From Treponemataceae bacterium (GTDB lineage: Bacteria; Spirochaetota; Spirochaetia; Treponematales; Treponemataceae): a stretch of 35,579 nucleotides of DNA. The position numbers and the translations under genes were made by a program. This document shows, piece by piece, positions 1 to 35,579 of the stretch. The DNA lies in NCBI GenBank assembly GCA_024680915.1, contig JAILBN010000031.1, forward strand, positions 1-35,579. Direction: 5' to 3'. The notes below the pieces were generated by a model, which was not told the origin of the DNA, ran no database searches, and worked only from the letters and a program-made list of their open reading frames with translations. Numbering within the stretch: the stretch's first letter is position 1; each line of letters begins with the position of its first letter.

Positions 1-619
1 GGATCTGCTTGGAGCTTATATATTTTCGTCTGATGAAGAAAAAGCGTACAAGGAAAATAGTTCCTAAGAACATCATGACGCATGCGACGCAATCCATAAA
101 GAAATGAACTGGAGAACCGATAAGCTCGTTCTTGTAAAAAATCGCACTTAAAACAGCTATGATTATTCCGCCAAGAAGGAAAAATGACATACCAAGCGAC
201 TTGCTTTTTTTGCGGCTGATTTTATCAAGATTTGCCTCGTCATCAGATGTGAAAAACGAAACTATCTTTCTGATAAGTCTGCGGAAGAAACCTGGGTTAC
301 GAAGCTTTTCAAGAGCAGCATAGCCAGCAAGAAGTTCTTCGTCAGAAAAATCATAGCGCTGTGTGTTCTCTTCAAGCTCCATCTCAAGCTGAGAAATTTT
401 GTCGTTTGCTCCGTCGATGATATTTACAGCGATTGTCGTCCAACCGAGCTGTTTGGCAGCTTCAAGCCTGCGCTGTCCGGCAACAAGTTCGTATTTGCTG
501 TTAAGAGTTATTGGATTCATAAGACCGTAACGTCTTAGGCTGTCTTTCAAGGCTTCAAGATTTCCTAAATCTTTGCGAACTCGTTTCCTAATTTTTATAT
601 CTTCGATACTTATAAGCAA
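1..619 (-). CDS. Membrane-anchored ParB-nuclease-domain protein (partial, runs off left edge)
   Basis: The 206 residues in the window begin at a TTG codon (619-617) placed 7 nt after an AAGGAG ribosome site; no ATG fits. Residues 1-90 are a ParB/Srx-type domain: an IEDIKIRKRVRKDL start, the VAGQRRLEAAK box (about 46-56) and a following EENTQRYDFSDEE segment that resembles the second ParB box. Instead of the helix-turn-helix domain of chromosomal ParB, the chain continues through a basic linker (FFRRLIRKIV) into two hydrophobic segments (about 143-162 and 172-195) ending in RRKY. It therefore looks like a membrane-tethered ParB-fold protein, perhaps a CTP-binding switch; no partner is visible. 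It lies 39 nt downstream of the penicillin-binding protein gene on the same strand, so they are probably cotranscribed. The C-terminus is outside the window. Domain call fairly sure, function unknown. Confidence 0.75.
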   Translation of the reverse strand, partial: MLISIEDIKIRKRVRKDLGNLEALKDSLRRYGLMNPITLNSKYELVAGQRRLEAAKQLGWTTIAVNIIDGANDKISQLEMELEENTQRYDFSDEELLAGYAALEKLRNPGFFRRLIRKIVSFFTSDDEANLDKISRKKSKSLGMSFFLLGGIIIAVLSAIFYKNELIGSPVHFFMDCVACVMMFLGTIFLVRFFFIRRKYISSKQI

Positions 620-658
620 TTTCTTTCTCCTTGAATCGTGCGGAATGATTCAAAACCG

Positions 659-3292
659 CTAATCCAATAAATAATTATATTTCAGTTCACGCTCGTTTTC
701 AATATCTGGAACAAGACTTGGATCTGCATAATAATTTGCGTTCTCAGAAGACGGTGACGAATCGAACGTATCTGGATTATATACGCCAAGACGTGAAAGA
801 TCAGAGTAGTTTTCATATCCGTCAAGGAACGAAAGATCAAGTGTAAGATATGGTGAACTTACTGAATTGTAACCTTTGTTTCCAACTTGCAAACGCTCAT
901 CCTTAAGACGAGCTACGCTTGCCTGTTTTGCTTCTGCCATGTGTGTATGAAGCTCACAAAGCGTTGTAGGTTCGGTTCCTTCCAAGAAATAGAATGTGCG
1001 TACATGAGAACCGCACGCCGCTGTTGGAAGCATACCAGAAACAGAACAAACCTGAGCTTCAACAATGCCTGTCTGCGGTTTGAAGAATGTCTTGTACGGC
1101 AAGTTCTCGTTGGCGACTTTCATAAAGTCACCCCATGCATGACCGGCAAGCGTTGAACCTGTCATTTCAAGACCAAGGGTCTTTCCTTTTTGGTCGAAAC
1201 CGAACCAGAAAGCCGACGTATAATAAGGAGTAAAACCAACAGTCCATGCGTCTGCCCAGTTCTGTGTCGTTCCTGTCTTTCCGCCAGCTGGCAAGCTGTA
1301 ATAGTTTCCGTTTGAGTCTTTATACTTGAATTTGTATGTATTGTAATAATATCCAGAACCTTTTGCCAGCGTACCCACGGTAACGGTGTTCTGCAGAAGG
1401 CTTGTCATTATGAAAGCAGTCTGTGGCGTGATAATCTGAATTGCGTCGCCTTTTTTCTGCTGTTCCTCGCGTATCTCGCGCTCAGGATTGATTACGATAG
1501 AGCCTTTTCTGTTTTCAACAGTTCTGATCGCCATCGGAGTGACTTCTTTTCCTTGGTTAGCGAAAATTGCAAACGCGCGTGCCATCTGAATCGGCTGAAC
1601 AGTACAAACACCAAGACCAATCGGGTAAACAGGGATAAGCTTTCTTTCTTCAAGCTCGCTGTCCGGTATTCCAAGAAGTGCCTGAGCGCGCTTTATTGCC
1701 GCATCGAAACCGACTCCGTTCAGTACTTTCATCGAAGGCACGTTCATAGACGTTGCGAGCGCGTACCAAAGCTGTACGGAGCCTTCCCAAGTTCCCTTGA
1801 AGTTTTCGATATAGTATTCAGAGCCATCTTCTGTATAGAACATTACAGGCATGTCGTATATCTGAGTAGCCGGAGTGAATTTACGCGAGTCGATGGCCGC
1901 CGAGTAATAAAGTGGTTTGAAGCTACTGCCTGGCTGCAATGTCGCCTGTGTCGCTCTTATGAACTCGTTTGTATTTCGCTCAAAGACGCTTCCGCCAACG
2001 AGTGCATTGATGTAACCCGTGCTGTTCTCCAAGGAAATCATTGTTCCTTCGATGGTGTCTTTGCTCTTCGTTTCGTTCTGAACGGCGTTAGCCTTATTCG
2101 TGATGTTGATTTTAAGGCTTTCCATACCAGTCATAAGAGCCATAACATCAAGAACAGGATTAATCTTCGTTTTATATTCTGCTTTTGCTTCTGTCTCGCG
2201 TCGCTGCTCGGATGTCTTTATCTCTGGAATGTTGAAAATCAAAGAGATAAGCTCCGTCATCGGGATGTAAATATTTATGGCGTTCTGACGTTTTTTCTCG
2301 TAGTTCGTCTGATACGTCTCATTCGCGTAGTTTATGTACTTCGTCATTATCTGCTGCGCGGCTTCCTGATGGCGCAAATTGAGCGTCGTATTGACGGTAA
2401 ATCCGTCTGTGTAAACGTTCATCGTACCGTAAAGCATTGTGTTAAGCTCGCGAAGCACGTATTCGCTGAACCAAGGCGCGGCATCTTCTCGCAAAGAGTA
2501 TGCGGAAGAATTTGTGCGGATATAGTCGAAGTTTGTCCAGAAATCTTCAAATGATTCATCGGCTGCTTCTGCTGTAAGATAGCCGGACACTACCATCTGA
2601 TTAAGAACGTCACGCTGTCTTTCCTGCGCTCTGTTCGGATAGTCGAAGGGGTTGTAATATGCCGGGTTTGAAAGCTGAATTACGAGAATTGCCGATTCTG
2701 CCGGGGTAAGCTTTGACGCATCATGTCCGAAATAATACTTTGATGCGGCGTTTATTCCGTATGTACCGCCACCAAGATAAACTTTGTTCAGATACAGTTC
2801 CAGAATCTCGTTCTTTGAGAAACGGCGTTCCATCTGAATAGCCCACCAAAGCTCTTTTATCTTTCTGGTGTAGGAAATATCCGTTCTGTCGCAGTACAAA
2901 GTTCCCGCAATCTGTTGTGTAAGGGTACTACCACCACCGAGTGATTTTCCGGTGAGCTTTCCAACAACGGCACGCATTATTGATTTGAGTGTGAAACCTC
3001 TGTGCTGATAGAAAACCCTGTCCTCACGAGTTATAAGAGCATCTATAAAATGCTGCGGAATGTCGATAAGGTCAATCATCTCGCGCTTTTCATCTGCGGA
3101 GAATTCCGTAATAAGCTCGCCGTTTATGTCCAAAAGCTTTGTCGGCAGAGATGGGTTGAATTCAGTGAAATTTTCGGTGTTTTTAGTGTTTATAGTTTGC
3201 GCTACTAGTGCACCTAACGCAGCTCCAAAAATCAAGGCAAAAGGAACTGCAAGAAAAAACAAAAAATAGGTACTCTTTCGGATTTTTTCCAT
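659..3292 (-). CDS. Bifunctional class A penicillin-binding protein (PBP1A type)
   Basis: This 877-residue protein would polymerise and cross-link peptidoglycan in the periplasm. A short cytoplasmic start is followed by one membrane anchor (about 8-30). The glycosyltransferase 51 domain carries EDRVFYQHRG with catalytic Glu90, GGSTLTQQ (120-127) and RRFSKNEILELYLN. The transpeptidase domain has the SSFK active-site tetrad (Ser456-Lys459), SMN (515-517) and GKTGTT (671-676). Length matches the roughly 850 residues usual for PBP1A. Residues 330-415 are a charged stretch between the two domains that looks lineage-specific. The ATG at 3292 has no Shine-Dalgarno; a TTGACA box 17 nt before a weak TAAGCT puts the transcript start about at the ATG. 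The ParB-domain gene follows after 39 nt. Confidence 0.95.
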   Translation of the reverse strand: MEKIRKSTYFLFFLAVPFALIFGAALGALVAQTINTKNTENFTEFNPSLPTKLLDINGELITEFSADEKREMIDLIDIPQHFIDALITREDRVFYQHRGFTLKSIMRAVVGKLTGKSLGGGSTLTQQIAGTLYCDRTDISYTRKIKELWWAIQMERRFSKNEILELYLNKVYLGGGTYGINAASKYYFGHDASKLTPAESAILVIQLSNPAYYNPFDYPNRAQERQRDVLNQMVVSGYLTAEAADESFEDFWTNFDYIRTNSSAYSLREDAAPWFSEYVLRELNTMLYGTMNVYTDGFTVNTTLNLRHQEAAQQIMTKYINYANETYQTNYEKKRQNAINIYIPMTELISLIFNIPEIKTSEQRRETEAKAEYKTKINPVLDVMALMTGMESLKINITNKANAVQNETKSKDTIEGTMISLENSTGYINALVGGSVFERNTNEFIRATQATLQPGSSFKPLYYSAAIDSRKFTPATQIYDMPVMFYTEDGSEYYIENFKGTWEGSVQLWYALATSMNVPSMKVLNGVGFDAAIKRAQALLGIPDSELEERKLIPVYPIGLGVCTVQPIQMARAFAIFANQGKEVTPMAIRTVENRKGSIVINPEREIREEQQKKGDAIQIITPQTAFIMTSLLQNTVTVGTLAKGSGYYYNTYKFKYKDSNGNYYSLPAGGKTGTTQNWADAWTVGFTPYYTSAFWFGFDQKGKTLGLEMTGSTLAGHAWGDFMKVANENLPYKTFFKPQTGIVEAQVCSVSGMLPTAACGSHVRTFYFLEGTEPTTLCELHTHMAEAKQASVARLKDERLQVGNKGYNSVSSPYLTLDLSFLDGYENYSDLSRLGVYNPDTFDSSPSSENANYYADPSLVPDIENERELKYNYLLD

Positions 3293-3298
3293 TCTGTT

Positions 3299-3327
3299 AG
3301 CTTAAGAAAAACTATGTCTGCTGTCAA
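3299..3327 (-). promoter_or_regulatory. Candidate promoter of the PBP gene
   Basis: On the minus strand TTGACA (3327-3322) is followed after 17 nt by TAAGCT (3304-3299). The -35 box is perfect but the -10 box matches only three of six positions. The predicted transcript start falls at or next to the PBP ATG (3292), which would leave almost no leader. Confidence 0.35.
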
Positions 3328-3363
3328 GTCCAAAATGGGATTATGTCAAAAATTGGAGCTTCG

Positions 3364-3416
3364 AAATAAAAAAAAGGCCGACTATGCAGCCGGCCATGCC
3401 CATCAGGCAGTCGGCC
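3364..3416 (-). terminator. Rho-independent terminator after the M23 peptidase gene
   Basis: Read on the minus strand, GGCCGACT (3416-3409) pairs with AGTCGGCC (3383-3376), with further GC pairing inside the 25-nt loop, followed by eight T (3375-3368). It separates the M23/membrane-protein operon from the PBP gene. The rest of the 260-nt gap holds only a candidate PBP promoter. Confidence 0.85.
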
Positions 3417-3552
3417 ATACAATGGGTGGGAGGGGATTTGTCTGGCCGACATTTTATATATCGGATGCAACATTAGATATCTTTAGCTTTTACGTATTGT
3501 CTATGCTTGTTTTTTGCATATTTTACGCATGTTTTCTGTTTTTTGATGTGTT

Positions 3553-4449
3553 TTACGGCAGGTAATCTTGCGGATTGCGATTTTTTCCGTTCGTCCGTAT
3601 CTCAAAGTGAAGGTGAGGACCTGTTGAAAGGCCTGTCGTTCCGACGTAGCCGATAACGGTGCCAGAGCGGACATAACCTTCTGATACGGCAAACTTTGAA
3701 AGGTGGGCATAGACGCTCTGCATGTTATTCTCGTGCTGAAGAATTATAAAGTTTCCATAAGTGCTGTCATTGCTGGCGGAAAGCACTTCACCGGACTTGC
3801 AGGCATACACGGGAGTTCCTTCTGGTGCCGCAAGGTCTATTCCCTTATGGAAAAGCTCTTGTCCTGAAATTGGGCTTATTCTCATGCCGTAAGCTGATGT
3901 AAGCACACCCTCTGGCAGCGGCGAACTCATGCGTGCGTCATAGAAAAATGCGCGCTCAGTCGGCGTAAGCCTTTCTGACTGGATAAAATAATAGTTTTTG
4001 CCGTCCAGCTGGACTACAGGAGCTTCTTTATAGTCTGGAAAACGTATTTGTATGAGCTTTTCGAGAATGGATGCTGGTTCGTCTTTGACGAATAAACCCG
4101 CCGCTGCCGGAACGTACAGCTTTTTGCCGGTGATTTCCGCATCTGGTGAAGAAAAGTTATTTAGAAGGACGAGCGTTTCAATCGGTATGTTGCACCGCGC
4201 CGCCACTGTTATCAGCGTGTCTTTTTCCACCGCCGTGTATGTGTAAATGTGTGGAATTATTTTCACACCGCGAACTTCGTCCATGTAAGATTTTTCCAAG
4301 TTGTCCATGAACTGGCGGAAAAGCTCGTTGCGTGATGAAAGAGCTGGAATTGTCTGGTCTTCGCAAAACGCAGCAGAAAGAATAGTAAGCAAATAAATAG
4401 ATATTAATAGAAAAATCAGCTTTTTTGCATTGAACGGCGCATGTTTCAT
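3553..4449 (-). CDS. Secreted LysM + M23 (LytM) metallopeptidase
   Basis: A 298-residue exported protein that would cleave peptidoglycan peptides. Residues 1-29 form a signal peptide (basic start, hydrophobic core, cut near SAAFCED). A LysM-like peptidoglycan-binding segment (about 68-115) includes YTYTAVEKDTLITVAARC and ends in KKLYVPA. The M23 domain occupies about 180-298. Its zinc ligands are present: HxxxD at His201/Asp205 (HKGID) and HLH at His279/His281, with His249 in YAHL as the further catalytic histidine. It is therefore predicted active, unlike the second M23-fold protein of the window at 15486. Its ATG overlaps the stop of the upstream membrane-protein gene by 4 nt, so the two are translationally coupled. 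A terminator follows about 140 nt downstream. Confidence 0.93.
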   Translation of the reverse strand: MKHAPFNAKKLIFLLISIYLLTILSAAFCEDQTIPALSSRNELFRQFMDNLEKSYMDEVRGVKIIPHIYTYTAVEKDTLITVAARCNIPIETLVLLNNFSSPDAEITGKKLYVPAAAGLFVKDEPASILEKLIQIRFPDYKEAPVVQLDGKNYYFIQSERLTPTERAFFYDARMSSPLPEGVLTSAYGMRISPISGQELFHKGIDLAAPEGTPVYACKSGEVLSASNDSTYGNFIILQHENNMQSVYAHLSKFAVSEGYVRSGTVIGYVGTTGLSTGPHLHFEIRTNGKNRNPQDYLP

Positions 4450-4880
4450 AGCTTTATTCTGCTGCTGATGTAATTTGAAAGAGAACCTGTAAGACCGAAT
4501 GAGACGATCGATACCACAAGCCAGACTGCTCCGGCGGCGCGGTGACCTCCCATTACGCTGTTTACTGCCGCAATTATAAGGCCAATTGAAAGCACTGCAC
4601 GCAGTGTCTTGAAAACAAGCTTGAAGATTAATGTTTTTTTTGCTTTTTTATCCGGTGCTTTTTTAATGCTTGAGTAAACTTTCCGGACAATTGCATAAAG
4701 GATTAAAGCAGAGAAAAGAATCAGCACAAAAGTTGTGAATCCGTCAGGATGATTCTGAGACACGAACCATACCGGCCAGACGAATGCAAAACAGAGCGCG
4801 GTGCAGACTGCAATGCAAACAATCACAATGATCGAAGATTTGATGATACCTGTAAAACCTGAAAAAATCTGCTTTATCAT
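4446..4880 (-). CDS. Small integral membrane protein of unknown function
   Basis: 144 residues with four hydrophobic segments (about 17-38, 46-64, 92-108, 114-134) and a lysine-rich loop after the second (SIKKAPDKKAKK). I do not recognise a family. It is the first gene of a two-gene unit with the M23 peptidase, with a 4-nt stop/start overlap, which hints at an envelope role; that is context only. The ATG has no Shine-Dalgarno and lies 8 nt after a -10-like TATATA, so the message may be leaderless. Confidence 0.75.
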   Translation of the reverse strand: MIKQIFSGFTGIIKSSIIVIVCIAVCTALCFAFVWPVWFVSQNHPDGFTTFVLILFSALILYAIVRKVYSSIKKAPDKKAKKTLIFKLVFKTLRAVLSIGLIIAAVNSVMGGHRAAGAVWLVVSIVSFGLTGSLSNYISSRIKL

Positions 4881-4888
4881 GATGTCTA

Positions 4889-4917
4889 TATATAGAAAGA
4901 TATAAAAAAGCTGTCCT
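4889..4917 (-). promoter_or_regulatory. Candidate promoter of the membrane protein/M23 operon
   Basis: Minus strand AGGACA (4917-4912), 17-nt spacer, TATATA (4894-4889), then 8 nt to the ATG at 4880. Both boxes match four of six consensus positions. The -35 box lies inside the ferredoxin terminator hairpin. Confidence 0.35.
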
Positions 4918-4940
4918 AGAGAATAGCTCCGGGACAGCCT
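4903..4940 (-). terminator. Terminator of the ferredoxin gene
   Basis: On the minus strand GCTGTCC (4938-4932) pairs with GGACAGC (4916-4910) around a 15-nt loop, followed by six T. It starts about 8 nt after the ferredoxin stop codon. Confidence 0.85.
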
Positions 4941-4947
4941 TTCAAAG

Positions 4948-5118
4948 TTATGCCTCTACGATAGCTCCTGTAGGACATGCAGAAGCGCATGTTCCACAGC
5001 TAACGCATACGTCTGGGTTGACTTCGCGCTTTCCGTTGTTCTCGCTGATTGCTCCAACTGGGCATTCACCTTCGCAAGCGCCGCAGTTTACGCATGCATC
5101 TGAAATCTTGTAAGCCAT
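4948..5118 (-). CDS. 2[4Fe-4S] ferredoxin
   Basis: A 56-residue clostridial-type ferredoxin, a soluble low-potential electron carrier. Two CxxCxxCxxxCP motifs are complete: Cys9, 12, 15, 19 and Cys38, 41, 44, 48, each followed by Pro. The start at MAYKISDAC is chosen because it gives the family's usual length and has an AAAGAGG ribosome site upstream. A longer in-frame extension exists but reads as non-coding. The gene is monocistronic, with its own terminator, and is divergent from gap. Likely partners are ferredoxin-dependent fermentation enzymes elsewhere in the genome. Confidence 0.95.
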   Translation of the reverse strand: MAYKISDACVNCGACEGECPVGAISENNGKREVNPDVCVSCGTCASACPTGAIVEA

Positions 5119-5356
5119 ATCAAATACCTCTTTATGATTATTTCGGGTAAACTCCTCAGAGAAAATCCCGTAAAGGAAAAATCCTTGTAGATAAAATATC
5201 ATAGAATGAGGGCAAAAACAAGGGATTATATTTGAAAATGGAGAAAAAATTATTGAAAAGTTTTGTAAAGCGTGCAACAAATCATCATCAGGTTCTGTAT
5301 TTGAAAAATTCTGGAAGATATGATGAAACAACTTTTTGTGAAATGTTTCTATGATA

Positions 5357-5385
5357 TTGACACAAAAACTGTAAAAACATAAAAT
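5357..5385 (+). promoter_or_regulatory. Strong sigma-70 promoter of gap
   Basis: TTGACA (5357-5362), 17-nt spacer, TAAAAT (5380-5385); the start would be near 5392, giving a leader of about 26 nt with ATAGGAG (5404-5410) 7 nt before the ATG. This is the best promoter match in the window, as expected for a glycolytic gene. Confidence 0.8.
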
Positions 5386-5393
5386 TAAGATAA

Positions 5394-6416
<1,023 letters not shown>

Positions 6417-6445
6417 CTTTTATAGTTTTTTTAGATTAAGTCATG

Positions 6446-6475
6446 AAAACGCTCCTGCAAAGGGGCGTTTTTTTT
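6446..6475 (+). terminator. Terminator of gap
   Basis: AACGCTCC pairs with GGGGCGTT (one G-U) around TGCAAA, followed by eight T ending at 6475. It starts about 30 nt after the gap stop. Confidence 0.85.
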
Positions 6476-6599
6476 ACTAAAACATCAAAAAATTAAAAAA
6501 ACTACATATTTCTTTTTTTTTTTCTTTTCTAATAACGAAAAATAAGGTATCATAATAATTGGACTATATCGATTTACGGTTGAGAAGGAGAATTCGATA

Positions 6600-8690
6600 A
6601 TGGCTGAAAAAACAAGTTCTGAAGAGACCAAGAAAAAATTTGGTCTTGCAATAAAGATGGCTTCTTTGTTTTCACTGGTGATAATTATATTGATAGTGGG
6701 AATGAATTTTGCGATAGTAAGAGATGTTCGTTCCTCCATAACAGAGATTTATTCACAGAATGTCAGGAATCTTGCTATGGGTTCTGTAAATCATATTGCA
6801 GAAGCACTTCGTCTTTATCAGGAGAATATCCGTTCTTATGCAAAGTCTGAGATTGTGAGGACGGGAGATGAGGCTGCGATTATCGAATGGATGCAGGCCA
6901 ATCCTCAATTTCAGCATTCCGATTATGACTATGAATTCTTTGCCGGTAGAAATGCTATTACCCATCGTGTCACTGGTGAGATAGGCGCTGATATTTCAGA
7001 CCGTGTTTATTACAGTTCGATAGTAAATGGGGGAAAGACGGATTATATTGGAGACCCTATCGTATCCCGTACTTCCGGAAAATTCGTTGTGCCTGTAGCT
7101 ACTGCTGCTGTTGATTCCAGCGGAAAAACCTTTGGTATTTTCAATGCCATGGTGAATATTGATAAAATCAATAAAATCGTAAAAGAGTCTACCCTCGGAA
7201 CAGAAGGTTATGCCATTCTCCTTGATAGTAAAGGTGTAATTCTTTCTCATCCGAATCCTGAGCTTGTGAAAACGACTATGGAAGGATGGGAGGGTATATC
7301 CCAGGGCGCGAAAAGAGGTGGTATTAATGTCTCTATGCAAAAAACCCCTGTCGGTGAGAACCTTATGGCAATAACCACTGTTCCGGAAACTCCCGGCTGG
7401 ATATATATGATGGCTATCACTGGAGAGGAGATTAACGTGGTTCCTGATTCCGTCAGAAAATTTATAACTATTCTGGGAGTTTTTGTAGGTCTTGTCTTGA
7501 TGATTATCGCTTATATTATTCTTTCCAGAACGGTTAAAATGATTAAAGTCGTTACCTCTACTGTAAAGGATATTGCGACAGGTGACGCGGATCTTACTAG
7601 ACGTATAGAGATACAAAAGAAAGATGAAATAGGTCATCTTATCAACACCTTTAATAGCTTCGTAAAAAAACTTCAGGATATAATCAGCTCTATTAAGAAT
7701 TCAAAGAATACTCTTGAGAATGCCGATGAAGACCTTCAGCATAGTATTGAGGATACAGCGTCTGCCATAACGGAGATTCTTGCGAATATAGAAGGAATCG
7801 GCAAGCAGGTCCTGAATCAGTCTTCCTCTGTTTCAGAGACTGCCGGTGCTGTAACTCAGATTTCCCAGAACATTGATTCTTTGGAAAAAATGATTGAGAA
7901 CCAGTCCTCCAGTGTTACGGAAGCTTCTGCCGCTGTTGAAGAGATGATGGGTAATATCAGTTCTGTGAATACCTCTGTTGAGAAAATGGCCTCGGAGTTC
8001 TCTGCCCTTGAGAAGGATACCCAGACCGGTATCGAGAAACAGAATTCTGTCAAAGAGCGTATAGATGAGATAGCTGAGCAGTCCGCTATGCTTATAGAAG
8101 CCAACACAGCGATAGAGAGTATCGCTTCTCAGACCAACATGCTTGCTATGAACGCTGCTATTGAGGCTGCACATGCAGGTGATGCTGGTAAAGGCTTCTC
8201 TGTCGTTGCTGATGAGATCAGGAAGCTTTCTGAGACTTCTACAGAACAGTCCCATACAATCGGTGATGAGCTTAGAAAGATTGTCCAGTCCATTGAGGTT
8301 ATGGTTAATTCTTCTAATGAGTCGGAGGAAGCTTTCTCTGCTGTTGGAACCCGCATTAAAAATACGGATGTTCTTGTTCGTCAGATTAAGAGTGCTATGG
8401 ACGAGCAGAATGAAGGTTCCAAACAGATTTTCGAGGCCCTTCAGTCCCTGAATGATAATACTTCAGAGGTAAGAAGCGCGGCAGTGGAAATGACAGAGGG
8501 CAATAAATCCATTATCAGTGAGGTTCGTAAGCTCCAGGATGCTACGGAAGTCATTAAGGAAAGTATGTCTGAAATGACTTCCGGCGCCAAAGAGATTAAC
8601 CAGTGTGGAGCAGTTCTTGCTGATATTTCAAGAAAAGTTAATGATTCAGTACATCAGATAGGTTCAGAAATCGATCTGTTCAAAGTCTGA
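6600..8690 (+). CDS. Methyl-accepting chemotaxis protein with a Cache-type sensor
   Basis: A 696-residue inner-membrane chemoreceptor. The order is a cytoplasmic start, TM1 (about 20-40), a periplasmic double-Cache-like domain (about 41-285, with DRVYY and [15 protein letters not shown] as typical pieces), TM2 (about 288-309), HAMP (about 309-360, [17 protein letters not shown]) and a long signalling coiled coil. The CheA/CheW-binding tip is the conserved stretch around 502-545 ([27 protein letters not shown]). Gln/Glu-rich heptads on both arms are likely methylation sites. There is no C-terminal CheR-binding pentapeptide. The ligand cannot be read from sequence; this Cache class often binds amino acids or other small organic molecules. 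An AAGGAG site precedes the ATG. The gene stands alone between terminators. Confidence 0.95.
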
Positions 8691-8713
8691 TGTAAGATAG
8701 AGAATTATTAATG

Positions 8714-8777
8714 GACGGAGACGTTGTAAAGCAATAATGCTGATGCATTGCAGTTTTGCAAGTCTCCGTCTTTTTTT
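8714..8777 (+). terminator. Long-hairpin terminator after the chemoreceptor gene
   Basis: GACGGAGAC (8714-8722) pairs with GTCTCCGTC (8762-8770), then seven T. The 39-nt loop folds further: TTGTAAA against TTTGCAA and GCAAT against ATTGC. It separates the convergent chemoreceptor and ABC-F genes. Confidence 0.9.
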
Positions 8778-8785
8778 ATGCGTGA

Positions 8786-10429
8786 CTATATATTGAATTT
8801 AATTTTCTTTCCGCAGTCTTTGTAGTATTCCATGCGGAGTTCTTTTACCTGCTCGTCCTTGAGGTAATCCTCGAAGTTCATCATTCTGTCAATGACTCCT
8901 CCGGGCGTAATCTCAATTATGCGGTTTGCGATCGATGTTATGAATTCGTGGTCGTGACTGTTGAAGAGGATGACTCCGGGGAAATCCACGAGACCTTCGT
9001 TAAGGCTGGTTATAGCTTCAAGGTCAAGGTGGTTGGTCGGCTCATCCAGAATTACCACGTTAGCTCCGGAAAGCATAAGCTTGCTGAGCATACAGCGGAC
9101 CTTCTCTCCTCCTGAAAGGACCTTCACAGGCTTCAATGATTCATCGCCTGAAAAAAGCATACGGCCGAGAAAGCCCCTTACATAGGCATCATCCTGATCC
9201 GGGGAGTACTGCTTCAACCATTCCGTAATGTTCATGTCATTATCGAAATACTTGGAGTTATCGATTCCCATATAAGTGTGGGTTACAGTCTGTCCCCAGT
9301 ATACATCACCGGAATCTTGTTTCAGGTTACCTGTGATGATATCGAATAAAGCTGATTTTGACTTGTGCTCCAAACCTACGAAGGCAATTTTATCCGTCCT
9401 GTTTATGGTTATGCTGAAATCTTTAAGCAGCTGGATTCCTTCTCTGGAATAATTGAGCTTTTCGATTTTAAGAACATTGTTTCCTATTTCTCTGTTGGGC
9501 TTGAAATTCACATAGGGGAACTTTCTGCTTGTTACAGGAAGCTCCTCCAGGGCCAGCTTGTCGTAAATCTTTTTGCGGCTGGTCGCCTGCCGGCTTTTTG
9601 CGGCGTTGGATGCGAACCTAAGGATAAACTCCCTGAGGTCCTTCATCTTTTCTTCCCGTTTTTTCTGCTGGTCCTTAGCCTGTCTCTGCATGATCTGGCT
9701 CATCTGGTACCAGAAATCATAGTTACCGCTGAAAAGGCTTATCTTTCCGTAGTCTATATCGCAGATATAGGTGCAGACCGTATTGAGAAAGTGTCGGTCA
9801 TGGCTGACCACGATCACAGTGTTGGGGAATTCAAGAAGAAAATCCTCCAGCCAGTTGATTGATTCCAGATCAAGACCGTTTGTAGGCTCGTCAAGGAGAA
9901 GAATATCAGGAGTTCCAAAAAGGGCCTGAGCAAGAAGTACGCGGACTTTTCGGCTTTCATCAAGCTCGTTCATCATCCTGTCATGGTATTCCTCTTCCAG
10001 ACCCAGACCAGACAGCATCTGCTCTATCTGGTTTTCTGCCTCCCAGCCACCCAGCTCGGAGAATTCTGCCTCCAACTCGGCGGATTTCATGCCGTCTTCT
10101 TCCGTGAAGTCTTCTTTAGCATAAATCTCATCCCGGGCTTTGTTGCATTCATACAGTTTAGGATAGCCCATCATTACAGTGTCTTTGACGGAATAGGAAT
10201 CGTAGGCGAAGTGGTCCTGCTTGAGGACAGCCATGCGCTCTCCGGGAGTTATTATAATCTGACCTGAGTCATGCTCAAGCTCACCGTCAAGGACCTTCAG
10301 GAAGGTGGATTTTCCGGCTCCGTTTGCTCCTATTATACCATAGCAGTTTCCTGCTGTGAACTTAAGGTTTACATCCTTGAATAAGGGGCGCTCCCCAAAT
10401 TTAAGACTTACATCTGATACTGTAATCAT
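8786..10429 (-). CDS. ABC-F family ATPase (YbiT-like) with one degenerate ATP site
   Basis: 547 residues, two ABC domains and no membrane segment: the ABC-F group of ribosome-associated translation factors. Domain 1 has Walker A GANGAGKS (34-41) and Walker B LLLDEPTN (Asp180-Glu181), but its signature reads LDESRKVR (156-163) instead of LSGGxxxR. The linker (about 245-300) is basic and helical with the SNAAKSRQATSR motif typical of the family. Domain 2 keeps LSGGEKVR (438-445) and LDEPTNHLD (Asp462-Glu463), but its Walker A reads GLEHKSKS (352-359), missing the second glycine. Walker A of one domain works with the signature of the other, so one composite site is intact and the other is lost. 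From memory, E. coli YbiT also has a poor first signature; the Walker A loss looks extra. It overlaps the upstream helicase by 4 nt. Confidence 0.9.
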   Translation of the reverse strand: MITVSDVSLKFGERPLFKDVNLKFTAGNCYGIIGANGAGKSTFLKVLDGELEHDSGQIIITPGERMAVLKQDHFAYDSYSVKDTVMMGYPKLYECNKARDEIYAKEDFTEEDGMKSAELEAEFSELGGWEAENQIEQMLSGLGLEEEYHDRMMNELDESRKVRVLLAQALFGTPDILLLDEPTNGLDLESINWLEDFLLEFPNTVIVVSHDRHFLNTVCTYICDIDYGKISLFSGNYDFWYQMSQIMQRQAKDQQKKREEKMKDLREFILRFASNAAKSRQATSRKKIYDKLALEELPVTSRKFPYVNFKPNREIGNNVLKIEKLNYSREGIQLLKDFSITINRTDKIAFVGLEHKSKSALFDIITGNLKQDSGDVYWGQTVTHTYMGIDNSKYFDNDMNITEWLKQYSPDQDDAYVRGFLGRMLFSGDESLKPVKVLSGGEKVRCMLSKLMLSGANVVILDEPTNHLDLEAITSLNEGLVDFPGVILFNSHDHEFITSIANRIIEITPGGVIDRMMNFEDYLKDEQVKELRMEYYKDCGKKIKFNI

Positions 10430-12156
10430 TTCTTTTCCTTTTTATTGCCGAAGAATCTCTGGATAAGCCCCAGGATACCAGCACTTCCTTTCTTAGCCGG
10501 TTTTTCAGCGACCTGAGCTTTTTTGCTGCCTTTAGAATTCTGTTTAGACAGCTCATTCTGAGAAAGAGAAGTACCCTTAGGTGCAGAAGGATGTTTAGCC
10601 TGGCTTGAATATTTGTCGTTAGTCCGCTTTTTCTTGTTGTTCTTCTTTTTGTCAGCGGCCTTCTTCTTTTCCTCTTTTTTGACACTTTCAGTCTGGTTTT
10701 CATTGACAGAGGGACCTGAACCGTATTTCTCTTTGTAAAGCTTCATGCGGTCCTCGAATGACATAGCCGCCAATTCTTCCGATATCTCCTCCCGCTCGGA
10801 GCTTCTGTTATAAGGCTTCCTTCTTCCATCATTCTTTTTGTAGGAAGACCTGCTGTCTTTCTTCCTGCTGTCATCGTAGCGTGAGTCTCTTTTTCCAGAG
10901 CGCCTGTAATCGTCACCTCTGTGCTTGTCAGACCCGCGCCGGCCATCTCTTCTTGATTTGTATCTGTCGGAGTATTCTTCTTCGTATCTTTCTGTTTTAA
11001 TGTAAACACCGCTGCTTACATCATCTATGAACATTTCCTCGCTTGCCATGGAGGCCGGAATAGCGTTGCCCACGTACCTCTCTATGGCAGGCAGGTTGTA
11101 TACGTCCTGTTCGCTGCATAAGGTGTAGGCTTTTCCTGATTTTCCGGCGCGGGCTGTACGACCTATCCTGTGGACATAGTTCTCAGCCTCGTTGGGAAGA
11201 TCATAGTTTACCACCATCTCCAGGTCGTTGACGTCTATTCCCCGGGCTGCCACATCGGTGGCCACAAGGCAGTTGAGCTCGCCCTGCTTGAAAGATTCCA
11301 GCACTTTCAGCCTCTTTGACTGAGGAAGATCCCCGATTATGAATTCAGCCTCTATCTCATTCATTTTCAGGCGTTTTGCTATTACCTCGCAGGAGCGTTT
11401 TGTGTTGCAGAAAATTATTACGCTCTTTGGCTTCTCGTTCTTCAGTATTCCAAGGAGCAGCTTCATCTTGTCATCACTTGAGACATGAAGGATAACCTGG
11501 TCGATCTCCTCTATAGTGATATGCTCCGGTTCTATGGTTATTTCCTTCGCGTCCTCTGTGTATTCCCAAGCCAGATTTTTCACGTAGGTATTGAGGGTGG
11601 CGCTGAAAAGCATAGTCTGTCTTCTGTCCGTTGCAGGGAGAACTTTTATAAGCTTCCTTAGATCAGGATAGAAACCCATGTCGAACATCCTGTCAGCCTC
11701 ATCCACGACCAGGAAAGCAACCTGAGACAGGTTCATGGTCCCTGATTCCTCCAGGTCTATTACGCGTCCCGGTGTTCCCACAAGAATATCCACGTTTTTC
11801 TTGAGCAGGGAGGTTTGTTTCTCATATCCCACTCCGCCGTAGAAGCTGCCTGTTTTCAATTCTGTATCCTGGGCCAGCATCTTTGCTTCTTCCTCCACCT
11901 GAACCGCAAGTTCACGGGTAGGAACCATGATTAAAGCTTTTTTACCTTTCAGTTCTTCTACTGTAAGTAACTGCTGCAGCATGAGTGTAAGATATGCAGC
12001 TGTCTTTCCTGTTCCGGTCTGAGACTGTACATATAAATCGTCTCCCGTGAGCCCCGCTTTGAGAACCTGTTCCTGAACAGGTGTGCAGGTTTTGTAACCG
12101 GCTTTCTCAATACCCTTCATCAAGGATTCGTGTAAGTTGAATTCTGTAAAATCCAT
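10426..12156 (-). CDS. DEAD-box ATP-dependent RNA helicase with long basic tail
   Basis: 576 residues from ATG 12156, which has an AGAGGA site 5 nt upstream. An in-frame TTG at 12180 is possible but has none. The helicase core (about 1-375) shows a Q-motif region (TPVQEQ), SQTGTGKT (45-52), PTREL, TPGR, VDEADRMFDMGF with DEAD at 152-155, SAT (185-187), ARGIDV and HRIGRTARAG (about 329-338). Residues 390-576 are low complexity and rich in Arg, Lys, Asp and Ser (for example DGRRGSDKHRGDDYRR), ending KKEKK. This is a likely unstructured RNA-binding tail of the kind seen in RhlE/CshA/CsdA-like helicases. Roles could be ribosome assembly, mRNA decay or cold adaptation. The ABC-F gene downstream overlaps its stop by 4 nt, making a translation/RNA operon. 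A leader of about 170 nt precedes it. Confidence 0.95.
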   Translation of the reverse strand: MDFTEFNLHESLMKGIEKAGYKTCTPVQEQVLKAGLTGDDLYVQSQTGTGKTAAYLTLMLQQLLTVEELKGKKALIMVPTRELAVQVEEEAKMLAQDTELKTGSFYGGVGYEKQTSLLKKNVDILVGTPGRVIDLEESGTMNLSQVAFLVVDEADRMFDMGFYPDLRKLIKVLPATDRRQTMLFSATLNTYVKNLAWEYTEDAKEITIEPEHITIEEIDQVILHVSSDDKMKLLLGILKNEKPKSVIIFCNTKRSCEVIAKRLKMNEIEAEFIIGDLPQSKRLKVLESFKQGELNCLVATDVAARGIDVNDLEMVVNYDLPNEAENYVHRIGRTARAGKSGKAYTLCSEQDVYNLPAIERYVGNAIPASMASEEMFIDDVSSGVYIKTERYEEEYSDRYKSRRDGRRGSDKHRGDDYRRSGKRDSRYDDSRKKDSRSSYKKNDGRRKPYNRSSEREEISEELAAMSFEDRMKLYKEKYGSGPSVNENQTESVKKEEKKKAADKKKNNKKKRTNDKYSSQAKHPSAPKGTSLSQNELSKQNSKGSKKAQVAEKPAKKGSAGILGLIQRFFGNKKEKK

Positions 12157-12329
12157 TCTGTCCTCTAACGACTGTTCCAAAAGCTATGCTTTTGAAAGTG
12201 AGCTTCGCTTCCCAAAAGAAGCTGTGTGATTTTTAATGATTGAACGTTTCTACCCGTTCTTGTCGGACTTTCCTTACTGCTGTTCAGAAAAAATCCGAAT
12301 ACATTGATTTGAAATTGTTGTAAAATACT
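12157..12329 (-). promoter_or_regulatory. Long structured 5' leader of the helicase operon
   Basis: If the promoter at 12336-12364 is used, the leader is about 170 nt. It contains small inverted repeats: GAACG/CGTTC (12242-12246 with 12255-12259), GCTTC/GAAGC near 12210-12227, and CAAAAGC-TAT-GCTTTTG (12178-12194) close to the start codon. Long folded leaders are common for cold-inducible helicase genes; regulation here is inference. No open reading frame is evident in it. Confidence 0.35.
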
Positions 12330-12335
12330 GACATT

Positions 12336-12364
12336 ACTATACAATTTTTAGAAGATAGAGTAAA
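12336..12364 (-). promoter_or_regulatory. Candidate promoter of the helicase/ABC-F operon
   Basis: Minus strand TTTACT (12364-12359), 17-nt spacer, TATAGT (12341-12336): four and five matches to the sigma-70 boxes. Confidence 0.5.
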
Positions 12365-12428
12365 GGGAATATAGGAAAAAAGCAGATAATGGAGAGAAAA
12401 GGAAAAAAAATATATAAACCTATAAAAA

Positions 12429-12464
12429 AAGTAGGTAAAACTACTTCCTTTTTTTGTTTTTTTT
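12429..12464. terminator. Possible bidirectional terminator or insulator hairpin upstream of mnmA
   Basis: AAGTAG (12429-12434) and CTACTT (12441-12446) form a 6-bp stem with T-rich runs on both strands: CC then T7-G-T8 on plus, T7 on minus. It lies between the divergent helicase and mnmA genes. The stem is short and AT-rich, so the call is weak. Confidence 0.35.
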
Positions 12465-12482
12465 GTCTATATTAAATTCGTT

Positions 12483-13682
12483 ATGTCGTACAACTCGGAA
12501 CTATTCTGTAGCGGGGGACATTTCCCCTTTCATTTCCTAGATATGCCTGAGGCTGGCTCCACTGTCCTTCTGGGCATGTCTGGTGGTGTTGATTCCACTT
12601 TGGCCGCAATGATCCTGCAGCAAAAAGGCTGTAAGGTGATCGGTGCCACCATGTCTCTTTGGAACGATGACCTGGCCTTGGAGAAAAACGTCGAAGGCTT
12701 GAGAAATTCCTGCTACGGCCCTGATGAAGTCCTTGATATACAGGCTTGTACGGAATTCTGTAAGGAGCACGGAATTGAATATCATGTGATTGATGTCAAG
12801 GAAGCCTATAAAACAAACGTGCTTGATTATTTTAAGGCAGAGTATAGGGCTGGTCGTACTCCCAATCCCTGCATAAACTGCAACCCCCTGGTGAAATTCG
12901 GAGCCATGCCGGCAGCTGCCCGGGAGCAGGGGATATCTTTCGATTACTTTTGTACCGGCCATTATGCAAGACTTGTCCGCCCGGATACTTCCGATGGGAA
13001 AGGCCCTGTGATGATTATGCAGGCTGCTGATATGACCAAAGACCAGTCCTATTTTTTATATAGGATACCTTCTTCCTTTCTGGAGAAAGTTCGTTTTCCC
13101 TTGGGAAATATGACAAAGAAAGAGGTTTTCCAGATTGCCCGCTCCATGGGGCTTGCTGCTGCCGAGAAAGCGGAAAGCCAGGATTTTGTGCCTCCTGAGT
13201 TTTTTAATTTGATTTTCTCGGACAAGCCACCCATTCCGGGAGATATAGTTGATCAGGACGGAAGGCTTTTGGGCCGCCATAAAGGAATTGAATACTATAC
13301 CATCGGGCAGAGGAGGGGACTGGGAGTCAGTGCCAGTAAGCCCCTGTATGTTAAATCCATTGATGCGGTAAGGAACAGGGTCGTCCTCTCAGACAATGAC
13401 AGTCTTCTTGAAGGCGGTCTTGTTATGAATAATTGCGTCTGGCCCGGAGACCTTGCTCCTGAAGCTGAATTCAAGGCTGACGTAAAGATTCGCCTTGCTT
13501 CCAAGCCTGTTCCTTCCACGGTCAGACTGCGGAAAGATGAAGCCGGCCAGATCATACAGGGTGAATACGAGGTCTTGTTCGATACGCCGCAGAGAGCTGT
13601 AGCCCCTGGACAGTCTGCTGTACTTTATTCAGATAACCTTATATTGGGAGGTGGGATTATTTCCCGAGCCATACATGAATGA
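12483..13682 (+). CDS. mnmA: tRNA 2-thiouridylase MnmA lacking the second catalytic cysteine
   Basis: Up to 399 residues. MnmA adenylates and thiolates U34 of Lys, Glu and Gln tRNAs. The PP-loop GMSGGVDST is at 31-39, TPNPCINCNPLVKFG (126-140) holds the first catalytic Cys and a CxxC pair (130/133), and YTIGQRRGLGV marks the C-terminal part. The usual SQDICFVP motif, which carries the second (persulfide) cysteine, here reads SQDFVP (232-237): two residues, including the Cys, are absent in frame. Other cysteines are at 77, 89 and 93. The start is uncertain: ATG 12483 has no ribosome site but lies 9 nt after TATATT; ATG 12543 (MPEAGS) gives a more usual N-terminus. nifS overlaps the end by 8 nt and nifU follows, so a dedicated sulfur supply is likely. 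Confidence 0.93.
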   Translation: MSYNSELFCSGGHFPFHFLDMPEAGSTVLLGMSGGVDSTLAAMILQQKGCKVIGATMSLWNDDLALEKNVEGLRNSCYGPDEVLDIQACTEFCKEHGIEYHVIDVKEAYKTNVLDYFKAEYRAGRTPNPCINCNPLVKFGAMPAAAREQGISFDYFCTGHYARLVRPDTSDGKGPVMIMQAADMTKDQSYFLYRIPSSFLEKVRFPLGNMTKKEVFQIARSMGLAAAEKAESQDFVPPEFFNLIFSDKPPIPGDIVDQDGRLLGRHKGIEYYTIGQRRGLGVSASKPLYVKSIDAVRNRVVLSDNDSLLEGGLVMNNCVWPGDLAPEAEFKADVKIRLASKPVPSTVRLRKDEAGQIIQGEYEVLFDTPQRAVAPGQSAVLYSDNLILGGGIISRAIHE

Positions 13683-14844
13683 CCGTATCTATTTAGATTA
13701 CAATGCCACGACCCCTCTTTCTGACGAGGTCCTTGAATTCTATAAAGAAAAGCTCTCTTCCTATGCAAATGCATCCAGTCTTCATGAGGATGGCCGCTCT
13801 GCCCGTAAGGATATAGAGAAAGCCCGGGCTCAGGTTGCGGCTCTTGTGAACGTGAATCCGGATGAGATTCTTTTTACCTCAGGTGGTTCAGAGTCCAATA
13901 ATACAGTACTCAATTCTATGATAGCCGAGTCGGAAAAACGTGGGCGGAATCTGGTGATTACTACGCAGATAGAGCACCCCTGTATCCTGGAGGCTTCGAA
14001 GCGCCTTGTCTCTTTCGGCCTGGAGGTAATTTATCTTCCTGTGGATGAATATGGCTGCGTAAAGACGGAAGAATACATGAAAGCCCTGGAAAAAAAGCCT
14101 CTTCTTGTTTCTATAATGACAGCCAATAACGAGATAGGGACCATACAGGACATAAAGAAGCTTGCGGCCCTTGCCCATGATGCGGGAGCCCTTTTCCATA
14201 CGGACGCGGTACAGGCGGCAGGCAAGATAAAAGTGGATCTTGCTGATTGGAATGTGGACTATGCATCTTTCTCCTGCCATAAAATATACGGACCTAAAGG
14301 AGTTGGGGCTCTCTATATAAAGCATGGTTCTCCCATAGAACCTTTGATAAGGGGCGGTCACCAGGAGAAGGGTCTTAGGGCAGGAACCTATAATGCACCG
14401 GCCATAGCCGCCTTCGGCAAGGCTGCCGAGCTTGCCCTTGAGGAGCTTGAATCTTACGGTGAGCGGACAAGAGAGTTGCGCAACAGGCTTCGGAACGGTC
14501 TGCTGGCTTCTATTCCGGATATAAAGATCAACGGACATCCCGCGAAGGTCCTGCCCAATACACTTGATGTCTCCTTCCCCGGGGCAGAGGGGGAATCCAT
14601 CCTGCTTCATCTTGACTTGCTTGGGGTGGACGTGTCCACTGGGTCTGCATGTGCCTCAGGAAGCCTGGAGCCTTCTCATGTTCTACTTGCTATAGGATTG
14701 GGACCAGAGCTTGCTCACGGCTCAATACGTTTCAGTCTTGGAAAGTACACTACAGAAGATGAGGTTGATTATCTTCTGAAGTATTTTCCTGGTGTTATCG
14801 AGAGATTGAGGAAAATGTCCTCTGCCTATTGTGCTGGTAAATAA
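13675..14844 (+). CDS. nifS: Cysteine desulfurase (NifS/IscS type)
   Basis: 389 residues; a PLP enzyme that takes sulfur from cysteine to give alanine and a protein persulfide. The start MNDRIYLDYNATTP matches the family's N-terminus. It overlaps the mnmA stop by 8 nt, consistent with coupling. A GTG 24 nt upstream would abut the GGGAG and seems unlikely. The PLP lysine is Lys203 in SCHKIYGPKGVG; the persulfide Cys326 sits in STGSACASG. Other family marks are TSGGSESNN and the HTDAVQAAGK strand. Located between mnmA and nifU, it probably feeds both tRNA thiolation and Fe-S assembly. Confidence 0.96.
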   Translation: MNDRIYLDYNATTPLSDEVLEFYKEKLSSYANASSLHEDGRSARKDIEKARAQVAALVNVNPDEILFTSGGSESNNTVLNSMIAESEKRGRNLVITTQIEHPCILEASKRLVSFGLEVIYLPVDEYGCVKTEEYMKALEKKPLLVSIMTANNEIGTIQDIKKLAALAHDAGALFHTDAVQAAGKIKVDLADWNVDYASFSCHKIYGPKGVGALYIKHGSPIEPLIRGGHQEKGLRAGTYNAPAIAAFGKAAELALEELESYGERTRELRNRLRNGLLASIPDIKINGHPAKVLPNTLDVSFPGAEGESILLHLDLLGVDVSTGSACASGSLEPSHVLLAIGLGPELAHGSIRFSLGKYTTEDEVDYLLKYFPGVIERLRKMSSAYCAGK

Positions 14845-14860
14845 TAAGGAGAAATATCTT

Positions 14861-15454
14861 ATGAATGAATGGATATATAGTGATGTTGTTAAAGAACATT
14901 TTATGAATCCTAAAAATGTTCTTATGGAGGAGGAATCTTCCTGGCCTTGTGACGGAAGAGGTATAGTCGGCAACCTTCAGTGTGGTGACCAGATGCTTAT
15001 TCTTATCAGGGTGAGCGAAGGAAGGATAAGTGACTGCCGTTGGAAAACCTACGGCTGTGCAAGCGCTATAGCATCTACCTCCATACTGTCCGAAGCTATA
15101 AAAGGAATGACCTTAAAGGATGCATACAGGCTTAAGCCACAGGACATTGTTGCTAAGCTTGGGGGACTCCCGGATAATAAAATCCATTGTTCAGTTTTGG
15201 GGGACAAGGCTTTGAGAGCCGCCATAGATGACTATTTGGAAAAGAATAATCTTCCTTCCCTGAAAGGGACCGAGGAGGTGGAGATAGTCTGTACCTGTCT
15301 TAATGTGACTGACAAAGATCTGGAGGAAGCCTATAAGGATGGTGCCAGAAGCTGGGAAGACCTTCAGTCCCGTACTAAGATAGGCTCAGCCTGCGGCAGC
15401 TGTAAGGAGCGGGCTATGGAGAAAATGCACGAGTTCAGCCATCTTTTTGGGTAA
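14861..15454 (+). CDS. nifU: NifU-like Fe-S scaffold (IscU domain + BFD [2Fe-2S] domain)
   Basis: 197 residues from ATG 14861, with AAGGAG upstream. The N-terminal IscU-like domain (about 1-128) has the three scaffold cysteines: Cys41 with Asp43 in CGD, Cys66 in YGCASA and Cys110 in HCS. A C-terminal BFD-like domain (about 143-190) has CTC (144/146) and CGSC (178/181) for a permanent [2Fe-2S] cluster. The third Nfu domain of classical nitrogen-fixation NifU is absent, so this is the housekeeping two-domain form. It follows nifS by 16 nt. The 31 nt to the convergent gene show no clear terminator. Confidence 0.94.
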   Translation: MNEWIYSDVVKEHFMNPKNVLMEEESSWPCDGRGIVGNLQCGDQMLILIRVSEGRISDCRWKTYGCASAIASTSILSEAIKGMTLKDAYRLKPQDIVAKLGGLPDNKIHCSVLGDKALRAAIDDYLEKNNLPSLKGTEEVEIVCTCLNVTDKDLEEAYKDGARSWEDLQSRTKIGSACGSCKERAMEKMHEFSHLFG

Positions 15455-15485
15455 TAAAGGATTCTTCACGAAGAAGCGCTGCTGC

Positions 15486-16355
15486 TTAATTTACTTCCAG
15501 AGAATAGGTTGCAGTCTTCTCTTTTCCGAAAACATCTGAGACTGTGATGGATATGGTGTTTTTACCCTTCGAGAGTATCACTTCAGCTATGAACTGCAAG
15601 TTTTCGTCGGTGAATATTTCCTCGTAGGTGTAGTTTCTTTTTCCCATGAAGCAGAGCCTGTTGTTTTCCTGTTTAAGCATGTTGTAGGTAATGGTTTCTG
15701 TTACTGCTCCGTTTACTGCGACCGATGTCCTGTATGTCATACCCTTGGGTTGCCGGCCTATGTAAAGTGAGTATATGCCGGCATTCAGCTTGCTTCCTTG
15801 GGGTGTAATACTGGAGATTGTGCCTGATTCTGCCCTTACGGTAAGATTCTCGATCACTGGCAGCTCTGTGGTAGTTATGGTATGAGGCATTAAAATCAAG
15901 GGATTTATGATAGTCTTTACTTTCGTGTCTATAACCTGGAACTCCAGGCTGCAGAATCCGTCTTGCCAGCCGGAAGCCCCGCTTTCTCCAATAAGGTTTC
16001 CTTCAATGACATCAGTTGTATTTGAATCAAGAACAATTGAGTCCATGTTTCCGTAGACTGTCATTATATCATTTTGATGCTTCAATATGATCGTGTTCCC
16101 CAGGGTGGACTGGAACCAACCCATATCTGCGGTGTCTGCGTTCATCCTTATTAGTACGGTGCCGGAGTCTGCCGCTGTTACGGCATCCTGCTTTAGGAAC
16201 TGTAATGAATTGGAATAGGTGTCTCCCTTTGGACTGCCGAAGAAAGAGCAGATGCTGTCAGTCTCAAAAAGAATCTGAGGCCAGTCAACGCAGATAGCAG
16301 GAAGAGTTATAAAAAAGGTAAAAATCAAGAATGAGAAAAATCTTTTGTGCGTCAT
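15486..16355 (-). CDS. Secreted protein with a degenerate (non-catalytic) M23-like domain
   Basis: 289 residues with a signal peptide (1-22, cut near AICVD). Residues about 36-158 follow the M23 fold: an FGSPKGD start, AVTAADSGTV, GNTIILKHQNDIMTVYGNM, IGESGASG, and a CSLEFQVIDT...NPL end. Each metal-binding or catalytic position is changed: the HxxxD site has no His or Asp, YAHL is YGNM, and HLHFE is CSLEF. It is therefore probably a pseudo-peptidase, perhaps a regulator or binding protein like the inactive LytM factors EnvC and NlpD. The last 120 residues look like beta-sandwich domains (ISITVSDVFGKEKTATYSLEVN). It overlaps the upstream propeller gene by 4 nt, so the two products likely act together at the envelope. 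Confidence 0.75.
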   Translation of the reverse strand: MTHKRFFSFLIFTFFITLPAICVDWPQILFETDSICSFFGSPKGDTYSNSLQFLKQDAVTAADSGTVLIRMNADTADMGWFQSTLGNTIILKHQNDIMTVYGNMDSIVLDSNTTDVIEGNLIGESGASGWQDGFCSLEFQVIDTKVKTIINPLILMPHTITTTELPVIENLTVRAESGTISSITPQGSKLNAGIYSLYIGRQPKGMTYRTSVAVNGAVTETITYNMLKQENNRLCFMGKRNYTYEEIFTDENLQFIAEVILSKGKNTISITVSDVFGKEKTATYSLEVN

Positions 16356-17407
16356 TTTATCACCTTGTATTTTGAGATAGTAGAATCAGCTCCTATGAAA
16401 AGCGATGTTCCCTCAGTAATTATGAAAGCATTATCGGCTTCAAAGCTGAATTTTCCTATTTTGCAGGAAGGATTCTCGAAAATATATATGGAGTAAGAAG
16501 AGCTGTGTTTTGACAATACGAAGAACATATTGTTCTCAGGTTCTTCCTCTATAGCGATGATTTTTCCTTCTATAGGAATATGATTGGTCGTAAGCGTATT
16601 GCAGTCTATAATCCCGAGCCCTGTATAATCGTTCAGGAAAACCTTCTTGCTGTCTTTGCTGAATTTAACGAAAGTCTGTTCTCTAAGATTGTTCTCAAGG
16701 TATTCATGATAAATAATTTTGTTTTGTCCGTCAGTGTTCTTGAAAAGAATGAACCTTTGTTTATCTATGCCGCATACGCAGGCCGTAAGACCGTTCTGAT
16801 CAGAGATGTCCGCTCCCAGTATAACCTGGTAGGTACTGCCGGAGGGATATATTGAATAATCTATCTTTCCCTCGTTGTTGAAGGAAACGAGCTTTCCATC
16901 TGCGTACCCTGCTATGCAGCCTTCAGCAGAATTGGAAAATGCTGTTATGGGAGAGATATCCTCATATCTCCAAAGGGAGTTTCCTTTTTCGTCGAGCTTG
17001 TCGAAGCCTGTGCCTCCCGGAAGAAAGAGATAATTTCCATTGTCGGTAAGCCAAGGAAAGCCTGCTTGTTTTATAAGTCCCACAAGAGTTCCAGCTGGGG
17101 TATAAAAGGGTGTGTCCTCCGCATCAGCCCCGAATACCGTCCATGAGTCTGTTGAGATTGATGCCATATAAGGAAAGCTCGTAAGGGAGTTAAGCTTTCC
17201 GTCGCGGGAAAAATAGCCTAAGAATTGACCGGTTTTGAAGGGAAGCCCGCCTTCCTCATATATTACTGGATCATCCTTCAGGGATATGGTCCATTCGTAT
17301 GTAATCTTTAATGAACTGTCTATAGGTTCAGCTGCGAGTATTAGATACAATATGATAAATAAAAAAGACGAAATTATTAATAAAGCTTTTTTTTTGCGAG
17401 AATTCAT
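16352..17407 (-). CDS. Membrane-anchored beta-propeller protein
   Basis: 351 residues. A basic start (MNSRKKK) and hydrophobic segment (8-26) indicate an uncleaved anchor or signal peptide. The rest is a run of short beta blades typical of a PQQ/WD-like propeller, for example GFDKLDEKGNSLWRYEDISPITAF, GKLVSFNNEGKIDYSIYP and KFSKDSKKVFLNDYTGLGIIDC. No catalytic motif is seen. It is the first gene of a pair with the pseudo-M23 protein (4-nt overlap). Its ATG has no ribosome site and lies 8 nt after the -10 box of a good promoter, which argues for a leaderless message. Substrate and partner are unknown. Confidence 0.7.
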   Translation of the reverse strand: MNSRKKKALLIISSFLFIILYLILAAEPIDSSLKITYEWTISLKDDPVIYEEGGLPFKTGQFLGYFSRDGKLNSLTSFPYMASISTDSWTVFGADAEDTPFYTPAGTLVGLIKQAGFPWLTDNGNYLFLPGGTGFDKLDEKGNSLWRYEDISPITAFSNSAEGCIAGYADGKLVSFNNEGKIDYSIYPSGSTYQVILGADISDQNGLTACVCGIDKQRFILFKNTDGQNKIIYHEYLENNLREQTFVKFSKDSKKVFLNDYTGLGIIDCNTLTTNHIPIEGKIIAIEEEPENNMFFVLSKHSSSYSIYIFENPSCKIGKFSFEADNAFIITEGTSLFIGADSTISKYKVIK

Positions 17408-17415
17408 ACCAAGTT

Positions 17416-17444
17416 ATGATATAATGGAAAAAAAAGATAGTCAA
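17416..17444 (-). promoter_or_regulatory. Promoter of the propeller/pseudo-M23 operon
   Basis: Minus strand TTGACT (17444-17439), 17-nt spacer, TATCAT (17421-17416): five of six matches in both boxes. The start would be at about 17409, only 0-3 nt before the ATG at 17407. Its -10 overlaps the -10 of the divergent cdd promoter. Confidence 0.6.
17417..17425 (+). promoter_or_regulatory. Extended -10 promoter of cdd
   Basis: TGATATAAT is a perfect extended -10 (TGn + TATAAT at 17420-17425); no good -35 is visible. The leader would be about 84 nt and contains two small hairpins, GACAC-TTC-GTGTC and CCGCA-TC-TGCGG. Confidence 0.55.
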
Positions 17445-17515
17445 TCCGACACTTCGTGTCCCTTGCTATTGTAAATCCCCCGCATCTGCGGACTGTAAAA
17501 TGTCATGGAGGTTCT

Positions 17516-17914
17516 ATGAATATCGAAGAATTATACAATGAGGCTATGAAAGCAGCTTCCAATGCTTACGCTCCTTATTCAAAATTTCGTGTGGGAGCGG
17601 CAATACTCCTGCCGGATGGAGAGATTCAGACAGGTGTCAATGTGGAGAACAGATCCTTCGGTGCGACAAACTGTGCTGAACGTACAGCTGTATTTGCTGC
17701 TGTTGCCAGAGGTTATAGGACCTTCAAGGCAATAGCTATAGCTACCCCCGATTCCGATTATCCTGTAAGTCCTTGTGGTATATGCCGTCAGGTGCTCTCA
17801 GAGTTTGCCCCTGCTGATACTCCTGTGGTTTTTGGAAACAAGTGGGAGAATAAGGTCACGACCACTGTAGGAGAACTTTATCCCTATGATGCCCTCCATG
17901 AACTTGCAAAATAA
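17516..17914 (+). CDS. cdd: Cytidine deaminase, tetrameric three-cysteine type
   Basis: 132 residues. It hydrolyses cytidine or deoxycytidine to uridine plus ammonia in pyrimidine salvage. Zinc ligands are Cys53 in NCAER and Cys87/Cys90 in PCGIC; Glu55 is the proton shuttle. Cys rather than His at the first ligand marks the small homotetrameric class (B. subtilis-like). FRVGAA and the NVENRSFGATNCAE stretch are family signatures. The start follows GGAGG by 4 nt; the longer reading frame upstream is leader. Confidence 0.97.
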   Translation: MNIEELYNEAMKAASNAYAPYSKFRVGAAILLPDGEIQTGVNVENRSFGATNCAERTAVFAAVARGYRTFKAIAIATPDSDYPVSPCGICRQVLSEFAPADTPVVFGNKWENKVTTTVGELYPYDALHELAK

Positions 17915-17932
17915 TAAGGACGAACGCAACAC

Positions 17933-17961
17933 TTGACAAAAAAGCGTAAACATTGCAAAAT
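17933..17961 (+). promoter_or_regulatory. Candidate promoter upstream of the HTH-EIIA gene
   Basis: TTGACA (17933-17938), 17-nt spacer, CAAAAT (17956-17961). It would give a leader of about 160 nt. The -10 matches four of six. A TATAAT lies further downstream at 18017-18022 without a clear -35. Confidence 0.4.
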
Positions 17962-18128
17962 ATTACAGGTTGTATCATAAAATATCATTCGATTAGAATT
18001 TTTTTGTAGTGGATTTTATAATCCCGGCATATGAAGCAGCTAGGTCTTACCTTGAACCTGCTTTTTTGAGGCTGGTATCTGTTATGGACAGTAGAATCCT
18101 TGCATAAAAAGCAGATAAGGAGTTTATT

Positions 18129-18779
18129 GTGGAAGATGATATTCTTACAATAGAAGAAGTTGCTAAATATCTCAGAGTTTCTGAGCGTACAGTATATGAT
18201 TGGGCACAGAAGGGAGAGGTTCCTTCTGGAAAGATTGGAACCGTCTGGCGGTTCAAAAAGTCAGAGATAGAAAAGTGGGTCAATGAAAGGCTTTCTGCTG
18301 GAACAAAGACTTCCGCACCTGGTAATCAGATACAGGTAAAGAACATTCTTTCTCCGGACCGGATAATTTTCCTTAATCATTCTACTAAACATGATGCGCT
18401 GCTTCAGCTTGCAGCCAATCTGAGCACTGCCCCTCAGGTAAAATACAGTGATGAGCTCGCTGTTGAGATCCTTAAGAGGGAAGAGCTTATGTCAACAGCT
18501 ATCGGTCGTGGAATCGCCATTCCTCATGTCCGTCTGTCCTCTGTAACTGACCTTGTGATGTCTGTCGGTATCAGCAAGGTTGATATAATCGATTTCCAGA
18601 CTATCGATGATACTCCGGTACGCCTTCTTTTTATGATCGCTGCCGCTTATAATCAGCATGCATATTATTTGCAGACTCTTTCTTTCTTCAGTTCAAAAAT
18701 AAAGAACAAAGAGCTTCGTGATTCCCTTATAAATGCGGCTTCACCAATTGATGCTTATAACTTGCTGATATCTGAGTAA
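18129..18779 (+). CDS. Helix-turn-helix DNA-binding domain fused to a PTS EIIA (PtsN-like) domain
   Basis: 216 residues from GTG 18129, with AAGGAG 7 nt upstream. Residues 1-55 are a MerR/excisionase-like winged helix (LTIEEVAKYLRVSERTVYDWAQKGEVPSGKIGTVWRF as scattered motifs: EVAKYLRV, TVYDWAQ, WRFKKSEIEKW). Residues about 68-216 are a type-2 (fructose/nitrogen) EIIA domain with the phosphorylatable His133 in GIAIPHVR. No EIIB or EIIC is nearby, so the protein probably senses HPr phosphorylation and controls transcription rather than transporting sugar. Treponemes carry PtsN-like proteins without full PTS transporters (general knowledge). The gene ends in a strong terminator before ruvC. Confidence 0.9.
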   Translation: MEDDILTIEEVAKYLRVSERTVYDWAQKGEVPSGKIGTVWRFKKSEIEKWVNERLSAGTKTSAPGNQIQVKNILSPDRIIFLNHSTKHDALLQLAANLSTAPQVKYSDELAVEILKREELMSTAIGRGIAIPHVRLSSVTDLVMSVGISKVDIIDFQTIDDTPVRLLFMIAAAYNQHAYYLQTLSFFSSKIKNKELRDSLINAASPIDAYNLLISE

Positions 18780-18793
18780 TCTCACTCACATAG

Positions 18794-18829
18794 AAGTCCG
18801 CCCGGTCTTGTGGCGGACTTTTTCTTTTT
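18794..18829 (+). terminator. Terminator of the HTH-EIIA gene
   Basis: AAGTCCGCC (18794-18802) pairs perfectly with GGCGGACTT (18812-18820) around a 9-nt loop, followed by a T-rich tail. It starts 15 nt after the stop. Confidence 0.92.
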
Positions 18830-18845
18830 AAGGTATATTTTATTT

Positions 18846-19343
18846 ATGCAGCAAGGCAAAAATGGCGTGCTTCGTGTGCTTGGTATAGACCCTGGTCTTG
18901 CTTCCACAGGCTGGGGAATTGTTGATTTCTGCCAGAACCGTTTCAAAATGGTGGCTTACGGAGTCATTGAGACAAGTCCAGATTCTCCCAGGGGCGAGAG
19001 GCTTTCCGCCATCTATTCCAGAATCACAAATATCCTTATGGAATATCATCCTAAGGAAGCGGGGATGGAGACCCTTTATTTCGCAAAAAATGTATCCAGT
19101 GCTATGGCTGTTGCAGAAGCCAGAGGGGTAGTGACCCTCTGTCTTTCACAGAACTGCGTGCTGCTGGGGGAATATACTCCCATAGTAATAAAGCAGTCGG
19201 TCTCTGGTTGCGCCACGGCCGACAAGAAGCTTGTCCAGAACTTCGTGAAGCTGCTTTTAGGCTTGGAGGATATACCCAAGCCTGATCATGCGGCAGACGC
19301 CCTTGCCGCCGCAATAACCCACATAAATATCAGACGGGTCTGA
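18846..19343 (+). CDS. ruvC: Holliday-junction resolvase RuvC
   Basis: 165 residues. It cuts four-way DNA junctions with RuvAB. Acidic residues of the active site are visible: Asp15 in LGIDPG, Glu75 in GMETLYF, and His148/Asp151 in DHAADALA, the His variant as in Thermus RuvC rather than the Asp of E. coli. The ATG at 18846 has no good ribosome site and lies 6 nt after TATATT; a GTG at 18867 (VLRVLGIDPG) with AAGG 10 nt upstream would give the more usual N-terminus. Unlike the frequent ruvC-ruvA-ruvB order, ruvAB lies 6.2 kb downstream. Confidence 0.95.
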   Translation: MQQGKNGVLRVLGIDPGLASTGWGIVDFCQNRFKMVAYGVIETSPDSPRGERLSAIYSRITNILMEYHPKEAGMETLYFAKNVSSAMAVAEARGVVTLCLSQNCVLLGEYTPIVIKQSVSGCATADKKLVQNFVKLLLGLEDIPKPDHAADALAAAITHINIRRV

Positions 19344-19374
19344 CAGGCCTTCTGCCCCCGTCCACCAAAGAGAA

Positions 19375-22170
19375 TTAAAGCTTCTTCACGACGATTTTCT
19401 CAAGCTCAAGACCGCTTTGCACAAAATTAAGCTTTATAACAGAATATTTGGTCGCCAGAAGCAATTCCTTTTCCTTTACAGAGCTTTCTTTCTCAGAGCC
19501 ATTCCAGGTGATGCTGGTGATGGAAAGTCCGTTTATGCCTAGGGCTATGGGGATCTGTGCTGCCGCTGCTGCTTGCTCCGAAGCTTTTCCGTAAAAGAAG
19601 AAGTCGTACTGTCCCGGACCTTCCGTAGCGTCAAGAGTAAAGACGTAGGACGAACCTCTTGATGTATCAAGGCCTTTCGTCTCCAGTGTAAACTCTTTTC
19701 CCAGGGCATAGCACTCAATGTCATCCGGATCTGTTATAGACTCATTCTTCTTTCTGTTGAGAATCTCCACACTGTCGTCAATGCCTGAAAGACGTTTTTT
19801 AGCATGGGAGCCTTGCAGGAAGGAGATTATGTTAGCCGCGTTCCTAAGCAGCTCCTCCCTTGTGAGACTTCCCTCCGCCAGTGATGCTGCCGTATTGTCT
19901 CCGTGTATATTGGCTGCCCCGTCAGGTGTTGTCATGTATACGTCATTCTGGGCTCTGGCCATCTGTGCGAAGTCAGTCTTGCAGGGGCCTTGGCACTCGC
20001 TGTTGATATTGGCCCACCAGTCAGTCATTACGAAGCCTTTGAAGCCCCACTCGTTACGGAGAATGCGGGTAACTAGGTCGAAGTTGCCGGCCGCCCACAT
20101 AGAGTTCGTGCTTCCGTAGGATGTCATTATGACATCTGCACCTGATTTCACGGCTATCTCAAAGCCTTTGAGGTATATCTCCCTTAAGGCCCTTTCGCTT
20201 ACAGTCACATCCAGTCCAAGGCGGCCTGTCTCCTGGTTGTTGCAGCAGAAATGCTTCATGGCACCGGAAACCCCAGCCTTATGGAGCCCCTTTACTGTTG
20301 CCGCCGCCATAAGACCTGTGATGTAGGGGTCTTCCGAGAAATACTCGAAATTCCGTCCGTTCAGCGGATAGCGTCTTATGTTCATTCCAGGTCCCAGGAG
20401 AATGTCTACCTTGTTGTATAGCATTTCCTGCCCTGTAAGAAAGTAAAGCTCCGTTATAAGCTCCGGGTTGAAGGTCGCAGCCTGTAGTGTGCCTGAGGGC
20501 AGACTGAAGGCTTCTGCCCCTGAATCCAGCCTCATGCCGGAAGGCCCGTCCGAGCAACAGCCGCAAGGTATGCCTAGCTCCGCAAGGTGAGGGGATACGC
20601 CACCGAAGGCGGCGGCAGTACCTGGTGTGACTTTGGGACTGCCCATACCTTCTCCCCTGATTATGCAGGCCAGGTCATCGTCGGTCAGTTGCCTCAGAAT
20701 AGAAGAAAGCTCGTCTCCCTTCTCCAGTATTTTTTTTACATCCTCACGAACCTTGGCTAGGTTTTCTTCCCTGTGCTTATTCTGATATGGCTCAGCAGGC
20801 TCTACAGTCTCCCTGACAAAAGAAATGCCGGTCTTAGAAGCCTTGTCCTCTACGGCTTTTAGACGGTTCAGGACCTTGACTGGAGAGAAGGCTTTCGTGG
20901 CTTTGCTGGTTACCAGTGTCCCGTCAATGAAGAAGGAGGCTGCCTGCAGCTCAGCTCGCACGTCTGTGCCCGCATAAAGTGTGTAAAGACCTGGCTCCAG
21001 TACGAAGCAGCTTTCATTACCACTTATACCCGTGTCGTCAAAAGAAGCAAGCTCCTTTGTGTCAATGGTGAAGGAAAGCTCCTGGATTTCTCCGGGCTCA
21101 AGGAGCTTCGTTTTTTTGAAAGCCACAAGGTTCCTTGCAGCTTTTCCCATCTTTCCTTGGGGAAGACCTGCGTATATCTGCACCGTTTCTTTACCAGCCC
21201 TGTCACCTGTGTTTTTTACCCTTACAGAGAAATCTATGACAGGAGCTTCTTTGTAATGAACTGGAGCTCCTGCCTGGCATAGAGCCGAATCACTTGAAGC
21301 CCGGCTTGTAGAGGCAGATGTCATAATGCTGAAGGATGTATAGGAAAGACCATATCCAAAGGGGTACATAACCTTATCTTTAGCTGCTGTCTCAAAATAA
21401 CGGTAACCTACGTAGATATCCTCTTCATAGGAGACATGCTCGGGATTTCCGTAGTTGGAGTGGGCTGGATAGTCCTCCAGGGTAAGAGCCACAGTGTCCG
21501 TGAGTTTTCCTGAAGGAGAGACCTTTCCCGTAAGTATATCCGCAGTTCCCAGACCTCCTGCCTGACCTCCCTGCCATACATAGATCAGTGTGTCTATGTC
21601 GTATTCAGTTACGAAGCTCATATCTATTATATTTCCCACATTAAGGATAACAACCGTTTCCTTGAACTGGGATTTTACCCTTTTAAGCAGGTCTTTTTCT
21701 TCATCCGTAAGCTTCCAGGAGCCTTCTTCTGCTGCTATGTCCCGGTCCTCCCCTGCTGTTCTTCCGAAAATCACCAGTGCCGTGTCGTTTCTTTCTGCGG
21801 CAAGCCTTATTGTTTCATCATCGATGTGCATCTCTTTTTGGGAGTCGGGCTCTGCGCCCCATCCCAGACCTTTCTCGTAGGGGTTTTCTTTTTCCCATTC
21901 TTTGTATAGGGATTCAATTGCAGCGTCGATATTTACTGATCCGGAGGCCCTTAACCCCTCAGGTATACCGACGACACCGGAGACATTTACCATACCGCCG
22001 GAGCCTGTTCCGCTCTTATAGTAATTGAGCTGTGCCCGGCCGAAGATGGCGATTCCTGCCCCTTCTTTCAGAGGCAGTATCTTTCTTTTGTTCTCAAGAA
22101 GAACGCATCCTTCGGATACGACTTCCCTCGCTTTTTCTATATATTTATTCCAGTCAAGAGAATATTTCAT
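19375..22170 (-). CDS. Glycoside hydrolase family 3 beta-glucosidase, domain-permuted
   Basis: 931 residues from ATG 22170, without a signal peptide and so cytoplasmic. The domain order is reversed from usual GH3: the alpha/beta sandwich (GH3 C-type, about 1-285, ending YPFGYGLSYTSF), then a fibronectin-III-like domain (about 310-420), then a linker and the TIM-barrel-like GH3 N domain (about 495-790). The barrel shows SDGPSGMR, LLGPGMNIRR, GRNFEYFSEDP, MKHFCCNNQETGR and GFVMTDWW with the predicted nucleophile Asp717. This order is known from Ruminococcus and Butyrivibrio beta-glucosidases. A tail domain follows (about 830-931). It would hydrolyse beta-linked oligosaccharides after uptake. 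No ribosome site is obvious before the ATG. It is divergent from the ABC importer, sharing about 200 nt of upstream DNA. Confidence 0.93.
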   Translation of the reverse strand: MKYSLDWNKYIEKAREVVSEGCVLLENKRKILPLKEGAGIAIFGRAQLNYYKSGTGSGGMVNVSGVVGIPEGLRASGSVNIDAAIESLYKEWEKENPYEKGLGWGAEPDSQKEMHIDDETIRLAAERNDTALVIFGRTAGEDRDIAAEEGSWKLTDEEKDLLKRVKSQFKETVVILNVGNIIDMSFVTEYDIDTLIYVWQGGQAGGLGTADILTGKVSPSGKLTDTVALTLEDYPAHSNYGNPEHVSYEEDIYVGYRYFETAAKDKVMYPFGYGLSYTSFSIMTSASTSRASSDSALCQAGAPVHYKEAPVIDFSVRVKNTGDRAGKETVQIYAGLPQGKMGKAARNLVAFKKTKLLEPGEIQELSFTIDTKELASFDDTGISGNESCFVLEPGLYTLYAGTDVRAELQAASFFIDGTLVTSKATKAFSPVKVLNRLKAVEDKASKTGISFVRETVEPAEPYQNKHREENLAKVREDVKKILEKGDELSSILRQLTDDDLACIIRGEGMGSPKVTPGTAAAFGGVSPHLAELGIPCGCCSDGPSGMRLDSGAEAFSLPSGTLQAATFNPELITELYFLTGQEMLYNKVDILLGPGMNIRRYPLNGRNFEYFSEDPYITGLMAAATVKGLHKAGVSGAMKHFCCNNQETGRLGLDVTVSERALREIYLKGFEIAVKSGADVIMTSYGSTNSMWAAGNFDLVTRILRNEWGFKGFVMTDWWANINSECQGPCKTDFAQMARAQNDVYMTTPDGAANIHGDNTAASLAEGSLTREELLRNAANIISFLQGSHAKKRLSGIDDSVEILNRKKNESITDPDDIECYALGKEFTLETKGLDTSRGSSYVFTLDATEGPGQYDFFFYGKASEQAAAAAQIPIALGINGLSITSITWNGSEKESSVKEKELLLATKYSVIKLNFVQSGLELEKIVVKKL

Positions 22171-22275
22171 AGCTAAATAGATATCATACAGAAGAAAGTA
22201 AAACAAGTGGGAAGGGGTGAAAAGCCGGAGACAACTTTAAAATAAAAAAAAATGAAAAAAAATCGCGTGATACTA

Positions 22276-22304
22276 TTTACAGAAACAAAACTTTATGATA
22301 TAAG
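22276..22304 (+). promoter_or_regulatory. Promoter of the ABC importer operon
   Basis: TTTACA (22276-22281), 17-nt spacer, TATAAG (22299-22304) with an extended TG (TGATATAAG). The predicted start is near 22311, leaving a leader of about 58 nt. Confidence 0.7.
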
Positions 22305-22322
22305 GTTTCTATACACAGAAAC
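22305..22322 (+). promoter_or_regulatory. Candidate operator palindrome at the importer promoter
   Basis: GTTTCT-ATACAC-AGAAAC is a perfect 6-bp inverted repeat lying directly after the -10 box, over the predicted transcript start. A third half-site, AGAAAC, overlaps the -35 at 22281-22286. This arrangement suits a repressor; no regulator gene is next to it. Confidence 0.45.
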
Positions 22323-22368
22323 GACATTGTATGTCATTTTTATTCTGCATTTATGGAGGATTTTTGAT

Positions 22369-23361
22369 ATGAAAAAAATTATCAGTGTTTTATTGATTTT
22401 AGGTATCTGCCTTTCAGGCCTTTTTGCTGGCGGAAAAAAAGAGGGAGATAGGACTGTCAGGATTGGAATCGCCAAGATCGTACAGCACGTAGCCCTGGAT
22501 GCTGTTGAGCAAGGAGTTATGGATGCTGTTGAGGCTGCTGGTATAAAAGCTGTCTTTGACTGCCAGAATGCCAACGGAGACGTCAATACTGCCAATCAGA
22601 TTGCGGCTCAGTTCAGGGACGAAGGTGTGGAGGTGGCTGTCGGAATCGCCACTCCAATTGCTATAGCTCTTGCCAACACAATGAAGGATACTCCTGTTGT
22701 ATTTGGTGCGGTCACTGACCCTGTAGGAGCTGGTCTTGTAAAGACCGTAGCTCACGGAGACGCCAACGTAACGGGAATGTCCGATGAGCTCCCTTCTAAG
22801 GACCATATAAAGATTTTCAAGGAAATCACAGGAATAAAAACTCTTGGTTATATTTATACCTCCAATGAGGACAACTCCCTTTCTGCCCTGGAGCTTGTAA
22901 AAGCAGGCTGTGAGGAAGCGGGCCTTGAGCTTGTTATTCAGGCTATCTCCACATCATCTGAGGTAAAGCAGGCTGCTGAGGCAATCGTTGACCGCTGCGA
23001 TGGTATTTATCTTACCACGGACAACACAGTCTTCTCAGCCTTGCCCAGCTTGGTCTCAGTATTCAACAAGGCCAACAAGCCGGTTTTCTCCGGTGACGTG
23101 ACAGGAGCTATGGAAGGCGGCTGCTTCATGGCATCTGGCTTCAACTATTACAAGGCAGGATATGCCACAGGCGAGATGGTGGTGGATATCCTTAATGGCA
23201 AAAAGCCTTCAGAGATTCCTGTAAGATTCATGACAAAGCCTGAGGATTCAGACCTGCTTTTCGATTTGGATGTTGCGGCAGCCTGTGGAATAACAATCCC
23301 TGAAGAATACCTTAACCAAGCGACATATATTATCGAGAATGGAAAACTGAACCAGAAATAA
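22369..23361 (+). CDS. ABC importer substrate-binding protein (TrpX/ABC_sub_bind family)
   Basis: 330 residues from ATG 22369, which follows GGAGG by 9 nt. The signal peptide (1-21) ends LFAGGKKEG, a pattern common in treponemal binding proteins; there is no lipobox at the cleavage site, so it may be periplasmic rather than lipid-anchored. The mature part follows the two-lobed ABC_sub_bind fold: RIGIAKIVQHVALDAVEQG, QIAAQFRDEGVEVAVGIATPIA, PVVFGAVTDPVGAGLV and GYIYTSNEDNS. This family includes the streptococcal tryptophan-binding TrpX, but the ligand here is not decided. Permease and ATPase follow, separated by a 353-bp inverted-repeat element. Divergent from the GH3 gene. Confidence 0.92.
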   Translation: MKKIISVLLILGICLSGLFAGGKKEGDRTVRIGIAKIVQHVALDAVEQGVMDAVEAAGIKAVFDCQNANGDVNTANQIAAQFRDEGVEVAVGIATPIAIALANTMKDTPVVFGAVTDPVGAGLVKTVAHGDANVTGMSDELPSKDHIKIFKEITGIKTLGYIYTSNEDNSLSALELVKAGCEEAGLELVIQAISTSSEVKQAAEAIVDRCDGIYLTTDNTVFSALPSLVSVFNKANKPVFSGDVTGAMEGGCFMASGFNYYKAGYATGEMVVDILNGKKPSEIPVRFMTKPEDSDLLFDLDVAAACGITIPEEYLNQATYIIENGKLNQK

Positions 23362-23714
23362 GCACAGTATCGCACAGCAGTAGTATCGCGCAACATAAGT
23401 ATCGCACGAAAACGCGTAGTGCAAAAACAGTAAATCCGAAGCCTTTGCGAAGCAACCAGCGAGGATTTACGTTTTGCACGAGAGCGTTTTCGTGTGTATA
23501 GTACGAAAGCACAGCATTACTTTCGCCGTCACCCTGTGTGTTAATGCTGGTTCCTCGCTTCGCTCGTCAAGGCATTACACACAGGGGACCGGACGGCTAC
23601 GCAATACTGTGCTTCGGATTTACGTTTTGCACGAGAGCCTTTTCGTGTGTTAATATTAGACGGCGAGAGCAATACATTGCTTAGCGAGAGCAATACTACT
23701 GCGTAATACTGTGC
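23362..23714 (+). repeat. MITE-like composite element with terminal and nested inverted repeats
   Basis: The element starts directly after the stop of the binding-protein gene with GCACAGTAT...GCAGTAGTAT and ends with the inverse ATACTACTGC...ATACTGTGC. Inside are a large stem with arms 23405-23437 and 23463-23494 (CACGAAAACGC and GTGCAAAA pair with their inverses), a second stem with arms CCCTGTGTGTTAATGC (23532-23547) and GCATTACACACAGGG (23572-23586), a 35-nt direct repeat with one mismatch (23463-23497 and 23616-23650), and a 13-nt direct repeat GCGAGAGCAATAC (23663 and 23684). It has no reading frame of note and no clear target duplication. It fills nearly all of the 384-nt gap before the permease and could stop or slow transcription. 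Confidence 0.75.
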
Positions 23715-23745
23715 GGATTTTTCGACGCATGATGAGAATTAGACT

Positions 23746-24675
23746 ATGATAGAAACAATTTTAATAGAAGGCCTTATTTACAGCATAATGGTTCTGGGCT
23801 TGTTCATAAGCTACCGTACCTTGAACTTCTGCGATATGACCGTGGATGGAGCTTTCCCCATGGGAGGCTGTATCCTTGCGGCCTGCCTTACCCACGGCCT
23901 TTCGCCTATATGCGGCATAACCCTGGCTTTTTTAGGCGGCTGTCTTGCCGGTCTTTGTACCACCCTGCTTTACACAAAGCTCCGTGTCCCTGACCTGCTG
24001 GCTGGTATCCTTATGATGACCATGCTTTATTCCGTCAATTTAAGGATAATGTCCAACCGGGCCAACGTCTCATTTTTGCGCATACCCACAACCTTCTCAA
24101 AGCTCATAGAGTTCACAGAGACTCATTTCCCTTCTATTCCTGGTGAGATGGGAATCCTCTTCTTTCTTATCATTTTCATTGTGATATTCAAGCTTATCCT
24201 GGATCTCTTCTTCCATACTGATCTTGGACTCACCATGGGGGCCCTGGGCTCCAACCAGCAGATGGTTATCTCCCAGGGGGTCAATACTAAGATTGTAAGA
24301 GGAATCGGAGTTTGTGTGGGAGACGGTCTTGCAGCCCTTTCCGGAGCCTTTGCCAGCATGTACAACGGCTTTGCCGACGTAGGCAGTGGTACCGGAGTCA
24401 TAGTCAGCGGTCTTGCCTCCCTGATGCTGGGCGAGTTCATTATCCGGTCGAACAGGATTGGTCTTCAGACTCTCAGGGTGGTGATCGGTTCCATAGTCTA
24501 CCGTGGGCTCATGTTCCTGGCCCGCCGTTACGGTTACCTTATCAATCTTACAGCCAACGATCTTAAGCTTATCACAGGTCTTTTGATTATAATCTGCCTT
24601 ATAGTGGCCAAGACAAAGGGTAAGGGGAATTTATCCAAGCATTTGAAACGCCCTGCTAAGGAAGGAGGTAGATAA
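23746..24675 (+). CDS. ABC importer permease (branched-chain/TrpY type)
   Basis: 309 residues, with about eight hydrophobic segments from residue 5 to 290 (for example LIYSIMVLGLFIS, LLAGILMMTMLYSVNL, MGILFFLIIFIVIFKLI, LKLITGLLIIICLIV). The TVDGAFPMGG and SRAD-like loops match the BPD_transp_2 permeases that pair with ABC_sub_bind proteins. RTLNFCDMTVDG near the N-terminus is characteristic. The ATG at 23746 lacks a good ribosome site; the gene lies 31 nt after the inverted-repeat element, so its expression may differ from that of the binding protein. The ATPase gene starts 1 nt after the stop. Confidence 0.92.
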   Translation: MIETILIEGLIYSIMVLGLFISYRTLNFCDMTVDGAFPMGGCILAACLTHGLSPICGITLAFLGGCLAGLCTTLLYTKLRVPDLLAGILMMTMLYSVNLRIMSNRANVSFLRIPTTFSKLIEFTETHFPSIPGEMGILFFLIIFIVIFKLILDLFFHTDLGLTMGALGSNQQMVISQGVNTKIVRGIGVCVGDGLAALSGAFASMYNGFADVGSGTGVIVSGLASLMLGEFIIRSNRIGLQTLRVVIGSIVYRGLMFLARRYGYLINLTANDLKLITGLLIIICLIVAKTKGKGNLSKHLKRPAKEGGR

Positions 24676-24676
24676 G

Positions 24677-25495
24677 ATGATCGAGTTGAAGGATATAGGA
24701 ATAACCTTTCATGAGGGAACCCCTGATGAGAACACAGCCTTAAAGAACATAAACCTTAAGATAAATCAGGGCGATTTTATCACAGTGATAGGCTCCAACG
24801 GAGCTGGAAAATCCACTCTTTATAATTTGATAGCCGGAACCTTGACTCCCACCACAGGACATATCTACCTGGATGAGAAAAAAGAGGACGGAAGCTCCCT
24901 GCAAAGGGAAATAACCAACGATGCAGAATACAAAAGAGCCGCCTATATAGGCCGCATCTTCCAGAACCCCCTTCTGGGAACAGCGGGAAAAATGTCCCTG
25001 GAAGACAATATGATAATATGCAGCAAGAAAGGCTGGCATGGCCTGAAGATAAGCCTCAACAAAAAAAAGCGGGAGGAATTCAGGAATCAGCTGAAGGTAC
25101 TGGAGATGGGACTGGAGGACCGCCTGAACGACAATGTGGAGCTTCTTTCCGGCGGACAGAGACAGGCCCTTACCCTGCTTATGGCCGTGCTCTCAAAGCC
25201 TGCCCTGCTGCTTCTGGACGAGCATACCGCAGCCCTGGATCCTGCCAATGCGGCTTTGATTATGGAGCTTACAAAACGCTTTGCCAAAGATTATAACCTG
25301 ACGGTCATGATGATTACCCACAATATGCAGCAGGCCCTGGATTACGGAAACCGTATCCTTATGATGGACGGCGGTGAGATCATTATGGACATAAGCGGAG
25401 AAGAGAAGAAGCATCTTACTCTGGATGATCTGGCCCAGCAATTCCGTAAAATAAAAAAGCAGTCCCTTACCAACGATAATATCGTCCTGCAATAG
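24677..25495 (+). CDS. ABC importer ATP-binding protein
   Basis: 272 residues with one complete nucleotide-binding domain: Walker A GSNGAGKS (39-46), Q-loop Gln96, signature LSGGQRQ (157-163), Walker B LLLLDEHTAALDP (Asp181-Glu182) and H-loop TH in MMITHNM. It powers the importer formed with the preceding permease. GGAGG lies inside the end of the permease gene. DEHTAALDP with His in place of Pro is the usual form for the TrpZ-like group. No terminator is seen in the 50 nt before ruvA. Confidence 0.94.
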   Translation: MIELKDIGITFHEGTPDENTALKNINLKINQGDFITVIGSNGAGKSTLYNLIAGTLTPTTGHIYLDEKKEDGSSLQREITNDAEYKRAAYIGRIFQNPLLGTAGKMSLEDNMIICSKKGWHGLKISLNKKKREEFRNQLKVLEMGLEDRLNDNVELLSGGQRQALTLLMAVLSKPALLLLDEHTAALDPANAALIMELTKRFAKDYNLTVMMITHNMQQALDYGNRILMMDGGEIIMDISGEEKKHLTLDDLAQQFRKIKKQSLTNDNIVLQ

Positions 25496-25508
25496 TAGGA
25501 AAAGGCAT

Positions 25509-25538
25509 CTGGCATAAATCGGTCAGGGCATATATAAT
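25509..25538 (+). promoter_or_regulatory. Candidate ruvA promoter, start at the ATG
   Basis: CTGGCA (25509-25514), 18-nt spacer, perfect TATAAT (25533-25538), then 7 nt to the ruvA ATG at 25546. There is no ribosome site, so the transcript would be leaderless. Confidence 0.5.
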
Positions 25539-25545
25539 AAAATAT

Positions 25546-26160
25546 ATGTTCAATAGTCTTTTTGGTACGATTACTGCAAAATATCCCCAGACCCTTTATA
25601 TTGAGACCAATGGAATAGAGTGGGATCTTTCTGTTCCTGACACCTCTCTTGATGCTCTGCCTCATGTGGGCGAGCAGGGGCGGGTTTATACCTGGCTCCT
25701 CCACAGGGATGACAGCATGAAGCTTTTCGGCTTTGCCTCGGCAGAGGACCGCTCTTTGTTCCTGGATCTTCTGAAGGTGGATGGAGTTGGCCCCAAGGGT
25801 GCCCTTAAGATACTCTCCTCGGTTTCTTCTGAGCAGTTGGTCTCCGTCCTTGACGGCGGTGACGTGGGTAAGCTTGAGAAATTCCCCGGAGTGGGTAAAA
25901 AGACAGCCCAAAAAATGATGCTGGCCCTTAAAGGCAAGCTTACCCTTTCCGAGAACACAGCAAGCCCCAGGGGCAAGCCCGATACTCCCTATTCAGACCT
26001 TATAATCTCCCTTGCCAGCATGGGCTACGACAAATCACTGGTGGAGCAGAAGGTCTCTTTGATTGTGGAATCTCTTTCCAAAGACCCTTCCTTCCAGTCA
26101 AAGACGGACAAAGAGAGGGAAGAGCTTATCTTCCGCCGGGCCATAGTGGAGATGGCATGA
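25546..26160 (+). CDS. ruvA: Holliday-junction DNA helicase subunit RuvA
   Basis: 204 residues, the usual length. RuvA binds the four-way junction and loads RuvB. The OB-fold N-domain (1-62) starts MFNSLFGTI. Two helix-hairpin-helix motifs follow: LLKVDGVGPKGALKIL (about 80-95) and LEKFPGVGKKTAQKMML (about 109-125). The C-terminal domain III (about 145-204) contacts RuvB. The stop overlaps the start of a 63-codon frame by 4 nt (ATGA), and ruvB follows 177 nt on. Confidence 0.96.
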   Translation: MFNSLFGTITAKYPQTLYIETNGIEWDLSVPDTSLDALPHVGEQGRVYTWLLHRDDSMKLFGFASAEDRSLFLDLLKVDGVGPKGALKILSSVSSEQLVSVLDGGDVGKLEKFPGVGKKTAQKMMLALKGKLTLSENTASPRGKPDTPYSDLIISLASMGYDKSLVEQKVSLIVESLSKDPSFQSKTDKEREELIFRRAIVEMA

Positions 26161-26348
26161 GCGCCTTTTTTTCCGTGAAAAGCTCTATGCCCGTGACGGC
26201 CCTTTTGCCCGTGACAGCCTTTTTGACAGTGACGGCCTTTTTGCCCGTGACGGCCCTTTTGCGGTGTTTTGCTGCCTTAGCAGGACGGCTTTTACAGCTC
26301 CCATGCTTTTGCAGAAATCTGCCTTTTGGAGTTTTATATGATAGATGA
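26157..26348 (+). CDS. Possible small hydrophobic protein with a 6-residue repeat
   Basis: 63 codons. The ATG overlaps the ruvA stop (ATGA) and has GGAG 5 nt upstream; the frame ends 11 nt inside ruvB, so it fills the gap exactly. Residues 12-35 are four in-frame copies of a six-residue unit ([24 protein letters not shown]), encoded by an 18-bp tandem repeat and long enough to cross a membrane. The rest is Cys-, Leu- and Arg-containing and resembles no family I know. It may be a real mini-gene, or spacer DNA that happens to stay open. Ribosome site and coupling favour translation; only conservation would settle function. Confidence 0.4.
26190..26261 (+). repeat. 18-bp tandem repeat, four copies
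   Basis: Units start at 26190, 26208, 26226 and 26244. Units 1 and 4 are identical (CCCGTGACGGCCCTTTTG); units 2 and 3 differ from them at two and three positions. The array sits between ruvA and ruvB in the small hydrophobic reading frame. Confidence 0.92.
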
Positions 26349-27474
26349 CAATCCCTTCAGCAATGAGGCTGCCTCCGGCCCTTTCGGTGAGCCAGGGCTT
26401 GCTTTCGGTGCTGCCGACAGCAATATAGTAAGACCTGATGCCCATTTTACCGATGATGAGCGGGAGGGCAGCCTTCGTCCCCAGCTCCTCGCGGATTTTT
26501 TAGGTCAGTCCAAAGTTAAGGATAACCTTTCTGTTTTTATTGAGGCTGCCCGAAGCCGTGGCGAGAACATGGATCACCTTTTCTTGATAGGTCCGCCCGG
26601 CCTTGGAAAAACCACCCTGGCCCAGATAACCGCCCATGAGCTTGGCGTGGATTTCAAGGTAACTTCCGCTCCGGCTCTGGAAAAACCAAAGGACTTGGCC
26701 GGAATACTTTCCACCATTACTGAGCGCACAGTTTTTTTCATAGACGAGATTCACCGCCTTAAGCCTGCCATAGAAGAAATGCTTTATATAGCCATGGAGG
26801 ATTATGAGCTTGACTGGATAATAGGGCAGGGGGCTGCAGCCCGTACCGTCCGTATCCCCATACCCAAGTTTACCCTGGTGGGAGCCACCACAAAAGCCGG
26901 TATGGTATCAAGCCCGCTGATAAGCCGCTTTGGTATAGTGCAGCGTTTCAGCTTCTACGAGAAAGAGGAGCTGGCCCTTATAATCAAAAGGAGTGCGGGG
27001 ATATTAAACATTGCAGTTGACGAGGATGCAGCCCTGCTTATGGCTTCCTGTGCCAGAGGAACTCCCCGTGTGGCCAACCGTATCCTCCGCCGTATGCGTG
27101 ACTTTGCCCAGGTTTCAGGCAGCGGCCTTATTACCCGGCAGATAGTAGCCGATGGTCTTAAAAGGCTTGAGATTGATTCTTTGGGACTTGAGCGTTACGA
27201 CAGGGAGATTCTTCTTTCTATAATACAGAATTATGGCGGAGGACCTGTGGGAGCCGAAACCCTGGCCATATCCATAGGAGAGTCCATGGACACCCTTGAG
27301 GATTACTATGAGCCTTACCTGATACAGTCAGGCCTTATACAGAGGACCCCCAGAGGCCGCGTGGTCACGGAAAGAGCCTATGAGCATCTGGGCCTTCCCC
27401 ATAAGACCTCCCTGCAGAAAAGCGATTCACCTTCAGCAAATGAAGGAGACAGCGGACAAAGACTATTGTTCTAG
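26338..27474 (+). CDS. ruvB: Holliday-junction DNA helicase motor RuvB
   Basis: 378 residues from ATG 26338 with GGAG 7 nt upstream. This AAA+ motor drives branch migration on RuvA-bound junctions. Walker [10 protein letters not shown] is at about 85-93, Walker [10 protein letters not shown] (Asp136-Glu137), sensor 1 VGATTKAG, the arginine finger in SRFG (Arg197), and sensor 2 in [17 protein letters not shown] winged-helix DNA-binding domain ends [18 protein letters not shown]. The N-terminus is about 20 residues longer than in E. coli, and a 24-residue polar tail follows the winged helix. A terminator follows 14 nt after the stop. Confidence 0.97.
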
Positions 27475-27487
27475 TATCTGTTAGCAG

Positions 27488-27534
27488 GCTGCTTGAGGGA
27501 TAGTTGATTCAAACCCTGCAAGCAGCTTTTTTTT
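27488..27534 (+). terminator. Terminator of ruvB
   Basis: GCTGCTTG (27488-27495) pairs perfectly with CAAGCAGC (27519-27526), with an inner GGG/CCC pair, then eight T. It abuts the convergent lipoprotein gene. Confidence 0.9.
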
Positions 27535-27536
27535 GA

Positions 27537-30500
27537 TTACTCGTTATTCAATACCAAGACAGGAACCACACCATAGAAAACGTTAACAGTTCCGTTTCCG
27601 ATAGTTCCTCCAGCATCAACTATCTTTGCATTTGCGTTGGAATTTTGGCCAGGGGTACGGGTCCACCAGTTTCCTCGTCTTATTTCTATTCCGCTCTCTG
27701 TAACTTTTGTTACGAATGTACCATTAGCTATAGCTAAGTCAGAAAGAGGTCGTATCCTTTTTTTATTAGAAGCATCAGAAGTACCAGAAGTAAAACCATA
27801 TGGGGATGGGGAATCATCTGAGAATCCTAATTCAGAGTTACTAAGCAGGAATACTTTATCATTTGTGCCAGGTCTTCGATAAGCTTCGTCGACATTATTA
27901 GTATTATCAACAGGAGTTACTTGGATTAATGCCTGTTCGTCGCTGGTAAAGGCTGTCTGCAAGAAGCCCTTTCCATCGAATTCATAACTGGTTGTACCCT
28001 GCTTATTGTATTCTATTCCGTTCAAAAAGGCTCTTATACGGCTATGATCATAGGAGAAAGCCTTGATGTCATCACGGTTTTCTTTATCATCATAATACTG
28101 AATAGCAGTAAGAGCCTTCTCTGCTATAAGGGTTTTCTTTCCTGTTTCTGGTTTGTCATTTACAACCCGCCATAAAATTGGTTCAACCATAAAATATTTG
28201 TAGCTGCTTCCCCCCTGACCAACCGTTGTTCTATCTGAATATGTATGATCTGAGCTTGAATAAGTATTGCCATTCTCTGCTGCTTTTACATACCATTCGC
28301 TATCATCACCCCTATAGTAGATGAAGCCACCCACACTGATAGCAATATTTTCATTTACTGTTACATTTTCATATTTTATAGTCTGGGGCCATAAACCGAA
28401 TTTAACGTATGTTGCTCCAGATACGGAAACTGCGTTCGGAGGATTATCAACCACAGTATAGCTGGAGCTAGGTGGCTCTGGGGCTACGTCTCCTGTAAGT
28501 GAAATGTTCGTGTCGTAAGCTATACCATGGAAGCTGGCGCTTACATGCAGGGTATAATCCATATCAGAATAGACACTGGCTGTGGAAGGAATTATAACTC
28601 TTGCGATACCTGCTTCAGCCACAATGTTTGAAGCAGGTATTATACCATTTACAACTTCATCATCTTCTCCTGTTAATGGAACAGGGTCTCCATAGCAAAG
28701 CAGGGTGAAGGCCCATGTGATGTCCTCTGCACTGACTGTGACGACTTCATCGTTATTTGTGTTATTTGTAACATCTGCACTTATTGTCAATACGCTAGAG
28801 GGTGCAATTGTAGTATTTGTACTTGAGAGAGTGACAGTATAATCAAATGAAGTGCCAATACCACCTCCGCTTGTGGCAAGAGTTGCCTTTCCTGCATTAT
28901 CTTCTGTACCTGGGGCGACGGCATAACCTTCATCGCTTGTGAAAACTGTATCCACATCTATATCTGGGTTGAGCTCAGTCAAGCTATTGGTGAATACAAG
29001 AGGCGTTCCTAGACTTGGGGCTGCACTTGTAGTAACACCTATACGGCTGTCAGCGTCAAGAGCTTCTGTAACTGTTATAATTTTATCTGAAGGCAGATAA
29101 AGGTTATTGCTCTTTGCATTGTCGCCTGTGCCTTTAGTGTTTCCTGTCACATTTATGGTACCTTGGATATTGAGCGTTCCATTGTTGTATATACCGGCAC
29201 CATTACCGTCATCAGCTGAATTTCCTGTCACCCAGCAGTTATTAAGGGTTACCTCTCCTCCGGCATATATTCCGCCGCCATTACCACCGATATCAGCTGA
29301 ATTCCCTGTCACCTGGCAGTTATTAAGGGTTACGCTTCCTTCGGCATATATTCCGCCACCACCTTCAGAGGAAGTTGTTTCATTGTCTTCTATGTTGCAG
29401 TATGTAAGAGTGGCTGCTGAGCCCTGGGCTACGTAGATACCTCCGCCAGGATAGGCTGATGAGCAGCTTTGTATGGTACAGTTGTAGAGAGTTACATCTG
29501 CTTGGACCGGAGTATCTTGTTGAGAATCTGCCGGAGAACCTATATATATACCGCCACCGCTGGTTCCTGCGGGATTATGATTATTATTCAAGGTCAGATT
29601 GTCAAGTGTTACAGGAATGGCAGTGTTTATGGTAAGGATAGAAGCAGAAGTGTTTTGTCCTGCTACTGCTTCAATTTTTTTGTTTCCGTCATATCCCTTT
29701 ATAGTGATTCTTGCTGCTTGTATGTCTGAAGAAATCGTTGTGTTTTCATTTATATCGGACAAGAGTATATCGGACAAGAGGTGGATAGTGTATTCCGGCT
29801 CACTTCCATCATCCGGTCCTATTACTTGGTTCTGTATTTCCAGAACTTGAAGAGCTTTTCCGATGGTGGCGAAGGGTCTCAGTGAAGTGCCTTCCCCTGT
29901 AGTGTCGTTTCCTGCAGGATTATTCGTAGCAGATGCCACATAGAGGTTCGTCCGGGCATATTCCTCAATCATTTCCTGCGTCAATATGAGGCTTTCCGAC
30001 ACGTTTCCGTTATTTATCCATTTGTTGGTCGTCATGTTGTCGAATACGTTTATCTGTTGGTCGCAGGAATAAACAATGATATCCGTTTTTATAAAATTTA
30101 ATTGTATCTCATATACTCCGCTTTGGATATTGTCTTCATTGATATAACCGTCGGCGACAGTGGCACCTTCCCATGCTCCTGTAATCTCTATGTTATCATA
30201 TAAGGTCTCGTTTGCTTGAATATTGAGGTCTATCTTTCCTGTTCCCGTTGTAGTCGGTTCCAAAGTGATAGAAACCGGTGTGGCAGGGTTTATGTCAGCG
30301 GCACTAAGTGCATGACTATATGTGTAAGTACCCGTAAGTTTTGTCGTGGGAGCATCCTCACCCTCTTCCTGTGTTTGAAGCTCAACCTCAATTGTCCAGC
30401 TATATCCTATAGTAAGGTTTATCTCAAAAGTCTTATTTTCGCTGTTTACCGTTCCTGTCCGTTCTCTTTGTCCGACTGCTGTCGCTCTTATGAAGTATTG

Positions 30501-30848
30501 AGATTGACCTGTCAAGGCACCCGGACTTGCCATATGAGTCTGCTGATCTGACTCTCTGTCGTTGTATACAAGAGTATCAGGGTAAGCTCCGTTCATGCTA
30601 GGTTGGTATTCAGAAAAACTTCCCCTTATAGTTACGTTTCTCCCCTGGACAGGAGATACTTCGGCTTTTTTCGGAGGCTCGAATAAATTGGAGCAGGACA
30701 GGAAAAGAAGGAGACAGACTATAGATAAGGAAAGGCTTCGAATCACATTCAGGGGATGAAAGAGAGTGAATGGAAGCTTGGGACTATGTTTTATGTCCTT
30801 TTTTTCCTTTATGAGATTAAACTTTTCTATATAAAATTTTAATGTCAT
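27537..30848 (-). CDS. Surface lipoprotein A: beta-helix repeats plus a DUF6273-like C-terminus
   Basis: 1103 residues from ATG 30848, with GGAG 8 nt upstream. A long polar start (1-36, including YIEKFNL) precedes a hydrophobic core and the lipobox LFLSC (Cys52). Residues about 60-270 are beta-rich. A module opening with LYVASATNNPAGND and PFATIGKAL (about 300-335) begins a right-handed beta-helix with GGGIY repeats (about 425-560), reminiscent of chlamydial PMP and DUF1565 proteins. A beta-sandwich segment (about 665-795) follows. The C-terminal 290 residues resemble DUF6273: VKFGLWPQTI, EPILWRVV, SYDHSRIRAFLNG, DKVFLLSNSELGF, WWTRTPG and GVVPVLVLN. Likely exported and surface exposed; adhesion is an inference. 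It is the last of three tandem paralogues and the only one with the DUF6273-like end. Confidence 0.8.
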   Translation of the reverse strand: MTLKFYIEKFNLIKEKKDIKHSPKLPFTLFHPLNVIRSLSLSIVCLLLFLSCSNLFEPPKKAEVSPVQGRNVTIRGSFSEYQPSMNGAYPDTLVYNDRESDQQTHMASPGALTGQSQYFIRATAVGQRERTGTVNSENKTFEINLTIGYSWTIEVELQTQEEGEDAPTTKLTGTYTYSHALSAADINPATPVSITLEPTTTGTGKIDLNIQANETLYDNIEITGAWEGATVADGYINEDNIQSGVYEIQLNFIKTDIIVYSCDQQINVFDNMTTNKWINNGNVSESLILTQEMIEEYARTNLYVASATNNPAGNDTTGEGTSLRPFATIGKALQVLEIQNQVIGPDDGSEPEYTIHLLSDILLSDINENTTISSDIQAARITIKGYDGNKKIEAVAGQNTSASILTINTAIPVTLDNLTLNNNHNPAGTSGGGIYIGSPADSQQDTPVQADVTLYNCTIQSCSSAYPGGGIYVAQGSAATLTYCNIEDNETTSSEGGGGIYAEGSVTLNNCQVTGNSADIGGNGGGIYAGGEVTLNNCWVTGNSADDGNGAGIYNNGTLNIQGTINVTGNTKGTGDNAKSNNLYLPSDKIITVTEALDADSRIGVTTSAAPSLGTPLVFTNSLTELNPDIDVDTVFTSDEGYAVAPGTEDNAGKATLATSGGGIGTSFDYTVTLSSTNTTIAPSSVLTISADVTNNTNNDEVVTVSAEDITWAFTLLCYGDPVPLTGEDDEVVNGIIPASNIVAEAGIARVIIPSTASVYSDMDYTLHVSASFHGIAYDTNISLTGDVAPEPPSSSYTVVDNPPNAVSVSGATYVKFGLWPQTIKYENVTVNENIAISVGGFIYYRGDDSEWYVKAAENGNTYSSSDHTYSDRTTVGQGGSSYKYFMVEPILWRVVNDKPETGKKTLIAEKALTAIQYYDDKENRDDIKAFSYDHSRIRAFLNGIEYNKQGTTSYEFDGKGFLQTAFTSDEQALIQVTPVDNTNNVDEAYRRPGTNDKVFLLSNSELGFSDDSPSPYGFTSGTSDASNKKRIRPLSDLAIANGTFVTKVTESGIEIRRGNWWTRTPGQNSNANAKIVDAGGTIGNGTVNVFYGVVPVLVLNNE
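29211..29372 (-). repeat. 81-bp tandem repeat in lipoprotein A
   Basis: Two copies start at 29211 and 29292 and encode 27-residue beta-helix coils (VTLNNCxVTGNSAD and GGGIYAxG). They differ at only a few bases over the first 65 nt, so the duplication seems recent. Confidence 0.8.
29282..29720 (-). repeat. Block shared with lipoprotein B (copy 1)
   Basis: Roughly 90% identical by eye to 32660-33075, with an unbroken 56-nt identity (29389-29444 against 32770-32825). It encodes the central GGGIY coils. It looks like recent duplication or gene conversion. Confidence 0.75.
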
Positions 30849-30929
30849 TACTATCTCCAAGTAAAGCACTTAAAAAGATGATGTGCACTTACTCCAATTT
30901 TTCATTCGATAAACAAATATACAGTATTT

Positions 30930-30958
30930 ATTATAGCACGATAAAATGTCTCCGTCCA
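30930..30958 (-). promoter_or_regulatory. Promoter of lipoprotein A
   Basis: Minus strand TGGACG (30958-30953), 17-nt spacer, TATAAT (30935-30930) with extended TG (TGCTATAAT). The same boxes, spacing and most flanking bases recur before lipoprotein B. The leader is about 75 nt. Confidence 0.65.
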
Positions 30959-31016
30959 TATTTTTGCCAAACAAGAGCTTTATCTTTACCTGTCGGACAA
31001 GATTCTCCTTCCTATG

Positions 31017-34000
31017 TCAGGGCAAGGAAACAGGAGAAACTCCCTCTATAAAGAATCTTGCGTCATGGTTGATGTTTTTGTATTCTGCCACTACATAAAG
31101 GGTATATTTGTCAGGGAATAATATTGTTTGGGTGTCAGGATATGATATTGTTTGGGGTATTGTAATTTTCACTGTATTATTATCCTGGGTCGTGCCTGGA
31201 AGTTCCGAAACGAATTCACTTCCGCATTTAAGCTGGAAGCTGTATGTGATTTGAGCTGGAGCTATTACAGGGGCTGCCTCTCCTGTGCCTAGCTTTGCCG
31301 TAACGTATATATAGTTTTCTTCTCCGATGGTGAAGCTGGTCGCCGGAACTTGATTTTCACTGGAGGCAGACAAGGATATAGATAATTGAAGATCGGTTTG
31401 TGATAGTGGAAAGTTTTCAGTGATAGAACCGTTGCTTATGGCAAGCTTTACTTCCCCTTCTCCTGTTATAAGCGCATACTCTTCATCACTTGTGAAGATA
31501 GTCGCTGGCTCCATCCCGCTGCATTTTGCGGAGAAGCCTGCTGTAAGGGGAACCGGTGTACCGGTACTTGGGGCTTTTGCTGTCGTAATACCTATTTCGC
31601 TTGCAGTCGTCAGGTGTTCCGTGATGTTGATGACTTTTCCTTCAGGAAGGTAGACGTTGCTTGTTTTTACACTGACACCGCTTCCCTTCATGTTGTCAAG
31701 TATAAGATTGTCACCACTCAAATTCAGTGTTCCATTATTGTATATACCGCCACCGTAGTACTTTGCGGCATTACCTGCTATAGTGCAATCGCTTAGTGTA
31801 AGGCTTCCCTTGTTGTATATACCTCCTCCCTGATTCGTCGTCGAGGTGTTCTTGTTGCCTGTTATGTCACAGTTTTTTATTGTGACATTTGCACCGCTCT
31901 TTTCTATCTGGATTGCGGCATTAGCATTGCTATTGAGATTATATATGGTCAGATTTTCAAGCGTAAGATTTATTTCTCTGTCTATTATCAGTAAATAGGA
32001 ACAGTCGCAACCATTAAGTTTATCGCTGTCTTTGTTGCTTCCGCAGATTTTTAGGGTGGAGCCGGTGAAGGCTCCTAGGCTGGTTGTGTCAATAAAGATT
32101 GAGCCGTTTACGTCTCCGTTCACGTGAATAACATAGTCTGCGCTGTTGTTTTGGGCCAGATTTCCTATTGCGGACAAGGCTTCGTTTACGCTTGCGAAAG
32201 GCTTTGCCTGGGAGCCGTCTCTTGTACCTTCTCCGGTAGAAGCAGAAGAAACGTAGACATCACGATTAAGCACAAGAATTCCGTTGCCGGCTTCGTTGCT
32301 GCCGATGGAGAAATTATTGTTTTCCAGGGTGAAGCAATCTATGTCTCCTTGTTGTAAGGAAGAGTCTTGGCTTGGTGCAAGTACTGTAGTTCCGTTTGTA
32401 AAGGAGCTGGGGTAGAGCAGTGCCTTGCTTCCCGTCCATGAGAAATCGTCTCCTATAATTATTTTTTTGTCAGCTATGTATATTGAGTTTGCCCTGATTT
32501 CCCCTGCCGGAATTGAAAGAGCTCCCTTAAGGGTTATGTCGTTTCCGCTTCCATCTGTTGACTCTATATAAATTGCCCCGCCTTTTGTAGCGTTGTTGTC
32601 GGAGATGTTTCCGCCGTTCACTGTGACACTACCCGTAGGACTTTGATATATTCCGCCGCCATTACCATTGTTATTAGCTGAATTTCTTGTCACCAGGCAG
32701 TTGTTAAGGGTTACGCTTCCTCCGGCATATATTCCGCCACCACCTTCAGAGGAAGTTGTTGTATTGGCGTCTATGTTGCAGTATGTAAGAGTGGCTGCTG
32801 AGCCCTGGGCTACGTAGATACCTCCTCCAGAATGACCTGACGAACAGTTTTGTATGGTACAGTTGTAGAGCTCTACATTTGCTTGGACATCTTGTTGAGA
32901 ATCTGCCGGAGAACCTATATATATACCGCCACCGCTGGTTTCTGTGGAATTTCCAAGGTTAAAGGTCAGATTGTCAAGTGTTACAGAAATGGCAGTGTTT
33001 ATGGTAAGGATAGAACCTGATGTTGCTTCTATCGTTTTGTTTCCGTCATAACCCTTTATAGTGATGCGTGCGGCTGTATTGGTGCCCACGGAGGCAGAAT
33101 CCATATTTATGTTTTGATTTAAATCTGACAGTATACGGATTGTGTATTCGTTTGCAGAATTGTTCAAGTCTTTTATTGCTTGAAGAGCTCTGTTTACTGT
33201 TAAGAATGGTTTTTTTGAAGAGCCGTCTCCTCTGCTGTCGTTTCCAGCAGTATTATCAACCGTAGCGTATGCCACATAAAGGTTCGTTCTGGCATAATGA
33301 TTTATCAACACTGAGGTCAGTTCGAAAGCGTTGGAATCATTTATAGGAGAATGCTGATTTCCATCACTTATCCATTTGTTGGTCGTCATATTGTCGAAGA
33401 CATTTATTGTCTGCTCGCAGGAGTATACGATAAGATTTGATTTTTTGAAAAGCAAGGTGATTGCATAAACTCCGCTTGGGATGCTGTCTACATCAATAAC
33501 ACCGTCAGTGACTGTGGTATTTCCCGTCCATTCTCCACCCTCAGGTATAGTGTCCGGGATAATTTCTATATAATCATAAAGATCTGGATTCTGACTTATT
33601 TCCAAGTCTATTTTCCCGTTTCCATTTGTGGTCGGTCGCAGGGTTATAGGAATAGATGTGTTTATATTACTTTCAGCAAGAGCAGCACCGTATGTGTATG
33701 AACCTTTCAGTTTTGTAGTGGAAGCATCCTCACCCTCTTCCTGTGTTTTAAGCTCAACCTCAATTGTCCAGATATGTCCTAATGTAAGGTTTATCTCAAA
33801 GGTATTTGCTGTAGGATTTACACTTCCTGAGAGTTCTTGCTGTCCTGTGGCTGTCGCTTTCACAGAGTATTCTTTGTTCCCTGTGAGGGGGGCTGGGTTC
33901 GCGAGGCGGTTGGACCCGGCAGTCATGTCACCGGACAGGAAGGCTTCTGGATAAGCTCCGTTCAAGTTCTGTTCGTCCTCGGAAAAAGTTCCTCTTATTC

Positions 34001-34208
34001 TTATCACCCTTTCTTCGGCAGGATGTGGGCTGGGTTCTTCCGGCTGGACAAAAGCATTTGGGCATGATGTGAACAGAAGGAGCAGGGTAGATAGCAGGCA
34101 GAAGCCTTTTATTGTCTTTCCAAAGAAGAAGCTTTGTTTTGAAGCATTTCCAGTGGGTTTTTTATTTACTACGAGATTTAACTTTTCTATATAGGGTCTG
34201 AATGTCAT
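31017..34208 (-). CDS. Surface lipoprotein B: beta-helix protein with duplicated module
   Basis: 1063 residues from ATG 34208 (GGAG upstream as in A). The start MTFRPYIEKLNL matches that of A; the lipobox is FTSC (Cys49). The first half parallels A closely. It then carries a second copy of the module that opens with YVSSASTGEGTRDGS and PFASVNEAL, so the PMP-like helix is doubled: seven G-G-x-IY repeats against five in A. It ends in a beta-sandwich domain (ITYSFQLKCGSEF, VKITIPQTISYPD, YTLYVVAEYK) shared with gene C, and lacks the DUF6273-like part. Predicted to be exported and lipid-anchored at the outer surface. Its role is unknown; adhesion or niche interaction is inferred from the fold only. 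Confidence 0.8.
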   Translation of the reverse strand: MTFRPYIEKLNLVVNKKPTGNASKQSFFFGKTIKGFCLLSTLLLLFTSCPNAFVQPEEPSPHPAEERVIRIRGTFSEDEQNLNGAYPEAFLSGDMTAGSNRLANPAPLTGNKEYSVKATATGQQELSGSVNPTANTFEINLTLGHIWTIEVELKTQEEGEDASTTKLKGSYTYGAALAESNINTSIPITLRPTTNGNGKIDLEISQNPDLYDYIEIIPDTIPEGGEWTGNTTVTDGVIDVDSIPSGVYAITLLFKKSNLIVYSCEQTINVFDNMTTNKWISDGNQHSPINDSNAFELTSVLINHYARTNLYVAYATVDNTAGNDSRGDGSSKKPFLTVNRALQAIKDLNNSANEYTIRILSDLNQNINMDSASVGTNTAARITIKGYDGNKTIEATSGSILTINTAISVTLDNLTFNLGNSTETSGGGIYIGSPADSQQDVQANVELYNCTIQNCSSGHSGGGIYVAQGSAATLTYCNIDANTTTSSEGGGGIYAGGSVTLNNCLVTRNSANNNGNGGGIYQSPTGSVTVNGGNISDNNATKGGAIYIESTDGSGNDITLKGALSIPAGEIRANSIYIADKKIIIGDDFSWTGSKALLYPSSFTNGTTVLAPSQDSSLQQGDIDCFTLENNNFSIGSNEAGNGILVLNRDVYVSSASTGEGTRDGSQAKPFASVNEALSAIGNLAQNNSADYVIHVNGDVNGSIFIDTTSLGAFTGSTLKICGSNKDSDKLNGCDCSYLLIIDREINLTLENLTIYNLNSNANAAIQIEKSGANVTIKNCDITGNKNTSTTNQGGGIYNKGSLTLSDCTIAGNAAKYYGGGIYNNGTLNLSGDNLILDNMKGSGVSVKTSNVYLPEGKVINITEHLTTASEIGITTAKAPSTGTPVPLTAGFSAKCSGMEPATIFTSDEEYALITGEGEVKLAISNGSITENFPLSQTDLQLSISLSASSENQVPATSFTIGEENYIYVTAKLGTGEAAPVIAPAQITYSFQLKCGSEFVSELPGTTQDNNTVKITIPQTISYPDTQTILFPDKYTLYVVAEYKNINHDARFFIEGVSPVSLP
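32660..33075 (-). repeat. Block shared with lipoprotein A (copy 2)
   Basis: Counterpart of 29282-29720, same orientation; this copy has lost one 81-bp coil and has small in-frame length changes. The two blocks are about 3.4 kb apart, a good substrate for recombination. Confidence 0.75.
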
Positions 34209-34287
34209 ATCTATCTCCAAGTAAAGCACTGAACAAAAAAAGTGCCATCACTCCATTTTTTCTTTTGATAAACAAATATTCATTCTT

Positions 34288-34316
34288 ATTATAGCACAAG
34301 AAAATGTCTCCGTCCA
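34288..34316 (-). promoter_or_regulatory. Promoter of lipoprotein B
   Basis: Minus strand TGGACG (34316-34311), 17-nt spacer, TATAAT (34293-34288), extended TG. It is nearly identical to the promoter of lipoprotein A, including GAGACATTTT in the spacer and AAATATTTGTTTATC-like DNA downstream. Confidence 0.65.
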
Positions 34317-34322
34317 TCTTTT

Positions 34323-34362
34323 TGCCTGAAACAAGGATTTATATAGCATCCTTGGCCAGGCA
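34323..34362. repeat. Long hairpin between lipoprotein genes C and B
   Basis: TGCCTG (34323-34328) with CAGGCA (34357-34362) and CAAGGAT (34332-34338) with ATCCTTG (34348-34354) form a two-part stem with a 9-nt loop. There is no T run on either strand. It lies 20 nt after the stop of gene C and just upstream of the gene B promoter, so it may end gene C transcripts or protect their 3' ends. Confidence 0.6.
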
Positions 34363-34381
34363 AAAGTGAATCCGCATGTTA

Positions 34382-35579
34382 TCAGTCGACTCCTTCAAGG
34401 TTGAAAGATGCACTGTATGTCACAGCATTGTATCTGGCTGTAATATAAAGCCTGTATGTATCAGGGTATGATATTGTGTCGGGTATAGTAACCTTCACTG
34501 TATTGCCCTGAACCGTGGACTGAAGAGTCTCAGCAAGCTGGCTTCCGCATTTAAACTGGAAGCTGTATGTGATTTGAGCTGGAGCTATTACATCGGCTTC
34601 ATCCCCAGTACCTGATATAGCTGTCACATATAGATCCTTTGACTGTCCTACCGTAAAAGTAGTTACGTTGTTTCCGTTCGTGACGGCATCCTTTAAGGTA
34701 AAGGAAAGGTTTCCTGTCGGTAAGTCAAGGTCATAGGTTCCGCCTCCATTCGCCAGGACAGCCTCTCCTTCGTTGTCACCAGTGCCATTTATGACAGCAT
34801 ATCCCTCATCACTTGAGAATATCGTGCTTGGCGTAATGCTGGAGGAGTTTTCATCGAAATCACTTGTAAATACAACAGAGCTTCCGGCTCTGGGTTTTAC
34901 TTCCGTGGTTATACCGAGACGGCTTGAACCATCGAAGCCTTCCGCAAGAGTCACTGTTTTGTTTCTTAGAAGATAAAGGTTGTTTGCCTTTTCGTTTGTT
35001 CCGGTGCCCTTCGTGTTTCCTGTCACATTGACAGTACCTTTTATATTGAGGGTTCCGGCATTATATATACCGGCACCGTTTGTGCTGGCCGTATGGCTTT
35101 GGATACTGTTGCTCTGTATAGAGCTGTCTTCTATCGTAAGTCTTCCATTGTTATAGATTCCGGCTGTTCCTGCCGTGCTGCTGCCTGTATAGGTATTGCC
35201 TGTGACGTCGCAATTCTTTATGGTCACGTCCGCGCTGCTGTTGTCGATGTGGCTGCCGGCATAGGTGCCGCTGGAAAGACCTGTTATGGTCAGGTTCTCA
35301 AGAATCACTGTGTTAGCGCAGTTTATCCTGAGCAGAGAATCCTTGTCTGATCCGTCAAGCTTGTCGCTTGCCTTGTCTGAGCCCTTGATCGTCAGTGTAG
35401 AATTTGTGAAAGCACCCAGAGTACCGGTGGCTCCGGTTGTCAGAAGAATCTGGTCATTTATCGTTCCGGAAATATGGATGATATAATTGGTATCAACGGA
35501 ATTAATGCTCTTTATTGCTTCCAAAGCCTTTGATACAGTGGCGTAGGGCTGCTGTGAAGAACCCTTGCCGGTACTGTCG
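34382..35579 (-). CDS. Surface lipoprotein C (partial; N-terminus beyond right edge)
   Basis: The frame is open to the window edge, giving 399 residues of C-terminal sequence. It begins in a module start (DSTGKGSSQQPYATVSKALEAIKSIN) that matches the second module of lipoprotein B. It continues through beta-helix coils (TAGIYNNG, GAGIYNAGT, VNVTGNTKGTGTNEKANNLYL) and ends in the same beta-sandwich domain as B (ITYSFQFKCGSQ, VKVTIPDTISYPD). An internal TTG at 35524 is not a real start: homology to A and B continues upstream of it. First of the three tandem paralogues in transcription order. Confidence 0.8.
   Translation of the reverse strand, partial: DSTGKGSSQQPYATVSKALEAIKSINSVDTNYIIHISGTINDQILLTTGATGTLGAFTNSTLTIKGSDKASDKLDGSDKDSLLRINCANTVILENLTITGLSSGTYAGSHIDNSSADVTIKNCDVTGNTYTGSSTAGTAGIYNNGRLTIEDSSIQSNSIQSHTASTNGAGIYNAGTLNIKGTVNVTGNTKGTGTNEKANNLYLLRNKTVTLAEGFDGSSRLGITTEVKPRAGSSVVFTSDFDENSSSITPSTIFSSDEGYAVINGTGDNEGEAVLANGGGTYDLDLPTGNLSFTLKDAVTNGNNVTTFTVGQSKDLYVTAISGTGDEADVIAPAQITYSFQFKCGSQLAETLQSTVQGNTVKVTIPDTISYPDTYRLYITARYNAVTYSASFNLEGVD

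Follow-up and report, generated by a model that had tools for sequence, protein, structure and literature searches.

MnmA enzymes have been divided into two types, C-DxxC-C and CC-CxxC-C (PMC11784392). The C-type (CC-CxxC-C) is known from Thermus thermophilus (Shigi 2020, as reviewed in PMC8584467 and PMC11784392), and in the Thermus enzyme the CxxC pair together with a further cysteine binds a [4Fe-4S] cluster (PMC8584467). In CxxC-type MnmA, as in NcsA and TtuA, this cluster has three residue ligands, and one iron is left free for sulfide (PMC8584467; PMC10067955). The D-type (C-DxxC-C) is represented by E. coli and S. pneumoniae (2der, 2det, 2hma). Use of a cluster by E. coli MnmA is disputed, and with it whether MnmA delivers sulfur through a persulfide on Cys199 or through a [4Fe-4S] cluster (PMC11784392). 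Two MnmA entries with the S. pneumoniae sequence, 9hln and 9hlv, show both the PDVMC and the PCVMC motif (DxxC and CxxC) of one protein.

Here we describe an MnmA without Cys199, encoded on a contig of a Treponemataceae bacterium. The window, meaning the whole stretch of DNA analysed, is 35,579 nucleotides long. Judged by its motifs, the clade to which this enzyme belongs is C-CxxC without C199 and falls in neither known type. No earlier description of a C199-less MnmA was found in the literature searched; the primary papers on the types (Shigi 2020; Zhou 2021) lay outside that search, so that priority is not established.

The mnmA gene and its Cys199 site

The features of the gene are as follows.
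12483-13682, + strand: mnmA of the C199-less (SQDF) type, coding to 13679, 399 aa, with NCBIfam, Pfam, AF2 and PDB matches
12573-12596, + strand: PP-loop G-M-S-G-G-V-D-S of the ATP-pyrophosphatase (HUP) domain (PF03054), with invariant S33, D37 and S38
12711-12713, + strand: codon of Cys77 in the motif N-S-C-Y-G-P-D-E, in the loop that follows strand 2 of the PP-loop domain; the residue is the proposed third ligand of a [4Fe-4S] cluster
12870-12881, + strand: CxxC motif C130-I-N-C133 within GRTPNPCINC, invariant
13173-13193, + strand: loop E231-S-Q-D-F-V-P237, the Cys199 site of other MnmA, without Cys here (translation and alignment)

The best reading of the encoded protein, from its sequence and predicted fold, is an MnmA-type s2U34 thiolase. 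Both curated cut-offs are passed (NF001138, 346.4 bits against 284; TIGR00420, 298 bits against 237), and all three Pfam domains, HUP, PRC-barrel and C-terminal beta-barrel, are present. The AF2 model has a pLDDT of 93.4, with middling confidence in loops 61-80 and 231-240 (block means 71-80), and its best PDB match is E. coli MnmA 2det (Z 40.9, rmsd 1.8, 351 residues). The hallmark residues T158, H160 and Y161 of TGHY are invariant, as are those of SGGVDS, and the tRNA-binding domains are in place. The first 20 codons (12483-12542, M-S-Y-N...) recur only in the nearest relatives, and model confidence is low over them; beginning at 12543 would bring the gene into line with most relatives, and the true start of mnmA may lie there.

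With the C-type the window enzyme shares family, fold, the CxxC at GRTPNPCxxCN and a cysteine in the loop that follows strand 2. It differs in having no Cys at the 199 site, where its loop is 2-3 residues shorter, and in a strand-2 loop that is 3-4 residues longer and carries a single cysteine (C77-Y78) rather than a CC pair; C199-less enzymes read C-Y/F-G-P-D/G-E there, in place of the C-C-S-P of the ordinary CxxC type. The D-type agrees with the window enzyme in its three-domain architecture (Z 39-41, 37-38% identity) and in the first Cys site, but it has DxxC and keeps Cys199, whereas the window enzyme has CxxC and no Cys199. The PP-loop fold is also shared with NcsA, TtuA and LarE (6scy, 5mkq and 8cnz; Z about 12-13), which hold a [4Fe-4S] cluster on CxxC and one more Cys, an arrangement that is only proposed for the window MnmA. 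These proteins belong to other subfamilies, act on other substrates and have the third Cys elsewhere in the chain.

At the 199 site the codons start at 13173 (E231), 13176 (S232), 13179 (Q233), 13182 (D234), 13185 (F235), 13188 (V236) and 13191 (P237). E. coli MnmA reads D-S-T-G-I-C199-F at the same place; with V236 at S+4, the third Cys of the C-type is absent from the 199/200 site. The original prediction, that Cys199 is missing from an otherwise intact enzyme, was borne out when the reading frame and residues were checked, the CxxC and the fold being kept. Its description of the change as a deletion of Ile and Cys is one possible alignment. Equally, Ile may have been replaced by Phe at S+3 and Cys by Val, Tyr, Ile or Ala at S+4, with a shortening of 2-3 residues downstream, because nested relatives (below) read S-Q-D-L-C-S-G-D-Y with equal loop length.

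The E. coli C199A mutant failed to restore U34 thiolation (PMC11784392), which could suggest that the window protein is degenerate or repurposed and a 2-thiolase no more. We regard this as very improbable, since the remaining conserved blocks show no variation, enzymes of this type have been retained across phyla and at depth within one order, MnmG, the partner at the same uridine, is encoded in the source genome, and the gene is the sole mnmA of that genome (95.7% complete, draft). The single copy also led to rejection of a second mnmA covering the function. Since this sole and otherwise intact enzyme lacks Cys199, the details of its sulfur handling must depart from those known in E. coli.

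Distribution and history of C199-less MnmA

A sample of 249 MnmA sequences was drawn from a phylum-wide set, a class-wide set and one scan of GTDB genome contigs, phyla other than the window's own being covered by this single scan. No Cys is found at S+4 in 81 of them. The nearest relative (L002, 77% identical) is among those without it, and ESQDF or ESMDF occurs throughout the sampled genus and in numerous genomes from its family and order. The alignment across treponemes that was originally suggested thus places the motif in genus, family and order, and it is not a treponeme peculiarity: outside the phylum, C199-less MnmA was found in Gastranaerophilales (L121), a Desulfobacterales MAG (L122) and a rumen alphaproteobacterial MAG (L123), and further cases come from a gut bacterium (L124) and Fibrobacter (L132). 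A Cys at S+5 or S+6 was considered as a substitute and rejected, being present in only a few sequences (e.g. L025, L217 and L231). As far as these sequences indicate, the C199-less state is normal for a large MnmA clade spanning Spirochaetota, Melainabacteria, Fibrobacter, Desulfobacterales and the alphaproteobacterial MAG. Cys199 is therefore unusable as a required residue in MnmA annotation.

This distribution bears on a sequencing or assembly error at 13173-13193. Beyond the draft state of the source genome (134 contigs) nothing speaks for an error, and the motif, with conservative changes, turns up in dozens of independent genomes; the relatives refute this reading, to which we give practically no credence. 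The C199-less sequences are all of the CxxC type and none is DxxC, while Cys199 is kept in 34/34 sampled DxxC enzymes.

Some genomes carry two MnmA. A C199-less enzyme accompanies an SQDLC enzyme in G329 (L218, L237) and G361 (L211, L239) and a C199-type enzyme in G347 (L219, L271); both copies are C199-less in G006, and both are of the C199 type in G059 (L085, L086). A fusion of MnmA to an extra domain was considered for three long frames (L020, L078, L131) and rejected, as none was found in Pfam.

Trees were built with both trait regions, the C77 and C199 loops, masked. All C199-less enzymes fell within one clade (SH-aLRT 98 in one tree, 99 in another). Nested in this clade is an SQDLC subclade (support 100/100; nesting 96/85 and 96/92), and an AU test rejected a separate clade made up of the C199-less sequences (p 0.038). 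Support for the nesting is moderate, not overwhelming. Members of the subclade read S-Q-D-L-C-S/V-G-D-Y: the loop is as short as in the C199-less enzymes but has Cys again at the 199 position, and the C77 site has a much shortened loop and no Cys. The simplest history suggested by the trees would be that C199 was lost and C77 became indispensable, and that C199 was later regained and C77 lost.

Two sequences outside the C199-less clade (L266 of G244, L272 of G228) read S-Q-D-F-C and have no C77-site Cys; given their position, Phe ahead of the 199 site has a separate origin in them. Within the window's own family, two C199-type enzymes (L060 of G020, L115 of G023) group with Bacillota, which suggests what looks like gene replacement by horizontal transfer.

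Reciprocity of C77 and C199

Among the 213 CxxC-type MnmA, C199 and a C77-site Cys occur together in 92, C199 without the C77-site Cys in 40, the C77-site Cys without C199 in 81, and neither in 0. When the set was thinned to 60% identity, 8.4 sequences with neither were expected and 0 seen (Fisher p 1.7e-5), and at 50% identity 4.7 were expected and 0 seen (p 0.002); both values ignore shared descent, and C199 was perhaps lost once, so that the counts would not be independent events. Among C199-bearing sequences a Cys anywhere in that stretch of the alignment was counted for the C77 site, so the test errs on the conservative side. Two apparent cases lacking both cysteines were rejected: L127 has ESQEIC, and L251 ends just before C-Y-G-P.

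The cysteines of the window enzyme are C9, C50, C77, C89, C93, C130, C133, C157 and C318. Those listed in the original prediction (77, 89, 93, 130 and 133) are all present, but the list omitted the other four, and its suggested co-conservation extends to C77, C130 and C133 only. These three are the sole invariant cysteines in ten diverse C199-less MnmA, and among 63 thinned C199-less sequences they reach 100%, against 70% for C93, 38% for C89, 30% for C50, 27% for C157 and 5% for C318. C89 and C93 were rejected as substitutes for C199 on account of their poor conservation, as was C157 beside TGHY, found in 27% only. Among the residues of the window MnmA, no new invariant His, Asp or Cys was seen elsewhere in the C199-less set. 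C77 is thus present in 63/63 thinned C199-less sequences, in 69% of the C199-bearing and in 0% of the SQDLC subclade. A Cys at the C77 site is likewise frequent among C199-bearing and DxxC enzymes, as the first C of C-DxxC-C and CC-CxxC-C, so it has some role beyond replacing C199.

In the AF2 model the C77 loop lies in the PP-loop domain between the second strand (51-58) and helix 82-95. In the PP-loop fold the active site is lined by the loops that follow the strands. From the reciprocal pattern of C77 and C199 we think it probable that the window protein is a functional, Fe-S-dependent MnmA of the CxxC kind whose third cluster ligand has been relocated to C77. An ordinary CxxC-type enzyme holds its [4Fe-4S] cluster on the CxxC pair and Cys199, and the one iron left free can bind sulfide and deliver it to the adenylated uridine. 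In the C199-less enzyme, Cys77 of the C-Y-G-P-D-E loop would reach the cluster in Cys199's place, and the steps of ATP activation, binding of tRNA and transfer of sulfide to U34 would otherwise stay as they are. A third ligand placed in either of two loops, one of them obligatory, fits three-ligand cluster chemistry by analogy. The different sulfur route first proposed for this enzyme may accordingly be narrowed: a difference of detail from what is known in E. coli stands, while the data favour the relocated ligand C77. That the relocation was reversible, with the third Cys moving from the 199 loop to the strand-2 loop and back again in the nested subclade, is a more tentative reading of the trees, to which we give slightly less than even chances.

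The cluster might instead be held by CxxC with a third ligand other than Cys, for example Asp234 of SQD or a substrate ligand, leaving C77 a structural role. Asp99 has been proposed as a ligand in E. coli MnmA (PMC11784392), and position 234 is Asp in 98% of C199-less against 62% of C199-bearing enzymes. However, it is also Asp in all SQDLC sequences, which have Cys199, and so does not track the loss; nor would a ligand of this kind explain why the C77-site Cys is never lost without C199 and often lost with it. This arrangement is considered improbable.

Gene neighbourhood and sulfur supply

Two genes follow mnmA.
13675-14844, + strand: nifS-like cysteine desulfurase (TIGR03402, 488 bits, under the cut-off of 530.75; PF00266), whose ATG opens an 8-bp overlap with the end of mnmA
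14861-15454, + strand: NifU-like protein with an IscU-type scaffold and a BFD [2Fe-2S] domain (PF01592, PF04324)

The source genome also encodes a second, distant NifS homologue (38%), and no TusA was detectable in it. Direct supply of MnmA by NifS and NifU is plausible; in the relocated-ligand scheme the two neighbours would probably provide both sulfur and cluster without a TusA relay. B. subtilis YrvO-MnmA likewise has a dedicated desulfurase beside mnmA with no Tus relay found (PMC5372745), but in the window the desulfurase gene lies downstream of mnmA and is followed by nifU. The trio mnmA-nifS-nifU is seen again in the genus and in some of the family and is absent beside most C199-less mnmA, and C199-bearing mnmA of Bacillota also adjoin desulfurase genes. 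The initial link between the nifS-nifU operon and the variant enzyme did not survive this comparison, and the operon was rejected as a marker in favour of a local arrangement. B. subtilis MnmA keeps the Cys199 site.

The adjacent desulfurase and the absence of TusA, resembling a B. subtilis system in which two proteins suffice (PMC5372745), would also suit sulfur transfer by persulfide and without a cluster. C77, or a CxxC cysteine, would take sulfane sulfur from NifS and the other cysteines would resolve the disulfide, with C77 replacing Cys199 as persulfide carrier. Such a mechanism would account for the reciprocity of C77 and C199 too, and the E. coli cluster is itself contested (PMC11784392). 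We nevertheless consider it unlikely, since no desulfurase stands beside most C199-less mnmA, and all C199-less enzymes belong to the CxxC kind, for which [4Fe-4S] was shown in Thermus (PMC8584467). The DxxC enzymes offer the best case for a persulfide, yet C199 loss is seen in 0/34 sampled; its confinement to CxxC enzymes speaks for a cluster over a relocated persulfide carrier.

If the third ligand has indeed been relocated to C77, the supposed obligate persulfide carrier would be replaceable given three thiols around a cluster, and a cluster mechanism would be favoured over Cys199-persulfide chemistry in CxxC-type enzymes. A natural Cys199-less clade in which another Cys is indispensable makes the dispute over mechanism testable: the cluster and persulfide models predict differently for C77, and nature offers both swapped and swapped-back enzymes.

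In one further locus (L120 of G025, 4001-5575) the gene order is nifS, mnmA (C199-less, ESQNF) and an iscU-like gene. The mnmA there is a 525-residue open frame with a long low-complexity insert before C-F-G-P-N-E.
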